This document shows positions 1 to 64,000 of a stretch of 64,000 bases of DNA, one piece after another. This stretch comes from Rheinheimera pacifica. Its GTDB lineage: Bacteria; Pseudomonadota; Gammaproteobacteria; Enterobacterales; Alteromonadaceae. The notes below the pieces were generated by a model. It was not told where the DNA came from. It searched no databases and saw only the letters and a list, made by a program, of their open reading frames with translations. A program made the translations under genes and the position numbers. Location of the stretch: NCBI RefSeq assembly GCF_900108485.1, contig NZ_FNXF01000004.1:124001-188000 (forward strand). The letters run 5' to 3'. Numbering within the stretch: position 1 is the first letter of the stretch; every line of letters starts with the position of its first letter.

Positions 1-51
1 AGCCATAGCGAAACTGCTGGCAAGCGCCAGCATCAGAATGGATTTTTTCAT
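1..51 (-). CDS. N-terminus of an exported protein (partial)
   Basis: Only the first 17 codons lie in the window; the gene runs off its left edge on the minus strand. The peptide starts MKKSILMLALASSFAMA: two lysines, a hydrophobic stretch and an A-x-A-like end, which is a typical Sec signal peptide. The ATG is at 49-51. The mature part is not visible, so no function can be given. The next gene upstream on the same strand ends about 150 bases away. Confidence 0.6.
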   Translation of the reverse strand, partial: MKKSILMLALASSFAMA

Positions 52-204
52 AAGTACTCTTTTATTTTAATTTTGACAGGAATATTACACGTAAGACGGC
101 AGCTATAGTCGATGCCAGCGCGAACCTTGTCAATACTCAGCTAAAGCGGCTAATGCCGCTATGCGACAGTTATCGCGGTTCAAGCGTTGGGTGATAGAGG
201 TGGC

Positions 205-1683
205 TTATTTATCGGAAAACCAACAAGGCTGATTCCGGCCCAGCCGCTTGGCTTGATACATAGCTGTGTCGGCCTGACGCAGTAGCTCATCACTATTGCT
301 GTTACCCTGAAACAATACCAGGCCGATACTGCAGGCGCATTGATGCATATTGTTTTCAGACAACGGATAGGGGCGGGAAAGTACCTGGGTGATTTTGGTG
401 GCAATTTGTTGCATATAGTGTTTGCTGCGTTCGGCATCCGTATCAATATCGCGTAGTAATACAATGAACTCATCGCCACCAAAGCGGGCTACGGTATCGG
501 CCTGACGCACAGTACTCAGCAGACGTCTGGCTACGTCTGCCAGTAAGTTGTCACCTTTTTTATGGCCGTATATATCATTTACCGGTTTAAAGTTATCCAG
601 ATCGATAAACATTAAACCGCTGTATTTCTGGCCGCGTTGGCTTGATGCTATCGCCTGCAGTAAGTGTTCTTCCAATAAACGGCGATTGGCCAGGCCGGTG
701 AGGTTGTCGTAAAACGCTAATCGCCGGATCTGTGCGGCACTAAGGCTACGGCTAATGGCCAACTCAGCCAGATTGCTATAGGCTTTTATAATATTAAGTT
801 GCTCAGCTGAAGGGGTGGCCGGTTGATGATGGTAGATAGCAAAGGTACCCAGCACCTTACCCTGAGCATTTTTAACCGGCTGTGACCAGCAGGCTTTCAC
901 ATCGGCCAGCTGTGCCAGCGCCTGGTAAGGTTGCCAGTATGGATGGGTGTTGATGTCTGTTACGATAACCGTTTCACCGGTAAAGGCTGCTGTACCGCAA
1001 GAGCCTACGCCCATGCCAATAGTTATGCCGTCTAATGTCTTATTGTATTTATCCGGTAACGATGGCGCTGCACCATGATGCAGAGCTTTACCATCTTCGT
1101 CCAGCAACAGAATTGAGCACAGCATTTCGGGGTGCAGCAGCTCTACCTGAGTCACCAGAGTGTGAAGTATGCTTTTTAGTTCGGTACCTTCGCTAATCTG
1201 GCTTAAAATTTGATTTTGGAGTAGTAACTCCTGCGTGTGCTGGGCTACCTGTAGTGTTGTTTGTTGCAGGTGCTGCTGATAGCGGGCATTTATCAGGCTG
1301 AGTTTTGTAATTTGTAGCGTCAGAGGGACCAGCATTTGCGTTATGCTATCGGGCTGGATTTCGCCCGCAGTTGCAATGTTCTGCCGTCGTTTGCCGATAA
1401 GCAAACTGGCAATATGTTCGCCGTCCAGCATTATTGGTGTAGCGTAACTTTGCTGGCAGAGTTCGGATGGTTGCGGTAAACCCAAGCGGGTATCTGGCCA
1501 GTCGGATGACGCCAGCACTTTGCCATATATATCTAGCAATGCCACAGGAAAGCCCATTAACTGCAGGATATTGCTAAATACGGTGTTAAGTGCGGAAAAA
1601 TCAATAGCTGTAACCAGTTTACTGGCTGGTTCATTATCAAGTGGGTGGTGTGACAGTGCACTGCCGGTGGATACGTCCTGCAT
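205..1683 (-). CDS. GAF-GGDEF diguanylate cyclase
   Basis: Predicted to make cyclic di-GMP from two GTP. The N-terminal 100 residues look like a PAS/PocR-type sensor region, followed by a short helical linker and a GAF domain (about residues 170-315). The GGDEF domain occupies about 330-490. Its active-site motif GGDEF is intact at residues 402-406. RQAD, five residues before it, matches the RxxD inhibitory site, so product feedback inhibition is likely. There is no EAL or HD-GYP domain. No transmembrane segment is visible, so the protein is probably cytosolic and senses a soluble ligand. It stands alone, convergent with nothing, upstream of the end of the his operon. The ligand is unknown. 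Confidence 0.9.
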   Translation of the reverse strand: MQDVSTGSALSHHPLDNEPASKLVTAIDFSALNTVFSNILQLMGFPVALLDIYGKVLASSDWPDTRLGLPQPSELCQQSYATPIMLDGEHIASLLIGKRRQNIATAGEIQPDSITQMLVPLTLQITKLSLINARYQQHLQQTTLQVAQHTQELLLQNQILSQISEGTELKSILHTLVTQVELLHPEMLCSILLLDEDGKALHHGAAPSLPDKYNKTLDGITIGMGVGSCGTAAFTGETVIVTDINTHPYWQPYQALAQLADVKACWSQPVKNAQGKVLGTFAIYHHQPATPSAEQLNIIKAYSNLAELAISRSLSAAQIRRLAFYDNLTGLANRRLLEEHLLQAIASSQRGQKYSGLMFIDLDNFKPVNDIYGHKKGDNLLADVARRLLSTVRQADTVARFGGDEFIVLLRDIDTDAERSKHYMQQIATKITQVLSRPYPLSENNMHQCACSIGLVLFQGNSNSDELLRQADTAMYQAKRLGRNQPCWFSDK

Positions 1684-1795
1684 CTGGATCTGCTTAGCCT
1701 CGGCTTACATATACTGCGATTTAACCGTGATAAGGTTAACAGTGTAGTCAAGGTTATATATTACCGCCATCTTACCGTTAACTGATAAGAGTACA

Positions 1796-1828
1796 CCAGC
1801 GGCAGTTTGCAAAGTTAACTGCCGCTGG
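1796..1828 (-). terminator. Hairpin at the end of the his operon
   Basis: A perfect 12-bp inverted repeat (CCAGCGGCAGTT at 1796-1807, complement at 1817-1828) with a 9-nt loop lies 17 bases beyond the hisIE stop. The run of T after the stem is weak on the minus strand. This is therefore a likely but not ideal intrinsic terminator. Confidence 0.55.
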
Positions 1829-1844
1829 TTGTTGTGGCGGTATG

Positions 1845-2459
1845 TTATTTATGCCGCTGTTGCAGTACGTTAATTACATCGTTCAGTTCCAGCTTTTGGC
1901 TGCGTAGCAGTACCAGCAGGTGGAAAATTAAATCAGCCGCTTCGTTAGCCAGCTCTTCTTTATCACCTGCCATGGCGGCCAGAGCAGATTCAACGCCTTC
2001 TTCGCCCACTTTTTGCGCTATGCGTTTTACGCCTTTGGCAAATAAGCTGGCGGTGTAGCTACTGGCAGGATCAGCGCCTTCACGCTGTTTTATCACTTGC
2101 TCTAAGTCATATAAAAACGCCAGTTGCGGGCTGTTGGCGCTATTGTCGTGCCAGCAGGTTTCGGTACCCACATGGCAGGTGGGGCCTTGTGGCAGAGCCA
2201 GCACTAAAATGCTGTCGGCATCGCAGTCGCTGTCGATGCTAACCAGTTGGAGGGTATGGCCGGAGCTTTCGCCTTTGGTCCACAGCCGCTGTTTGCTGCG
2301 GCTGTAAAAGGTCACATTGCCGCTTTGTAGCGTATGCTGTAACGCCTCTGGGTTCATATAGCCCTGCATCAGTACTTTGCCGGAGATGGCATGCTGCACT
2401 ATGGCTGGCAGTAGTTGGTTATCGGGCCAGCTTAGCGCTTTAATTTGTTCTTCGTTCAT
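1845..2459 (-). CDS. hisI: Phosphoribosyl-AMP cyclohydrolase / phosphoribosyl-ATP pyrophosphatase
   Basis: Bifunctional HisIE catalysing steps 2 and 3 of histidine synthesis: PR-ATP to PR-AMP, then ring opening to ProFAR. The N-terminal cyclohydrolase domain (about 1-110) carries the acidic metal motif DCDAD and the Cys pair in [10 protein letters not shown]. The C-terminal pyrophosphatase domain (about 115-204) carries EEGVES. I chose the ATG at 2457-2459 because it has an AAAGG ribosome site and gives a 13-base gap after hisF. A TTG/ATG further upstream would run into hisF. At 204 aa it matches the E. coli protein. It is the last gene of the his operon. Confidence 0.96.
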
Positions 2460-2472
2460 AAGTAACCTTTTA

Positions 2473-3246
2473 TCATGGCCGGATACTAATACCATCAGCA
2501 ATCAGTTTGGCTTTTAACGCTGCTATCTCAATTATACCTTTGTGAAACACGCTGGCCGCCAGGGCGCCGTCTACATCTGCCTGGTTAAACACATCGGTAA
2601 AATGCGCCATAGTACCGGCGCCACCACTGGCAATTAGCGGCACTGTGCAAATATCGCGGATGCTTCTTAACTGGGCAATATCATAACCCTGGCGCACTCC
2701 GTCCTGATTCATGCAGTTAAGTACAATTTCTCCGGCACCCCGTTTTAGCACCTCGGCCACCCAATCACGGGTAAGCCATTGCGTTTTCTGGGTCCGGCTT
2801 TCATCACCGGTAAACTGGTATACCTGATACTGGCCACTGGCAACGTCAAAAAAACTGTCGATACCCACCACCACACATTGCTGGCCAAAATGGTGGTTCA
2901 GCTCGTTAATTAACTCGGGCCGGGCCAGCGCCGGGCTATTCACCGAAATTTTATCGGCGCCCATTTCTAAAATCTTCCCGGCATCGGCCACCGTTTTAAT
3001 ACCACCGGCGACACAAAACGGAATGTCGATCACTTCTGCTATACGGCGTACCCAGCTTTTATCCACCACGCGGCCATCGCTTGATGCAGTAATGTCATAA
3101 AACACCAACTCGTCGGCGCCGGCTTGTGCATAGCGCTGTGCCAACGGCACTATATCGCCGATAATTTCATGGTTACGAAACTGTACACCTTTAACCACTT
3201 TACCATCGCGTACATCCAGACAAGGAATTAACCGTTTTGCCAGCAT
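2473..3246 (-). CDS. hisF: Imidazole glycerol phosphate synthase, cyclase subunit
   Basis: A (beta/alpha)8-barrel cyclase that combines PRFAR with ammonia supplied by HisH to give imidazole glycerol phosphate and AICAR. The two catalytic aspartates are visible in CLDVRDG (near residue 11) and VGIDSFF (near 130). The phosphate-binding Gly motifs are in the AGGIKT and ASGGAG segments. Its 257 aa is the usual length. The start overlaps the end of hisA by 19 bases and has a perfect AGGAGG ribosome site, which points to translational coupling. Confidence 0.97.
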
Positions 3247-3965
3247 GCTATGGCCTCCTGCAAAGTAAACTTACCTTCCAGTAAGGAGCGTCCCAAAATA
3301 ACCCCGGCGACACCACTGCCAATTAAAGCGCGGATATCATCCAGCGAGCCAATACCACCTGAAGCCTGCCACTGAATTTGCGGATAGTTAGCCGCCAGCT
3401 CTTTATAAAGCTGCACGTTAGAGCCACTCAAGGTGCCGTCTTTGCTGATATCAGTACAGAGCACATGCTGAGCACCAGCGTTGATATAGCCGTCCAGCAC
3501 TTGCTCCAGCGTAATGTCAGATTGCTCTATCCAGCCATGTGAGGGCAGGGTTTTCTCACCTTTTTCATTGATGGCAACATCCAGCGCCAGCACAATTTGC
3601 TCGCCGCCGTATTTACGCACCCAGCTTTGTACCAACTTACTTTGCCGGATAGCTAAACTGCCAATCACAACCCGGCCGGCACCGGCGTCGAGTAAGTCAA
3701 TTAAGTCTTGCTCACTGCGCACACCGCCGCCCACCTGAATATGCAGCGGGGCGGCGGTCATCAGCTCAGTTAATAATGGCAACTGACGTTTACTGGCATC
3801 TTTGGCACCGGATAAATCAACAATATGCAACCAATCGGCACCGGCCTGGGCATATTGGTTACGTAGGTTAATAGCTCTGAAAGCGTATTCAGTTGTATTG
3901 TCATAGCGGCCCTGATAAAGCCTAACCACATTACCGTCAATAAGATCGATTGCCGGAATAATCAT
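3228..3965 (-). CDS. hisA: ProFAR isomerase
   Basis: Opens the ribose ring of ProFAR (Amadori rearrangement) to give PRFAR, the substrate of HisHF. It is a barrel enzyme related to HisF and starts [11 protein letters not shown], with the catalytic Asp at residue 8 and a second Asp in [10 protein letters not shown] use the ATG at 3963-3965, which overlaps the hisH stop as ATGA and matches family N-termini. An in-frame GTG nine bases upstream is possible but unlikely. 245 aa is the standard length. Confidence 0.97.
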
Positions 3966-4555
3966 AACTGCCACTCCAGAAAGTTCTGTAATAAACGCGC
4001 GCCGGTTTTGCCCGATCGTTCGGGGTGAAACTGGGCACCGGCAACATTATCTTTGCCAATCACTGCGGCAAAGTCGCTGCCATAATGGCAGAGCGCAAGT
4101 GAATACCGGCTGGATGCAACAGCAAAACTATGAACAAAATACACATAGTCTGTTTCGGTAAAACCACGCATCAGAGCATGGTTGCCGATATTTTTCAGCG
4201 TATTCCAGCCCATATGTGGCAGGCGCAAACCCGCGCTTTGCATTGGCAGCACTTCACCGGGAATAAGGTTTAAACAAGCTACATTGCCTTCCATGCTGTG
4301 GCCGGTTAGCAGTTGCATACCCAAACAAATACCCAGCAGCGGCTGCTGCAGGCTCTGCAGCGTATCAATCAGTTCAGCCTGTTGCAGCTTGGCCATGGCG
4401 TTGTGCGCCGTGCCTACGCCCGGCAGCAGTACCTTGTCTGCCGCTTTAATCAGCTTGGCATCGCGGCTGATGGTGGCGTCTACGCCTAAGCGTTTAAAGG
4501 CAAAATACACCGAGCTGATATTGGCGCAGCCGGTATCAACAATCACCAGTTGCAT
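3962..4555 (-). CDS. hisH: Imidazole glycerol phosphate synthase, glutaminase subunit
   Basis: Class I glutamine amidotransferase that releases ammonia from glutamine and channels it to HisF. The nucleophile Cys sits in GICLGMQL, and the His-Glu of the triad in QFHPERSG near the C-terminus. At 197 aa it matches E. coli HisH. The start codon overlaps the hisB stop (TAATG) and its stop overlaps the hisA start (ATGA). Translation of these genes is therefore probably coupled. Confidence 0.97.
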
Positions 4556-5625
4556 TACAATACCCCTTTTGAGCTGGGCAGCGCTTCGCCAGATACGGTA
4601 ATGGCCTGGCGCAGCGCACGGCCAAAGGCTTTAAACAGGCCTTCTACCTTGTGGTGTTTATTGCCTTCGGTGATGCTTAAGTGCAGTGTCATTAGCATGG
4701 CATCACTTATTGATCTGAAAAAGTGCGGCACCATCTCCAGTGTTAAACCGCCAACGGCGCCTTCACCCAGCTCGCCATTAAATACAAACAGCGGCCGGCC
4801 GGATAAATCCAGTACACATTCGGCGCGGCACTCATCCATTGGCAGCACAAAGCCAAAGCGGTTAATACCACGCTTGTTGCCCAGCGCCTGCTTTAATGCC
4901 TGGCCCAGTGCCAGCGCGGTGTCTTCCACGCTGTGGTGATCGTCAATATGCAAATCGCCAGTCACTTTTACCTGCAGTGAAAAACCGCCGTGGGTGGCAA
5001 TTTGCTCCAGCATATGGTCGAAAAAACCGACACCGGTGCCAAAGTGGTTATTGCCGCTGCTGTCCAGATCCACCGAAATTTCGATATCAGTTTCGCGCGT
5101 GGTACGGCGCACTGTGGCTTTGCGGCCGCGGCTTAACAGCCGTTTAGTAATTTCCTGCCAGCCCAGATTATCGCGGTTGTAGTGAAACGATGGCAGGCCC
5201 ATATTTTCTGCCAGCTGCACATCGGTTAGCCGGTCGCCAATCACATAAGAGTTGGTAAAGTCGATTTTGCCCTGCTGCAGATAGTCTTTTACCAGCTCCA
5301 GCTTCGGTTTGCGGCAGCTGCAGTTATCACGCTCAAAGTGTGGGCAAATCAATACGTCGTCAAAGTTAATGCCTTGCGAGGTAAGCAATTGCATCATTTT
5401 GTCGTGCGGCGCATCAAAGGTTGCGCGCGGGAAACTGTCGGTACCCAAGCCATCCTGATTGGTTACCATTACCAAACGGTAACCGGCGGCCTGTAGTTTT
5501 AATAACGCTGGCACTAAACCCGGCTCGTAGGCCAGTTTTTCCAGGCTATCGAGCTGCTTGTCAATCGGTGGCTCTTCTACCATGGTGCCGTCGCGGTCAA
5601 TAAATAAAATAGGTTGGCCACTCAT
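4555..5625 (-). CDS. hisB: Histidinol-phosphatase / imidazoleglycerol-phosphate dehydratase
   Basis: Bifunctional HisB of the enterobacterial type. The N-terminal HAD phosphatase (about 1-165) has the DRDGT nucleophile motif near residue 10 and a zinc-type Cys/His loop ([13 protein letters not shown]). The C-terminal dehydratase (about 170-356) has the His-rich Mn sites ([26 protein letters not shown]). The fused form is restricted mainly to gammaproteobacteria and relatives. The gene overlaps hisC by four bases at its start and hisH by one base at its end. Confidence 0.97.
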
Positions 5626-6737
5626 GCGCGTTCTCTCTGTGCTGTTTGTTGAAATGATGCCTGTTGCCGGGTTGCAGGCGCATTAAAGTAGTCGTCCATT
5701 ACGCTGTATAATGCCTGCATTTCAGCCGGGCTGCCGATAGACACCCGCACCACCTGCGACAAGCCCAACTGGCTGGACTGATTACGAATTAAAATACCTT
5801 GCTGCGCCAGCGCTGCGACGCAGGCTGCCGCGTCGTCTACCTGCAGCAATACATAGTTGGCATTGCTGGGCCACACTTTATTAATGCCGCTGCGCTGCCT
5901 GGCATAAGCGATAAACTCGGCCCGCAACGTGTTTATCGTGGTTACCGTGGTTTGCATCAGCGCGACAGACTCTGCCGTTAACGCTTGCGCGGCAATTTGC
6001 GCCACCGGCTCGGCCAGCGGGTAGGGCGCGATCATTTGTTTTAGCGCATTAATAATATCCGGCGCTGCCAGCGTAAAACCGCAGCGCAGGCCCGCCAAAG
6101 CAAAGGCTTTAGACAGCGTGCGCAGTATCACTAAATTCGGATATTGCGGCAGTAAATCAACCACTGATGCTTGCGGCGCAAATTCAATATAGGCTTCGTC
6201 CAGCACCACTAAAGCGCTGTCTTTGTAGTGTTCCAGCACGGCGATGATTTGCTCGCGCGGGATTAGATCGCCGGTTGGGTTATTCGGGCTGCAAATAAAC
6301 ACCAGTTTGGGCGTGGTAGAAAATAACGCGGCTAAATCCAGCGTAAAATCGGCGGTGAGCGGCACTATATTTACCGGCACCTGGTTACTTTGCGCGCTGA
6401 TGGCATACATGCCATAAGTAGGCGGGCAGATACTGATGCTGTCTTGTTTCGGCTCGCAAAAGCTGCGGATCAAAAGCTCAATGCCCTCATCAGCACCGCG
6501 GCTTACCAATACCTGCTCTGGTGTTACACCGGCATAAGCCGCATAGCTGTCAATCACCGCTTTGGGCTGGCACGACGGATAGCGGTTAAAACTGCCGCTA
6601 AGCTGATACTCCGGCGCCAGCGCGTTTTCATTGGCATTCAGCCAGATGGCACCGCCGCTCATGCTGCTGCGGGCAGAGGCATAAGGCACTATGGCTTTTA
6701 CTGCATCACGTGCCAGGGTATTAATACTGTTGCTCAT
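5622..6737 (-). CDS. hisC: Histidinol-phosphate aminotransferase
   Basis: PLP-dependent fold-type I aminotransferase that converts imidazole acetol phosphate and glutamate to histidinol phosphate. The PLP lysine is in the segment [22 protein letters not shown] and DEAYIEF are the usual cofactor-contact motifs. Its 371 aa is close to the E. coli enzyme. It starts three bases after the hisD stop and ends inside the hisB start. Confidence 0.97.
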
Positions 6738-6740
6738 GGT

Positions 6741-8063
6741 TTAATCCTTTGCTTGATCTGTCAGGGCCGCTAAACGTAAGGTTACCGCGTTAGCATGCGC
6801 CTGCAGGCCTTCTGCTGTGGCCAGCACTTCGATGGCCGGGCCGATATTGCGTATACCGTCAGCGGATAATTTTTGCACCGTGTAACGCCGGTAAAAGTCA
6901 GTTAATGACAAGCTGGACACGGTTTTGCTATAACCGTAAGTAGGCAACACATGGTTGGTGCCGCTGGCATAATCACCGGCCGATTCCGGCGTCCACTTAC
7001 CAACAAAGATACTGGCAGCGCTGGTAAACTGCTCTGTCAGATCGTCATCACAAGCGGTTTGCACAATTAAATGCTCCGGTGCGTAGGCATTGGTAACAGC
7101 CACCGCCTGCGCAAGATCAGCTGTTAAAATATAACGGCTATGGCTAAGGGCCGCTTCTGCAATAGCCTTGCGTGGTAACTGTGCCAGCTGTTTTGTCACT
7201 TCAATTTGTACTGTGTTAATCAAATCAGCACTGTCGCTGACTAAGATCACCTGGGAGTCCGGGCCATGTTCGGCTTGTGACAATAAATCGGCGGCAACAA
7301 AAGCCGGGTTAGCACTGTTATCGGCCAATACCAACACTTCAGACGGGCCGGCCGGCATATCGATCATCGCGCCTTTGGCATCCTGGCTTACCTGCTGCTT
7401 GGCTTCGGTTACATAACGGTTGCCCGGGCCAAAAATTTTATCCACTTTGGCAATAGTTTCTGTGCCATAAGCCAGTGCTGCTATCGCCTGGGCACCGCCA
7501 ATGGTGTAAATCTCGCTAATGCCGCACAATTCAGCCGCGTACAAAATTTCCGGCGCTATATCGCCGGCGTCTGGTTTACCTGGTGGCGTGACCAGCACAA
7601 TACGGCTACAACCTGCCAGTTGTGCCGGTACCCCCAGCATCAGCACGGTAGAGGGCAGCGGCGCGCTGCCACCGGGAATATATAAACCTACCGCAGCAAT
7701 GGCGCGGCTTTTTAGCTGGCAAACTACGCCAACACTGGTTTCTACCTCTATATCACGTGGTAGCTGGGCGGCGTGAAATTTACGGATATTGTCATATGCC
7801 AGCTCTATTGCCGCTTTACGCTCTGGCAGTAAGCGGTTTAACTGTGCCAGTTTTGTTTCCGGGCTTAAGCGCAGCGGGTTGGCATCTAGGCCATCAAACT
7901 GCTGGCTGTATGCCACCAGCGCTTCATCGCCTTGCTGGCGCACAGCCGTAATAATCGAGCGCACCTGGCCGGTTAAGCTGGCAGAGTCGGCAAGTTCTGG
8001 CCGCGCCAGTGCGGCTTGCTGCTCGCTTGTTGATAATTGCGCCCAGTTAATTACCCCAACCAT
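6741..8063 (-). CDS. hisD: Histidinol dehydrogenase
   Basis: Zinc- and NAD-dependent enzyme for the last two oxidations, histidinol to histidine. The sequence contains the family motifs AEHGPDSQ, YAPEHL and ASGTNHVLPT, which include the zinc and catalytic Glu/His residues. Its 440 aa is slightly longer than the E. coli enzyme. It lies two bases after hisG in the operon. Confidence 0.97.
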   Translation of the reverse strand: MVGVINWAQLSTSEQQAALARPELADSASLTGQVRSIITAVRQQGDEALVAYSQQFDGLDANPLRLSPETKLAQLNRLLPERKAAIELAYDNIRKFHAAQLPRDIEVETSVGVVCQLKSRAIAAVGLYIPGGSAPLPSTVLMLGVPAQLAGCSRIVLVTPPGKPDAGDIAPEILYAAELCGISEIYTIGGAQAIAALAYGTETIAKVDKIFGPGNRYVTEAKQQVSQDAKGAMIDMPAGPSEVLVLADNSANPAFVAADLLSQAEHGPDSQVILVSDSADLINTVQIEVTKQLAQLPRKAIAEAALSHSRYILTADLAQAVAVTNAYAPEHLIVQTACDDDLTEQFTSAASIFVGKWTPESAGDYASGTNHVLPTYGYSKTVSSLSLTDFYRRYTVQKLSADGIRNIGPAIEVLATAEGLQAHANAVTLRLAALTDQAKD

Positions 8064-8065
8064 AG

Positions 8066-8974
8066 CTACTCCATCATCTTTTCAATTGGCAGCACTAAAA
8101 TCGAGCTGGCGCCCAGCGCTTTTAGCTGCTCCATGGTTTCCCAAAACAGTGTTTCACTGCTGACGACATGGATGGCCACTATCTCGCTATTGCCGGCCAG
8201 TGGCAGCATGGTTGGGTTTTCGGCGCCCGGCAGCAGCGCAATGACTTCATCTAAACGGGCGCGCGGCGCGTGCAGCATAATGTACTTGCTTTCATTAGCC
8301 TGCATTACGCCGTTGATACGCGGCATCAGTTTGTTAATCAGTTTAAGCTGGCGCTCGTCGGTTAAGCCTTTACGTTGGATCAGCACCGCCTTGCTGCGGT
8401 AAATCACGTCCACTTCTTTTAAGCCATTGGCTTCGAGCGTTGCGCCGGTAGACACCAGATCGCAGATGGCATCGGCTAAACCGGCGCGGGGGGCCACTTC
8501 TACCGAACCTTTCAAATTCACAATACGGGCATTTACGCCTTGCTGCTTTAAATAGCGGGCCAGCAGGCGCGGGTAGGTAGTGGCAATGGTTTTGCCTTCC
8601 AGTGATGCTGCACCGCTGTAGTTTTCTTCCTGCGGTACGGCAATCGATAAACGGCAACCGCCAAAATCGAGCCGCTTTAATACCGTGTAATCAAAACTGT
8701 CGTTGTCGAGCTTGCGCTGCAAGGACTCTTCTTCCAGCACGTTTTCACCAACGATGCCCAAATCACAGACTCCATCCATTACCAGGCCAGGGATATCATC
8801 GTCGCGTACCCGCAGGATATCGATATCCATATTCTCGACATGAGCAATCAGCCGCTGCTCGCGCAGGTTAATTTTTAAACCGCAGCTGGTAAACAGCGCC
8901 TGAGAGTCGACCGATAAGCGGCCGGATTTCTGCATGGCGATACGTAAGCGTTTAGATTCTGTTGCCGGACTCAT
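8066..8974 (-). CDS. hisG: ATP phosphoribosyltransferase (long form)
   Basis: Commits PRPP and ATP to histidine synthesis and is normally feedback-inhibited by histidine. The length (302 aa) and the C-terminal ACT-like segment (about 225-302) identify the long, self-sufficient form that needs no HisZ partner. [10 protein letters not shown] opens the catalytic domain, and the PRPP-binding Gly/Thr loop is near [16 protein letters not shown] ribosome site lies about eight bases before the ATG. It is the first structural gene of the operon and is preceded by an attenuator. Confidence 0.97.
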
Positions 8975-9004
8975 AATGGTCTCCGTGACGATAATAAAAT
9001 GAAC

Positions 9005-9057
9005 AAAGTAATAAACAAAAACCCCGGCCTGGGCGCGGGGTTTTTGTTTATTACTTT
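9005..9057 (-). terminator. his operon attenuator terminator
   Basis: A perfect inverted repeat pairs 9005-9026 with 9036-9057: 22 bp with a 9-nt loop. The core is CCCCG/CGGGG flanked by A5/T5. It lies between the leader peptide and hisG, where the transcription attenuator of his operons is found. The stem is symmetrical, so it could also stop transcripts from the plus side. It is much longer than a usual attenuator stem. Confidence 0.85.
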
Positions 9058-9100
9058 ACCACCGGAGCGCCAGACCATAGCCCTCCGACAAAGCGGACGG

Positions 9101-9142
9101 CTAGTACCTATGATGATGGCGCAGTACAGTAATAATATTCAT
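9101..9142 (-). CDS. hisL: his operon leader peptide
   Basis: A 13-codon reading frame, MNIITVLRHHHRY, ends in TAG 44 bases before the attenuator stem. The three consecutive His codons (CAT) are the signature of a his leader: when charged tRNA-His is scarce, ribosome stalling there should favour the antiterminator fold. The classic E. coli/Salmonella leader has seven His codons, so three is low. No good ribosome site is seen before the ATG. The region 9061-9100 can form a short alternative hairpin (around CCGTCCG/CGGAGGG). Confidence 0.8.
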   Translation of the reverse strand: MNIITVLRHHHRY

Positions 9143-9173
9143 AGTCAGGGTTTTGCTGGTTAAGTTGCTATAC

Positions 9174-9202
9174 AAGTTACCCTTGTGCAGCAGTAAGTGC
9201 AA
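9174..9202 (-). promoter_or_regulatory. hisLp: Candidate his operon promoter
   Basis: On the minus strand TTGCAC (-35, 9197-9202), a 17-base spacer and TAACTT (-10, 9174-9179) precede the leader peptide by about 30 bases. The -10 is weak and TATAGC just downstream is an alternative. The position fits a leader RNA of about 190 bases. Confidence 0.4.
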
Positions 9203-9427
9203 GCCTGTTTTGGTTTTGAATATATTACTGGTTTATTTTTAAGTGATTGAAATTAATTTATTTTGTTTGTTTGTTGGCCATGGGTAGTAATAAATTATTT
9301 TCTTGAAAAATTCTGCCATTGGAATTTTAAGTGTAAAAAATGGTCAACTTGTATAGTCAATGCTGTGTTGAGCTTAAGTTTATCGTCTGACGGCCGATAA
9401 CGGGTAAATCGCTTTGAGGAGAAGTTG
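9203..9427. other. AT-rich intergenic stretch
   Basis: It separates the divergent his operon and the small ORF at 9428. It is rich in A/T runs and holds no convincing ORF. A GAGGAG ribosome site for the small ORF lies at 9416-9421. The upstream promoter of that ORF is not clear. Confidence 0.4.
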
Positions 9428-9679
9428 ATGGATGCTTTTATGCCTTTTATACAACGCGTACCCGGTACGCCGGTCGAGCCTGATCCAAAGCAGGTGGTGC
9501 CGGTGTTTAAGGACGCGCGCTTAAGCCCGATAAAACCACATGAGCAGAAATACCTGATCCTGAGCAGGCCGACACGTAAACGTGATCGTCGCCAGCAAGA
9601 CTACCCGGCAGCACCTTACACCACACCGGAAGAAGATCTGCATGTTGATAAAGACGGTCATCTGGATATTTTTGTCTGA
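9428..9679 (+). CDS. Small hypothetical protein (83 aa)
   Basis: Begins MDAFMPFIQRVPGT and is rich in Pro, Arg, Lys and Asp. There is no signal peptide or membrane segment, and much of it looks unstructured. The ATG at 9428 has a strong GAGGAG site seven bases upstream, and codon use resembles its neighbours, so it is probably real. I do not recognise a family. It is followed about 90 bases later by yoaA and may share its transcript. Confidence 0.65.
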   Translation: MDAFMPFIQRVPGTPVEPDPKQVVPVFKDARLSPIKPHEQKYLILSRPTRKRDRRQQDYPAAPYTTPEEDLHVDKDGHLDIFV

Positions 9680-9770
9680 ATTTCCCCGCTATTAAGGCAT
9701 AATAGCCGCCTTATTTTGCTGCCGGTTGTTTCAGTGCTATCTACTTTCTTTAATCACAATCTGAGCTGTT

Positions 9771-11705
9771 ATGCGTAAGCAGGTTGCCAGCGCCTTTGCG
9801 CCGGGCGGTGCTTTAGCTGTGCATATTGCCGGTTTTAACGCCCGTGAAGCGCAAATAGAAATGGCGCAGGCGGTGGCTGGGGTGATCGAAACGCCGGGCG
9901 CCTTAGTGGTAGAAGCCGGCACCGGCACCGGTAAAACCTATGCTTATTTGGTACCAGCGCTGCTAAGCGGTAAAAAAGTAGTGTTATCTACCGGTACCAA
10001 GAACCTGCAGGAGCAGTTGTATTTCCGCGATTTGCCCAAGGTGGTTAAAGCCCTGGCCAGCCCGTTACAATTGGCGTTACTTAAAGGCCGCAGTAATTAT
10101 CTGTGTTTGTTTCGCTTAGAGCAGCATTACAACCATGTGCCGATGCAGGATGATCAGCTGATCCAGGATTTAAGCCTGATCAAAAAGTGGTCGGCCGAAA
10201 CCCAAAGCGGTGATATCGGCGAGCTAAGTTATATAGCTGAAGACTCCAAAGCACTACCTTATGTTACCAGCACCACCGACAACTGCCTGGGTAAAGACTG
10301 TCCGGTATATGAAGACTGCCACTTACTTAAAGCACGGAAAAAGGCTCAGGCTGCTGATTTAGTGGTGGTAAACCATTACTTATTTTTTGCTGATTTAGCG
10401 CTGAAAGACACCGGCTTTGGCGAGCTGCTGCCGCAAATGGATGTGATTATTTTTGACGAAGCACACCAATTGCCGGATATCGCCAGTGACTACTTTGGCG
10501 AAAATGTCTCCAGCCGGCTGTTACTCGATCTGTGCCGTGATATTGATGTTGCCTGTAAAACCGAACTACGCGATCATCCGCAACTGGCGAAAACCGCGGA
10601 TAAAGTGGCGCAGTTGATCAAAGATTGGCGTCTGCAGTTTGGTAACGATGCGACTAAAGGTAACTGGCGCGAGGCTTACCAAAAGCCCGAAATGCAAACG
10701 GCACTGAACCGCGTTAGCGAAGCCATAGATATGCTGTATTTGGTGATGAAAAGCAGCCTTGGCCGCAGCGATTTAATTGATAACGCCTTTGAGCGCTTAG
10801 CGCTGTGTAAAGCGCGCTTGCTAAAGCTGACTGATATGCAGCAAAACGGCGTCAGCCTCTGGTATGAAACTACCCGGTTGCACGTTAGCCTGCATTTAAC
10901 CCCGTTGAGTATTGCCGACAAGTTCCGTGACATTGTGGCGGCTGATAACCGCAGCTGGGTATTTACCTCGGCCACCTTGTCGGTGAATAACGGCTTTAAC
11001 CATTACACCGCGCAGATGGGGCTGAATAACGCCAAAACCCTGCTGCTAGAAAGCCCGTTTAACTATGCTGAGCAGGCACTGCTTTGTGTACCGCGCTATA
11101 TGAGCGAGCCGCACGAGCAGGGCATGGCACGGCAGTTGTTGCAAATTGCCGTTCGGCTGATAGAAGCCAATAACGGCCGCTGTTTCTTTTTATTTACCAG
11201 CCACCGCATGCTGCAACTGGTAGCAAAACAGCTGCCCGATCTGGTGCGCCAGCCGGTGTTGGTGCAGGGCAGCAGTGGCAAGCGGTTATTGCTGGAGCAG
11301 TTTGTTAAACTGGATAATGCCGTGCTGTTAGGCACCGGCAGTTTTTGGGAAGGTGTAGACGTGCGCGGCGATACACTCAGCTGCGTGATTATTGATAAAC
11401 TACCCTTTGCCTCACCGGATGAACCACTGTTGCAAGCGCGCAGTGAAGACTGCACCCTGCGCGGGTTGGATCCCTTTGCACAAGTGCAACTGCCACAGGC
11501 GGTGATCACGTTAAAGCAGGGGGTAGGGCGCTTAATTCGTGATGTGACCGATCGCGGCGTAATGGTAATTTGTGATAACCGTTTAGTAACCAAGCCTTAT
11601 GGCGAAGTATTTTTAACCAGCTTACCGCCAATGCGCCGCACCCGCTCGCTGGACGAGGCAGTAAGCTTTTTACAACAGATTAAACAGGACAGCGAAAGTG
11701 ATTAA
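9771..11705 (+). CDS. yoaA: YoaA-type ATP-dependent DNA helicase (XPD/DinG family)
   Basis: Iron-sulfur superfamily 2 helicase. Walker A is AGTGTGKT near residue 50 and the DEAH box starts at residue 229. Four cysteines between them (one in YLCLF, then NCLGKDCPVYEDC) should hold a 4Fe-4S cluster as in XPD. The C-terminal half has the SATL and GSFWEGVDVRG motifs and QGVGRLIR (motif VI). Its 644 aa fits E. coli YoaA, which works with the HolC clamp-loader subunit in replication-fork repair (family knowledge). It overlaps tsaB by eight bases, the same gene pair as in E. coli. Confidence 0.93.
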   Translation: MRKQVASAFAPGGALAVHIAGFNAREAQIEMAQAVAGVIETPGALVVEAGTGTGKTYAYLVPALLSGKKVVLSTGTKNLQEQLYFRDLPKVVKALASPLQLALLKGRSNYLCLFRLEQHYNHVPMQDDQLIQDLSLIKKWSAETQSGDIGELSYIAEDSKALPYVTSTTDNCLGKDCPVYEDCHLLKARKKAQAADLVVVNHYLFFADLALKDTGFGELLPQMDVIIFDEAHQLPDIASDYFGENVSSRLLLDLCRDIDVACKTELRDHPQLAKTADKVAQLIKDWRLQFGNDATKGNWREAYQKPEMQTALNRVSEAIDMLYLVMKSSLGRSDLIDNAFERLALCKARLLKLTDMQQNGVSLWYETTRLHVSLHLTPLSIADKFRDIVAADNRSWVFTSATLSVNNGFNHYTAQMGLNNAKTLLLESPFNYAEQALLCVPRYMSEPHEQGMARQLLQIAVRLIEANNGRCFFLFTSHRMLQLVAKQLPDLVRQPVLVQGSSGKRLLLEQFVKLDNAVLLGTGSFWEGVDVRGDTLSCVIIDKLPFASPDEPLLQARSEDCTLRGLDPFAQVQLPQAVITLKQGVGRLIRDVTDRGVMVICDNRLVTKPYGEVFLTSLPPMRRTRSLDEAVSFLQQIKQDSESD

Positions 11706-12405
11706 AGACACCGTGGCCGGCATAAAATTACTTGCCTTAGACACCTCCACCGAAGCTTGCTCAGTCGCCTTGCAGGTTGGCACGGATATTTTGACGCTGG
11801 ACGAAGTCTGCCCGCAGCAGCATAGCAAACGCATTTTACCTATGGTGCAGCAGCTGTTAAGCCAGGCCGGTGTCAGCCTTAACCAGCTCGATGGCATTGT
11901 ATTTGGCCGTGGCCCGGGCAGCTTTACCGGGGTACGGATTGGCGTGGGGGTAACCCAGGGGCTGGCCTTTGGTGCCGACGTGCCGGTATATGGCGTATCT
12001 ACCCTAGCGGCGATGGCACAGGCGGCGCAGCGTTTACACAGTGCAACGCAGGTTGTAGCAGCGATAGATGCGCGCATGGCAGAGGTGTATATCGGCAGCT
12101 TTAGCCTGCAAAATGGTCTGATGCAGCCAGGTGTTGCAGAGATAGCTATTAAGCCAGAGGATATTAGCGGTTTTGGCCTGAATGGCGAGGTTTATGCTGT
12201 TGGTACTGGCTGGCAAACTTATGCTGAAGCGCTGTTGCATAAACAGCAGGCCGTTATCGCGGCTGATATTTTATATCCGTCGGCACAGGATATGCTGACT
12301 TTAGCACTGCCGGCGCTTGGCGCCGGGCACTTTGTTGCTGCAGAGCTGGCTGAACCGGTGTATGTGCGTGATGATGTGACCTGGCAAAAACTGCCCGGAA
12401 GATAA
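11698..12405 (+). CDS. tsaB: tRNA t6A modification protein TsaB
   Basis: Non-catalytic ASKHA-fold partner of TsaD in the TsaBDE complex that transfers threonylcarbamoyl to A37 of ANN-decoding tRNAs. The N-terminus LLALDTSTEACSVAL and the motif GRGPGSFTGVRIG are characteristic. I take the GTG at 11698, preceded by AGGA and overlapping yoaA. A second in-frame GTG at 11713 is also possible. 235 aa is close to the E. coli 231 aa. In E. coli yeaY and fadD follow; here several accessory genes come first. Confidence 0.93.
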   Translation: MIKDTVAGIKLLALDTSTEACSVALQVGTDILTLDEVCPQQHSKRILPMVQQLLSQAGVSLNQLDGIVFGRGPGSFTGVRIGVGVTQGLAFGADVPVYGVSTLAAMAQAAQRLHSATQVVAAIDARMAEVYIGSFSLQNGLMQPGVAEIAIKPEDISGFGLNGEVYAVGTGWQTYAEALLHKQQAVIAADILYPSAQDMLTLALPALGAGHFVAAELAEPVYVRDDVTWQKLPGR

Positions 12406-12411
12406 AATAAC

Positions 12412-12439
12412 TTGGTTATTAATGCTTTCTGGTTATAAT
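12412..12439 (+). promoter_or_regulatory. Promoter of the small Gln-rich protein gene
   Basis: TTGGTT (-35, 12412-12417), a 16-base spacer and a perfect TATAAT (12434-12439). It lies just after the tsaB stop and about 29 bases before the next ATG. Confidence 0.6.
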
Positions 12440-12467
12440 TAAGCCAGTTTGCTTAAGTGATGATGCT

Positions 12468-12770
12468 ATGACGTTAAACGTTAATCAGAACCTGAATGCC
12501 ACCACCAACATTAGCAGCGTATTTGCCGGTAATGAGCCTCGCCGTGCGCTGCCGCGCAACGAGGCAGTAACTGAGTTACCACAGGGCCGCGGTGTGCGTG
12601 CCAGCTCAGAGGTTGTAGATCGCTTAGACGATGAGCGCCGTCAGCAAAACAATTTCCGCTCAGCTACAGACAAACGCAGCCAACAGGCCATAGATGCCTA
12701 CCAAAGCCAGGCCAACGAGCAACGGCGCAGCGAAGTGCAGTCGATGCTGGGTGTTGATCTTTACGCCTGA
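12468..12770 (+). CDS. Small hydrophilic hypothetical protein (100 aa)
   Basis: Starts MTLNVNQNLNATTNIS and continues as a charged, Gln/Arg/Asn-rich chain with no signal peptide or membrane segment. The last 45 residues look like one helix (DERRQQNNF...EQRRSEVQSML). It has its own consensus promoter, so a separate, perhaps well-expressed transcript is likely. No ribosome site stands out. I do not recognise a family or a function. Confidence 0.6.
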   Translation: MTLNVNQNLNATTNISSVFAGNEPRRALPRNEAVTELPQGRGVRASSEVVDRLDDERRQQNNFRSATDKRSQQAIDAYQSQANEQRRSEVQSMLGVDLYA

Positions 12771-12831
12771 GTAAATCCAACTCTCTGTTTTAGCCGTAGT
12801 CTTAACAGTACTTACTTGTTTTGGAACGGTT

Positions 12832-13569
12832 ATGACTTCTACTTGTTTAATTACCGGTGCCAGCTCCGGCATTGGCCGCGAATTAGCGCTGCATTACGCC
12901 GCTAATGGCTGGATAGTCTATGCGGTGGCGCGTTCGGCCGATAAATTGCGCGAACTGGAGCAAAAGCCCGGCATCCGTGCCTTACCGCTGGACCTTACCG
13001 ACAACTCCGCGCTACAGCGTATTGCGCAGCAATTAAGCGATGACGGCGTGGTGCTGGATTTACTGCTGCTTAATGCCGGTACCTGCGAATATGTTGATGC
13101 CAATAATCTCGATCTGGCTGCGTTTGAACGCACCTTTGCCATTAATTTTCATGCTGTAGTGGCTGCCACCAAATACTTTATGCCACTGCTAAAAGCTTCT
13201 TTAGCACCCCAGTTGGCCATTGTAAGTTCGATGGCACACTTTTTCCCTTTTACCCGTAGCGAAGCCTATGGCGCCAGCAAGGCTGCCGTCAGCTATTTTG
13301 TTGATAGTTTACGGGTAGATTTAGCCGATAGCGGTATCAGTATCAGCTTAATTGAGCCGGGTTTTGTTGATACGCCTCTAACGCAGAAGAACGATTTTTC
13401 GATGCCATTTTTAGTGCCGGTAACGCAAGCGGCTAGCCGTATTTATACCGGTTTAGCGCAGGGGAAAAGCCGGATCCGCTTTCCGCGCCGGTTAAGCCTG
13501 CTGTTAAAGCTGTTGTCATTACTGCCGTATGATCTGCGCAACAGTGTAGCCAGAAGGATGAAACAGTAA
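12832..13569 (+). CDS. Short-chain dehydrogenase/reductase (SDR)
   Basis: Classical SDR oxidoreductase. The nucleotide-binding motif TGASSGIG begins near residue 7, NAG is near residue 81, and the catalytic YGASK is near residue 147. Its 245 aa is typical. The substrate cannot be read from sequence. It is the first gene of a tight three-gene operon: its TAA overlaps the next ATG by one base. SDRs of this type occur beside DUF2878, chalcone-isomerase-like, DUF1365 and cyclopropane-fatty-acid synthase genes in Vibrio and Shewanella, which suggests a role in lipid metabolism (inference). Confidence 0.85.
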   Translation: MTSTCLITGASSGIGRELALHYAANGWIVYAVARSADKLRELEQKPGIRALPLDLTDNSALQRIAQQLSDDGVVLDLLLLNAGTCEYVDANNLDLAAFERTFAINFHAVVAATKYFMPLLKASLAPQLAIVSSMAHFFPFTRSEAYGASKAAVSYFVDSLRVDLADSGISISLIEPGFVDTPLTQKNDFSMPFLVPVTQAASRIYTGLAQGKSRIRFPRRLSLLLKLLSLLPYDLRNSVARRMKQ

Positions 13570-14069
13570 TGGGGCGCACTCAAGGTTTTAACTGGCGTGC
13601 TCTGATTGGTTTTGAGCTGTGCTGGTTTTCGCTGGTATATTTTCAGCAACAGGCTGTACTGCCAGTTTTAGCGTACTTACTTTATGGCCTGTGGCAGGTG
13701 GATAAAGCGGGGCGCATTGCAGTACTGCTGATATTGTTGGCAGGCATCGGCATCGACACGCTGTTGCTGCGCCTGAACGTTATACAGTTTAGCGGTGAGG
13801 CACTATTGCCGTTGTGGTTTGTACTGCTGTGGGCAGTGTTTGCTTTGGCCGCAGTGGAGTTTATGGCCAAGGTACTGAGCAAACCCTGGCTGGCGGCCAT
13901 ATTGGGCGCCAGCGGCGGCCCCTTATCTTACTGGGGCGGGGCAGCGCTAAGTGGCGGTGCTTTGCAGTTTCCGTTGCAGCTTTACTCTGCATTGGTATTG
14001 ATTGTGGTCTGGGCGCTTATTGCCATAGCGCTTGGTCAAAGCAGGAGGTGGTATGTTAAAGCCGTATAG
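13569..14069 (+). CDS. DUF2878 family membrane protein
   Basis: A 166-aa protein made almost entirely of hydrophobic segments, with about five transmembrane helices. Its Trp-rich motifs (LPLWFVLLWAVFA, GGPLSYWGG) fit DUF2878, a family of unknown function. It starts within the stop codon of the SDR gene and overlaps the next gene by 17 bases, so the three products are surely co-translated. Family members are usually neighbours of cyclopropane-fatty-acid synthase. No such gene is in this window. Confidence 0.75.
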   Translation: MGRTQGFNWRALIGFELCWFSLVYFQQQAVLPVLAYLLYGLWQVDKAGRIAVLLILLAGIGIDTLLLRLNVIQFSGEALLPLWFVLLWAVFALAAVEFMAKVLSKPWLAAILGASGGPLSYWGGAALSGGALQFPLQLYSALVLIVVWALIAIALGQSRRWYVKAV

Positions 14070-14565
14070 TCTGTTATTGCTGCTGGGCCTTGCCGGGGGC
14101 GTTGGTTTTAATGCGGCGGCAGTGCCGGAGCTGACAACAGTTGGCGAGGGCTCATACCGCTATATGTTCTGGCAGTTATACGATGCCCGTTTAGCCAGTC
14201 AAGATGGTAAGTTTGAGAATTACCAGCAAAGTGCGCCTTTATTGCTGGAGCTGACTTATAAACGCGATATTACCAAACAGCAGTTTATTGATGCGACTGT
14301 AGATGAATGGCAAAAACTGGGGCACAGCAGTAAAGCACAGCAACAGCAGTGGGCGCAGCAGTTACAAAGCCTGTGGCAGGATGTGAAAAAGGGCGATACG
14401 CTGGCCGCGTTGTTGCAAGATGATGGCAGTGTTAAGTTTTATTTAAACGGCGCTGAAACCGGTGTGTTGGAAGATAGTACTTTTGGCACGGCTTTTTTTG
14501 ATATCTGGCTGCACCCTGATACTAGCGCACCTAAATTGCGCCGCCAGTTAATTGCAATAAATTAA
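14053..14565 (+). CDS. Exported chalcone-isomerase-like protein
   Basis: Starts at the ATG at 14053, behind a perfect AGGAGG. The first 25 residues are a signal peptide (LLLLLGLAGGVGFNAAA). The mature part has the bacterial chalcone-isomerase-like signature (YRYMFWQLYDARL near the N-terminus, then ELTYKRDI, and a FGTAFFDIWL end). Real chalcone isomerase activity is not implied, since bacterial members are periplasmic proteins of unknown role. It is the last gene of the SDR-DUF2878 operon. An in-frame GTG at 14032 exists but has no ribosome site. Confidence 0.8.
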   Translation: MLKPYSLLLLLGLAGGVGFNAAAVPELTTVGEGSYRYMFWQLYDARLASQDGKFENYQQSAPLLLELTYKRDITKQQFIDATVDEWQKLGHSSKAQQQQWAQQLQSLWQDVKKGDTLAALLQDDGSVKFYLNGAETGVLEDSTFGTAFFDIWLHPDTSAPKLRRQLIAIN

Positions 14566-14577
14566 CGTGACACCATC

Positions 14578-14744
14578 GAACCGGTTTGCTCACGCTAACG
14601 CGCCGTGAACCCTTCCCTGGGGGCTCGACTATAAACTTCTTCCTTGAAGTTTACCCGCCGGGCCAGCGGAGCTGTTCAAATTCGCTCCCGGCGAATTTGT
14701 CAGGCATCCATGCCTTCAACGGTTAGCTTAGAGCAAATCGGTTC
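14578..14744. repeat. Multi-hairpin intergenic element with terminal inverted repeats
   Basis: A 22-23-base imperfect inverted repeat bounds the element (left 14578-14599, right 14722-14744; shared cores CGGTT, CAAA, GCTAAC). Inside are perfect smaller palindromes: AAACTTC/GAAGTTT near 14633-14652, AAATTCG/CGAATTT near 14678-14698, and GGCATCCATGCC at 14703-14714. No ORF is present. It sits between convergent genes, so it could also end transcription. It looks like a REP/MITE-type repeat, but no second copy is in this window. Confidence 0.55.
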
Positions 14745-14773
14745 TCACTTCGCAGTGTAAACTAAGATGCATG

Positions 14774-16072
14774 CTACTTAGTTTGCTGAATATATTGGAT
14801 CAGCTTTTTCGCAATCTGGGTATTATCCTGAAAACCGACAAAGTCTTTAGCATCTTTGCCATACGCCAGCACGGCAACATCAGCAGCGGTATGGCCGCCA
14901 CTGGTCCAGCCGGTGTAGGAGTACTTTGCAACCAACTGGTTTGACAGTTTGCGCAGCGTAGTTTCATCTTGTTGCCGTGCAGCTAACAGTGCCTGCTGCT
15001 CTTCTGCCGTTAAACTGATTGAGGTTAGCTTTGCCCAAAGTGCCACAGCGGCGTTATCAGAATCTGCTTTTTTCAGCTGCTCTGCAATACTGCGCCCGGT
15101 GGCGCTAACTTTGCGTACTACATCTGGCAGCCATTGGTATTCACCAGCCGCACCCAACGACATACCGCCGGTTTCATGATCGGCAGTAATCACCAAAATA
15201 GTATCAGGGTGCTTATCAACATAAGCTTTGGCCACGGCAATAGCCTTGGCAAAGTCGTGCATTTCGGCCATCGCACAAGCGATGTCGTTATCATGGCCAC
15301 ACCAGTCAATCTGGCTGCCTTCTACCATTAGTACAAAACCTTTTTCAGCCGGTGTTAGCAGCTGCAGGGCTTTTTCGGTCAGCGTGGCCAGTTGGTTATC
15401 CTGCTCGCTGTTTAATACGGCTGGCAAAGCTGATTCTGCCAGTAGCGCCATTGCCGGAGCTTTGGTTAAGGTATTTAACTGCTGCCAGCTGTCGGTATAT
15501 TGAAAGCCCAGCTGTTTAAACTCGTTAACCAGGTTACGGTCGTCACGGATAAAATACTGGGTGCCGCCACCTAAAATGACATCTGCTACCGGCATGTTAT
15601 TAATACGGTAATCCAGATACATATCGGCAATTTCATTGTAATTACGCCGGCTTTTATTGTGCGCCAAAAAAGACGCCGGTGTAGCGTGGTTAACCTGAGA
15701 GCTGGCAACAATGCCGTTGGCTTTGCCCAGTTTTTTTGCCAGCTGCATCATAGTGCCGATAGGAATATGCTGGCGGTTGACCGAAATAGCACCATTGTAG
15801 CTTTTAAAGCCGGTAGCCAGCGCAGTTGCGCCGGCGGCTGAGTCGGTAACGTAAGTGTCATCATCCGGGTAGGTGCTGGCCATGCCCAGCCATAACTCAT
15901 CGAAAATGGTATTTTCTACTTCGGCAGTGGCTTTGTCGTCGCTGAAATAACGATAACCAGCCAGATAAGCCGGGCCCATGCCATCGCCAATCATATAAAT
16001 AATATTTTTCGGAGCAGCCAGTGCCACAGCCGGGGCCAGTAATACAGACAATGATAACAAAAGACGGCGCAT
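14774..16072 (-). CDS. Alkaline phosphatase (PhoA superfamily), exported
   Basis: Periplasmic phosphomonoesterase. A clear signal peptide (LLLSLSVLLAPAVALA) precedes IGDGMG, which supplies the first metal-binding Asp. The nucleophile Ser is residue 78 in TDSAAGATAL. TADHETGG and GGHTAADV give the remaining zinc ligands. Its 432 aa is a normal length. It is alone, facing away from the next gene, with about 270 bases of upstream sequence. I see no clear pho box there, so phosphate control is not shown. Confidence 0.92.
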   Translation of the reverse strand: MRRLLLSLSVLLAPAVALAAPKNIIYMIGDGMGPAYLAGYRYFSDDKATAEVENTIFDELWLGMASTYPDDDTYVTDSAAGATALATGFKSYNGAISVNRQHIPIGTMMQLAKKLGKANGIVASSQVNHATPASFLAHNKSRRNYNEIADMYLDYRINNMPVADVILGGGTQYFIRDDRNLVNEFKQLGFQYTDSWQQLNTLTKAPAMALLAESALPAVLNSEQDNQLATLTEKALQLLTPAEKGFVLMVEGSQIDWCGHDNDIACAMAEMHDFAKAIAVAKAYVDKHPDTILVITADHETGGMSLGAAGEYQWLPDVVRKVSATGRSIAEQLKKADSDNAAVALWAKLTSISLTAEEQQALLAARQQDETTLRKLSNQLVAKYSYTGWTSGGHTAADVAVLAYGKDAKDFVGFQDNTQIAKKLIQYIQQTK

Positions 16073-16346
16073 GCAGGTTTACCTTATATAGAGCTTGATG
16101 TTCTGGTTTGCTAGTGTACTTTATACAGGGGTGATGACAAACCTATGTCGATAAAACGCTATTTTGTCAGGCTTAATGTTTTATTTTGTCTCTGATACTA
16201 AGCCCGTCTAAATTAGCCACAAAGGGAACTGAATTAAAACTAAACAATCGAAGCTGTAGTTAATGTAGCTAAATGTATGTAAGTTTACTTAGTCTAGCTG
16301 TGTACAACAGCGCTAGGTGGTGTCAGCAATCAGTAAGGTCAGGTGT

Positions 16347-17198
16347 ATGTCGATTATAACTACAAGAAAGACAGTCATATTTTCTCTTTTCTTTGCCGGG
16401 TTAACCTGGCTTTGCCCCCCTGTTGTGGCTGAAGAGCCTAAGCTGGTATTACAGCAGCTGGCTGATGCCGACCAACGTAGCAAAGAGCATAAGCTACGCA
16501 ATAAGTACCGTAATCCGGCCGAGACACTGTTGTTTTTTGGTATTCAGCCACAGATGTCAGTATTAGAGATCTGGCCGGGGCATGGCTGGTATACCGAAAT
16601 TCTGGCGCCTTTTCTCAAAGACCAGGGCAACCTGACGTTAGCGCAATTTCGCCATAACGATGGCTCGCTAAAAGATGAGCGTAGTATTTTCTGGGCCCGT
16701 GTCAGTGAACGGCTTACCCAGCGGGTTGCTGAACAAAGTGATTACTTTGGCGAGGTAACCAATATTGAACTGGACCCGCCACGGTTTTCGCCGCCCCAGC
16801 AAGAGCAGTTTGATATGGTACTGACATTTCGTAATGCGCATATCTGGAATGAAAGCGGCCATTTATACGGTACCTTGCAGAGTATTTTTCAGGCCTTAAA
16901 ACCGGGTGGTGTGTTGGGTATGGTTGAACACAGATCTGCCCGCTTGTCGGATATTTCTAGCTCTGCCGTTGAAGGCTATCTGGATGAAGCTTATGTTATT
17001 CAGGCGGCAGAACAGGCCGGCTTTGAACTGGTGGCAAGCAGTGAAATCAATGCTAATCCGGCAGATACCAAAAATTATCCAAAAGGGGTTTATGCCTTGC
17101 CGCCGACATTGGCGATGGGGCAGTACAATAAAGCGCAGTATATTGCCATTGGTGAAAGTGATCGTATGACGCTGAAATTTATAAAACCACTGGAGTAA
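16347..17198 (+). CDS. Exported methyltransferase-like protein
   Basis: Starts at ATG 16347, after an AAGGTCAGG ribosome site. The first 31 residues form a signal peptide (VIFSLFFAGLTWL, then VVAEEP). The rest is a Rossmann-type methyltransferase with motif I VLEIWPGHGWYTE near residue 76 and a later acidic strand. It resembles the predicted methyltransferases of COG4798. A SAM-dependent fold outside the cytoplasm is odd, because SAM is not expected in the periplasm. The protein may bind another ligand or act differently. It is separated from fadD by about 155 bases. Confidence 0.8.
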   Translation: MSIITTRKTVIFSLFFAGLTWLCPPVVAEEPKLVLQQLADADQRSKEHKLRNKYRNPAETLLFFGIQPQMSVLEIWPGHGWYTEILAPFLKDQGNLTLAQFRHNDGSLKDERSIFWARVSERLTQRVAEQSDYFGEVTNIELDPPRFSPPQQEQFDMVLTFRNAHIWNESGHLYGTLQSIFQALKPGGVLGMVEHRSARLSDISSSAVEGYLDEAYVIQAAEQAGFELVASSEINANPADTKNYPKGVYALPPTLAMGQYNKAQYIAIGESDRMTLKFIKPLE

Positions 17199-17354
17199 AT
17201 CACGCTAATTGTGCAACGTCAGCAATTATGGGATGATTGGCTGTTAGAGTAAAAACTCCAATAAACACTATTTAAGCAATAAAGCGCAGCAACAGATTGC
17301 GTGCTTATGGTTTTATACCTATACAATAATAACCTTAGACAAGAGGAGAGGACG

Positions 17355-19010
17355 GTGGATAGAGTTTGGTTAAAACGTTACCCGTCAGGCGTACCCGCAG
17401 AAATTAATGCCGATCATTACCCGTCATTATTAAGTATATTTGAACAAAGCATTGCCCAGTATCCGGATAAAACCGCTTTTATTAATATGGGTAAAAGCAT
17501 CAGTTATCGTGAGCTGGACGAGCAAAGCACAGCTTTTGCCGCTTACCTGCAAACCGGGCTGGGGCTGAAAAAAGGCGATGCTGTCGCTATTATGATGCCT
17601 AACCTGTTGCAGTACCCGATAGCGCTGATGGGCGTGTTGCGGGCCGGTTGTGCGGTAGTAAACGTGAACCCGCTGTACACTCCTAGAGAACTGCAACATC
17701 AACTCACTGATTCTAAAGCGAAAGCTATTATTATCGTGGAAAACTTTGCTCATACCCTGGCAGCTGTTGAAGCACAGGTGAAACTTGACCATGTTATTCT
17801 GACCAAGATGGGTGACCGTCTGGGTACCTTAAAAGGTGCGGTGGTCAATCTGGTGGTTAAGTATGTCAAAAAGCTGATCCCAGCGTATAAACTAACAAAG
17901 TTTATCCGTTTCAATACTGCGTTGCAGCAAGGCGCAACACTTAAATACACTAAACCTGATATGCAGGGTTCAGATATAGCGTTTTTGCAATACACCGGCG
18001 GTACCACCGGCGTATCAAAAGGCGCTATGTTAACGCACCGCAATATGGTCGCTAACCTGGAGCAGGTCAGTGGCTGTATTGATAAATTGCTGGAAAAAGG
18101 TGCCGAGCAAGTGGTCACGGCACTGCCGCTTTATCATATCTTTGCCTTAACCGCGAATTTCTTCACTTTCTTTAAATATGGTGCAACCAACCTGCTTATT
18201 ACCAACCCGCGTGATATGAAAGGCTTTGTTAAAGAACTGCAGAAGTTTCACTTCACCATTTTCACCGGTGTTAACACGTTATATAACGGCTTATTAAATA
18301 CCCCTGGCTTTGCCGATTTAAACTTTAGCGGCCTTAAAGCCTCTATTGGTGGTGGCATGGCGGTACAACGACCGGTGGCCGAGCGTTGGCAGAAAGTAAC
18401 CGGCACCCGCCTGATGGAAGGTTACGGCTTAACAGAATGCTGCCCGCTGGTAACAGTAAGCCCTTATGATTTAACCAGCTTTAATGGCAGTATCGGTTTA
18501 CCTGCGCCTTCTACAGACATTCGTTTGGTTGATGAAGAAGGTTCGGACGTTGCCCCCGGCGAGCCTGGGGAAATGTTGGTAAAGGGCCCGCAGGTGATGT
18601 TGGGATATCTTAACCGGCCGGAAGAAACCGAAAAGGTATTACGGGACGGTTGGCTTTATACCGGTGATATTGCCCGTATGGATGAAGAAGGTTTCTTTTA
18701 TATCGTAGATCGCAAAAAAGACATGATCCTCGTGTCAGGCTTTAACGTGTATCCGAACGAGATAGAAGAAGTAGTGGCCATGAGCGATAAAGTGCTTGAA
18801 GTTGCTGCTGTGGGTGTGCCAAATGAAACCACCGGCGAAGCGGTTAAACTGTTTATTGTGAAGAAAGACGCCAGCCTGACTGAGCAGGAAGTGATCCAGC
18901 ACTGCCGGCAACATTTAACGGGCTATAAAGTGCCTAAACTGGTAGAATTCCGCACAGAATTGCCAAAAACTAATGTTGGTAAAATTTTGCGGCGTGAACT
19001 GCGCGGATAA
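17355..19010 (+). CDS. fadD: Long-chain fatty acyl-CoA synthetase
   Basis: Activates fatty acids to acyl-CoA through an acyl-AMP, at the inner membrane, for beta-oxidation or phospholipid synthesis. The AMP-binding motif is [12 protein letters not shown], followed by YGLTECCP and the hinge motif [11 protein letters not shown] start at GTG 17355 because [10 protein letters not shown] aligns with the E. coli N-terminus and GAGGAGAGG lies just upstream. That gives 551 aa. An intrinsic terminator follows. fadD-rnd order is conserved in gammaproteobacteria. Confidence 0.95.
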
Positions 19011-19024
19011 TGTGCAACACTACA

Positions 19025-19054
19025 AAAAGCCGGCCTTCAGCCGGCTTTTGTTTT
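19025..19054 (+). terminator. fadD terminator
   Basis: AAAAGCCGGC pairs with GCCGGCTTTT (10 bp, loop CTTCA), followed by GTTTT. It lies 14 bases past the fadD stop. Confidence 0.9.
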
Positions 19055-19073
19055 AGCGTATAACAGGTAACAG

Positions 19074-20207
19074 ATGATTGGTGTAATCACAGAAAACAAC
19101 GCGTTGGCAGCCTATTGCCAGCAGGTAGCTAACAGTAAATTACTGGCGGTAGACACTGAGTTTATCCGGCAAAGTACGTTGTTTCCTAAACTGGGTTTAA
19201 TCCAATTATATGATGGTAAGCAGCTGGCGCTGGTGGACCCTTTATCTATTACCGATTGGCAGCCGTTACGGCAGCTGTTTGCCAATCCGGAGCTGATCAA
19301 ATTATTACACTCATGTAGTGAAGATATAGAAGCGCTGGCCACAATTGGCATTATGCAGATAACACCACTGTTTGACACTCAGCTGGCAGCTGAGCTGTTA
19401 GGCTGGGGCAGCAGCATGGGCTATGCCCGGCTGGTAGAACAACTTAGTGGCGAGATCCTGGACAAAAGTGAATCCCGCACTGACTGGCTGGCACGGCCTT
19501 TGTCACAAACCCAACTGCAGTACGCGGCAAATGATGTGCATTTTTTGTTCCCGCTGTACCAGCACCTTACCGCGCAAATGACACCCATGCAGCAGCAACT
19601 ATTGCTGGCTGAAGGGCAACAGTTAATGCAACGGCGTGAGCAGCAATTACCGCTGGAATTTAAGTATCTGGACATTAAAAACAGCTGGCAGCTTACGCCC
19701 AGAGAGTTGGCGGTGCTGCGTGAGTTAGCCGCCTGGCGCCAGCAATATGCTATGCAACGGGATCTGGCGCTGGGGCTTATTATCAAAGATATTCAGCTTA
19801 TTGAACTGGCCAAACGCCGCCCGGCAACAGCTGAAAGCTTGCTGAATATTCCGGGTATGCCACCACGGGAACTGCGCCGCCATGCCAAGGCGCTGATTGA
19901 ACTGATACGTGCCGCGAAAGAGCTGCCGCAAACAGAGTGCCCACAGCGTTTTTATCACCCGTCGCAGTTTGCCGGTTATAAAGAAACGGTGACCCAACTT
20001 ACCCAAGCGATTAAACAAGCATCGGTTGAGCATAATATTCCGGCTGAATTTATGTCAGTAAAACGCCAGCTTAATGAGTACCTGAACTGGTGCTGGCGGG
20101 TAACTGATCAAGAGCGCGAGCTGTTGCCAAGGCCCGAGTATTTAAAAGGGTGGCGTACTGAATATTTAAAGCCATTTTTACCTGTTCCGGCACATATTAC
20201 TCTGTAA
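19074..20207 (+). CDS. rnd: Ribonuclease D
   Basis: 3'-5' exoribonuclease that trims tRNA and other stable RNA precursors. The N-terminal DEDD exonuclease domain (about 1-190) has AVDTEFIRQ (motif I), HSCSEDIEAL (motif II) and YAANDVHFLFPLY (motif III). One HRDC domain follows at about 205-290, with a second helical region to the end. At 377 aa it matches E. coli. It is monocistronic behind the fadD terminator. Confidence 0.95.
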   Translation: MIGVITENNALAAYCQQVANSKLLAVDTEFIRQSTLFPKLGLIQLYDGKQLALVDPLSITDWQPLRQLFANPELIKLLHSCSEDIEALATIGIMQITPLFDTQLAAELLGWGSSMGYARLVEQLSGEILDKSESRTDWLARPLSQTQLQYAANDVHFLFPLYQHLTAQMTPMQQQLLLAEGQQLMQRREQQLPLEFKYLDIKNSWQLTPRELAVLRELAAWRQQYAMQRDLALGLIIKDIQLIELAKRRPATAESLLNIPGMPPRELRRHAKALIELIRAAKELPQTECPQRFYHPSQFAGYKETVTQLTQAIKQASVEHNIPAEFMSVKRQLNEYLNWCWRVTDQERELLPRPEYLKGWRTEYLKPFLPVPAHITL

Positions 20208-20353
20208 AAGAGTCGTCACTACGTAGGTTTGTCTGTTTTGGATTAGTACTTTTTTTCGACATTTTTATTCGATTTTTGTCATAAAACTGTGCTGATCCTC
20301 AGCAAAAACCCTGGCGTAACACTTCAGCAATTCACAACTGAAGGGTTACAACA

Positions 20354-21739
20354 ATGAATGAAATAAAAAGCTTTGCTTTACCTGCAGTGCTGGCAGTGTC
20401 TCTTACAGGCTGCTGGTTAGATGATGACAACGATCCCGCTCCAACACCAGAACCGCCTCCGCCAGTAGTGGTTGATGCTACGGTACAGGTAGTTCATACC
20501 TCGATAGACGCACCTAATGTTAATGTGTTAGCCAATGGTGATGCTGCTATAGAAAGCCTGGCCTTTGGCGAAGCATCAGAGGTGCTGTCACTGCCTCCGG
20601 CGACTTACAGCATCGCGGTTGATGCTATTTTACCGGGGGAAGACAACACCGCTACGGTAATAGGTCCACTGGATTTAGCACTTGAAGAAGCAACCCGTTA
20701 CACTGTATTTGCTGTTGGCAAGGTTGCAGAGGAATCACTTGAGCCTTTAGTGGTTACCGGTACAGTGGATGACGTAGCCGCGGGAAAAATCCGCCTGCAG
20801 GTAGTGCATGCTGCTTCTACAGCGCCTGAAGTCAGTGTACATGTTACCGCACCAGACGCCGAACTTGGCACCCCGGCGGTGACCTTCTCATTTAAAGATT
20901 TTACTGATCCATTAGTGCTGGACCCTGCTGCATACCGCGTGCGTATTACCTTACCTGATAATGAAACGGTAGTGTTTGATAGCGGTACGCTGGATTTAAG
21001 CGCTGCAGGTACGGATCTGGTTGTTGCTGCTGTTGACAGCCAGTATTCAGGTGAATCGCCGGTGTCGCTGTTAGCAGTAGGTCAGGATGGCAGCGAGCTG
21101 GCCATTCTGGATGCCGGTGCTACGGCATCAGTAAGGGTAGTGCACAATGTCTCTGATGCCCCGGCGGTAGATGTGATAGTCAACGACGCTATAACGCTGG
21201 TAGATGCGCTGGCATTCCCTGATTTTACAGATTATGTTGCAGTAGAACCTGATACTTACAACGTAAAAGTTGCTGCCGATGCCGACAATAGTGTAGTGGT
21301 GATCGATGCTGACGTTACCGTGGAGGCCGGCGCTTTTTACAGCGTGCTGGCAGTAGGGTCTCTGGGTGAAGAGACAGTTGAACCGCTGATCCTGGCGGAT
21401 ATGCCACGGCGGGTGGCAACTGAAGCCAAAGTGCGTATTGTGCACGGCTCTACGCTGGCGGGTAATGTAGATATTTATGTCACGGCTGATGGTGATATTG
21501 CCACCGCAACACCGGCTTTTAGTAATGTACCCTTTAAAGCTGAAACTGGCTATGTTGCGCTGGCTGGCGGTGATTATGTGGTTACTGTAACGCCAACCGG
21601 TAGCAAAACCGCAGCTATTGAAGCGCCGGTAAGCCTGGAGGCAAATAGCATTTACACTGCCATAGCGCGTGATGGCGTAAATCTGGATGCAACCATGATA
21701 GGTTTAATCCTGATGGATGACTTTGTAACTGTGCCGTGA
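20354..21739 (+). CDS. DUF4397 repeat lipoprotein
   Basis: A lipoprotein with lipobox SLTGC ending at about residue 20, then an acidic, Pro-rich linker. Four tandem DUF4397 beta-domains follow, starting near residues 43, 147, 260 and 359. Each opens with a VxVVH-like strand and an APxVxV motif. Such repeats look like surface or periplasmic adhesive/structural modules; the function is unknown. The mature protein has a strong negative charge. It is monocistronic with a good terminator. Its place between rnd and minE suggests an insertion into a conserved gene order. Confidence 0.85.
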   Translation: MNEIKSFALPAVLAVSLTGCWLDDDNDPAPTPEPPPPVVVDATVQVVHTSIDAPNVNVLANGDAAIESLAFGEASEVLSLPPATYSIAVDAILPGEDNTATVIGPLDLALEEATRYTVFAVGKVAEESLEPLVVTGTVDDVAAGKIRLQVVHAASTAPEVSVHVTAPDAELGTPAVTFSFKDFTDPLVLDPAAYRVRITLPDNETVVFDSGTLDLSAAGTDLVVAAVDSQYSGESPVSLLAVGQDGSELAILDAGATASVRVVHNVSDAPAVDVIVNDAITLVDALAFPDFTDYVAVEPDTYNVKVAADADNSVVVIDADVTVEAGAFYSVLAVGSLGEETVEPLILADMPRRVATEAKVRIVHGSTLAGNVDIYVTADGDIATATPAFSNVPFKAETGYVALAGGDYVVTVTPTGSKTAAIEAPVSLEANSIYTAIARDGVNLDATMIGLILMDDFVTVP

Positions 21740-21772
21740 GTATAAAACGGGCACTGCCGTAACATGATATTG

Positions 21773-21800
21773 AAGCCCGCATTAAGCGGGCTTTGTTTTT
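21773..21800 (+). terminator. Terminator of the DUF4397 lipoprotein gene
   Basis: AAGCCCGC, loop ATTAA, GCGGGCTT, then TGTTTTT. It is 33 bases after the stop codon. Confidence 0.9.
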
Positions 21801-21883
21801 ATAAACATATAAAGAAATATTTTGCTGAGATAATCCGGTTTTGCTAATGTGCAGCAACATTATTGATAAAATCAGGAATAATA

Positions 21884-23809
21884 ATGAAAGGATGCATAAG
21901 TGTAGTGTTGGCTTTGTTATTCAGCGTGGTTAACGCTGCTGAATTGCCGGTAGAAGCCTTTGCCAGCGCACCAACTATCGACATGTTAAAGTTATCGCCC
22001 GATGGCACTAAATTATCCATGATCCAGACAGTAGATACCGAAAAAGAGCAGCTGGTGCTGGTAAAACTGTTTGATCTGGAAACCGGAAAGCAGAAGTTTC
22101 TGGTGAAAGCTGATAGCAGAGAGCTGACAATTTATTCGGTTATCTGGGCCAATAATAAACAGTTATTAATGAAAGCAAATTATGCTTCTCACCGCCAGGG
22201 TACGCCGGTAACTGAAACCCGTTTAATGGTAATTGACACTGAAACCGGTAAAAATCGTAGTGTTGTCCGGGGGCAGCTGCAACGTAAACTGGTACGTACT
22301 CCGCAATTTCAATCAAATATTGTGGCGTTAATGCCGGAAGATGAAGAGCATTTTTTGCTGGCGCTAGATGGCTTTAACTATGGAGTAGGCACCAGTGTGG
22401 TTAAAATTAGTCTTGATGGTGCTATGTCTGAGATTGTTGCACATTCCCGTGAGAACCTGATCGACTGGGTTGCCGACAGACAACACAAACCGCGTATCGC
22501 TATTTTTCGTGACGATGTTCAGTTTCAGATAAAAGAAAAAAAACCAAACAGTAAAGACTTCCGCTTACTGTGGCAGTTTGAAGCCTTATCAGAAGAGACG
22601 ATCTGGCCAATCGGCTTTGATGAAGACCCAAACCTGTTATATGTGTCGGCCTACCATAATGGCAAAAAAGCCATATTTAAAGTTGATCTGGCTAAAGACA
22701 AGCCAGAGCTTGAGCTGATAAAAGCCAATCCTGATTACGATGTTCCTGCTGATATTTCTTACTCCTGGCAGGACAAGAAGATTATTGCCATTGGCGAAGA
22801 CTATATAGACCCTAAGTATCAGGCGTTCCAGAAGGCGGTGGATGATGCCTTACCTGATGCCGATAATTATATTGTTAGTATGAGCCATGACCAAAACCGC
22901 TATGTAGTATTAACCAGCAGTGCAACCAACGCCGGTGCTTATTTGTTAGGCGATCGTAAAGCCAAAGCTATGCAGTTTTTGCTGCCTAAATTCAGCCAAC
23001 TCGAGCCGGAGTTGATGGCGGCAAAACAAAAGATTCAATACAAAGCCCGCGATGGTTTAACTATTGAAGGCTATCTGACCACGCCAAAAGGCTATCAGCA
23101 GGGATCATTGCCTACCATTGTTTTTCCACACGGTGGGCCTATATCTTTTGATAATGATGGTTTTGACTACTGGACACAGTTTTTTGCTAACCGTGGTTAC
23201 GCCGTACTGCAGATGAACTTTCGTGGTTCTTACGGCTATGGTTTTGATTTTATGCAAATGGGCCTGCAAGGCTGGGGTTTGCAAATGCAGGATGACGTAG
23301 AAGACGGTACGCGCTGGTTAATTGAACAAGGTATAGCCGTACCCGGAAACATTTGCATAGTTGGCGCCAGCTACGGTGGTTATGCCGCTTTGATGGGCGC
23401 CGTGAAAACACCGGATTTATATCAGTGTGTGGTAAGTTTTGCCGGCGTTACTGATGTAGAAGCGCTGGTAAAATCGCAGCGCAATTTTACCAATTATGAA
23501 ATTGTTAAAAAGCAAATAGGCGATAATTTCGACCTGCTGGAGCAGCGATCACCGCTGACACATGCCGAGAAAATTCAGGTGCCGGTATTATTAATACACG
23601 GTACTAAAGATCGTTCTGTGCCGGTAAAACAAAGCACAGCGATGTTCAGAGCACTGAAAAGCAAGAAAAAATCAGTAGAATATATTGAACTGGAAGACGG
23701 CGATCATTACCTGAGCACCAACAGCCACCGGCTGGAAACTTTTAAAGTGATGGATCGTTTTCTGAAAAGCCATTTACAGTTGCCAGTGCAGCAAATTGCC
23801 GTTAATTAA
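21884..23809 (+). CDS. S9 family (prolyl oligopeptidase-type) serine peptidase, exported
   Basis: Starts at ATG 21884 (AGGA seven bases upstream) with a signal peptide (ISVVLALLFSVVNA). The N-terminal two thirds is a predicted beta-propeller. The C-terminal alpha/beta-hydrolase domain carries the triad Ser496 (GASYGGYA), Asp576 (HGTKDRSVP) and His608 (DGDHYLS). This is the acylaminoacyl/dipeptidyl peptidase pattern, and it probably cleaves short peptides in the periplasm. 641 aa. It shares a bidirectional terminator with minE. Confidence 0.9.
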   Translation: MKGCISVVLALLFSVVNAAELPVEAFASAPTIDMLKLSPDGTKLSMIQTVDTEKEQLVLVKLFDLETGKQKFLVKADSRELTIYSVIWANNKQLLMKANYASHRQGTPVTETRLMVIDTETGKNRSVVRGQLQRKLVRTPQFQSNIVALMPEDEEHFLLALDGFNYGVGTSVVKISLDGAMSEIVAHSRENLIDWVADRQHKPRIAIFRDDVQFQIKEKKPNSKDFRLLWQFEALSEETIWPIGFDEDPNLLYVSAYHNGKKAIFKVDLAKDKPELELIKANPDYDVPADISYSWQDKKIIAIGEDYIDPKYQAFQKAVDDALPDADNYIVSMSHDQNRYVVLTSSATNAGAYLLGDRKAKAMQFLLPKFSQLEPELMAAKQKIQYKARDGLTIEGYLTTPKGYQQGSLPTIVFPHGGPISFDNDGFDYWTQFFANRGYAVLQMNFRGSYGYGFDFMQMGLQGWGLQMQDDVEDGTRWLIEQGIAVPGNICIVGASYGGYAALMGAVKTPDLYQCVVSFAGVTDVEALVKSQRNFTNYEIVKKQIGDNFDLLEQRSPLTHAEKIQVPVLLIHGTKDRSVPVKQSTAMFRALKSKKKSVEYIELEDGDHYLSTNSHRLETFKVMDRFLKSHLQLPVQQIAVN

Positions 23810-23834
23810 GCCGGAAAATTACAGCGACATTAAA

Positions 23835-23865
23835 ACAATAAGCCCGCATTCAGCGGGCTTATTGT
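23835..23865. terminator. Bidirectional terminator between the S9 peptidase gene and minE
   Basis: A perfect 13-bp stem (ACAATAAGCCCGC and complement, loop ATTCA) between two convergent genes. A/T flanks on both sides suit termination in either direction. Confidence 0.85.
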
Positions 23866-23878
23866 CGATAGCAGTACT

Positions 23879-24139
23879 TTAACGCTTATCTTCCGGGAAG
23901 GTAACGTTTAGCTCCAGCACCGACAGTTCATCGCCGCGTTGCTCCAGTGACACAGCAATATCTTCCGGCGAAATATCCACGTATTTGCGGATTACCTCTA
24001 AGATATCACGCTCCAGCTGCGGCAGATAATCCGGGCTGTTACGCCGTCTGCGCTCATGCGCCACGATGATTTGTAAACGCTCTTTGGCAGTATTGGCGGT
24101 GGTTTTCTTACTCGAGCGAAAATAATCCAGTAATGACAT
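23879..24139 (-). CDS. minE: Cell division topological specificity factor MinE
   Basis: Drives pole-to-pole oscillation of MinD by stimulating its ATPase and so confines MinCD inhibition to the poles. At 86 aa, the N-terminal amphipathic membrane/anti-MinCD segment ([10 protein letters not shown]) and the dimerising topological domain (about 32-86) are both present. It is the last gene of minCDE, three bases after minD. Confidence 0.97.
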
Positions 24140-24142
24140 CCT

Positions 24143-24952
24143 TTATCCTCCAAAAATCCGCTTTAACAGACCTTTTTTCTCTACGGTTAAAAAGCGAAAC
24201 GGCACTTTTTCACCCAACAAGCGATCAACAGTATCTAAATACGCCTGGCCAGCATCGCTGTCTTTATCCAGGATCACCGGCTGGCCTGAGTTTGAGGCAT
24301 TAAGCACGGCTTGTGATTCCGGAATAACTCCCAGCAAATCAATCGACAGAATTTCTTTTACATCTTCTACGCTGAGCATTTCGCCTTTTTCTACCCGCTC
24401 AGGGTTGTAGCGTGTCAGCAGCAGGTGTTCTTTAATGGCATCCAGACCTTGTTCGGCGCGGCGGGATTTGCTCGACAGCATACCGAGAATACGGTCTGAG
24501 TCGCGTACTGATGATACTTCAGGGTTGGTCACTACTACTGCTTCATCGGCGAAATACAGTGCCATCATGGCACCGGCTTCAATACCGGCGGGCGAGTCAC
24601 ATAAAATAAAGTCGAAATCTTTTGCCAGCTCGTTTAACACCCGTTCTACGCCTTCTTTGGTCAGCGCGTCTTTGTCACGGGTTTGCGAAGCAGGCAGAAT
24701 AAATAAATTATCGGTGCGCTTATCTTTGATCAGTGTTTGTTTTAAATTGGCTTCGCCGTTGATCACGTTAACAAAGTCGTACACTACGCGCCGCTCACAG
24801 CCCATAATTAAATCTAAATTACGCAGTCCGATATCAAAATCGATAATAACGGTTTTGTTGCCTTTTAACGCCAGGCCTGTACCAATGGCAGCACTGGAAG
24901 TGGTTTTACCTACGCCGCCTTTTCCTGACGTTACTACTATGATTTTTGCCAT
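24143..24952 (-). CDS. minD: Septum site-determining ATPase MinD
   Basis: Membrane-bound ParA-like ATPase. The deviant Walker A is GKGGVGKTT at residue 10 onward. The N-terminal Lys-Gly patch and DIGLRNLD are typical. The C-terminus (LLKRIFGG) is the amphipathic membrane-targeting helix. At 269 aa it matches E. coli. It recruits MinC to the membrane and is displaced by MinE. Confidence 0.98.
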   Translation of the reverse strand: MAKIIVVTSGKGGVGKTTSSAAIGTGLALKGNKTVIIDFDIGLRNLDLIMGCERRVVYDFVNVINGEANLKQTLIKDKRTDNLFILPASQTRDKDALTKEGVERVLNELAKDFDFILCDSPAGIEAGAMMALYFADEAVVVTNPEVSSVRDSDRILGMLSSKSRRAEQGLDAIKEHLLLTRYNPERVEKGEMLSVEDVKEILSIDLLGVIPESQAVLNASNSGQPVILDKDSDAGQAYLDTVDRLLGEKVPFRFLTVEKKGLLKRIFGG

Positions 24953-24962
24953 AGTGAAATCC

Positions 24963-25670
24963 TTACGCTAATTCTGCTAATACCAGTTGGTCGTCTTGTA
25001 ATTTTATACAAGCCGGCTTACCCCAAAAATCGCCTTGCAGGCTGTCGCTAAGCCAGTAATTACCAGCAATAGACACCAGTTCAGCCTGTAAGTTGTAACA
25101 AAAAATACGTTTAGTGCTGTCACCGCCCGCACCGGCAATAGCTTTGCCGCGCAAGGTGCCATAAATATGAATATTGCCGTCGGCAATGACTTCGGCACCG
25201 GCACCAACAGTACCTTTAACAATTAAATCAGCACCTTTGGCATATACCTGCTGGCCAGAGCGCACAGTTTGCTCAACAATTTTGCTGTCCATCGGTACGT
25301 TAACTGTGCTGGTTACCACTGCTGTCTGGCGTGTATTGCTGCTGGCGGTTACCGCAGTTTTGCTGTCTTTGGCCAGTTGTAATGCGGCCAGGCCAGCCTG
25401 CTGCGCTTGTTGCTTTAACTCACTGCTGGCACCACACACACCCACCAGCACCAGTTTTAACTCGGTAAAGAGTTGTTTTATCGCATGAAAATCAGGAGCT
25501 TGCTCTACATCCGCTAAATTAAGAATAATAGGCGCCTGATAAAAAAACGCCGGAGCCTGAGCCAGCTTCTGCTTAAGTTGCCAAGAGAGTGAACTGACAC
25601 TGAGATCGGCACATGACAGCACCGATAAAGGAAATAAGCTGCCTTTTAGTTCCAAAGACTGATCTGACAT
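24963..25670 (-). CDS. minC: Septum site-determining protein MinC
   Basis: FtsZ assembly inhibitor. The N-terminal FtsZ-binding domain (about 1-105) is joined by a Ser/Thr/Val-rich linker to the C-terminal beta-helix (about 125-235; VRSGQQVYAKGADLIVKG, GNIHIYGTLRGKA), which binds MinD and dimerises. 235 aa. It is the first gene of the min operon and divergent from ycgL. Confidence 0.96.
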   Translation of the reverse strand: MSDQSLELKGSLFPLSVLSCADLSVSSLSWQLKQKLAQAPAFFYQAPIILNLADVEQAPDFHAIKQLFTELKLVLVGVCGASSELKQQAQQAGLAALQLAKDSKTAVTASSNTRQTAVVTSTVNVPMDSKIVEQTVRSGQQVYAKGADLIVKGTVGAGAEVIADGNIHIYGTLRGKAIAGAGGDSTKRIFCYNLQAELVSIAGNYWLSDSLQGDFWGKPACIKLQDDQLVLAELA

Positions 25671-25835
25671 AAGGGTATAGTGCGCACTTGTTATTATTTA
25701 CCATAACCGGGTGTTTTCACTTAGCCAAACCCCGGCATTTATTTGCGTTGCCGCGAGTCTGCGGGTACGCAATACAAGGCTGTCATGTTATAGTTTAGCC
25801 CTTAGTTAAGCAAGGTTGATGCGTGGTTTTATTCG

Positions 25836-26108
25836 ATGCTGTGTGCCGTTTATAAAAGTGTGCGAAAAGACAGTACCTATCTGTATGTTGAACGCAGAGA
25901 TGATTTTAGCAAGGTGCCAGAAGCCCTGCTGCAAACCTTTGGCACGCCTGTGCTGGTTACCCTAATCAATTTGGCCGGGCGGGAACATTTAGCCCTGGCG
26001 GATATCGAGAAGGTAAAACAGCAATTGCAGCAGCAGGGTTATTATTTACAGATACCGCCGCCGGTAGACAACTTACTGGCAGAACACAAAAAGCTGTTAC
26101 AACAGTAA
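25836..26108 (+). CDS. ycgL: YcgL family protein
   Basis: A 90-aa protein with the YcgL signature (YKSVRKDSTYLYVERRDDF and VPEALLQTFG). The family is conserved in gammaproteobacteria and its biochemical role is not settled. As in E. coli, it stands divergent from minC and is followed by a ycgM/ycgN pair, here with a lytic transglycosylase inserted. A short hairpin (TTGCGT/ACGCAA, 25743-25772) and a TATAGT (25789-25794) lie upstream. Confidence 0.9.
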   Translation: MLCAVYKSVRKDSTYLYVERRDDFSKVPEALLQTFGTPVLVTLINLAGREHLALADIEKVKQQLQQQGYYLQIPPPVDNLLAEHKKLLQQ

Positions 26109-26133
26109 CTTCCCATTATCAATAGGTTTTTTT

Positions 26134-27162
26134 ATGTTTAGATCTCTTATCTGTGTTGCCGTAAGTACCTTTTTCAGTGTGGCTGTAATAGCCCAGGAGC
26201 AAACCACCGACAGCAAACCAAGCTTTGCAGACTACACCGCAACGTTAAAGCAAGAAGCGCTAAGTAAAGGCTATGCGCCTGAATTGCTTGAGCCGGTATT
26301 TGCTTCGCTGACGTTTCACGAACGTATTGTCTCTGCCGATAAAAGCCAGCCGGAATTTGTCGAAACCCTCAGTACTTATTTACCCAAGCGTGTAAGCGAA
26401 ACCCGGATAAAAATGGCGCGCGAGCGTTATCAGCAGTATTTACCTGAGCTGGAGAAAATTGGCCAGAAATATGGCGTGCAACCACGCTTTATTGTTGCAT
26501 TATGGGGGCTGGAGAGCAGCTTTGGCCGCATCATGGGCAACTATTCGGTGCCATCGGCGTTAGCCACGTTGGCGTATGAAGGCCGGCGCGAAACCTTTTT
26601 TAAGCAAGAGTTTTATCATGCGCTGGATATTCTGGCGCAAGGGCATATCAGCCTGGATGATATGAAAGGCTCGTGGGCCGGAGCCATGGGGCAAAGCCAG
26701 TTTATGCCCAGCTCTTTTATGGCCTATGCACAAGATGGCGATGGCGATGGCAAAAAAGATATCTGGACTAATCAGCTAGATGTATTTGCCTCTATTGCCA
26801 ACTATTTAAAGCAACAAGGCTGGGATAACAGCAAAACCTGGGGCCGCGAAGTCTTGCTGCCAGAGGGCTTTGATGCAGGCAATGCGATTGCCCGCGGCAG
26901 CCTGCAGCGCAATGAATGGCTGGGACGCTGGTCGCAATCTGAGCGCAGCCTGGCAGACTGGAACAAGCTGGGAGTGCAGCGGCTGAATAAAACGGCTTTA
27001 CCGGCCCGTGATCTGACAGCTGCGCTGGTGTTACCCGATGGCGAAGGTGGCCGTGCCTTTCTGGCGTACGACAACTACAAAGTGCTGATGCACTGGAACC
27101 GCTCTTATTACTTTGTTACCAGCGTGGGCTATCTGGCCGATTTAATTGTGGCTGAGGATTAA
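26134..27162 (+). CDS. MltB-type lytic murein transglycosylase
   Basis: Cleaves peptidoglycan between MurNAc and GlcNAc, forming anhydro-MurNAc. A signal peptide (ICVAVSTFFSVAVIAQ) has no lipobox cysteine, so the enzyme should be soluble in the periplasm. The catalytic Glu is residue 127 in LWGLESSFG. MGQSQFMPSSF and the DGDGDGKKDIW loop are family features. 342 aa. It lies 25 bases after ycgL and five bases before the next gene, hence one operon. Confidence 0.93.
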   Translation: MFRSLICVAVSTFFSVAVIAQEQTTDSKPSFADYTATLKQEALSKGYAPELLEPVFASLTFHERIVSADKSQPEFVETLSTYLPKRVSETRIKMARERYQQYLPELEKIGQKYGVQPRFIVALWGLESSFGRIMGNYSVPSALATLAYEGRRETFFKQEFYHALDILAQGHISLDDMKGSWAGAMGQSQFMPSSFMAYAQDGDGDGKKDIWTNQLDVFASIANYLKQQGWDNSKTWGREVLLPEGFDAGNAIARGSLQRNEWLGRWSQSERSLADWNKLGVQRLNKTALPARDLTAALVLPDGEGGRAFLAYDNYKVLMHWNRSYYFVTSVGYLADLIVAED

Positions 27163-27167
27163 TATTA

Positions 27168-27830
27168 ATGGCTTATCAACACCTGAATACTAGCGGGAAT
27201 CTTATCGACTTGCCTGTCGGTAAAGTCGTGTGCATCGGTCAGAACTATCAGGATCATATTGCCGAAATGCAAAGCAAAACGGCCCCTGAAGCGCTGTTTT
27301 TTATTAAACCCTCTACCGCGCTGTGTGCAATGGCCCCCGGTTTTGCGATTCCGGCTACCCAGGGCGCAGTGCATAACGAAACTGAACTGGCTGTGCTTAT
27401 TGGTAAGCCACTGCGACGGGCTGACTACGCTGCGGTAAATGAGGCTATCTGGGGTTACAGTTTAGCGCTGGATCTGACGCTTCGTGATATACAGGCTCAG
27501 CTTAAGCAATTGGGGCGGCCGTGGGAGATCGCCAAAGGTTTTGATGGCGCTTGTCCGGTAGCCGGTTTTGTTGAAAAAAGCCGGGTACAGCACCCGCAGC
27601 AACTGGAATTCAGCCTGACCGTTAACGACATACCACGCCAGCAAGGCAATACCGCTAATATGATCCGGGGTATTAGCCAGCTTATCAGCGAAATGAGTCA
27701 GCATTTTACGCTGTTGCCCGGCGATATCGTGCTTACCGGCACTCCGGCAGGCGTTGGCCCGCTCAGCTCTGGCGATACGCTGCAGCTACAACTGGCCGAC
27801 CTTTTTACAGTAAATAGCAAGGTAAACTAA
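27168..27830 (+). CDS. Fumarylacetoacetate hydrolase family protein (YcgM-like)
   Basis: Metal-dependent FAH-fold enzyme acting on acylpyruvates or related keto-acids. The N-terminus KVVCIGQNYQDH, the metal-ligand segment HNETELAVLIGK and GDIVLTGTPAGVGP are diagnostic. At 220 aa it matches E. coli YcgM. It is followed two bases later by ycgN. The substrate is not shown by sequence; acylpyruvase or oxaloacetate decarboxylase activity is known in relatives. Confidence 0.9.
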   Translation: MAYQHLNTSGNLIDLPVGKVVCIGQNYQDHIAEMQSKTAPEALFFIKPSTALCAMAPGFAIPATQGAVHNETELAVLIGKPLRRADYAAVNEAIWGYSLALDLTLRDIQAQLKQLGRPWEIAKGFDGACPVAGFVEKSRVQHPQQLEFSLTVNDIPRQQGNTANMIRGISQLISEMSQHFTLLPGDIVLTGTPAGVGPLSSGDTLQLQLADLFTVNSKVN

Positions 27831-27832
27831 AA

Positions 27833-28327
27833 ATGGCGTTAGCAGAGCGGTTCTGGGAAGCGAAAAGCCTGGACGAAATGAACACTGAAGAGTGGGAAGC
27901 CTTATGCGATGGCTGCGCCAAATGCTGTTTAAATAAGTTTATTGACGACGACGAGGACGAAGGGCCGACAGCCGTGCTGCATCAGGATGAACAGGTGCAT
28001 TACACCAATATCGCCTGTCGCTATTTAAACAGCCATAAATGCGAGTGCACCGAATATACCCAGCGCACTGTGCTGGTGCCCGACTGCATAGCGCTGACAA
28101 AAGAAAACCTGAAACACATTTTCTTTATGCCTACCAGTTGCGCCTACCGGCGTTTGCATGAAGGGCGTGGCTTGCCGCACTGGCATCCGTTATTAAACGG
28201 CGGCAAAAAAAGCTTAATGCATAAAAAGCAAATGTCAGTGCGTAATAAAACCATTTCCGAGTTACAGGTAAACCTGGACGACTTTGAAGATTTTATCGTG
28301 CGCTGGCCATTAAACGATTTGGATTAA
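27833..28327 (+). CDS. ycgN: YcgN family cysteine-cluster protein
   Basis: A 164-aa protein with many cysteines: CDGCAKCC near residue 26, then single Cys residues in NIACRYL, KCECTEY, PDCIAL and TSCAYR. This is the zinc/iron-sulfur-like cluster family UPF0260/YkgJ-like. The function is unknown. It is translationally linked to the FAH gene, as in E. coli. Confidence 0.92.
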   Translation: MALAERFWEAKSLDEMNTEEWEALCDGCAKCCLNKFIDDDEDEGPTAVLHQDEQVHYTNIACRYLNSHKCECTEYTQRTVLVPDCIALTKENLKHIFFMPTSCAYRRLHEGRGLPHWHPLLNGGKKSLMHKKQMSVRNKTISELQVNLDDFEDFIVRWPLNDLD

Positions 28328-28351
28328 ACAGCGCAGAGCGGAGTTACTGTC

Positions 28352-28969
28352 GTGTCATTTTTTGATTATATTCAACAAATGTTTACCCATTTTAGCCCGA
28401 TCACCGTTCAGCTATTGCTTAGTGTAACGGTGGTGGTGCTGTATTTTATTATCAGCCGCCGGGTTATGCCGCTGCTGTATCAGGTTATCGCCCACAGTAA
28501 ACTCAAAGCCGAGATGAATAAACGCGCAGCGGCGGTGTTTCATATTCTGCTGGTGCTGTTATTGGTGGTAGTACTAAGCATAATCTGGGGTATTGATATC
28601 CGTGGTTTGCTGGTGCTGGCATCGTCCATGATTGCCGTGATAGGTGTGGCGTTATTTGCCGCCTGGAGTTTGCTGAGCAATATTACCGCATTTTTTATTC
28701 TGCTGGGGCAAAAAGCTTTTGCCGAAGGCATGGAAGTGCGGGTAATTGACGGCGGGAATTATCTCGAAGGTCGTATTGTTGAAATTAACCTGTTTAGCAC
28801 CGTACTGCGCACTAAAGATAATGAGCAGGTGGTATACCCGAATAACCTGTTAATATCGCGCCCTGTTATCGTATTTCCGAAGAAAAGCCGCAAAGTGGTG
28901 AGTAATACGGTGGTAGAAAAAGCCCAGCGCTGGCGGCGTAAGGTATTGATTGGCCAGAAAAGTGATTGA
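28352..28969 (+). CDS. Short MscS-type mechanosensitive channel
   Basis: GTG start. About three transmembrane helices (residues about 15-35, 60-85, 90-120) precede the MscS beta-domain (about 120-165; MEVRVIDGGNYLEGRIVEI, and TKDNEQVVYPNN). At 205 aa it is much shorter than MscS (286 aa) and lacks the C-terminal alpha/beta cage domain. It may release solutes on osmotic down-shock, perhaps with altered gating. It is 24 bases after ycgN. Confidence 0.85.
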   Translation: MSFFDYIQQMFTHFSPITVQLLLSVTVVVLYFIISRRVMPLLYQVIAHSKLKAEMNKRAAAVFHILLVLLLVVVLSIIWGIDIRGLLVLASSMIAVIGVALFAAWSLLSNITAFFILLGQKAFAEGMEVRVIDGGNYLEGRIVEINLFSTVLRTKDNEQVVYPNNLLISRPVIVFPKKSRKVVSNTVVEKAQRWRRKVLIGQKSD

Positions 28970-29062
28970 TTTTTTCGTGACAGCACAAATGCCTGCTGTT
29001 ACATTTTGCCCAACGCAATGATAACTCCAAAGCAATGATAACAATAATACTATGTTGCCCAG

Positions 29063-32000
29063 ATGCGCTTAAAACAAATCAAACTGTCCGGCTTTAAGTC
29101 GTTTGTTGACAGCACCAGTGTGCCTTTTCCACAGCAGATGACGGCTGTGGTTGGCCCCAATGGTTGTGGTAAATCTAACGTTATTGATGCGGTACGCTGG
29201 GTGCTGGGTGAAAGCTCAGCTAAAAATCTGCGTGGTGATGCCATGACAGATGTTATTTTTAACGGCTCGTCGCAGCGCAAACCGGTGTCACAGGCGTCAG
29301 TAGAGCTGGTATTTGAAAACACGGAAGGCCGTCTGGCCGGTGGCCTGGCTGATCGCAGTGAAATAGCGATTAAACGTATTGTTACCCGTGATGCGCAGTC
29401 GAATTACTTTTTAAATGGCAGCAAATGCCGCCGGCGCGATATTACCGATATTTTCCTTGGCACCGGTCTTGGGCCGCGCAGCTACGCCATTATTGAACAG
29501 GGCATGATTTCACGGCTGATAGAATCCCGCCCGCAAGAGCTGCGGGTGTTTATCGAAGAAGCCGCCGGTATTTCCAAATACAAAGAGCGGCGCCGTGAAA
29601 CGGAAAACCGTATTAAACACACCCGCGAAAACCTCGACCGGCTGGCCGATGTGCGTGAAGAGCTGGGTAAAAACATTGAAAAGTTAAAACGCCAGGCTAC
29701 AGCAGCGCAGCGCTACAAAGAGCTTAAAGCGCAAGAGCGTAAACTTAAAGCCGAGCTGACAACAATAAAATGGCTGCAGTACAGCAACCGGCTTAGCACG
29801 CTGGAACAACAATTACAGCAACAGCAAACCGAACTGGAAAAATTTCAGTCGCAGGAGCTGGGCGATCAGCGTGTGTTGCTGGAGCTAAAACAACAGGCAC
29901 AGGATGGCAGGCAGCAGTTGGATCTGGTGCAAAGCCGGTTTTATCAGCAAGGTGCCACGATCAGCCGGCTGGAGCAGCAAATTTTGCATCAGCGTCAGCA
30001 ACAGCAAACGCTCAGCGCACAAATGCAGCAGGCCAGGCACAGCCTGAGCCAGGCAGAAGACTTTATTGCCACCGAGCAGGCGCAACAAACTGAGCTGCAG
30101 CAACAGTTGCAACAGGACGAACCGCAACTGGCCTTACTGAGCGAGCAACTGGATGAACTTACCCAGCAACTGCAGCAACTGGAAGATGAACAACAACAGC
30201 AACAACAGGCATTTCAGCACTGGCAACAGCAGCATTTTCGCTTACAGCAACAACAGCAGCAACAGCAGTTGCAGTTGCAGAACCAGCAACAACAGTTAAA
30301 TCAGGTACAGCAACAACAACAGCAACTTGAGCAGGAAACCACAGAGCTGTCGCTTGAGCCGCTGCAGTTGCGCATTAGCCAGCTGAGTGCTGAGCTTGAA
30401 CTCACCACAGAACTGTTGCAACAACATACTCAGGCGCATAGCCAGGCTCAGGATGATTTACAGCAGCATGAGCAGCTTAGCCGCCAACTGGAAGCTGAGC
30501 TGCTAAACGCCAATAGTGAACTGCAGATGCTGCAGCGTGAGCAGCTAAAGTTGCAGCAACAGCAAAAGCAGCAGGATAACGAACAGCAACAGTTATTGCG
30601 CCAGTTGCAGGTTAAACCCGGCTGGGCCGGTGCTGTTGCGCTGGTATTGGGGCAATTGCAGCATGCTGCGGTGGCGGCGCAACTTCCCGGGCAACCCGCC
30701 ACTGTGGTAACGGCTAATAAACAGCCAGCCATAGCGGGCACGCTGGCTGAGGTAATACTGGCAGGCGTTTATCCGGACAGCTTTAACCATATTTTGCTGG
30801 CAGAAACATTAACAGCAGCGCAGCAAAGTGTTGCCGCTCTTAAAGCCGGCCAGTCAGTTATCTGTCAGCAGGGTTACTGGCTTGGCAGCAACTGGGCGCT
30901 GCTGGCCAGTGCCGCGGCGCAAGACAGTTATTTACTGCGCCAGGAACGTTTAGCCCAGCTGGTTACTGAGCTGGCCAGTGCTGAGCAACAGCAGCAAAGC
31001 ATCGCCGAACAGTTGGCTACCCAGCAGCAGGCTCGGCAGCAGGCGGCCGATACCCTGCAACAGGCACAACACAACCTGCAGCAGGTGCAGCGACAAATAC
31101 AACAGCAGCAAACCGGCGTGTTACTGGCCCAGCAAGAGCTGCAGCAAGCACAAAAACTGGCGCAAAAGCTGGCAACAGAACGCGAACAATTGCAGTTACG
31201 CCAGGCGCAACTGGAAGAGAGCATAGAGCAACTGATGCAGGCACTGGAGCAAAGCGCTGAGCAATTACTGGAGCACGAAGCAGACCAGCAGCTGTTACAC
31301 AGCCAAAGCGGCACCCAACAGCAGCAGTTACAGCAACTGCGCGCTCAGTTTGAACAAAAGCGCAGCCAGCAACAGCAATTGCTGATGCAACAAAAAGTGG
31401 CTGAGCAGCAATTACTCGCGCTGCAGCAAAGCTTGCAACGTGCCATAGTGCAGCAACAGCAGTTACAGGAGCAGTTAAACCAATTAAGCAACAAGCTGCA
31501 GCCGGACGATGAACCCGAGCTGATATTGCAGGAGCAATTGCAACACAGCCTGCTGGAGCGCGAGGAAGCAGAGCAACAGATGATTGCACAGCAGGAATTA
31601 CTGGCCGCGACCGAGCAACAAATCCGCCAGTTAGAGCAGGGGCAGCAGGGTATTGTGCAAATACTGAATAAAAAGCGCAGCGAGCTTCAAGAGCTGCGCC
31701 TTGATAGTGAAGGTTATCGTGTACGCGCTAACAATATGCTGGAGTTGCTGCGCGAGCAGCAGGCCAGTATGAAAGATATTCTGCCGCAATTACCGGCCGA
31801 CGCTGAAGAGGCACTATGGCAGCAACAGCTGGATAAAACCATTGACGCTGTTGGCAGGCTTGGGCCTATAAACCTTGCGGCTATTGAAGAGTACGAGCAG
31901 CAAGCTGAGCGTAAGCAGTATCTGGATGCACAGAATAACGACTTAACCTCAGCGATGGAAACACTGGAAACGGCTATTCGCAAGATAGATAAAGAAACAC

Positions 32001-32476
32001 GGCAAAAGTTTAAAGACACCTTTGAGCAGGTAAACGAAGGTTTAAAAACGCTGTTTCCAAAGGTATTTGGTGGTGGCAGTGCCTATCTGGCGCTGACCGA
32101 GGATGACTTACTGGAAACCGGTGTTACTATCATGGCGCGACCGCCTGGTAAAAAAAACAGTACAATACATTTATTATCGGGTGGTGAAAAAGCCTTAACC
32201 GCTTTATCATTGGTGTTTTCGATTTTCCGGCTTAATCCGGCACCTTTTTGCATGTTAGATGAAGTAGATGCGCCACTGGACGACGCCAACGTTGGCCGGT
32301 TTTGCAATCTGGTGCGGGAAATGTCAGAAACAGTACAATTTATTTATATTAGCCACAATAAAATTGCCATGGAAATGGCGGCACAGCTAATGGGCGTGAC
32401 AATGCAGGAGCCCGGTGTGTCACGTGTTGTTGCTGTCGATGTGGATGATGCTGTTAAAATGGCAGCAGCCTCTTAA
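29063..32476 (+). CDS. smc: Chromosome condensation ATPase SMC
   Basis: Condensin ATPase for chromosome segregation. The Walker A GPNGCGKSN lies near residue 32, the LLSGGEKAL signature near 1045, and Walker B CMLDEVDAPLDD near 1070. Two long coiled coils flank a hinge at about 515-640. The coiled coils are extraordinarily rich in Gln, with runs of up to eight. At 1137 aa it is slightly short for the family. Its presence suggests the SMC-ScpAB system rather than MukBEF, although scpAB is not in this window. zipA and ligA follow, as in pseudomonads. The start has no clear ribosome site. Confidence 0.96.
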   Translation: MRLKQIKLSGFKSFVDSTSVPFPQQMTAVVGPNGCGKSNVIDAVRWVLGESSAKNLRGDAMTDVIFNGSSQRKPVSQASVELVFENTEGRLAGGLADRSEIAIKRIVTRDAQSNYFLNGSKCRRRDITDIFLGTGLGPRSYAIIEQGMISRLIESRPQELRVFIEEAAGISKYKERRRETENRIKHTRENLDRLADVREELGKNIEKLKRQATAAQRYKELKAQERKLKAELTTIKWLQYSNRLSTLEQQLQQQQTELEKFQSQELGDQRVLLELKQQAQDGRQQLDLVQSRFYQQGATISRLEQQILHQRQQQQTLSAQMQQARHSLSQAEDFIATEQAQQTELQQQLQQDEPQLALLSEQLDELTQQLQQLEDEQQQQQQAFQHWQQQHFRLQQQQQQQQLQLQNQQQQLNQVQQQQQQLEQETTELSLEPLQLRISQLSAELELTTELLQQHTQAHSQAQDDLQQHEQLSRQLEAELLNANSELQMLQREQLKLQQQQKQQDNEQQQLLRQLQVKPGWAGAVALVLGQLQHAAVAAQLPGQPATVVTANKQPAIAGTLAEVILAGVYPDSFNHILLAETLTAAQQSVAALKAGQSVICQQGYWLGSNWALLASAAAQDSYLLRQERLAQLVTELASAEQQQQSIAEQLATQQQARQQAADTLQQAQHNLQQVQRQIQQQQTGVLLAQQELQQAQKLAQKLATEREQLQLRQAQLEESIEQLMQALEQSAEQLLEHEADQQLLHSQSGTQQQQLQQLRAQFEQKRSQQQQLLMQQKVAEQQLLALQQSLQRAIVQQQQLQEQLNQLSNKLQPDDEPELILQEQLQHSLLEREEAEQQMIAQQELLAATEQQIRQLEQGQQGIVQILNKKRSELQELRLDSEGYRVRANNMLELLREQQASMKDILPQLPADAEEALWQQQLDKTIDAVGRLGPINLAAIEEYEQQAERKQYLDAQNNDLTSAMETLETAIRKIDKETRQKFKDTFEQVNEGLKTLFPKVFGGGSAYLALTEDDLLETGVTIMARPPGKKNSTIHLLSGGEKALTALSLVFSIFRLNPAPFCMLDEVDAPLDDANVGRFCNLVREMSETVQFIYISHNKIAMEMAAQLMGVTMQEPGVSRVVAVDVDDAVKMAAAS

Positions 32477-32490
32477 TTAAAGGTAACCTT

Positions 32491-33396
32491 ATGGCTGACG
32501 AATTACGTTTGGTTTTTATTATTCTCGGCGCCTTAGTGTTAGGCGCATTGTTGTTGCATGGGTTATGGACAGTGCGTAAAAACGCCGGCCAGCCCAAGCA
32601 CAGGTATTATGACGAGCAGGCTGCTAAGGCCGCAGAAGAAAAAGCAGATGGCTTTGACGAGCTGGGTGTAGGCGCGGTGCGGGTGATAAAAGCCGGCGAT
32701 AAAACCGCCGCAGTGAAACCGGCAGTTTCGCCGGCAAAAACATCAGTGTTTAAACGCGCTGAAACTGCAGCAGCAAAGCGCCCACCGGCCGCGCCGGTAA
32801 AGACCGAAGTGCAAAGCGAGCTGCCGTTTGACGAGCCCAAAGAGCCACAATTGAATTTTTCTGCGTTGGCAGATGATGACGAACCCAGGCTGCACACCGA
32901 GGCTGACTATGCTGTTGAGGCTGAACCCGAGCCTGAGCCACAAACAGAAGCCGTGGTTGAAGAAGAGCCCGCCGAAGTGCTGATCCTGTATGTGTTATTG
33001 CCTGAAGGCAAAGAGATGAAAGGGCCGGATCTGCTGTCGTCATTACTGACACTGGGCTTTAAATACGGCGAAATGGATATTTTTCACCGTCATCTGGACA
33101 GTGCTGGCTCAGGCGCGGTGTTATTCAGCCTGGCCAATATGTTTAACCCCGGCACCTTTGACTTAGAAAATATCGAAAAGCTGGGCACCCGTGGCGTAAG
33201 TTTATTTATGACCTTGCCCGGCCCTGGCGAGCCGCTGCAGAACTTTAACCTGATGCACAATGCCGCAAAAAAACTGGCAGAAGAATTCGGCGGCCAGGTG
33301 CTGGATGGCCAGCGCAGCGTGTTAACGGTGCAAACGGTGCGGCACTATGTGGATAAAATCCGCGAATTTCAGCGCCAGCGTTTGATCCACGGCTAA
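32491..33396 (+). CDS. zipA: Cell division protein ZipA
   Basis: Anchors FtsZ to the inner membrane early in division; restricted to gammaproteobacteria. The N-terminal transmembrane helix (LVFIILGALVLGALLLHGLW), a charged Pro/Ala/Glu-rich linker (about 35-165) and the C-terminal FtsZ-binding domain (about 165-301; LYVLLPEGKEMKGPDLL) are all present. 301 aa. It lies 14 bases after smc and is followed by a strong terminator. Confidence 0.95.
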   Translation: MADELRLVFIILGALVLGALLLHGLWTVRKNAGQPKHRYYDEQAAKAAEEKADGFDELGVGAVRVIKAGDKTAAVKPAVSPAKTSVFKRAETAAAKRPPAAPVKTEVQSELPFDEPKEPQLNFSALADDDEPRLHTEADYAVEAEPEPEPQTEAVVEEEPAEVLILYVLLPEGKEMKGPDLLSSLLTLGFKYGEMDIFHRHLDSAGSGAVLFSLANMFNPGTFDLENIEKLGTRGVSLFMTLPGPGEPLQNFNLMHNAAKKLAEEFGGQVLDGQRSVLTVQTVRHYVDKIREFQRQRLIHG

Positions 33397-35538
<2,142 letters not shown>

Positions 35539-35539
35539 G

Positions 35540-35875
35540 ATGCCGGATTTTCTTTATCAGTTGTTACTGGATTGGGGCAGTTTTTTCCGACCTTATGTGC
35601 GTGATATTGCCCTGGCTATGGTAGCAACCTGTCTGGTGGTATTTGGTGATGATTTAAACCGCTTGGTGCGCCGCCAGATTGCCCATATGCATTTTATCTG
35701 GCGTACCGGCATTTTTATTTTGCTGTGCGCCTTTGGTTATGGTGCGCTGACAATCTTGCTGACACCGCTGGTAGCAGGCCAGCTTGGCAAAATAAGTACC
35801 CTGTGGCTGCCATGGGTTTGTCTGGGCATTTTTACGTTGCTGGGCATACTGGCACAACGTAAGCGCCAGCTATGA
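35540..35875 (+). CDS. DUF3392 family membrane protein
   Basis: A 111-aa integral membrane protein with about three helices (near residues 20-38, 53-75 and 85-105). The Arg-rich loop DLNRLVRRQIAH fits DUF3392, of unknown function. It starts one base after the ligA stop and overlaps the next gene as ATGA, so it is likely co-transcribed with ligA. Confidence 0.8.
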   Translation: MPDFLYQLLLDWGSFFRPYVRDIALAMVATCLVVFGDDLNRLVRRQIAHMHFIWRTGIFILLCAFGYGALTILLTPLVAGQLGKISTLWLPWVCLGIFTLLGILAQRKRQL

Positions 35876-36360
35876 CACAGCCACCGCTATGGCCGGTGCT
35901 GGACGATCACGGCCTGCACAAGGTACCGCTACGTTTTTACTGGTTGCTGGTGCTGTTGTTAAGGCCCTATATTTGCTGGGTGCTGGTACTGACATTACCA
36001 CAGGCTCAGCGGGATATGCTGGCGCTGTTTTATCCGCGCCAGACTGATTTTATCCTCGCCTGTGCGGTAGCGGCCCCGCTGTTGTTACTCATTGCGGCAC
36101 TTAGTCAGCGTAAAGCCAAAGGCTATGCAGGCTGGCGGCATATCTGGCGTTTTGGCCGTGGGTTGATGTTAACGGTGGCAACGGTGGATCTGCTGCTCAC
36201 CATACTGCATTTACCTGCCCAGGTAATGCTGGACGCGCCCTGGCGTATTTTATCGCCGGTGTTGTTATTTATAGGCTGTCTGTGGCTGTTGCGCTCGCGC
36301 ACGTTAAGGGCAGTGTTTGCAGAATGGCCAGAACCGGATACCAGCAAAAGTAAATCTTAA
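35872..36360 (+). CDS. DUF2919 family membrane protein
   Basis: A 162-aa protein with four predicted transmembrane helices. The N-terminal soluble piece WPVLDDHGLHKVP is followed by FYWLLVLLLRPYICW, typical of DUF2919 (YfeZ-like). The function is unknown. It shares an ATGA overlap with the DUF3392 gene. Its stop codon overlaps the stop of the convergent receiver-TPR gene. Confidence 0.8.
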   Translation: MTQPPLWPVLDDHGLHKVPLRFYWLLVLLLRPYICWVLVLTLPQAQRDMLALFYPRQTDFILACAVAAPLLLLIAALSQRKAKGYAGWRHIWRFGRGLMLTVATVDLLLTILHLPAQVMLDAPWRILSPVLLFIGCLWLLRSRTLRAVFAEWPEPDTSKSKS

Positions 36361-37982
36361 ACGGCGGTTTCGTTTAAGTACTTTTGCCTTAACTGCAGAT
36401 AACGCTCCTGTTGCCCGGCTTTTAGTTTGCTGCTGTCAATAAGTTGCTGGCATTGCTGCAGCAGGTTTTGGCGTTGCTGCGGCGGACAAAGCTGGCGGGG
36501 GGCTGTTAGCAGTGTTTGCAACAGGTTAAGCGCTATGCCGGCATTTTTCGGCATAACCTGGGCTGCCATAACAAAAGCGGCAAACGCCTCTTGCCAGTTA
36601 CCATGCTGGTACAGGCGCACTGCATTGTTATTCAGCTCTCTTGGCCCCTGCGGCATACGTTCGCGCTCTTGCTGCTCCTGGTGCAGGTAGCGCATAAAAA
36701 CCGGCTCAGGTTGTTGTTTACGGCAATGTTCGGTAATTTGCCGGAACAGTTGTTTGGATGCATCAGCTAAGCCCACTTCATGCAGAGCTTTGGCTTTATC
36801 CAGCGCATCTTCCAGTGAAGTAATTTCAGGTTGCGGTTCCAGTTCTGCCAGCAATTGCCGGGCCTTATCGCGATGGTCCTGCAGGTACATCAGCCTGGCT
36901 TGCAATACCTGCTGCTGCTCGGTCAGTTTATGGCTGGCAAATTGGTGCTGCACCATATTCAGTGACAACGTGGCCTGGCGGTTCAGCCGCGATTGCTGTT
37001 CAGTGTCCTCAGTGCTGAGGGCAAAATCTATACTGGCGCGCGCCATATTCAGATATAAATCGGGTTGTTCATAAATTGAATTGCGGGCAAATTTCACCAT
37101 ATCGCGGGCGGCACGGTATTGAATTTCATAGTCGTGGTTTAGCCGTGACAACTGCAACAGCTTTTGCTGGCGTAGTAAGTTACGCGGGGCTATGTTAGCG
37201 GCAGCCAGAATATGTTGTTGAGCCTGCTGGTAACGTTGCTGGTGAAATTCCAGCTCACTCAGGTTGTCCAGGGCAAACAGCCTGGTTTCCTGCCGTTTTA
37301 ACATCTTTTCCAGTTCAGCAAATGCTTGTTGTTCATGGCCTTGCTGTAATAAGCAGCGCACCTGACCAATTCTGGCCCAGCTAAACGGCTGAATTTGCAG
37401 CATGGCAGCAAAAAACACCGTAGCGTCATCCCAGTTGGCTTGCTGCAGTAAAATATCACCTTTAATTTTCAGCAGTAGTGGAAACAGCTTATGCAGTTCA
37501 GTTTTGCCAAGCTGAATATTGATATGCTGTAGCGCTTTGTCCGGTGCATTTTGTTCCAGCAAATCATAAACTGGCCGTAGCAACTGTTTGCGTTTTAGCA
37601 CCCGTTCAATACGCTGCTGTAAATCGCGGATAACAAACGGCTTGGCCATAAATTCATCCGGCTGCAATTCCAGCACGCTGTGTACCAGCGCAGGATCTGT
37701 GTCAGCGCTGATAAAAATCACGCCGCAAGCAGGCTTATGCAAACCGCGGGTTTTTAATTCATCAAATAAATGATAGCCATCCTTGCCTTTAGACAGGTTG
37801 TAATCACAGATCACTAAGTCGTAACTATTTTGCCGGCAAAGCTGCAGGGCAGTTTGAGCCCGATCAGCCAGTGCGATATTCTGATACCCCAGTTGTTCCA
37901 GCGCATAGCGCAAAAAGCTCTGGCTCAGGCTTTGATCATCAATTATCAGAATGCGTTCGTCGCGTTTAACGGCAGGTTCCAT
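36357..37982 (-). CDS. Receiver-domain protein with TPR repeats
   Basis: The N-terminal response-regulator receiver (about 1-135) has the acidic pair DD at 15-16, phospho-acceptor Asp60 (VICDYNL) and the conserved Lys in MAKPF. The remaining 400 residues are Gln/Leu-rich helical TPR-like repeats with no DNA-binding or enzymatic output. The protein therefore probably signals by protein-protein contact, as VieB-type receiver-TPR proteins do. I start at ATG 37980-37982; the TTG farther upstream extends the ORF by 19 codons. No sensor kinase is adjacent. The C-terminus overlaps the convergent DUF2919 stop by four bases. Confidence 0.85.
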   Translation of the reverse strand: MEPAVKRDERILIIDDQSLSQSFLRYALEQLGYQNIALADRAQTALQLCRQNSYDLVICDYNLSKGKDGYHLFDELKTRGLHKPACGVIFISADTDPALVHSVLELQPDEFMAKPFVIRDLQQRIERVLKRKQLLRPVYDLLEQNAPDKALQHINIQLGKTELHKLFPLLLKIKGDILLQQANWDDATVFFAAMLQIQPFSWARIGQVRCLLQQGHEQQAFAELEKMLKRQETRLFALDNLSELEFHQQRYQQAQQHILAAANIAPRNLLRQQKLLQLSRLNHDYEIQYRAARDMVKFARNSIYEQPDLYLNMARASIDFALSTEDTEQQSRLNRQATLSLNMVQHQFASHKLTEQQQVLQARLMYLQDHRDKARQLLAELEPQPEITSLEDALDKAKALHEVGLADASKQLFRQITEHCRKQQPEPVFMRYLHQEQQERERMPQGPRELNNNAVRLYQHGNWQEAFAAFVMAAQVMPKNAGIALNLLQTLLTAPRQLCPPQQRQNLLQQCQQLIDSSKLKAGQQERYLQLRQKYLNETAV

Positions 37983-38137
37983 AGAGGCAAAACAGATCCC
38001 AGGCAGAGTACTGATGCTACTATAGCAACTTTTTAACAATACAGAACAGCGGAAGATCAGATTTGCTGGCTTGTTTTTGGGCAGAATAATAGAAATGGTT
38101 ACGAAGTGGACGATGTTTGTATGATTTTATCAGAGAG

Positions 38138-38235
38138 TGGTGGATTGTACTGGGGCGGCATGCAATGCTTCGGAGCAGTGGCAACCGTGTCTTAATAAAG
38201 AGCGGGCGGTGCTTTGCTGTGGTTTTATCAGGAAG
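38138..38235 (-). repeat. tRNA-Val 3'-end repeat, unit 1 (98 bp)
   Basis: The most distal unit in the direction of transcription. It ends (at 38138) with the tRNA-Val acceptor/CCA sequence and carries a 14-base insertion compared with units 2 and 3. Like the others, it contains a copy of the AGCACCGCCC segment of the tRNA. It does not fold as a full tRNA. Confidence 0.8.
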
Positions 38236-38319
38236 TGGTGGATTGTACTGGTTTGGAGCAGTGGCAACCGTGTCTTAATAAAGAGAGGGCGGTGCTTTGC
38301 TATGGTTTTTATCAGGAAG
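38236..38319 (-). repeat. tRNA-Val 3'-end repeat, unit 2 (84 bp)
   Basis: A tandem copy, almost identical to unit 3. It reads, on the minus strand, a spacer, AGCACCGCCCTCTCTT, a changed anticodon region, then a T-arm-like segment and the exact acceptor/CCA end (CAGTACAATCCACCA). The 5' acceptor strand and D-arm of a tRNA are missing. Confidence 0.85.
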
Positions 38320-38403
38320 TGGTGGATTGTACTGGTTCGGAGCAGTGGCAACCGTGTCTTAATAAAGAGAGGGCGGTGCTTTGCTATGGTTTGTATCAGG
38401 AAG
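38320..38403 (-). repeat. tRNA-Val 3'-end repeat, unit 3 (84 bp)
   Basis: Directly follows the CCA of the second tRNA-Val gene. It has the same layout as unit 2, with a T-loop-like TCCGAAC in place of TTCGAAC. The exact 84-base spacing and near identity of units 2 and 3 point to recent tandem duplication. Confidence 0.85.
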
Positions 38404-38479
38404 TGGTGGATTGTACTGGGTTCGAACCAGTGACCCCCGCCTTGTAAGGGCGGTGCTCTCCCAGCTGAGCTAACAATCC
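38404..38479 (-). tRNA. tRNA-Val(UAC), second copy
   Basis: A 76-nt cloverleaf including an encoded CCA. The acceptor stem GGATTGT/ACAATCC, D-arm GCTC/GAGC, anticodon stem CCGCC/GGCGG with loop CTTACAA (anticodon TAC), variable loop GGGTC and T-arm ACTGG/CCAGT all pair. It is identical to the first copy. It is flanked downstream by three degenerate repeats. Confidence 0.97.
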
Positions 38480-38515
38480 ATGGGATATCAAATTGTCAGC
38501 AAACACTTTTAAGAT

Positions 38516-38597
38516 TGGTGGATTGTACTGGGTTTTAATCAGTGTCCACCGTCTCGTCGTGAAGAGCGGGCGGTGCTTTTCATGATAAGACATCAAG
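38516..38597 (-). repeat. tRNA-Val 3'-end repeat, unit 4 (82 bp, degenerate)
   Basis: Follows the CCA of the first tRNA-Val gene directly, just as unit 3 follows the second. It keeps AGCACCGCCC and the exact CCCAGTACAATCCACCA end, but its T-loop is degenerate (ATTAAAA region) and its middle differs from units 1-3. It is an older copy. Confidence 0.75.
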
Positions 38598-38673
38598 TGG
38601 TGGATTGTACTGGGTTCGAACCAGTGACCCCCGCCTTGTAAGGGCGGTGCTCTCCCAGCTGAGCTAACAATCC
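38598..38673 (-). tRNA. tRNA-Val(UAC), first copy
   Basis: Identical 76-nt gene with anticodon TAC and encoded CCA. It is the promoter-proximal gene, about 19 bases downstream of a consensus -10 box. E. coli also has a tRNA-Val(UAC) operon (valUXY-lysV) divergent from gltX, so this position is conserved. Confidence 0.97.
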
Positions 38674-38692
38674 ACGCTGTTTGATGGCGCTC

Positions 38693-38720
38693 ATTATAGG
38701 GAGCATGAAAAAGCTGTCAA
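38693..38720 (-). promoter_or_regulatory. tRNA-Val operon promoter
   Basis: A perfect TTGACA (-35, 38715-38720), 16-base spacer, perfect TATAAT (-10, 38693-38698) and a GC-rich discriminator (GAGCGCC). The GC-rich discriminator is the usual mark of stable-RNA promoters under stringent control. Confidence 0.92.
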
Positions 38721-38835
38721 CATTATTTTGGCAATTGTGGTTTGCCTGCTGCAAAAGTAAACATTCTGCCGTGCTTTAACACAAAACAGTTGTAGCTGCT
38801 CCGCCTTAGCGGGTGCATCCGGCGCGCGGCATTGT

Positions 38836-38841
38836 TACAAT
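38836..38841 (+). promoter_or_regulatory. Candidate -10 box of gltX
   Basis: TACAAT, 32 bases before the gltX ATG. No convincing -35 is seen 17 bases upstream. Confidence 0.35.
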
Positions 38842-38873
38842 AGCTGCCATTATTGCACTGTGATGGATAAACT

Positions 38874-40292
38874 ATGTCTCTTGTTACCCGTTTTGCTCCA
38901 AGCCCAACCGGTTATTTACACGTTGGTGGTGCCCGTACTGCCTTATTCAGCTGGTTATATGCCAAAAAGAAGGGCGGCAAATTTATTCTGCGTATTGAAG
39001 ATACCGACTTAGAGCGTTCTACTCAGGCATCGGTTGATGCCATTTTAGAGGGCATGACCTGGCTGGGGCTGGATTATGACGAAGGCCCGTACTACCAAAC
39101 TAAACGCTTTGATTTATATAAAGAAGTGGTAGCACAGCTGGTGGCGGAAGGTAACGCCTATAAGTGCTTTTGCACGGTGGAAGAAGTTGATGCCATGCGC
39201 GAAGCGCAAACCGCAGCCGGTGAAAAGCCGCGCTATAACGGTATGTGGCGTGACCGCACCGATCACCCGGCCGGCAAACCTTTCGTTATCCGCTTTAAAA
39301 ACCCGCAAAGCGGCACTGTGGTAATTGACGATCTCATTAAAGGCCGCATTGAAATTGCCAACAGCGAGCTGGACGATTTAATTATCGCCCGCAGCGACGG
39401 TACACCAACTTATAACCTTACCGTGGTGGTTGATGACTGGAAAATGGGCATTACCCATGTGATCCGCGGTGATGACCATGTGAATAACACACCACGGCAG
39501 ATGAATATTCTGGCAGCGCTGGGTGCTGATATACCTAAATATGCTCATGTACCGATGATCCTCGGTGATGATGGCAAGCGTTTATCCAAACGCCACGGTG
39601 CTGTGGGCGTAATGCAGTACCGCGACAACGGCTTTTTACCCGAGGCCTTGCTTAACTATTTAGTGCGTTTGGGCTGGTCACATGGCGATCAGGAAATTTT
39701 CAGCAAAGACGAGTTAGTGCAGCTGTTTGACCTGGATAGCTGCAACCGCGCACCGTCGGCATTTAACACTGATAAACTGATTTGGTTAAACCAGCACTAT
39801 ATGAAAACCCTGCCAGCAGAGCAGGTAGCAGCACAGCTGCAGTGGCATATTGCTGAGCAAAAACTGGATATCAGCAATGGCCCGGCGTTAACCGAGCTGG
39901 TGAAAGCTCAGGCCGAGCGGGTAAAAACACTTAAAGAAATGGTTGAGGTAAGCCGCTATTTCTATGAAGACTTCAGTGAGTTTGATGCTGATGCTGCGAA
40001 AAAACATTTACGCCCGGTTGCGCTTGAACCTTTACAGGCCGTTGCAGCCAAACTGGATGCGTTAAGCGAGTGGTCAGTGTCGGCTATTCATGATGCGATA
40101 AACGCCACGGCAGAGCAGCTGGGTGTGGGCATGGGTAAAATTGGTATGCCGCTGCGGGTGGCTGTTACCGGTGGTGGTAATTCACCGGCTTTGGATATTA
40201 CGCTGGCTCTGATTGGCAAAACACGCAGTCTGGCGCGGTTGCAAAAAGCAATTGCTGCAGTACAGCAGCGCGCGGCAGAAACAGAGCAATAA
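38874..40292 (+). CDS. gltX: Glutamyl-tRNA synthetase
   Basis: Class I synthetase charging tRNA-Glu. The HIGH-type motif is [13 protein letters not shown] (residue 9 on), and the KMSKS-type loop GKRLSKRH is near residues 234-241. The C-terminal helical anticodon-binding domain (about 330-472) is complete. 472 aa, as in E. coli. It is divergent from the tRNA-Val operon. Confidence 0.97.
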
Positions 40293-40459
40293 TAATTTTA
40301 GCGTTAAAAGCCCGGATAACCCGGTTCAGTATCACTGGGCAGGGTTATTTTGGCTGATACAATAAAAATGCCGAAAGGCAGGGAACAAATAATAACAACC
40401 GGGATGGCAATTCGACTCATGGGTAACTAATCATACAAAAGGAGTGACCAAGCGGAATA

Positions 40460-41257
40460 ATGCCTTCTTTTTACAAAGGTATCAGCGCTGTGCTGATGCT
40501 TTGCTTGTATGGGGTACAAGCGAGCGAAACAGAACACTTACCCAGCAGCGAAGAGCCACTGCAGCCGATAGGCTTCTTTGGTACGGTGACAGGTGATGTG
40601 GAACTGGGCTTTTTGCTGACGTCAGGTAACACTGACTCTTTTGCTATCCGGGCAAACAGTGAGCTGGTGCATGAACTGGAGTATTTTCGTAACCGCTATC
40701 ATTTGCAAAGCCTGTTGCAAAAAAACAACGTTACCAATGCCAGCACCGGCGACAAGAATCAGGTTACGACGGCCAGCCGTTATGGTCTTACCGGCCAGAG
40801 TAACTACAAAATTGTTACCGGCAGCCAAACAGTGTTTGGCCGTGGCGCCTATCTGCATGATAAGTTTGGTGCTTTTACAGAGCAGGCTTCTTTGGTGGTA
40901 GGTTATGGTAACCGGATTTATGAAAAACAAAGCGACTACTTCGATCTGGAAACCGGCCCTGGCTTTGGCCATCAGGAAGCGGCGTCGGGTAACACCAACA
41001 CCGGCCTAATCTGGTATCTGGCGGCAAATCTGGATTATCAGTTGTACAATACCACTAAGTTTCGCCAGACATTGGAAAGCACTATGTCACTAAATGGTGA
41101 AAACTCCACCTTGCTAAGCCGTAGCAGTCTGACTGCGCAGCTGGCAGGTAGCTTGTCAATGCGGTTTAATTTTGTGGTGAAGTTTAACTCTGATCCCGAA
41201 GGAAACCGTAAACGCACTGACACTGAAACGTCAGCTTCGTTGGTGTATACGTTCTGA
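40460..41257 (+). CDS. DUF481 family outer-membrane protein (YdiY-like)
   Basis: A signal peptide (MPSFYKGISAVLMLCLYGVQA) and a mature part of alternating beta-strands ending in aromatic VYTF, as in outer-membrane barrels. GDVELGFLLTSGNTDS, KYN/RYGLTGQSNYKI-like strands and the final SASLVYTF fit DUF481. The function is unknown. A GGAGTG ribosome site precedes the ATG. The 165 bases upstream show no strong promoter. Confidence 0.82.
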   Translation: MPSFYKGISAVLMLCLYGVQASETEHLPSSEEPLQPIGFFGTVTGDVELGFLLTSGNTDSFAIRANSELVHELEYFRNRYHLQSLLQKNNVTNASTGDKNQVTTASRYGLTGQSNYKIVTGSQTVFGRGAYLHDKFGAFTEQASLVVGYGNRIYEKQSDYFDLETGPGFGHQEAASGNTNTGLIWYLAANLDYQLYNTTKFRQTLESTMSLNGENSTLLSRSSLTAQLAGSLSMRFNFVVKFNSDPEGNRKRTDTETSASLVYTF

Positions 41258-41260
41258 TGT

Positions 41261-41288
41261 AAAAAGCCGGTGAAAACCGGCTTTTTTG
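41261..41288. terminator. Terminator between the DUF481 gene and serA
   Basis: AAAAAGCCGG, loop TGAAAA, CCGGCTTTTTT. It serves the DUF481 gene directly. The A-run on the other side can also serve the convergent serA transcript. Confidence 0.88.
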
Positions 41289-41313
41289 TCTTTGAATTTT
41301 ACTTGCTGAAAAA

Positions 41314-42540
41314 TCAGTGTAATACGCGGGCGCGTAAGGTTCCCGGTATATTTTTTAATTCGTTCAGTGCCTGCTCTACATCGTCTGAATCAATATCAAT
41401 GACGACATAACCGATATCAGCGTTGGTTTGCAGGTACTGGCCGGCAATATTGATATTCAGCCGGGCAAAAGCTTCGTTAATCTTGGTTAGTACACCAGGC
41501 TGGTTTTTATGCACGTGCAACAAGCGCGAACGGCCTTTATGTTCCGGCAGTGAAACTTCCGGAAAATTCACTGCAGACAGCGTTGAACCGTTGTCGCTGT
41601 ATTTCACCATTTTGCCGGCCACTTCAAAGCCGATATTCTCCTGCGCTTCCTGGGTAGAGCCGCCGATATGCGGTGTCAGGATCACGTTGTCAAAGGCGCG
41701 CAGTGGTGAGATAAACTCTTCTTCATTGCCTTTAGGTTCAACCGGAAACACATCAATAGCAGCACCCGCCAGCTTTTTGCTATGCAGCGCTTCAGTTAAC
41801 GCATCAATATCCACCACAGTACCGCGCGAAGCATTAATTAAAATGCTGCCAGGTTTCATTAATTCCAGTTCGGCTTCGCCAATCATATTTTTGGTTTGTG
41901 GTGTCTCTGGTACATGCAGGCTGATCACGTCGGATGTTTTTAGCAAGGTACCAAAGTTAACCTGGGTCGCATTGCCCAGCACCAGCTTGTCTTCTATATC
42001 GTAAAACTGCACCCGCATACCGATGTTCTCGGCCATAATGCTCAGCTGAGTACCGATATGGCCGTAGCCGATAATGCCAAGGGTTTTGCCGCGTGCTTCA
42101 AAAGAGTTATTCGCCGTTTTTTGCCATTCGCCACGATGGGCCGCCGCAGAGCGCTGCGGAATCCCGCGCAGCAGCATAATAATTTCGCCCAGCACCAGCT
42201 CGGCTACCGAGCGGGTGTTGGAGAACGGCGCATTAAATACCGGAATAGCGCGTTTTAATGCTGCGGTTAAATCTACCTGATTGGTACCAATACAAAAGCA
42301 ACCAATAGCCACCAGTTTGCTGGCAGCATCCAGCACTTTTTCCGTCAGTTGGGTGCGGGAGCGGATCCCGATAAAGTGGGCGTCTTTAATGCGTTCGATC
42401 AGCTCGTCTTCCGGCAGGGAAGTTTTTAAATACTCAATGTTGCTGTAGCCCTGGTTTTTAAAACTTTGCACGGCGCTTTGGTGCAAGCCTTCTAATAGCA
42501 ATATTTTAATTTTGTCTTTGGCCAGCGAAAATTTTTCCAT
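41314..42540 (-). CDS. serA: D-3-phosphoglycerate dehydrogenase
   Basis: First step of serine synthesis: 3-phosphoglycerate to phosphohydroxypyruvate with NAD. The Rossmann motif GIIGYGHIGTQL, INASRGTVVD and catalytic HIGGSTQEAQ are clear. A C-terminal ACT domain (about 337-408) should bind serine for feedback inhibition. I start at ATG 42538-42540, matching the E. coli alignment, giving 408 aa. It is 82 bases after rpiA, on the same strand. Confidence 0.97.
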   Translation of the reverse strand: MEKFSLAKDKIKILLLEGLHQSAVQSFKNQGYSNIEYLKTSLPEDELIERIKDAHFIGIRSRTQLTEKVLDAASKLVAIGCFCIGTNQVDLTAALKRAIPVFNAPFSNTRSVAELVLGEIIMLLRGIPQRSAAAHRGEWQKTANNSFEARGKTLGIIGYGHIGTQLSIMAENIGMRVQFYDIEDKLVLGNATQVNFGTLLKTSDVISLHVPETPQTKNMIGEAELELMKPGSILINASRGTVVDIDALTEALHSKKLAGAAIDVFPVEPKGNEEEFISPLRAFDNVILTPHIGGSTQEAQENIGFEVAGKMVKYSDNGSTLSAVNFPEVSLPEHKGRSRLLHVHKNQPGVLTKINEAFARLNINIAGQYLQTNADIGYVVIDIDSDDVEQALNELKNIPGTLRARVLH

Positions 42541-42622
42541 GTCACGTCTCTTCAATAAATTAAAAGTAAAATCAGTTGGTTAGTTATTATTGTTATAGTT
42601 TTTCGTGGCCTTGAGCTGTTAT

Positions 42623-43279
42623 TTAGCGAATAACCTGTGTACCTGTGGCACTGCCCACCAATACCATGTCGGCAGCGCGCTGCGCAAAGATGCCATTGGT
42701 GACTACGCCGACAATATTATTAATTTGCTGCTCCAATACCAGTGGCTCGGTAATAACTAAATCGTGTACATCGAGGATCACATTGCCGTTATCGGTGGTG
42801 ACACCGGCACGTAATACCGGCCGGCCACCCAGCTTACTTAGCTCACGCGCCACATAGCTGCTGGCCATTGGGATCACTTCTACCGGCAACGGAAATTTAC
42901 CCAGCACTTCAACCTGTTTGCTTTGATCAACAATGCAAATAAAGGTATCGGCGACCGCCGCCACGATTTTTTCACGGGTAAGGGCAGCACCGCCGCCTTT
43001 AATCATATGTTTTTGCGCGTTTATTTCGTCGGCACCGTCAACGTACACACTAAAGCTGTCAATGCTGTTTAGATCCAGCACCTCGATACCCAGCGCTTTG
43101 AGTTTTTCGGTAGATTGTACCGAGCTGGACACCGCACCTTTAATGTCATACTTAATGCTGGCCAGGGCGTCGATAAAATGATTTACCGTAGAGCCGGTGC
43201 CCACGCCAACCACGGTATTACGCGGGATAAACTCCAGTGCAGCCCAGGCAGCGTTTTTCTTCATTTCATCTTGTGTCAT
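42623..43279 (-). CDS. rpiA: Ribose-5-phosphate isomerase A
   Basis: Interconverts ribose-5-P and ribulose-5-[35 protein letters not shown] and [12 protein letters not shown] are all present, including the catalytic Asp, Glu and Lys. I start at ATG 43277-43279 (MTQDEMKK), which aligns with E. coli and gives 218 aa. Gene order with serA is conserved. Confidence 0.97.
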
Positions 43280-43393
43280 CAGCTGTTCCAAATTCGTTTA
43301 GCCATACAGATGGATATTATATCGAAAGGGCCTGCCGACAAAAGGGCAAAAACAGAAAAACGGCAAAACAGTTGTTTTCGGATGTTGCAGTGA

Positions 43394-43520
43394 GTAAACG
43401 CCGGCCAAAGAAGGAGGCCAGAAACGCGATCTGGTCGTCACAGAGTGTCTGAGCCCTGCCGCAGGCAGTAGGGCGAGTTGCTGTGACGAGCCAGAGCGGG
43501 TATTGTGGCCGGATTTTTAC
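43394..43520. repeat. Long hairpin element between fau and rpiA
   Basis: A 127-base segment folds on itself in nested layers. The ends GTAAACGCCGGCCA and TGGCCGGATTTTTAC pair imperfectly. Inside, TCTGGTCGTCACAG pairs with CTGTGACGAGCCAGA (one bulge). At the tip, CCCTGCC faces GGCAGTAGGG. No ORF is visible. It looks like a REP/MITE-type repeat or a structured RNA/terminator. Its terminal sequence differs from the element at 14578. Confidence 0.6.
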
Positions 43521-43537
43521 AACCTCAGCGCTGAGTT

Positions 43538-44158
43538 TCAGCTAAACACCCAATATTTTGCCGGCGTAATAATCTGCTTTAACGGAATATCCCAGGCCTC
43601 ACCCGGCACGGCATCTACCTGCTGGCAGTTATGCGCCAGGCCGATAACCTGACTGTGGCTGTCGGGGGAGAGCTGCGACAAAGTGCGATCATAAAAACCG
43701 CCACCCATACCCAGGCGGTTACCGGCAGCATCAAAGGCGACTAACGGCGTAAAAATAATATCTAGTTGCTGCACTGGCATCAGCCGGTGGCAGGCTAGTA
43801 AAGGCTCAGGTATGCCGAATTTATTCGGGTAGAGCAGGGTGTCTTTATCGTAGCGCACAAACAACAAATAACCGGCTACAAAGGGATGCAACACCGGCAA
43901 ATACACGCTTTTGCCCAACTGCCACAGGGCCTGAATAAGCGGATAGGTATCCAGCTCGCCGTCATTGGCTAAATACAGTGCTATATGCTGGCCTGGCGCA
44001 ATAATGTTGCTGGCGAGCACCTTTGCGGCTAAATCAGTAGCAGCTTGTTGCTGGGCCTCGGCGCTTAGCTGTTGCCTTTTAGTGCGGGTAATTTTTCTCA
44101 GCTGCTGGCGCTGGCTTGTAGTGTCGGGCAAAGCTGAATTGGGTGTGGCAGTAGTCAT
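43538..44158 (-). CDS. fau: 5-formyltetrahydrofolate cyclo-ligase
   Basis: Converts 5-formyl-THF to 5,10-methenyl-THF with ATP (also called YgfA). The N-terminal helical RQQLRKITRTKRQQLS, PLVAFDAAGNRLGMGGGFYDR (ATP/folate site) and GLAHNCQQVD are diagnostic. 206 aa. It lies just downstream of the 6S RNA gene on the same strand, the conserved ssrS-fau arrangement, so it is probably read through from the 6S promoter. Confidence 0.95.
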   Translation of the reverse strand: MTTATPNSALPDTTSQRQQLRKITRTKRQQLSAEAQQQAATDLAAKVLASNIIAPGQHIALYLANDGELDTYPLIQALWQLGKSVYLPVLHPFVAGYLLFVRYDKDTLLYPNKFGIPEPLLACHRLMPVQQLDIIFTPLVAFDAAGNRLGMGGGFYDRTLSQLSPDSHSQVIGLAHNCQQVDAVPGEAWDIPLKQIITPAKYWVFS

Positions 44159-44196
44159 GCTATTGAGTATGCCTGAATGGCGGCAGAATAAAAGAG

Positions 44197-44378
44197 GTTC
44201 TCCAAATTGCCGTGTCTGGTGTTAGCCCTTGAACCATAGGTTCAAGGCGGGAGTCAGATGGCTGCCTCAGGCTTCCCGGTACGGGCCGGGCTTGCACACT
44301 GGCAGCGCAGAAGAATCCCTAGGTAAAAACAATTATCGGCTCAGGGACATCCACCTGATCACCAACAATCCAGAGAAC
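44197..44378 (-). ncRNA. ssrS: 6S RNA
   Basis: Binds the sigma70 RNA polymerase holoenzyme and regulates it in stationary phase. On the minus strand the closing stem (GTTCTCTGG with TTTGGAGAAC), the conserved CCCTGAGCCGATA segment, the open central bubble region, and the hairpin CCTTGAACCTATGGTTCAAGG match enterobacterial 6S RNA in order and spacing. About 182 nt. The gene sits between fau and ygfB, as in E. coli. The ends are estimated from the closing stem. Confidence 0.92.
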
Positions 44379-44385
44379 AGGCTTG

Positions 44386-44391
44386 AGTATA
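44386..44391 (-). promoter_or_regulatory. -10 box of the 6S RNA promoter
   Basis: TATACT on the minus strand, seven bases before the predicted 6S 5' end. The region 17 bases further upstream reads TTATAC, a poor -35. Confidence 0.5.
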
Positions 44392-44574
44392 ACACCGCAG
44401 TTTGGCCTGTATAAGGTTATTCATCGCAGTTTTGTGCCGGCTTATGCTAGTTGCATGGTTTTTCAGCAACTTTTGTTTACGCTTTACGCCATTATTAAAA
44501 CTACAGTGCGAAGGTTGGCGCTTTTTCGCCGGGGTGGTAGCATAAAGGCAGGTAATCACAGCACGAACAGTTAT

Positions 44575-45156
44575 ATGAGCAGCCCTTTTTTATTAACCTA
44601 CGACGAGTGGACTTACAAGCTGGATCAGGCTTATGTTATGGCGTCTGCTGCCGAAGTGCACGGTTTAATTGCCGGTTTATTAAGTGCAGGTGTAGAGCCC
44701 GATGCGCAACAATTGCTACCGGTGCTGCACGATTTTCTTAATGACGGCCAGGCATTACCGGCAGAGGTTAAGCAACATGTTGCCGGGCTAATTGAGCTTA
44801 CCCACAAAGAACTGGCGCAAAACGATTTTAGTTTCAGCATGTTATTGCCAAGCGACGACGACAGCCTGCCAGAGCGGCTGGATGCGATGGTAGAATGGAC
44901 TCAGGCATTTCTGGTCGGTTTTGCTGTACAGCAAACCGATTTGTCGCTGGTATCAGATGATGTGCGCGAAGCACTGGATCAACTGAGCGAAGTTACCCGT
45001 ATTGATATTCACACCACCGATGATGGCAGCAGCGAGGAAAACGAAGAAGCATATTTCCTGGTGCTGGAACATATCCGTATTATGGCGCTGGCCTGCTACA
45101 CCGAAGTGGGGCAGAAATTCAGCCCTAAACCTGTCGGTAATAAGACTTTACATTAA
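44575..45156 (+). CDS. ygfB: UPF0149 family protein YgfB
   Basis: Starts at ATG 44575 (MSSPFLLTYDEW); the longer reading frame upstream runs into the 6S promoter. 193 aa, as in E. coli. The family is all-helical, acidic and of uncertain function; in Pseudomonas a homologue affects antibiotic tolerance. AEVHGLIAGLL and the C-terminal EAYFLVLEHIRIMAL are the recognisable blocks. It is the first gene of an operon with ubiH, whose ATG follows its TAA directly. pepP, which lies between them in E. coli, is absent. Confidence 0.92.
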   Translation: MSSPFLLTYDEWTYKLDQAYVMASAAEVHGLIAGLLSAGVEPDAQQLLPVLHDFLNDGQALPAEVKQHVAGLIELTHKELAQNDFSFSMLLPSDDDSLPERLDAMVEWTQAFLVGFAVQQTDLSLVSDDVREALDQLSEVTRIDIHTTDDGSSEENEEAYFLVLEHIRIMALACYTEVGQKFSPKPVGNKTLH

Positions 45157-46353
45157 ATGACACAGACTGCTGTAACTTCAGATCTCCCGCTGTTTGATAT
45201 AGTGATCAGTGGCGGCGGCATGGCCGGTAGCACTTTGGCCTGGGCATTACTGCAGGCTAATCCGGCGCTTAAGCTGGCAATTATTGAACAGCAGGCTGAA
45301 ACAATCAGCCAGGCCAGTTTTGACAGCCGTAGCATAGCGCTGGCCGCAGCCAGTGTTGATTTGCTGCAGCGATGGGGGCTATGGGCAGATATTAAGCCTA
45401 AAGCCTGTGCTATTGAGCATATTCACGTATCTGATCGCGGCCATTTCGGTAAAACCCGGCTTAGTGCGGCGGAATATCAGCAACAGGCGCTGGGTTATGT
45501 GCTGGAAGTAGAGCATTTAGGCGCGCTGCTGTCAGAAAAACTGGCAGGCTATAAACAGTTGCAACGCTTTGCTCCCAATACCCTGGCGGCAATAACGCCA
45601 ACGCAACAACAGCAGGTGCTGACATTAAATGACGGCACTGCACTGCAGGCTAAATTACTGCTGATTGCCGAAGGTGGTTTATCGCCCAGCCGCAGCCTGG
45701 CAGGTTTTGGTGTGCTGGAGCGTCAGTATCAGCAGCATGCAGTGATTGCCAATCTGGCATTAGCAGAGGGGCACCAGCACACAGCGTTTGAGCGTTTTAC
45801 TGAACATGGCCCCATCGCATTGTTGCCGCTTACCCGGCAGCGCTATTCGCTGGTATATACCGCCACACCGGATGAGGCAGCCAGATTAATGCAGCTTGAT
45901 GACACTGCTTTTGTAGCACAGGTACAGCAGGCGTTTGGGTACCGTGCCGGGATATTCTCTGGTGCAGGCCGCCGGGCCAGCTACCCGCTGAGTTTACGTG
46001 TCAGCGGCGATATAGTGCGCCATCGTACAGCGCTGTTAGGTAATAGTTTGCACAATGTGCACCCGATAGCCGGCCAGGGTTTTAACCTGGCACTGCGCGA
46101 TATTGCCGAGCTGGTACGCCAGGTTAACGCTGCGCCGCATGATATTGGCGGTTATGCCATGCTGCGCGCCTACCAGCAGGCCCGCCAGCTAGATATCAAT
46201 ACCGTAACCACCGCCACCGATGCGCTGGTACGTATTTTCTCTAACCGCTCGCGCTTAATGGCGCTGGCACGTAACACCGGTTTACTGGCGCTGACACTGT
46301 GCGATGAATTAAAACGCCCTGTGGCCGAACAGGCCATGGGGCTGCGGAGCTAA
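45157..46353 (+). CDS. ubiH: Ubiquinone biosynthesis hydroxylase UbiH
   Basis: FAD-dependent monooxygenase of the Ubi pathway, adding a ring hydroxyl group. The N-terminal dinucleotide motif ISGGGMAGSTLAWAL, the SRSIALAAASVDLL loop and the second FAD motif GNSLHNVHPIAGQGFNLALRD are intact. 398 aa. It begins right after the ygfB stop and lies one base before ubiI. Assignment as UbiH rather than UbiF rests on the gene order. Confidence 0.92.
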   Translation: MTQTAVTSDLPLFDIVISGGGMAGSTLAWALLQANPALKLAIIEQQAETISQASFDSRSIALAAASVDLLQRWGLWADIKPKACAIEHIHVSDRGHFGKTRLSAAEYQQQALGYVLEVEHLGALLSEKLAGYKQLQRFAPNTLAAITPTQQQQVLTLNDGTALQAKLLLIAEGGLSPSRSLAGFGVLERQYQQHAVIANLALAEGHQHTAFERFTEHGPIALLPLTRQRYSLVYTATPDEAARLMQLDDTAFVAQVQQAFGYRAGIFSGAGRRASYPLSLRVSGDIVRHRTALLGNSLHNVHPIAGQGFNLALRDIAELVRQVNAAPHDIGGYAMLRAYQQARQLDINTVTTATDALVRIFSNRSRLMALARNTGLLALTLCDELKRPVAEQAMGLRS

Positions 46354-46354
46354 A

Positions 46355-47578
46355 ATGCAAAATGTTGATGTCACTATTGTCGGGGCAGGCAGCGCCGGTT
46401 TAACGCTGGCTTTGCTACTGGCACCACTGGGGCTGAGTATCGTGGTGCTGGAGCAAGGCGGCGCGCCGCATAGCAGTAATATTAACCATCAACGCGTCAG
46501 TGCGCTTAACCTGGCCTCTATGCGCGTGCTTAGCCATATTGGCGCCTGGCCAGCTATTGCCGCTACGGCACAAAGCTATAACCGCATGCAGGTATGGGAT
46601 GCCGACAGCTTTGCCAGAATTGAGTTTGATGCAAAAGCTGAGCGTTTATCTGAACTTGGCTGGATTTGCGACAACGAGCAAGTGCGCGTGGCGCTGTATC
46701 AGCAATTACAGCAGCACAGCAATGTACGCTTAGAGTTTAACTGCACGATTAACAGCCTGGCACAAAGCGAGCGCGATGTGCTGATTAATATTAACCAGCA
46801 GCAACTACTGCTAAGCCGCCTGCTGGTAGGTGCGGATGGCGTAAATTCTATGGTACGCACCACCATGCAGCTACCACTTACGCACTGGGATTATGAGCAG
46901 CAGGCTATTGTTGCCACCATTGACACCACACAGCCACACCAGAATACAGCACGGCAGGTGTTTTTACCGACCGGGCCGCTGGCGCTGTTACCGCTGCCCG
47001 ATCCACAGCAATGCTCTATTGTCTGGAGCTGTAACCCCGAGCGCGCTGCACAGCTGCTGGCCATGCCGGCACAGCAGTTTAATCAGGCCCTTACTGCTGC
47101 CAGCAACAGTGTGCTGGGTGTACTGCAGTTGCATAATGACCCCAAAGCCTTTGGCTTAAAAATGCGCTATGCCAGCAGTTGGCTGCGTGGCCGGGTGGTG
47201 TTGGTAGCCGACGCTGCCCACAGCATACATCCGCTGGCGGGGCAGGGTATGAATTTAGGCCTGATGGACGTTGCTGCATTAGCAGAACTAATCAGTGAAT
47301 ATGTTAATGACAATAAAGACTTTACCGACAACCGCCTGCTGCGCCGTTATGAGCGCTGGCGTAAGGCCGAGGCGCAAACCCTGATTACCGCGATGGAAGC
47401 TTTTAAGCGTGGTTTCAGTAATTCGCAGCCGCTGCTAAAGCTGGTAAGAGCTGTTGGTATGAGCGGTATTAATCAGTTGCCGTGGTTAAAAGGTCAGATC
47501 ATTGCTGCAGCCCTTGGCAACAGTGGCGACTTGCCAAAACTGGCACAGCCACAGGAAAAAACCGCGCGTAGTGCCTGA
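46355..47578 (+). CDS. ubiI: Ubiquinone C5-hydroxylase UbiI (VisC)
   Basis: A second FAD monooxygenase of the ubiquinone pathway, paralogous to UbiH. VGAGSAGLTLALLLAP, the DG segment VGADGVNSMVR and ADAAHSIHPLAGQGMNLGL are visible. At 407 aa it is similar to E. coli UbiI (400). It precedes gcvT by about 190 bases, the conserved order. Confidence 0.92.
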   Translation: MQNVDVTIVGAGSAGLTLALLLAPLGLSIVVLEQGGAPHSSNINHQRVSALNLASMRVLSHIGAWPAIAATAQSYNRMQVWDADSFARIEFDAKAERLSELGWICDNEQVRVALYQQLQQHSNVRLEFNCTINSLAQSERDVLININQQQLLLSRLLVGADGVNSMVRTTMQLPLTHWDYEQQAIVATIDTTQPHQNTARQVFLPTGPLALLPLPDPQQCSIVWSCNPERAAQLLAMPAQQFNQALTAASNSVLGVLQLHNDPKAFGLKMRYASSWLRGRVVLVADAAHSIHPLAGQGMNLGLMDVAALAELISEYVNDNKDFTDNRLLRRYERWRKAEAQTLITAMEAFKRGFSNSQPLLKLVRAVGMSGINQLPWLKGQIIAAALGNSGDLPKLAQPQEKTARSA

Positions 47579-47634
47579 GTTAGTTTTTTTGGTAATTACA
47601 GCTGTCGCATTACAAAAACTAATTAATCTGGGGC

Positions 47635-47663
47635 TGTTGGCAACGGGAGCCTTGCGTTATAAT
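47635..47663 (+). promoter_or_regulatory. gcvTHP promoter
   Basis: A perfect TATAAT (-10, 47658-47663) with a 17-base spacer from TGTTGG (-35, 47635-47640), then a GC-rich CCGAGCGCC. It lies about 105 bases before gcvT. The leader has a short GGCGC/GCGCC hairpin, but no glycine riboswitch can be seen. Confidence 0.6.
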
Positions 47664-47767
47664 CCGAGCGCCTTTTTATCCGCCGATGCTGCATAAGTTA
47701 ACTAAAACTAAGCAGCGGCGCTGAATTTCCGGCGCCTTGCGGGCCTTACATTAAGCAGGACATAACA

Positions 47768-48847
47768 ATGGCTAATCAAACTGCGTTACATGGCAAACAC
47801 CTCGAAGCCGGGGCCAAAATGGTCGACTTCTTCGGCTGGGACATGCCAATCAACTACGGCTCTCAAATTGAAGAACATCACGCGGTACGCCGCGACGCCG
47901 GTATGTTCGACGTTTCTCACATGACTATTGTTGACTTAAAAGGCGCCCATACCCGCGCCTTTTTGCGTTATTTACTGGCCAATGATGTCGCTAAACTGAC
48001 TGTGCCGGGCAAAGCGCTGTACAGTGGCATGTTAAATGAAGCCGGTGGCGTGATTGACGATTTAATTGTCTATTTTCTGCAGGAAGATTTCTTCCGTCTG
48101 GTGGTAAATTCGGCCACCCGTGAAAAAGATTTAGCTCACATTACTAAAGAAGCCAGGGCTTTTGATGTAACTGTAACTGAGCGCCCTGAGTTCGCCATGA
48201 TTGCCGTACAGGGCCCGAATGCTAAAGCTAAAGTCGCCACTTTATTAAGCGCTGAGCAACAAGCTGCAGTTGCCGGTATGAAGCCATTTTTTGGTGTGCA
48301 GGCTGGTGACTTGTTTATTGCCACCACCGGTTACACCGGTGAAGACGGTTATGAGATTGCGCTGCCCAACGGGCAGGCCGCCGATTTCTGGCAAAAATTG
48401 CTGGATGCCGGTGTAGCACCGGCCGGTTTAGGTGCGCGTGATACTTTACGTTTAGAAGCCGGCATGAACTTATACGGCCAGGATATGGACGAAACGGTAT
48501 CACCACTGGCAGCCAATATGGGCTGGACCATCGCCTGGGCACCGGAAGATCGCAACTTTATCGGCCGTAAAGCTATTGAACAACACAAAGCCGAAGGCAC
48601 CTTTAAGCTGGTTGGCCTGGTGATGGAGCAAAAAGGCGTATTACGCCATGGCCAACGCGTAGTGGTAGAAGGCGGCGAAGGTGAAATTACCTCCGGTACT
48701 TTCTCGCCAACATTGGGCTACAGTATTGCCATGGCCCGCGTACCGGCCACTGCAGGCGATACAGCCGAAGTGGATATTCGCGGTAAGATGGTTGCGGTTA
48801 AAGTGGTAAAGCCTGCCTTTGTTCGCATGGGCAAGAAAGTTATCTAA
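47768..48847 (+). CDS. gcvT: Glycine cleavage system T protein
   Basis: Aminomethyltransferase that takes the methylene group from lipoyl-GcvH to tetrahydrofolate and frees ammonia. [31 protein letters not shown] and [11 protein letters not shown] are conserved motifs; the active-site Asp is in [15 protein letters not shown]. At 359 aa it matches the E. coli protein (364). First gene of gcvTHP. Confidence 0.97.
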
Positions 48848-48907
48848 ACTGTGACAGTAATTAAAAAAAACAGACTAAATAAGACGACACCAGCTAAGGA
48901 TCAAACA

Positions 48908-49294
48908 ATGAGCTCAATTCCTAACACATTGAAATACGCCAGCAGCCACGAGTGGGCGCGCGACGAAGGCAACGGTATCTACACTGTAGGTATTACTGAG
49001 CATGCCCAGGGCCTGCTGGGTGATATGGTGTTTGTTGAATTACCAGACGTAGGCGATGCCGTAACTCAGGGCGATGACTGCGCCGTAGCCGAGTCAGTAA
49101 AAGCTGCCTCTGATATTTATGCGCCGCTGTCAGGTGAAATTGTTGAAGTAAACGAAGCACTGGCCGACTCACCAGAGCTGGTAAACAGCAGCCCGTACGA
49201 AGATGGCTGGATGTTTAAAATTAAAGTGTCTGATACCGCTGAACTGTCAGCACTGTTAGACGCTGCCGGCTACAAAAACTCTATCGACGAGTAA
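48908..49294 (+). CDS. gcvH: Glycine cleavage system H protein
   Basis: Lipoyl carrier that shuttles the aminomethyl group between GcvP, GcvT and GcvL. The lipoylated lysine is K65 in [10 protein letters not shown]. 128 aa. I start at ATG 48908 (AAGGA upstream), which gives the family N-terminus; the longer frame is not needed. A large hairpin separates it from gcvP. Confidence 0.97.
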
Positions 49295-49313
49295 GCCAAC
49301 TTAGCAAATCCGT

Positions 49314-49360
49314 TTAAGCCCCGTGCCCGTAGTAGTTACCTGTTAAGCCACGGGGCTTAA
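49314..49360 (+). terminator. Hairpin between gcvH and gcvP
   Basis: TTAAGCCCCGTG (49314-49325) and its perfect complement (49349-49360) enclose a 23-base loop, followed by CTTTTAG. The loop ends in TTAAGC, overlapping in sequence with the left arm, so an alternative register is possible. It may act as a partial terminator or a processing site that lowers gcvP relative to gcvTH. Confidence 0.6.
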
Positions 49361-49399
49361 CTTTTAGTAGCAACAAAACCTTACCAGGACATTCAAGGC

Positions 49400-52291
49400 A
49401 TGACCAACTCCGCTGTGAAAACCCTGTCGCAACTTGCGAACCACGACGAATTTATTCAGCGCCATATCGGCCCGGACGCGGCAGAAACCGCTGCCATGCT
49501 AAGTGAGCTGGGTGTAGACAGCATTGAAGCGCTGATTGCCCAAACGGTACCGGCGGATATCCGCCTGACGACGCCACTGGCCACCGGCCCGGCGCGCACT
49601 GAAGCCGATGCGTTAGCTGTATTAAAGCAAGCTGCGGCAAAGAACAAAATGTTCAAATCTTACATTGGTATGGGTTATCACCCAACGTTAACGCCGAATG
49701 TGATCCTGCGTAATGTGCTGGAAAACCCGGGCTGGTACACGGCTTACACGCCATACCAGCCGGAAATTGCCCAGGGCCGGTTAGAATCGCTGTTAAACTT
49801 CCAGCAATTAACGCTGGATTTAACCGGTATGGAGCTGGCCAGCGCCTCGTTGCTGGACGAAGCTACCGCCGCCGCTGAAGCTATGGCTTTGGCCAAGCGC
49901 GTAACCAAGAGCAAGTCTAACCTGTACTTTATTAGCGATGATGTGCACCCGCAAACTATCGACGTAGTTAAAACCCGCGCCGAAATGTTCGGTTTTGACA
50001 TCCTGGTAGGCAAAGCGGCCGATGCTGCTGCGCACGACGTATTCGGTGCCTTAATTCAATACCCAACCACTAACGGCGATATCCGTAACGACAGCGAATT
50101 AATTGCGCAGTTACAGGCGAAAAAAGCCATTGTCGCTGTGGCTACCGATCCTATGGCACTGATGCTGTTAAAAGCGCCGGGCCAGTTAGGTGCAGACGTG
50201 GTATTGGGCAGCGCCCAGCGTTTTGGTGTGCCTATGGCCTACGGTGGCCCGCACGCCGCGTTTTTTGCTACCCGTGATGCGTACAAACGCTCTATGCCGG
50301 GCCGTATTATCGGTGTGTCGAAAGACCGTCGCGGTAATCAGGCACTGCGTATGGCGATGCAAACGCGCGAGCAACATATCCGCCGCGAAAAAGCTAACTC
50401 GAACATCTGTACTGCCCAGGTGTTGCTGGCCAATATGGCCTCATTCTACGCGGTATACCACGGCCCACAGGGGCTGAAAAATATCGCGCAGCGTATTCAC
50501 CGCAATGCCGATATTTTCGCTGCCGGCTTACAAGCCAAAGACGTGGCATTAGTAAATAGCCACTGGTTTGACACCATCACCTTTAAAGTAAGCGATCGTG
50601 CTGCAGTAGTTAGCCGTGCTTTAGCGGCCGGTGTTAACCTGCGTACCGACGTTGCTGATTCTTTAGCGGTAAGCTTCCATGAAGCGACCAACAGCAGCGA
50701 CATCGCAGAGCTGTTTGATATCGTACTGGGCACAGGCCACGGTTTAAACGTAGACACGCTGGACAGCGCTATTGTTAAAGACGGTAGCAAGTCAATTCCG
50801 GCCGATTTAGTGCGTAACGACAGCGTGCTGGGCCACCCGGTATTTAACCAGTATCACAGCGAAACTGAGATGCTGCGTTATATCAAAAAGCTGGAAAACA
50901 AAGACTTATCGCTGAATCACTCGATGATTTCGCTTGGCTCATGCACCATGAAGCTAAACGCCACCGCCGAGATGATCCCGGTAACCTGGCCTGAGTTTGG
51001 CTCGTTGCACCCGTTTGTGCCACGCGACCAGGCCGAAGGCTATTACGAGATGATTAACCAACTGGGCGACTGGCTGGTAAACATTACCGGTTACGACAAT
51101 ATCTCTATGCAGCCAAACTCCGGTGCCCAGGGTGAGTACGCCGGTATGGTGGCTATTCGTAAGTACCACGAAAGCCGCGGCGAAGGCCATCGTAATATAT
51201 GTTTAATTCCGGTATCGGCGCACGGTACTAACCCGGCCACTGCCGCCATGACCAGCTACGACGTAGTACTGGTAGAGTGTGACAAGCGCGGCAATATCGA
51301 CATGAACGATTTAAAAGCCAAAGCCGCCGAAGTAGGCGACCGCTTAGCCGCCATTATGGTTACCTATCCATCTACGCACGGTGTATTTGAAGAGAGTATC
51401 CGTGAGCTGTGCGACGTTATTCACAGCTACGGCGGTCAGGTGTATATGGACGGCGCCAATATGAATGCTCAGGTAGGCTTAACCGCACCTGGCTTTATCG
51501 GCTCAGACGTATCGCACTTAAACCTGCACAAAACTTTCTGTATTCCACACGGCGGTGGCGGCCCGGGCATGGGTCCTATTGGCGTAAAAAGCCATTTAGC
51601 GCCATTCCTGCCTAACCATGCAGTGGTAAGCATTGATGGCACCGGTAGTAACAACGGAGCGGTATCAGCCGCACCGTTCGGTAGCGCTGGTATATTGCCA
51701 ATCAGCTGGATGTACATTGCCATGATGGGCGGCGAGGGCTTAAAACAAGCCACGCAATACGCCATCCTGAACGCAAACTACATGGCGAAAAAACTCGACC
51801 CGTTATTCCCGGTACTGTACCGCGGTACTAACGGCCGTGTGGCTCACGAGTGTATTATCGACATTCGTCCGCTTAAAGAAGCCAGCGGCATTACCGAGAT
51901 GGATATTGCCAAGCGTTTAATGGACTTTGGCTACCACTCACCAACGATGAGCTTCCCGGTAGCCGGCACGCTGATGATTGAACCAACCGAATCAGAAAGC
52001 AAAGCCGAGCTGGATAAGTTTATTGAAGCGATGAGCACCATCCGTAGCGAAATTGCCAAGGTAGAAGCCGGCGAGTGGACAGTGGACAACAACCCTCTGG
52101 CCTATGCACCGCATACCATGCAAGACATTTTCGACCCGGCATGGGACCGAGCCTACGAGCGCCAATACGCCGCCTTCCCGGTAGCCTTTGTAGCAGAGAA
52201 CAAGTTCTGGCCAACGGTTACCCGTATCGACGACGTATACGGCGACCGCAACCTGATCTGCTCCTGCCCAAGCCCGGAAGCGTATCGGTAA
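49400..52291 (+). CDS. gcvP: Glycine dehydrogenase (decarboxylating), P protein
   Basis: PLP enzyme that decarboxylates glycine and loads the aminomethyl group on GcvH. One long 963-aa chain, so it is the fused homodimeric type. The PLP lysine is K711 in [17 protein letters not shown]. The N-terminal half has [12 protein letters not shown] and [13 protein letters not shown], as in E. coli GcvP (957 aa). A strong terminator follows. Confidence 0.98.
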
Positions 52292-52321
52292 GCGTTTAGT
52301 GTTTTGCAGTAATAACTGAAA

Positions 52322-52350
52322 GCCCCGGCCAGCGTGCCGGGGTTTTTTTA
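52322..52350 (+). terminator. gcvP terminator
   Basis: GCCCCGGC, loop CAGCGT, GCCGGGG, then seven T. It is 31 bases after the gcvP stop. Confidence 0.93.
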
Positions 52351-52388
52351 TCAGCTAAGACCGGCTGGTTTGTGTATAAAAGACAAGT

Positions 52389-52417
52389 TTGCAGTTTATC
52401 GATTATCGATATATGAT
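52389..52417 (+). promoter_or_regulatory. higBA promoter and operator
   Basis: TTGCAG (-35, 52389-52394), 17-base spacer and TATGAT (-10, 52412-52417). The spacer contains a perfect 15-base palindrome (TATCGAT-T-ATCGATA, 52397-52411). That is exactly where a HigA dimer would block polymerase, so autorepression is strongly suggested. The predicted start of transcription (about 52424) coincides with the higB ATG. Confidence 0.8.
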
Positions 52418-52422
52418 TGGTT

Positions 52423-52701
52423 ATGATCAAAAGTTTTAAATGTGCGGATACACAACAACTGTTTGAAACCGGCAAATCCAGCCGGTGGTCCGCTATTGTA
52501 AAAGTTGCCACGCGCAAGTTGACTCAGTTAGAAGCCGCAACAACATTAGAGTTTTTGCGTAGCCCACCCGGAAACAGGCTGGAGCCTTTAAAGGGTAACC
52601 GTGCGGGGCAGTATAGTATTCGCATTAACGAGCAATGGCGGTTGTGTTTCCGCTGGCATGACGGTAATGCATGGGACCTTGAAATTGTCGATTATCACTA
52701 A
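52423..52701 (+). CDS. higB: HigB-type toxin (RelE/ParE fold)
   Basis: Type II toxin that probably cleaves mRNA on the ribosome. 92 aa, beginning MIKSFKCADTQQLFETG, with the basic core LEPLKGNR and the C-terminal RINEQWRLCFRW typical of HigB/RelE toxins. The toxin gene comes before the antitoxin, as in higBA loci. The ATG at 52423 has almost no leader before it, so translation may be leaderless. Confidence 0.92.
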   Translation: MIKSFKCADTQQLFETGKSSRWSAIVKVATRKLTQLEAATTLEFLRSPPGNRLEPLKGNRAGQYSIRINEQWRLCFRWHDGNAWDLEIVDYH

Positions 52702-52711
52702 CGGGGGAGTT

Positions 52712-53011
52712 ATGTTTAAAAACGGCATGCGCGCAGTACACCCTGGTGAAGTATTGCGTGAAGATTATTTGTTACCACTAAATATGAGTGCCAATGCCTT
52801 AGCACAGGCGCTTCGGGTAACACCGGCACGGATCAACGAAATAGTGCGTGAAAAACGCGGTGTTACTGCCGACACGGCACTTCGGCTGGCTCGCTATTTT
52901 GGCGGCGATGCCCAAAGCTGGCTTAATCTGCAGGCGATATACGACCTTAAACTGGCCGAGCAACTAAGTGGTGAGCAAATCAGTAAAGATATTTCACCCC
53001 ATGCAGCTTGA
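52712..53011 (+). CDS. higA: HigA-type antitoxin with XRE HTH domain
   Basis: Neutralises HigB and represses the locus. 99 aa. The N-terminus MRAVHPGEVLRED and the helix-turn-helix (about 25-60; ANALAQALRVTPARINEIVREKRG) fit the HigA family. A GGGGGAG ribosome site precedes ATG 52712. It starts 10 bases after the toxin stop, hence one transcript. Confidence 0.93.
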   Translation: MFKNGMRAVHPGEVLREDYLLPLNMSANALAQALRVTPARINEIVREKRGVTADTALRLARYFGGDAQSWLNLQAIYDLKLAEQLSGEQISKDISPHAA

Positions 53012-53113
53012 ACGTAAACATAGCTATTCCAGACAGCGTTTGATCTTGTCGCTAAATAGCAGTTATCTTGAGTTCACTATGTACAATAATCAGTAGGGGA
53101 ATGTTGTTGGAGG

Positions 53114-53806
53114 ATGTTACTGGCTGCAATATCGATAATATTGACCCCATCGATCGAGTATAATGCTTTGAAATTGAAATTATTTTTATTCTGTTTTACT
53201 GCTGGACTCTGTATCTGGATAGTTTTTTTCCCTCGCCATGACTATCTTGCCATCGTCTCGGGCATGCTCTTTTTCCCGTCTGCTGTTTTGCTAAGTCTTT
53301 TTATACCGAAGCTTTTTGTTCTCAAAGATGTAAAGTTAGTTGATCGAAGAAGTAATTTGGCTCTTCCGTCTTTTTTCGTGATCTCGTGCGTTGCGCTGCG
53401 TGTTTTGACTGACATGGAGATAACAAACTATGGGCTGTTTACTCTACTCCTTGTTCCCGCTACTACCCTTGTATTCATTGTTGTTTGGGTGCTGCCACAT
53501 AAAATGGATACTGAAGCTATTGCTATAACAGCTATTTGCTATTCAATAGCATTTGTTCCGTTGTTAAATGAACTTGGACCAGCGAAAATGGAGGCCATCA
53601 CTTCAGGACCGTTAGTAAGAAAATATCACAGTACTAGCAGACCTCCGGGACGTTATTTAGTGATGCAAGATAGAAAGGAAAAGCTACAAATCCGAGTAGG
53701 TAAGTATACATATGAGGGCTATAAAAAAGGTGATCTGGTTTGTATCAAAGTTCGTGTTGGTTGGCTCGGGCTTGAGTCTTTATCTCTGGTTCGTTGTCCA
53801 CCTTAA
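53114..53806 (+). CDS. Hypothetical multi-span membrane protein
   Basis: Up to 230 aa. Four to six hydrophobic segments occupy residues about 20-150. A soluble C-terminal part (about 150-230) contains SRPPGRYLVMQDRKEKLQIRV and a Gly/Val/Cys-rich end. I do not recognise a family. Base composition is clearly lower in GC than the surrounding core genes and codon use is mixed, which points to horizontal transfer with the higBA pair. GGAGG lies directly against the ATG, too close for a normal ribosome site, so a start further downstream is possible. It ends in a good terminator. Confidence 0.55.
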   Translation: MLLAAISIILTPSIEYNALKLKLFLFCFTAGLCIWIVFFPRHDYLAIVSGMLFFPSAVLLSLFIPKLFVLKDVKLVDRRSNLALPSFFVISCVALRVLTDMEITNYGLFTLLLVPATTLVFIVVWVLPHKMDTEAIAITAICYSIAFVPLLNELGPAKMEAITSGPLVRKYHSTSRPPGRYLVMQDRKEKLQIRVGKYTYEGYKKGDLVCIKVRVGWLGLESLSLVRCPP

Positions 53807-53838
53807 TAGCTCAATTCTCAAGTCACTGAAACGGGTGA

Positions 53839-53870
53839 AATAATATCTAAGTCATTAGAGATTATTTTTT
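53839..53870 (+). terminator. Terminator of the hypothetical membrane protein gene
   Basis: AATAATATCTAA, loop GTCA, TTAGAGATTATT (one mismatch), then TTTT. It lies 33 bases after the stop. Confidence 0.75.
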
Positions 53871-54088
53871 ATTTTACTGTTGCTCTAATGATTCCAACAA
53901 AGCTGCTGGTGCAGCAATGAGCCAAAAGCTGATATGTAACTTAATTTTGTTATTTCCTTGAAATTACAAGGTAACAGGAGGCTACTTGTCCATGATTCGT
54001 TAACAAATTATATTGGAACCGCTCACATGGCACGATAAAGCTCCCACGACAGAAAGCTTTCAGTCACACAATTAAAAAGGATAAAGAA

Positions 54089-54586
54089 ATGAGATATTTT
54101 GTTTTAGTGATTTTGACAGTGTTCTCTATCAATGTTCAAGCTGATAGAAATGCAAAGCAAGAACAATTGGAAGAGTTTGTTCAAATAATGAATATGGATT
54201 CAGTTGTAGATACTATGTACTCCCAAATGGAAGTAGTTATGCAGAATATGTCTACTCAAATGGGAGTGCAACCGTCGGAGCAACCAATATACGATGAGTA
54301 TTTCAGCAAAATGACTAATATCATGCGTGAAACTATGAGCTGGGAACAAATGAAGCCGATGGTCATTGATATTTACGATCGTAATTTTACTGAAAAAGAG
54401 GTGTCCGATATGCTCAAGTTCTATCGCACCGATACAGGTAAGGCAATAATTAAAAAACTGCCAGTAGTTACGCAGGAGTCTATGCAAATGTCCCAGGCTA
54501 TGATGCAGCAAACAATTTCAGAAATTCAGGTAATGGCAAAACAACTTGCTGCAGATTTGAAAAAAGCCAGAGAAAAAAGTGAGTAA
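54089..54586 (+). CDS. Exported DUF2059 family protein
   Basis: A signal peptide (FVLVILTVFSINVQA) followed by an all-helical acidic and Met/Gln-rich protein. The DUF2059 motif EVSDMLKFYRTDTGKAIIKKLP is at about residues 108-130. 165 aa; function unknown. An AAGGATAAAG ribosome site precedes the ATG. It is lower in GC than its neighbours. Confidence 0.85.
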   Translation: MRYFVLVILTVFSINVQADRNAKQEQLEEFVQIMNMDSVVDTMYSQMEVVMQNMSTQMGVQPSEQPIYDEYFSKMTNIMRETMSWEQMKPMVIDIYDRNFTEKEVSDMLKFYRTDTGKAIIKKLPVVTQESMQMSQAMMQQTISEIQVMAKQLAADLKKAREKSE

Positions 54587-54688
54587 ACATAACCGTAGCT
54601 GATCAAAAAGGGCAGTTTCATTGGTACGCAGCTGAATTGCTTTTACCGGAATATCAATGAACCTGCCCATATCGATTCTGCGGTATAT

Positions 54689-55411
54689 CTAATCCTTCGC
54701 CGTTACTGCTAAGTGATTAAATTGCTCCAGAAACCCTGAATTTCTGGCTAAGTAAGCCTTCGAGAAATAACAACTGAATGGCTGACTCGATTGGGTTGTG
54801 TGATGCACCAGGCTCCTGTCTATACCCGCTTCGGTTAGGGCATGCCAAAATACGTCCGCAGACAAGAATACCGCATCCAGTCGTTTGTTTGTCAGCATCA
54901 TGATCAGAGTTGAAGCCTCGCTGGTTTTAGCTGCTATCAGGTAGTCATTGTCCAGCAACCACTGATAGGTATTGGTATTTAAACGCGTACCTATTTTTGC
55001 CTGAGTACGAAAATGAGGGTTTGCTGGCGAGAGGGGGCTGTCATGCATATAAAACCAGGTCCAGTTGTTGTACATTACTGCGGCGCTCATTACCCCTACC
55101 TGGTCTCTGGCCTGATTTTGCGTTGCCAGAAAGAAACCGTCTACCAGCCCTTTCTGCATTAAATCCGTTGCTACACCATGATTGGCCACTACCCTGAACT
55201 GGTATTCAAGCCCCATAGACTCAAGTAACTGTTTTACCTTTGCAGTACCGCTGCCGGTTAATTGCTGTTGTTCATCAATGTAGCTGTAAGGAGGGAAAAC
55301 AGGGACTGCAAGCACAAGTTTTTCATAGGCAAAAATTGTCTTGGTATTTAATGCTGCCCCAATGCACAGTAACAAAAAAGGCAGCCGTGTGAACCAGGTT
55401 GAATGTCTCAT
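54689..55411 (-). CDS. Periplasmic solute-binding-like protein (SBP_bac_3 family)
   Basis: Starts at ATG 55409-55411 with a signal peptide (LPFLLLCIGAALNTKTIFA). The mature part looks like a family-3 solute-binding protein: LVLAVPVFPPYSYIDEQQQ at the N-terminus, then a two-lobe fold. 240 aa. It has no adjacent ABC permease or ATPase, so it may be an orphan receptor or the sensory-type protein often seen in this family. The TTG-start frame upstream adds 19 codons but does not read as a signal peptide. Confidence 0.75.
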   Translation of the reverse strand: MRHSTWFTRLPFLLLCIGAALNTKTIFAYEKLVLAVPVFPPYSYIDEQQQLTGSGTAKVKQLLESMGLEYQFRVVANHGVATDLMQKGLVDGFFLATQNQARDQVGVMSAAVMYNNWTWFYMHDSPLSPANPHFRTQAKIGTRLNTNTYQWLLDNDYLIAAKTSEASTLIMMLTNKRLDAVFLSADVFWHALTEAGIDRSLVHHTTQSSQPFSCYFSKAYLARNSGFLEQFNHLAVTAKD

Positions 55412-55597
55412 AGGATTATTAACTTCCGGACGACATTGTACTGAGTCTGTCTGTGGGATTGGTATCAAACCATAGGCAGAGAATTCTCCTTATTCTTACA
55501 CTTTGTAGTGTGGCACACTAAGGTTAATATTTCTAATTCTGCATGGGCTCAAGGCAAGGCGTATGCAAGGCTAACCAACTGCCAGCTTACACGCCCG

Positions 55598-56056
55598 TTA
55601 TTGCGCCTTCGCGCTATAGGCATCTGTTCCCCACAGCGGCACGGTCGATAAGCTGTGCTTAAAGCTGCCGGAGGTTTCTTTGGTGGAGTAGGACAGATAC
55701 ATCAGGGTTTGGTTTTCAGCGTCGAAAATACGGCGGATCTTCATGGTTTTAAAGAAGATACTTTTTGATTTGGTAAACAGCACCTCACCGTTTTTACTCT
55801 TATCTATTTTGGCAATCATATCGGCTGTGATGGGGCCGGTCTGGCGACAGGCGATAGAGCTGTCAGACGGGTCGGACAAGTTCAGGTTGGCTTCGATACT
55901 GGATACATGACAAGTAACGCCTGTTACCACCGGGTCGACAAGGGCATCAAGCTTAATATCTTTGGTGGTAAACAGGCCCAGTGATACGTCGCCCACTTCA
56001 TTTTTGTTACAACCTGCCAGCATCAGCAGCAGTAATACACAGTAAACAGCGCGCAT
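55598..56056 (-). CDS. creA: CreA family lipoprotein
   Basis: 152 aa with lipobox LAGC at about residues 13-16. The CreA core is clear: GVTCHVSSIEANLNLSDPSD, ISC-like IACRQTGPI, KSKSIFFKTMKIRRIFDA and YLSYSTKE. Two Cys residues could form a disulfide. The function is unknown. In E. coli creA precedes the CreBC two-component pair, which is not present here. The E. coli protein is exported but not lipidated. Confidence 0.9.
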   Translation of the reverse strand: MRAVYCVLLLLMLAGCNKNEVGDVSLGLFTTKDIKLDALVDPVVTGVTCHVSSIEANLNLSDPSDSSIACRQTGPITADMIAKIDKSKNGEVLFTKSKSIFFKTMKIRRIFDAENQTLMYLSYSTKETSGSFKHSLSTVPLWGTDAYSAKAQ

Positions 56057-56277
56057 GGTGGGGCTCCTTGAGTTTAAGTCTGGCTGTACTTAATTATTTC
56101 AACACTTTGATTATGTCGATACTGGCACGTAAACCGCTGGAAAAAAAGCCAAACCATAGCAAAGCGGGCTTTATTTTCTATGTTGAGTTGTTTATTGTCA
56201 GGCCCAGGACAGGGTAGTTAAATTTACGCAGCAAAGCACTGATAAGACCCGGATATCTGCACCAATAAAGGTAAGTA

Positions 56278-56589
56278 ATGAAAATAATCCGCAGTAAAGA
56301 TTTTACCGCCAGCCGCGCCTGGGGCGCGCTGGATATTGCCAATATGAACGGCATTACTACCCGGCTGCACTGGACCAATCAGCCGTATAAGTGGCATATC
56401 AATAACGGTGAAGAAGTGTTTGTGGTACTGGACGGTGCTGTGGATATGCATTACCGCGAAGCTGGCACAGAGCAGGTTAGCCGGTTAGAGGCCGGTGATA
56501 TTTTTTACGCCGGTATCGGCTGCGAGCATGTTGCGCATCCGGTAGGTGAAGCACGCATTTTAGTGGTAGAAACGGCCGGTAGTGTTTAG
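56278..56589 (+). CDS. Small cupin-fold protein
   Basis: 103 aa, single cupin domain. Motif 1 resembles W-H-x-(n)-EEVFVVLDGAVDM (residues about 38-59), motif 2 is the GDIFYAGIGCEHVAHP segment (about 73-90), with His/Glu metal-ligand candidates. The ligand or reaction is unknown. An AAAGG ribosome site lies upstream. Confidence 0.85.
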   Translation: MKIIRSKDFTASRAWGALDIANMNGITTRLHWTNQPYKWHINNGEEVFVVLDGAVDMHYREAGTEQVSRLEAGDIFYAGIGCEHVAHPVGEARILVVETAGSV

Positions 56590-56784
56590 TTAGTCATTTT
56601 CTTTAACATCAGCACTGCATACATTACGCTTAGTGCTGCTCTTGCTGCACTAATGTTGTTGTTGCTTACTGCTTAGATTTTGCTGCCAAACAGCAGATAG
56701 TGGCAGTTATCTTTGGTTTATCCATGTACAATGCGCGGTTTATTAGCGCGTTCAGCTTTTGAGTGCACACCTGTAGGAATTTTG

Positions 56785-57090
56785 ATGAAAAAAACATTCG
56801 CTTTAACTCACTCTAAGCTGAATACGGCCCGTTTAACCGATGCCATTAAGTACGAGATTAAAAAGTATCTGGCCAGAGAGCGCCGTAAAGCGCTGCCTGA
56901 CGGTATGAACTACTGGACGTTCGATTGCCGCTTTGGCGCCTCAGAACAGGTAGCAGAGAAGATTTTTACCTCTGAAATCAATAAACATATTGATGCTGCC
57001 GCAGCACAGCAGCTGGCGGAATTCTATGTCGAAATTCTGGCCAGAGCTTGCCAGCATAAGCCACGTTTACATGACGAAGCCGCAGACTGA
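56785..57090 (+). CDS. DUF6172 family protein
   Basis: 101 aa starting MKKTFALTHSKLN at ATG 56785. It is basic, with KYEIKKYLARERRKALP and YWTFDCRFG in the centre, matching a conserved family of unknown function (DUF6172). There is no signal peptide or membrane segment, so it is probably cytosolic. It is separated from the helicase gene by 57 bases. Confidence 0.8.
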   Translation: MKKTFALTHSKLNTARLTDAIKYEIKKYLARERRKALPDGMNYWTFDCRFGASEQVAEKIFTSEINKHIDAAAAQQLAEFYVEILARACQHKPRLHDEAAD

Positions 57091-57147
57091 TTTTTATCAC
57101 CAGCTTCCCCCTTATTTTGACTGTGGCTGTGCTACAGAGGAACTTTT

Positions 57148-58416
57148 ATGCAATTTTCATCGTTAGATTTAGCGCCGGATTTACTGCGCGCGCTGGTTGA
57201 ATGCGGTTACAGTGAGATGACACCGGTACAGGCTCAGGCGATTGTGCCGGCTCGGCGCGGTAAAGATTTACAGGTTACCGCGCAAACCGGTACCGGTAAA
57301 ACCGCCGCCTTTGCTATTCCGCTGCTGCAACGCATGCTGGACACGCCAAAAGCCACAGAGGAACGCCGCCCGCGAGCGCTGGTCCTTACACCAACCCGCG
57401 AATTAGCCGAGCAGTTAGCCAATGCGATAAGTAGCTACGCGCAGTTTTTGCCATTAAGTGTTACGGCATTATACGGTGGCGTAAAAATGGGTGGCCAGGC
57501 AAATAAATTAACCGCCGGCGTTGATATGGTGATAAGCACCCCCGGCCGGTTGTTAGAACATCTGGCCCTGGGTAATGTGATCTTAAGTGACGTGGAATTT
57601 GTGGTGCTGGACGAAGCCGACCGCATGCTGGATATGGGCTTTAGCACCGATGTGCTGAAGTTGCTGCAAATGACAGCCGCTAAACGCCAGACTTTGCTGT
57701 TTTCTGCTACTACCTCACCTGCGGTAAATGAGCTGTCGCACAAAATTTTAAATAATCATCAGCAAATCCGTGTGGCTAAAACCAATAGTGCAGCCGATAC
57801 GGTAAACCATGTGGTGTATCCGGTAGAAGAAAACCGCAAAATTGAATTATTTGAGCAGCTGCTGGCAGAACACAACTGGTTTCAGGTGTTGGTATTTACC
57901 AGCACCAAAGAGCAGGCCGACCAACTGTTAGCCGGCTTGCAACAGCGCAAAATTGACGCCGCAGTATGCCATGGCGATAAAAGCCAGGGCGCGCGCCGCC
58001 GTGCTATTGCTGATTTTAAATCGGCTAAGTTACAGGTGTTAATTGCTACTGAAGTAGCCGCCCGTGGTTTGGATATTCAGGGGCTGGATTATGTTATTAA
58101 CTTTAACCTGCCTTATTTACCGGAAGACTACGTGCACCGTATCGGCCGCACCGGCCGGGCAGGCGCAGCTGGCACGGCTATTTCTTTTGTCAGCCGTGAA
58201 GAAGAGCAAAGCTTAGAGCGTATTCAAAAGCTGATGGGTAGCGCTATTAAGCGTATCGTTAAGCCGGGCTTTGAAGTAAGTAACCGTGGTTCACTGCTAA
58301 AAAGTATCTCACGTAAGGTACTAACCGGGCGTTCTAACAAAGCAACCGAAACCGTGATAGAGCTGGAAAAGTCCCACAAGGCCAAGCCTAAAGCTAAGCC
58401 ACAGCGCGCTAAGTAG
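57148..58416 (+). CDS. DEAD-box ATP-dependent RNA helicase (RhlE-like)
   Basis: Two RecA domains with all family motifs: Q motif (near TPVQAQAI), Walker A AQTGTGKT, PTRELAEQL, DEAD, SAT, and HRIGRTGR. The C-terminal tail (about 370-422) is basic and Lys/Ala-rich, as in RhlE and SrmB types. 422 aa. It may help ribosome assembly or mRNA decay; the exact subfamily cannot be fixed by eye. Confidence 0.92.
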   Translation: MQFSSLDLAPDLLRALVECGYSEMTPVQAQAIVPARRGKDLQVTAQTGTGKTAAFAIPLLQRMLDTPKATEERRPRALVLTPTRELAEQLANAISSYAQFLPLSVTALYGGVKMGGQANKLTAGVDMVISTPGRLLEHLALGNVILSDVEFVVLDEADRMLDMGFSTDVLKLLQMTAAKRQTLLFSATTSPAVNELSHKILNNHQQIRVAKTNSAADTVNHVVYPVEENRKIELFEQLLAEHNWFQVLVFTSTKEQADQLLAGLQQRKIDAAVCHGDKSQGARRRAIADFKSAKLQVLIATEVAARGLDIQGLDYVINFNLPYLPEDYVHRIGRTGRAGAAGTAISFVSREEEQSLERIQKLMGSAIKRIVKPGFEVSNRGSLLKSISRKVLTGRSNKATETVIELEKSHKAKPKAKPQRAK

Positions 58417-58499
58417 CTTAGTCAGGCCATGTTCATAGTTTTGTGCCACGCTTAATGGTGTTTAACGGTATTAAAACTCACATCTTTAAGGAGTAAGTT

Positions 58500-58853
58500 A
58501 TGAATACGTCAGTAAAACCGGTTATTGCGTTGGGCTTAATCTGTGTATTGGCCGCTGGCCTGGCGGGTTGCGAAAAAAATGTTATTAATGAAAAAACCGG
58601 CGTGCCGGAAAACAATGTGGTAGTTAAAGAAGGCCTGGCGGACGATGCCAATGTGTCCAGTGCGGTAATGGCGGCGCTGCAGCGTGAAGAGCAGCTTAAG
58701 CCATTTAACTTTCATATTGAAACCCGTAAAGGCGATGTGACGCTGGTGGGTGAAGTAAATACGCCAGAGCAACGTATGCTGGCCGAGCAGATCACGTTAG
58801 CCACGGCGGGCGCGCATACGGTGCAAAATAAAATAAGTGTAAAAAATAACTAG
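58500..58853 (+). CDS. BON-domain lipoprotein
   Basis: 117 aa with lipobox LAGC (about residues 21-24) and a single BON domain (about 50-115; DANVSSAVMAALQREEQLKPFNFHIETRKGDVTLVGEV in part). BON domains bind phospholipid or the envelope and appear in OsmY-like proteins, so an envelope stress role is plausible. An AAGGAG ribosome site precedes the ATG. Confidence 0.85.
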   Translation: MNTSVKPVIALGLICVLAAGLAGCEKNVINEKTGVPENNVVVKEGLADDANVSSAVMAALQREEQLKPFNFHIETRKGDVTLVGEVNTPEQRMLAEQITLATAGAHTVQNKISVKNN

Positions 58854-58962
58854 CCTGATAGCCGTGTTTCTGGCTGATGTGGTGGTGTTTTAAGCGTGAA
58901 TTTATTTTTGCCGCTTTTGTTTAGCGCTGTTTTTCTATAGGTTAGCCTTACTTAGCAGAGTA

Positions 58963-61314
58963 ATGGAATTAACACCTATGAAATTAAGCGGTTATTGCAA
59001 TGCCATATGCAGTATCACCATGCTGTTCGGCAGTATTACGCTGCTGCCGGGCATTGCTCAGGCACAGAACGTTAGCCCTGCACAGATTGAGCGTTCGCTG
59101 TCGCTGCGCGATAACTGGATTAACCTTACCCGCAATCTGATGCTGGAACCGCAATGGGCCGCCACTGGCCACAGCTTTCACTACAAGTTAAGCGTGGAAG
59201 GCGGTTTTATGTTCTACCGCGATACGGTAACGGCGGCAAAACCTGAAGCTGCTTTTGATCATCAGCTAATAAGCCAAGCATTAACTGCTGCTACAGGGCA
59301 GCCGTTTAATGCGCTGCAACTGCCGTTTGATAGTTTCCGCTACAGCGATAATGGCCAGCAGATCCAGTTTTATTATGATGACCAAAGTTGGCAGTGTGCG
59401 CTTAACGGCACAGCATGTGAAAGCTTAACCCGGCAAAATCAGCCTAAAGCCTTTGGTGTGGTAAGAGATTTACGCACGCCAGCGCACAATCCGGCACGTA
59501 AATCGCCCGATGCAGCTTATCAGGCGCAGGTAATAGCGCATAATCTGGTGGTTACGGCAGCAGATGGCACGGTTAAGTACCAAAGCCAGGACGGCACTGC
59601 AGCGCAGTTTTACGATGCTGAATCTATCCGCTGGGCGCCCGATAGCTCGGCTTTGTTGGTAATGAAAGTAAAACCCGGTACCGCACGCTTTGTTAGCCGT
59701 GTTTTATCATCGCCGCAAGATCAGCTGGAACCCAAAACCCTGACTCAGCTTTACCCCAAACCCGGTGATGCAGTAGACATTGACCAGCCGGTACTGCTAC
59801 AGCTAAAAACCGCGAAGGCAACCCAGATAGACAACCAGCTGTTCAGCCAGCCTTATATGCTGGACAACGTGCAATGGCAGGCCGACAGCAGCCGTTTTAC
59901 CTTTCGTTATACCGAGCGCGGCCACCAGTTGGCGCGTATTATTGCCGTAGATGCCAAAACGGCGCAGCCGAAGGCACTACTGACAGAGCGCAGCAACACC
60001 TTTATTGATCAGTGGTCGGCATTTTATCAGCCGCTGCAAACGCCGGAGCAGGGTTTTATCTGGCTGTCAGAGCAGGACGGTTGGGCGCATTTGTACTGGT
60101 ATAACAAAGACGGCAAGTTAAACAACCAAATCACTAAAGGCGGCTGGCGTGTACGCGAGGTGCTGCATATCGATGAGCAGGCGCAGCAACTGTGGTTTGC
60201 TGCCAGTGGCATCAATGCCGGGCAGGATCCTTATTTTGTGCATTATTACCGGATTAACTTCGATGGCAGCGGCCTTACCGCTCTTACCAGCGCTAATGCT
60301 AATCATCAGCTGAGCTTTTCGGCTGACCGGCAATATTATATCGATCTGTATTCGCGGGTAGACTTACCCAACGTGGCGGAACTGCGCCGCGCCAGTGATG
60401 GCAAATTGCTGCGCACCCTGGCTAAAGCGGATATCAGCCGTTTAACCCAGGCCGGTTTTAAAACGCCACAGCCGTTTGTGGCGAAAGGGCGTGATGGTAA
60501 AACCGATATCTGGGGTTTAATCGTTACGCCGCAAAACTTTAACCCTAAGCTGCAATACCCGGTAATTGAAAATATTTACGCCGGGCCGCACGACAGCTTT
60601 GTGCCCAAAAGCTTTTGGCCGTTTGGTTTTCATGCCGGCGGCGATAAAGTAATAGGTATGCAGGCGCTGGCCGATTTAGGCTTTGTGGTAGTACAAATTG
60701 ACGGTATGGGCACCAGCAACCGCTCTAAAGCCTTTCATGATGTGGCCTGGCAAAACCTGGCCGACTCCGGCTTTCCGGACCGGATTTTGTGGCATCAGGC
60801 CGCGGCTCAGCAATTCCCCTGGTACAATATGGCCGCAGGCGTGGGCATTTATGGGGCTTCGGCCGGTGGTCAGAGTACGGTAGCAGCGCTGCTGTTTCAT
60901 CCGGAGGTTTATACCACAGGTGTGGCGTATGCCGGTTGTTATGACAATCGTATGGATAAAATAAGCTGGAATGAACAGTGGATGGGCTACCCGGTAGGGC
61001 CGCATTATGCTGCCTCGTCGGTAACAGAACATGCAGCAAAGCTGCAGGGCCAACTGCTGATCATTAACGGCGAGCAGGACAGTAATGTTGATCCGGCCTC
61101 TACCATGCAACTGGTTAATGCACTCATTAACGCCGGCAAAGATTTTGATTTACTGCTGGTGCCGGGCGGAGAGCACAGTACCGGGCGCTCCAGCGGCCCA
61201 ATTCGTTATATACAGCGGCGCCAGTTTGATTTTTTTCTGCGTCATTTACAACAGCAGCCAACACCTGACTGGAATACTTTGGGTTCTGGCCAGGCTGCAA
61301 AAGCCGGGATTTAA
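58963..61314 (+). CDS. Dipeptidyl peptidase IV-type S9 peptidase, exported
   Basis: 783 aa from the first of two in-frame ATGs; MKLSGYC at 58978 may be the true start. A signal peptide ends near AQAQ. The propeller domain is followed by a hydrolase domain with Ser633 (GASAGGQ), Asp706 (GEQDSNVD) and His738 (GGEHSTG), counted from 58963. This triad and the length fit periplasmic DPP-IV-like enzymes that clip dipeptides, often X-Pro. It is two bases before cpdB, so they are co-transcribed. Confidence 0.9.
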   Translation: MELTPMKLSGYCNAICSITMLFGSITLLPGIAQAQNVSPAQIERSLSLRDNWINLTRNLMLEPQWAATGHSFHYKLSVEGGFMFYRDTVTAAKPEAAFDHQLISQALTAATGQPFNALQLPFDSFRYSDNGQQIQFYYDDQSWQCALNGTACESLTRQNQPKAFGVVRDLRTPAHNPARKSPDAAYQAQVIAHNLVVTAADGTVKYQSQDGTAAQFYDAESIRWAPDSSALLVMKVKPGTARFVSRVLSSPQDQLEPKTLTQLYPKPGDAVDIDQPVLLQLKTAKATQIDNQLFSQPYMLDNVQWQADSSRFTFRYTERGHQLARIIAVDAKTAQPKALLTERSNTFIDQWSAFYQPLQTPEQGFIWLSEQDGWAHLYWYNKDGKLNNQITKGGWRVREVLHIDEQAQQLWFAASGINAGQDPYFVHYYRINFDGSGLTALTSANANHQLSFSADRQYYIDLYSRVDLPNVAELRRASDGKLLRTLAKADISRLTQAGFKTPQPFVAKGRDGKTDIWGLIVTPQNFNPKLQYPVIENIYAGPHDSFVPKSFWPFGFHAGGDKVIGMQALADLGFVVVQIDGMGTSNRSKAFHDVAWQNLADSGFPDRILWHQAAAQQFPWYNMAAGVGIYGASAGGQSTVAALLFHPEVYTTGVAYAGCYDNRMDKISWNEQWMGYPVGPHYAASSVTEHAAKLQGQLLIINGEQDSNVDPASTMQLVNALINAGKDFDLLLVPGGEHSTGRSSGPIRYIQRRQFDFFLRHLQQQPTPDWNTLGSGQAAKAGI

Positions 61315-61316
61315 CT

Positions 61317-63359
61317 ATGTTTAAAGTGTCTTTCTCTTTATTAGGCCTGTCAGCAGCGGCACTGAGTGTGATGTCTTGTGCTGTTAGCACCCCACAACAA
61401 GCGGTGACGGTAAAACTGCGGGTGCTGGAAACCTCTGATCTGCACGCCAATGTTATGGACTATAACTACTACACCGCCGCCCAAGATCCCAGCATTGGCC
61501 TGGCGCGCACAGCTGGCCTGATAGCAGTCGCCCGGCAGGGGGCCGTTAACACCGTGCTGGTGGATAACGGCGATTTAATTCAGGGCAGCCCGATGGGCGA
61601 TTATGCTGCACACAAAGGCCTGGCTGACGGCGAAGTACACCCGGTGTATCAGGCCATGAATGTACTGCAATACGATGTGGGCAATATTGGCAACCACGAG
61701 TTTAATTACGGCCTGGATTTTCTGCAAAAAGCACTGGCCGGTGCCGCTTTTCCGTATATTAATGCCAATGTGTATTGTGCACAGCCGCAGTGCTGGAACG
61801 GCATAAAACAGGGCGAGCATTTATTTACACCTTACCTTATCAAAGACACTGTGGTAACAGATACCGCAGGTAATCAACACAGTATAAAAATTGGTTATAT
61901 TGGCTTTGTACCGCCGCAGATTATGCTGTGGGATAAACAACATTTAACCGGCAAAGTACGTGCGGCCGGTATTGTGGAAACGGCAATAAAACTGGTGCCG
62001 CAAATGAAAGCGCAGGGTGCCGATCTGGTTATTGCTATCCCGCACTCTGGTATTGGCTCCAGCGAAAACCCGGGTGATGCGAATGCGGAAAACGCAGTGT
62101 ATGCCATTACCCGGGTGCCGGATATTGATGCGGTGCTGTTTGGCCACAGCCATTCTGTTTTTCCGTCATCCCGTTACAGTGACTTGCCGGGGGCGGATAT
62201 TGAAAAAGGCCTGCTTAACGGCGTTGCCGCCGTAATGCCGGGGCGTTGGGGCGACAATATGGGCCAGGTAGATTTTACTCTTAGCCTGCAACATGGCAAA
62301 TGGCAGGTAACTGATGCCACTGCCAAAGCCATAGCGATTTATGACGGGGTGAAAAAAGCACCGCTGGTGGTGGCCGATAAACGTATTCACACCGCAGTGC
62401 AGCAGGCACACCAGGGCACAATTGACTTTATGCAGCGGCCTATAGGTGTGGCGTCGGCCGATATGTATAGCTTTCTGGCCCAGGTACAGGATGACCCTAC
62501 AGTGCAAATTGTAGCTAACGCCCAGATAGCCAAAGTTACTGCTATGCTACCGGCAGAGCTGCAGCATATGCCGGTGCTATCGGCAGCATCGCCGTTTAAA
62601 GCTGGCGGGCGGCGCAGCTCACCGACAGATGCGCAGCAGTACATTCAGGTGTCGGCCGGTACGTTAAGCTTTCGCAATGCTGCAGACTTATATCTTTACC
62701 CCAACACTGTGGTGGCGGTAAAACTCAGCGGTGCTGAATTAAAAGACTGGCTGGAATGCTCGGCCAACCAGTTTAACCGCATTGATGTGACCAGCAGTGC
62801 ACCACAACAGCTGATTAACTATGAACACCCGACCTACAATTTTGATGTAATCGATGGCGTAAACTATCAGATAGATGTGACCCAGCCAGCTAAATTTGGC
62901 CGCGACTGTGAGCTGCTAAACGCAACTGCCTCGCGTATTGTTAACCTGAGTTATACCGACAACAGCGGCAAAGTATTTAGCGGTAAAGCATTGGCCGAAA
63001 AGCAGTTTATAGTGGCAACCAATAATTACCGCGCTTTTGGTGGCCGTTTTGCCGGTACCGGCAGCGAGCATGTAGTAATGGAGTTGCCCGACAGCAACCG
63101 TGAAGCGCTGGTAAGTTATATCGGGCAGCAATCCGGCTACGATGCGGCCAGCGGGCAATACAGCGGCCAGGTAAACCCGGCGGCCGACAATAACTGGCGT
63201 TTGCTGCCTGTTGCCGGCAGCGCGGTGCTGGATATCCGCTTTAGCACGCAAGACAGCAAAACAGCAGAAGACTTTGTCCGCCGCTATAAGCAGTGGCCCA
63301 TGACCAAGCTGGGCACCGACGAGCTGGGGTTTGCCCAGTACCGTATTGAGCTGCAGTAG
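61317..63359 (+). CDS. cpdB: 2',3'-cyclic-nucleotide 2'-phosphodiesterase / 3'-nucleotidase
   Basis: Periplasmic nucleotide scavenging enzyme. The N-terminal metallophosphatase domain (about 30-380) has SDLHAN, DNGDLIQGSP, GNIGNHEFNYG and HSHSVFP metal motifs. The C-terminal 5'-nucleotidase-type substrate domain (about 390-660) follows. 680 aa against 647 in E. coli. The N-terminus has a Cys in VMSC that could be lipidated. It may work with the DPP gene in nutrient salvage. Confidence 0.93.
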   Translation: MFKVSFSLLGLSAAALSVMSCAVSTPQQAVTVKLRVLETSDLHANVMDYNYYTAAQDPSIGLARTAGLIAVARQGAVNTVLVDNGDLIQGSPMGDYAAHKGLADGEVHPVYQAMNVLQYDVGNIGNHEFNYGLDFLQKALAGAAFPYINANVYCAQPQCWNGIKQGEHLFTPYLIKDTVVTDTAGNQHSIKIGYIGFVPPQIMLWDKQHLTGKVRAAGIVETAIKLVPQMKAQGADLVIAIPHSGIGSSENPGDANAENAVYAITRVPDIDAVLFGHSHSVFPSSRYSDLPGADIEKGLLNGVAAVMPGRWGDNMGQVDFTLSLQHGKWQVTDATAKAIAIYDGVKKAPLVVADKRIHTAVQQAHQGTIDFMQRPIGVASADMYSFLAQVQDDPTVQIVANAQIAKVTAMLPAELQHMPVLSAASPFKAGGRRSSPTDAQQYIQVSAGTLSFRNAADLYLYPNTVVAVKLSGAELKDWLECSANQFNRIDVTSSAPQQLINYEHPTYNFDVIDGVNYQIDVTQPAKFGRDCELLNATASRIVNLSYTDNSGKVFSGKALAEKQFIVATNNYRAFGGRFAGTGSEHVVMELPDSNREALVSYIGQQSGYDAASGQYSGQVNPAADNNWRLLPVAGSAVLDIRFSTQDSKTAEDFVRRYKQWPMTKLGTDELGFAQYRIELQ

Positions 63360-63398
63360 ATACGACCAGAGCGCAATAGTAGAAAAGAGTGAAAGAGT

Positions 63399-63959
63399 AT
63401 GTTGAAAATTGCTGCAAGCAACAGGCTGAGTTTTACCCTGCTGTCTGAACAGGATGCCGGGTTGCTGTTTGAAGTAGATCAGGATCAGGAAGTTATGCGC
63501 TACCTCAACGGTGGCAAGCTTACAACAATGCAAACCATTGTTGATATATTTATACCGCGGATGATGCAGTACCGCAGCCCGGCGCAAGGCTATGGTATCT
63601 GGCAGGTGCGGCGGTTAGAAGATAACGCTTATATCGGCTGGGTATTAATACGGCCGATGGGTTTTAATACCGCCACGCCAAGCCGCGATGACGTTGAACT
63701 TGGCTGGCGTTTTAAGCGGCCATACTGGGGGCAGGGTTATGCCAGCGAAGCCGCCCGGGCTGTGGCCGATGCGGTGCTGGCAAACAATAGCAATGTCCGG
63801 TTTTTGTCGGCTATTGCCGTGCCGGATAACGCCGGCTCAATTGGCGTTATGCGTAAATTGGGTATGCAGTTTGTAAAACGCTATCTGCACCGCGATGCGC
63901 TGGGGGATGTAGATGCTGTGTTGTACCGCATGGATGTTCCTCAAGTTGAAACTCAATAA
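63399..63959 (+). CDS. GNAT family N-acetyltransferase
   Basis: 186 aa, of the RimJ/RimL-like GNAT type. ELGWRFKRPYWGQGYASEAARA (acetyl-CoA loop) and VPDNAGSIGVMRKLGM are clear. The N-terminus LTLL-SEQDAGLL leads in. The substrate is unknown. It is about 40 bases after cpdB, with a GAGAG/AAGAGTG ribosome site. Confidence 0.88.
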   Translation: MLKIAASNRLSFTLLSEQDAGLLFEVDQDQEVMRYLNGGKLTTMQTIVDIFIPRMMQYRSPAQGYGIWQVRRLEDNAYIGWVLIRPMGFNTATPSRDDVELGWRFKRPYWGQGYASEAARAVADAVLANNSNVRFLSAIAVPDNAGSIGVMRKLGMQFVKRYLHRDALGDVDAVLYRMDVPQVETQ

Positions 63960-64000
63960 ACTCTTGGCCTGGTTTGGTGCGCTAAGCTGTTTATTGGCTC
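63934..64000 (+). CDS. N-terminus of a possible exported protein (partial)
   Basis: An ORF open to the window edge starts at ATG 63934, overlapping the GNAT end in another frame: MFLKLKLNKLLAWFGALSCLLA. Two or three lysines followed by a hydrophobic core suggest a signal peptide. No strong ribosome site is seen, and translation may be coupled to the upstream gene. The rest is outside the window. Confidence 0.45.
   Translation, partial: MFLKLKLNKLLAWFGALSCLLA

Follow-up and report, generated by a model that had tools for sequence, protein, structure and literature searches.

Why should a bacterial tRNA operon carry, behind each of its tRNA genes, further copies of the 3' end of that tRNA? This question is raised by a tRNA-Val(UAC) operon of Rheinheimera pacifica, located in the 64,000-nt stretch of DNA analysed here (hereafter the window). 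Comparisons of its sequence indicate that the array behind the tRNA genes is real and conserved, and that it is a new version of a known but poorly understood kind of repeat, the tRNA-linked repeat (TLR). The explanation that we favour, with middling confidence, is that the units are repeats of the TLR kind which derive from duplicated tRNA-Val(UAC) genes and are under selection, with the tail as a 3'-processing signal, the internal units as folded spacers, and the terminal units as a Rho-type termination zone.

Layout of the tRNA-Val(UAC) operon

The operon is flanked by gltX on one side and by a gene for a response-regulator/TPR protein on the other, and the array lies on the minus strand, which a preliminary description of this DNA had left unstated. 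Read along that strand, a promoter-like site is followed by the first tRNA-Val, an 82-nt unit, a 36-nt spacer, the second tRNA-Val, and units of 84, 84, and 98 nt (Table 1); the two tRNA genes are identical and lie within an 80-nt stretch that is the same in both. The preliminary description had reported these four units, each with the exact acceptor/CCA end of the tRNA, and its account is confirmed: all four share the last 16 nt of tRNA-Val and retain AGCACCGCCC, and, as read from the sequence, all are without the native 5' acceptor strand and D-arm. Followed by eye, the unbroken match to the tRNA 3' end extends over 19 nt in the internal unit and over 16, 16, and 17 nt in the terminal units. 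The tRNA 3' end, CCAGTACAATCCACCA, occurs six times, i.e., at two tRNA ends and four unit ends, and simple arithmetic places four exact 16-nt matches in 600 bases beyond chance expectation. Tandem Repeats Finder detected one array in this region (38169-38432, period 84, 3.1 copies). The single internal unit, with a folding z of -4.27 and 95.8 bits against model R1 (the unit itself being among R1's 18 sequences), is unlike the three-unit terminal block in structure and composition. Open reading frames are present on both strands of the array (the longest of 98 aa antisense and 73 aa sense), but unit lengths such as 73, 74, 82, and 98 nt break the frame, and a coding function was therefore rejected without a coding test.

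Table 1. Features of the tRNA-Val(UAC) operon, in transcription order, and the 6S RNA gene of the window
Feature	Position in window	Strand	Remarks
Promoter-like TTGACA-16-TATAAT	38693..38720	-	12/12 consensus positions; upstream of first tRNA-Val; under the scan's looser rule, 1 site here vs. a mean of 1.4 in shuffles
tRNA-Val(UAC), first copy	38598..38673	-	ARAGORN; Rfam RF00005, 68.5 bits
Internal unit, class A, 82 nt	38516..38597	-	Predicted fold: ACCGCCC-loop hairpin, then acceptor/T-like minihelix ending in tRNA 3' end
tRNA-Val(UAC), second copy, identical to first	38404..38479	-	ARAGORN
Terminal unit 1, class B, 84 nt	38320..38403	-	C30 G11
Terminal unit 2, class B, 84 nt	38236..38319	-	C29 G10
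Terminal unit 3, class B, 98 nt	38138..38235	-	C36 G16; extra GCATTGCATGC before tail
C-rich trailer, opening like another unit (CTCTCTGATAAAATCAT)	38079..38137	-	
6S RNA gene	44195..44379	-	Rfam RF00013, 122.1 bits

Distribution, origin, and conservation of the units

The preliminary description had raised absence of the repeats from all sister strains as a sign of an assembly artefact or a transient duplication, and such an absence is not borne out. A survey of the window and 80 loci fetched by gltX (the nearest five gltX proteins, with 97-99% identity, are from four Rheinheimera and one gammaproteobacterial bin) yielded 70 loci with a CCA-ending, same-sense tRNA-Val within 1500 nt upstream of gltX, and units defined by the tail criterion are present in 35 of these 70 (31 of 41 in L045-L086), each unit-bearing locus having 1-10 terminal or 1-4 internal units. 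Because the same kind of array occurs in other assemblies, an assembly artefact was ruled out. No unit was detected in the Idiomarina-group loci with tRNA-Val (L094, L103, L105, L110, L112, L115, and L116), in three Shewanella loci with such a tRNA-Val (L114, L120, and L123), or in two Alkalimonas loci (L077 and L089); one unit is present in an Alkalimonas bin (L084). Among 15 further loci of the same family, 13 have tRNA-Val and 10 of the 13 have units, although this proportion is no measure of prevalence since the loci were picked from R1 matches. These units come from eight genera besides that of the window, and their tails read ACCATCC, ATCGTCC, or AGCGTCC, in each case as in the tRNA of the same locus. 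Altogether 103 stretches were collected and four were removed (too long, containing N, or a chance match in a gene), leaving 99 units, 88 of them distinct; at contig edges an internal unit may be mislabelled as terminal (L069 for one).

The exact double-tail pattern, used as a family-wide marker, was found in 4 of 147 genomes, all of the window's own genus, and at least one match (in G017) is a tRNA pair. A degenerate pattern searched class-wide was found in 2 of 185 genomes, one of these being again a tRNA pair, and it cannot show absence because it fixes letters that vary among tRNA-Val genes. Matches to R1 in 88 of 147 genomes are not a unit count, since R1 matches tRNA-Val itself with up to 37.1 bits; above that score, 12 matches in 8 genomes were seen among the matches listed.

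Several loci show individual arrangements. In Rheinheimera lutimaris (L051), a unit stands behind five of the seven tRNA-Val genes, and two of the seven copies carry GAC instead of UAC. Rheinheimera sp. YQF-1 (L067) has ten tandem 73-nt terminal units, six of which are identical, suggesting a recent tandem expansion. In Salinimonas, Aestuariibacter, Glaciecola, and Alteromonas (L101, L111, L095, and L102), tRNA-Val remnants contain a small hairpin-like insert between the T-loop and the 3' strand of the T-stem, which is another route of altering a copy while its 3' end stays.

With regard to origin, some units are near-full-length tRNA-Val sequences in which mainly the anticodon arm is altered (at position 567 in L086, 720 in L081, and 612 in L198), others have lost the 5' half, and most of the units shown have, judged by eye, a CTCTTTAC-like segment in the former place of the anticodon arm. 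Because of these near-full-length intermediates, an origin by tRNA duplication is indicated, and the view that the units derive from tRNA-Val itself, which is new here, is supported by the sequences compared. Duplication had been among the possibilities of the preliminary description; the intermediates uphold it, whereas the conservation between genera described below is at odds with a duplication that is merely transient.

In both unit classes, every one of the 15 final nt has an identity of 0.92-1.00 to the tRNA of the same locus, the value being 0.72-0.93 at positions 16-19 and 0.05-0.84 beyond, in a measure for which units were picked by their tail. As a less biased approach, 46 loci were searched with a profile built from clade-1 units after removal of their last 19 nt, although the units used for training have tails. 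It gave 69 hits outside tRNAs in 25 loci (one more was skipped at an end), of which 63 are followed by the tail with at most 2 mismatches in 16 (52 exactly); the six misses comprise two tRNAs (one masked and one with an altered end) and four worn last units. Since the two tRNAs of the window are identical, the window alone cannot reveal which tRNA copy a tail resembles. Five operons whose tRNAs carry two different tails can do so, and there 14 of 14 units have a tail closer to that of the directly upstream tRNA (tandem units not being independent). These tail comparisons show that the tail of a unit follows the tRNA copy directly upstream, which is new for these units; a tail equal to the end of the immediately upstream tRNA is given as a hallmark of TLRs in PMC8144298.

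An alternative is that the units have no function and are decaying tandem tRNA-Val duplicates whose tails are kept alike by slippage and short gene conversion, a reading that we consider rather unlikely. It is favoured by the near-full-length pseudo-tRNAs (L086, L081, and L198), by the four worn last units without a tail, by the 14 of 14 tails, which local conversion would also produce, and by a worn tRNA-Asp copy with its own copied terminator elsewhere in the genome (L013; see below). What speaks against it in the first place is the conservation of the unit body. Compared with five Rheinheimera relatives (L046, L047, L048, L051, and L054), the internal unit without its tail has an identity of 0.98-1.00, which says little since the gltX-side intergenic DNA also reaches 0.79-0.97 in those five. 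Compared with five Arsukibacterium loci, it still has 0.77-0.86, whereas the spacer after the internal unit has 0.49-0.59 (shuffled 0.44-0.53), the gltX-side intergenic DNA 0.58-0.60 (shuffled 0.49-0.50), and gltX third positions 0.50-0.55; values for other loci are 0.83 (L055), 0.75 (L061), 0.69 (L065), and 0.70 (L081). tRNA sequence also accounts for about 15 of the 63 positions of the core (AGCACCGCCC and the 5' strand of the T-stem). The hairpin strands are not tRNA sequence, and conversion from the tRNA could therefore keep the shared positions but not the hairpin. The alignments therefore show, as a new result at the sequence level, conservation of the unit core between genera that have diverged in the spacer and at silent sites.

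Tail copies were also sought behind other tRNAs, in 63 fetched tRNA loci from four genomes (the window's own and three others in part), a set that lies outside the window's Val locus. For at least 7 of 134 tRNAs, the last 16 nt recur downstream outside any tRNA, versus 0 of 134 for which they recur upstream in the same 63 loci. Those counted are two tRNA-Val (at one locus), a tRNA-Pro(UGG) in each of two genomes (83 and 81 nt), an initiator-type and another tRNA-Met, and tRNA-Gly(CCC). Val is thus the main site among the tRNAs sampled, and Pro the second. Behind tRNA-Pro(UGG), the window's own genome has two tandem 83-nt units (L012) and another genus a single 81-nt unit (L129); each of these units ends in the tRNA-Pro tail, is changed in the anticodon arm, and is predicted to form a T-arm stem. 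The corresponding Pro double-tail pattern was found in 2 of 59 genomes. In the own genome, too, a worn, near-full-length tRNA-Asp copy stands behind the second tRNA-Asp, with the intrinsic terminator of tRNA-Asp copied along behind it (L013), which is a tRNA-plus-terminator duplication in decay, and tRNA-Gly(CCC) has an exact 3'-end copy 335 nt downstream (L016) that looks like an attachment-site duplication by a small mobile element.

The kept 19 nt correspond to a part of tRNA genes that often serves as attB. It might accordingly be asked if the units are footprints or decoys stemming from integrative elements whose attachment site is the 3' end of the tRNA; the tRNA-Gly(CCC) copy would provide an example. 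We regard this as very improbable: the two genes flanking the operon are gltX and the response-regulator/TPR protein gene, the units contain altered tRNA-Val, and the linkage to gltX is kept across species.

Folded internal and C-rich terminal units

The two classes of units differ consistently, which also argues against an absence of function. Between 27 distinct internal and 61 distinct terminal units, median C/G is 1.33 versus 2.25 (p 8e-11) and minimum free energy (MFE) per nt is -0.298 versus -0.127 (p 2e-12), related units not being independent in either comparison. At loci with both classes, terminal units have the higher C/G in 15 of 15 cases and the weaker fold in 14 of 15 (the exception being L061). 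The median folding z of internal units is -3.86. These comparisons show a split that depends on position, new here, between predicted structured internal units and C-rich, G-poor, little-folded terminal units.

All 18 aligned internal units have one predicted plan, in which a hairpin capped by a C-rich loop precedes an acceptor/T-like minihelix, and this constancy would likewise be unexpected for decaying duplicates. The alignment comprises 18 of the 27 internal units, and the nine left out are eight of other clades and one near-identical sequence. Among eight internal or contig-edge units of the Rheinheimera tangshanensis-type clade, six follow the same plan with other letters, the L071 unit does not, and the unit at 260 in L066 does so partly. 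In a pairing test on the alignment, 87.2% of cells are paired and covariation is 0.129 versus 0.090 in shuffles, and neither value was reached by any of 500 shuffles or by any slide; five pairs have double changes, a number reached by 18 of 500 shuffles, and further pair types are not in excess (13 vs. 13.4 in shuffles). Since the consensus made by RNAalifold itself keeps just 13 pairs, with a covariation term of -0.21, we grade the covariation support for the predicted fold as moderate. A re-created 5' acceptor strand was rejected as a proven pair, as it ranks in the best 5% versus dinucleotide shuffles in 1 of 27 internal, 7 of 61 terminal, and 0 of 12 Escherichia coli units. Taken together with the T-stem strand, which is inherited from the tRNA in units of the window's kind, it does so in 12 of 27, 14 of 61, and 5 of 12, respectively. 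Thus, of the features of an RNase P substrate, an acceptor/T-like stem and a 3' CCA are predicted in 18 of 18 internal units, while acceptor pairing alone exceeds shuffles in the one of 27 mentioned.

A conserved fold and hairpin loop in internal units would also suit a trans-acting small RNA or sponge, i.e., released RNAs about 80 nt long with other RNAs or proteins as binding partners, e.g., via the C-rich ACCGCCC loop, and precedents exist in RrA/B/F and 3'ETS-leuZ (PMC8144298, PMC7815308). We judge this alternative unlikely, as terminal copy number ranges from 1 to 10 among the loci having such units and the core differs between clades.

The terminal units are C-rich, G-poor, and little structured, which is the composition of Rho-dependent terminators. 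In the window, C exceeds G by 58 in the 266-nt terminal block, an excess reached by 0.056% of same-size segments (its own included) over both strands of the 64 kb, and a search of the minus strand of the C-rich trailer for an intrinsic terminator found none. Across the survey, in which 10 of 70 loci were skipped (short or containing N), no terminator-like site was found in any of 30 loci with terminal units, at distances of up to 250 nt from the last tRNA or up to 200 nt from the last unit. Among loci without terminal units, such a site was found in 5 of 30; the other 25 of 30 lack one as well, some of them having worn unit remnants. The idea that units cure a missing terminator is therefore weak, and units appear not to be needed for termination.

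Returning to the favoured explanation, selected repeats of the TLR kind, the following course may be proposed. The operon would be transcribed from the promoter at 38720-38693, and the copied 3' ends would be read as tRNA ends by the 3'-maturation machinery (RNase E or exonucleases, and perhaps RNase P on the internal minihelix). Excision between the two tRNAs might then release the internal unit as a folded spacer RNA with a length of about 82 nt, delimited by the CCA of the upstream tRNA and by the CCA at its own end. With little G and little structure, the terminal units would serve as a zone where Rho is loaded and the operon ends, and trimming would have defined 3' ends in their tails. 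The likeness among the tails could also be the work of local gene conversion or slippage. For comparison, all seven valine tRNAs of E. coli need RNase P for separation (PMC9433436), and the copied 5S end in RrB was suggested to be recognised by RNase E (PMC8144298).

A wider idea, which we advance tentatively and think rather doubtful at present, is that TLRs are general, recurrently born RNA modules tagged with a tRNA end: the kept 3' end of a decaying duplicate would let the maturation machinery excise or trim it, and selection would reshape the body by position. If this is true, units inside operons would become folded spacer RNAs, and those at the ends of operons Rho-loading trailers; both fates would be seen together in the valine operons of this family, and unit tails would co-evolve with the tRNA. 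The units would represent a second lineage of TLRs, which spans many species, has lineage-specific tails as well as intermediates, and is clearly split into internal and terminal units; this lineage makes the old TLR puzzle testable by comparative genomics and by Term-seq in a laboratory strain that can be cultivated.

Comparison with known tRNA-linked repeats

TLRs were first described in 1978 and were without known function before a study devoted to three of them in rRNA operons (PMC8144298), which counts 22 TLRs at ten loci in E. coli K-12, with one to five per locus, in which the 3'-terminal 18-19 bp repeat the end of the tRNA or rRNA located upstream. TLRs of tRNA operons remain unexplained in that source, which cites Egan and Landy 1978 and Rudd 1999 for the tyrT/tyrV repeats and RttR. 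Among the matches listed in our literature search, the term tRNA-linked repeat occurred only in this paper, and none dealt with repeats in Alteromonadales. The preliminary description had likened the array to rtT of tyrT, and thus named just one member of this wider, already described class. The analogy holds in anatomy, as the tyrV trailer has three 178-nt units with the exact last 18 nt of tRNA-Tyr, but it does not extend to sequence: no window unit matched Rfam RtT at E up to 10 (the Rfam matches of the window being the two tRNAs and the 6S RNA), and blastn of the four units against 12 of the 22 E. coli TLRs gave 7-base words only, with E above 5. The window units are therefore TLRs in kind rather than demonstrated homologues.

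In placement they agree with TLRs, being located in a tRNA operon downstream of the gene whose end is copied. The typical identity of 18-19 bp is matched by the 19 nt of one of the four window units, the others having 16, 16, and 17, and across species the match drops after position 19. We scanned 12 regions of E. coli K-12 and found 12 tail copies, three behind tyrV, three in argQZYV, five in the lysT operon, and one behind lysV, and a thirteenth is present between tyrT and tyrV; one region (L208) was scanned separately from the main scan. In the printed MFE folds, judged by eye, the tail lies in a stem in 10 of 12 copies, while the shuffle test was mixed (5 of 12). The E. coli TLRs resemble the window units in standing behind a tRNA gene, singly or in tandem, in having the 3' end of the tRNA, and in occurring both between tRNAs and after the last one. 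Terminal copies also have a higher C/G than internal ones (1.00-1.24 vs. 0.73-1.04, six each), a difference of the same direction but far weaker. On the other hand, the window units are on Val(UAC), whereas the valU operon of E. coli, a neighbour of gltX, yielded a single TLR, located behind lysV; E. coli TLRs measure 98-178 nt in the regions scanned, versus 69-128 nt for tRNA-Val units; and tRNA-Val units have a core derived from tRNA-Val, far more C-rich terminal units, and up to 10 terminal units in a row.

Two further systems from E. coli may be compared. The 3'ETS-leuZ sponge RNA is likewise derived from a tRNA operon trailer, but no copied tRNA 3' end was found in its locus (L210). RrA, RrB, and RrF, located behind 5S rRNA, differ in belonging to an rRNA operon, in having two intrinsic terminators, of which none were found here, and in binding CsrA and Hfq (PMC8144298), but they resemble the units described here in being a trailer RNA with a copied 3' end of the upstream stable RNA and with a structure conserved between genera.
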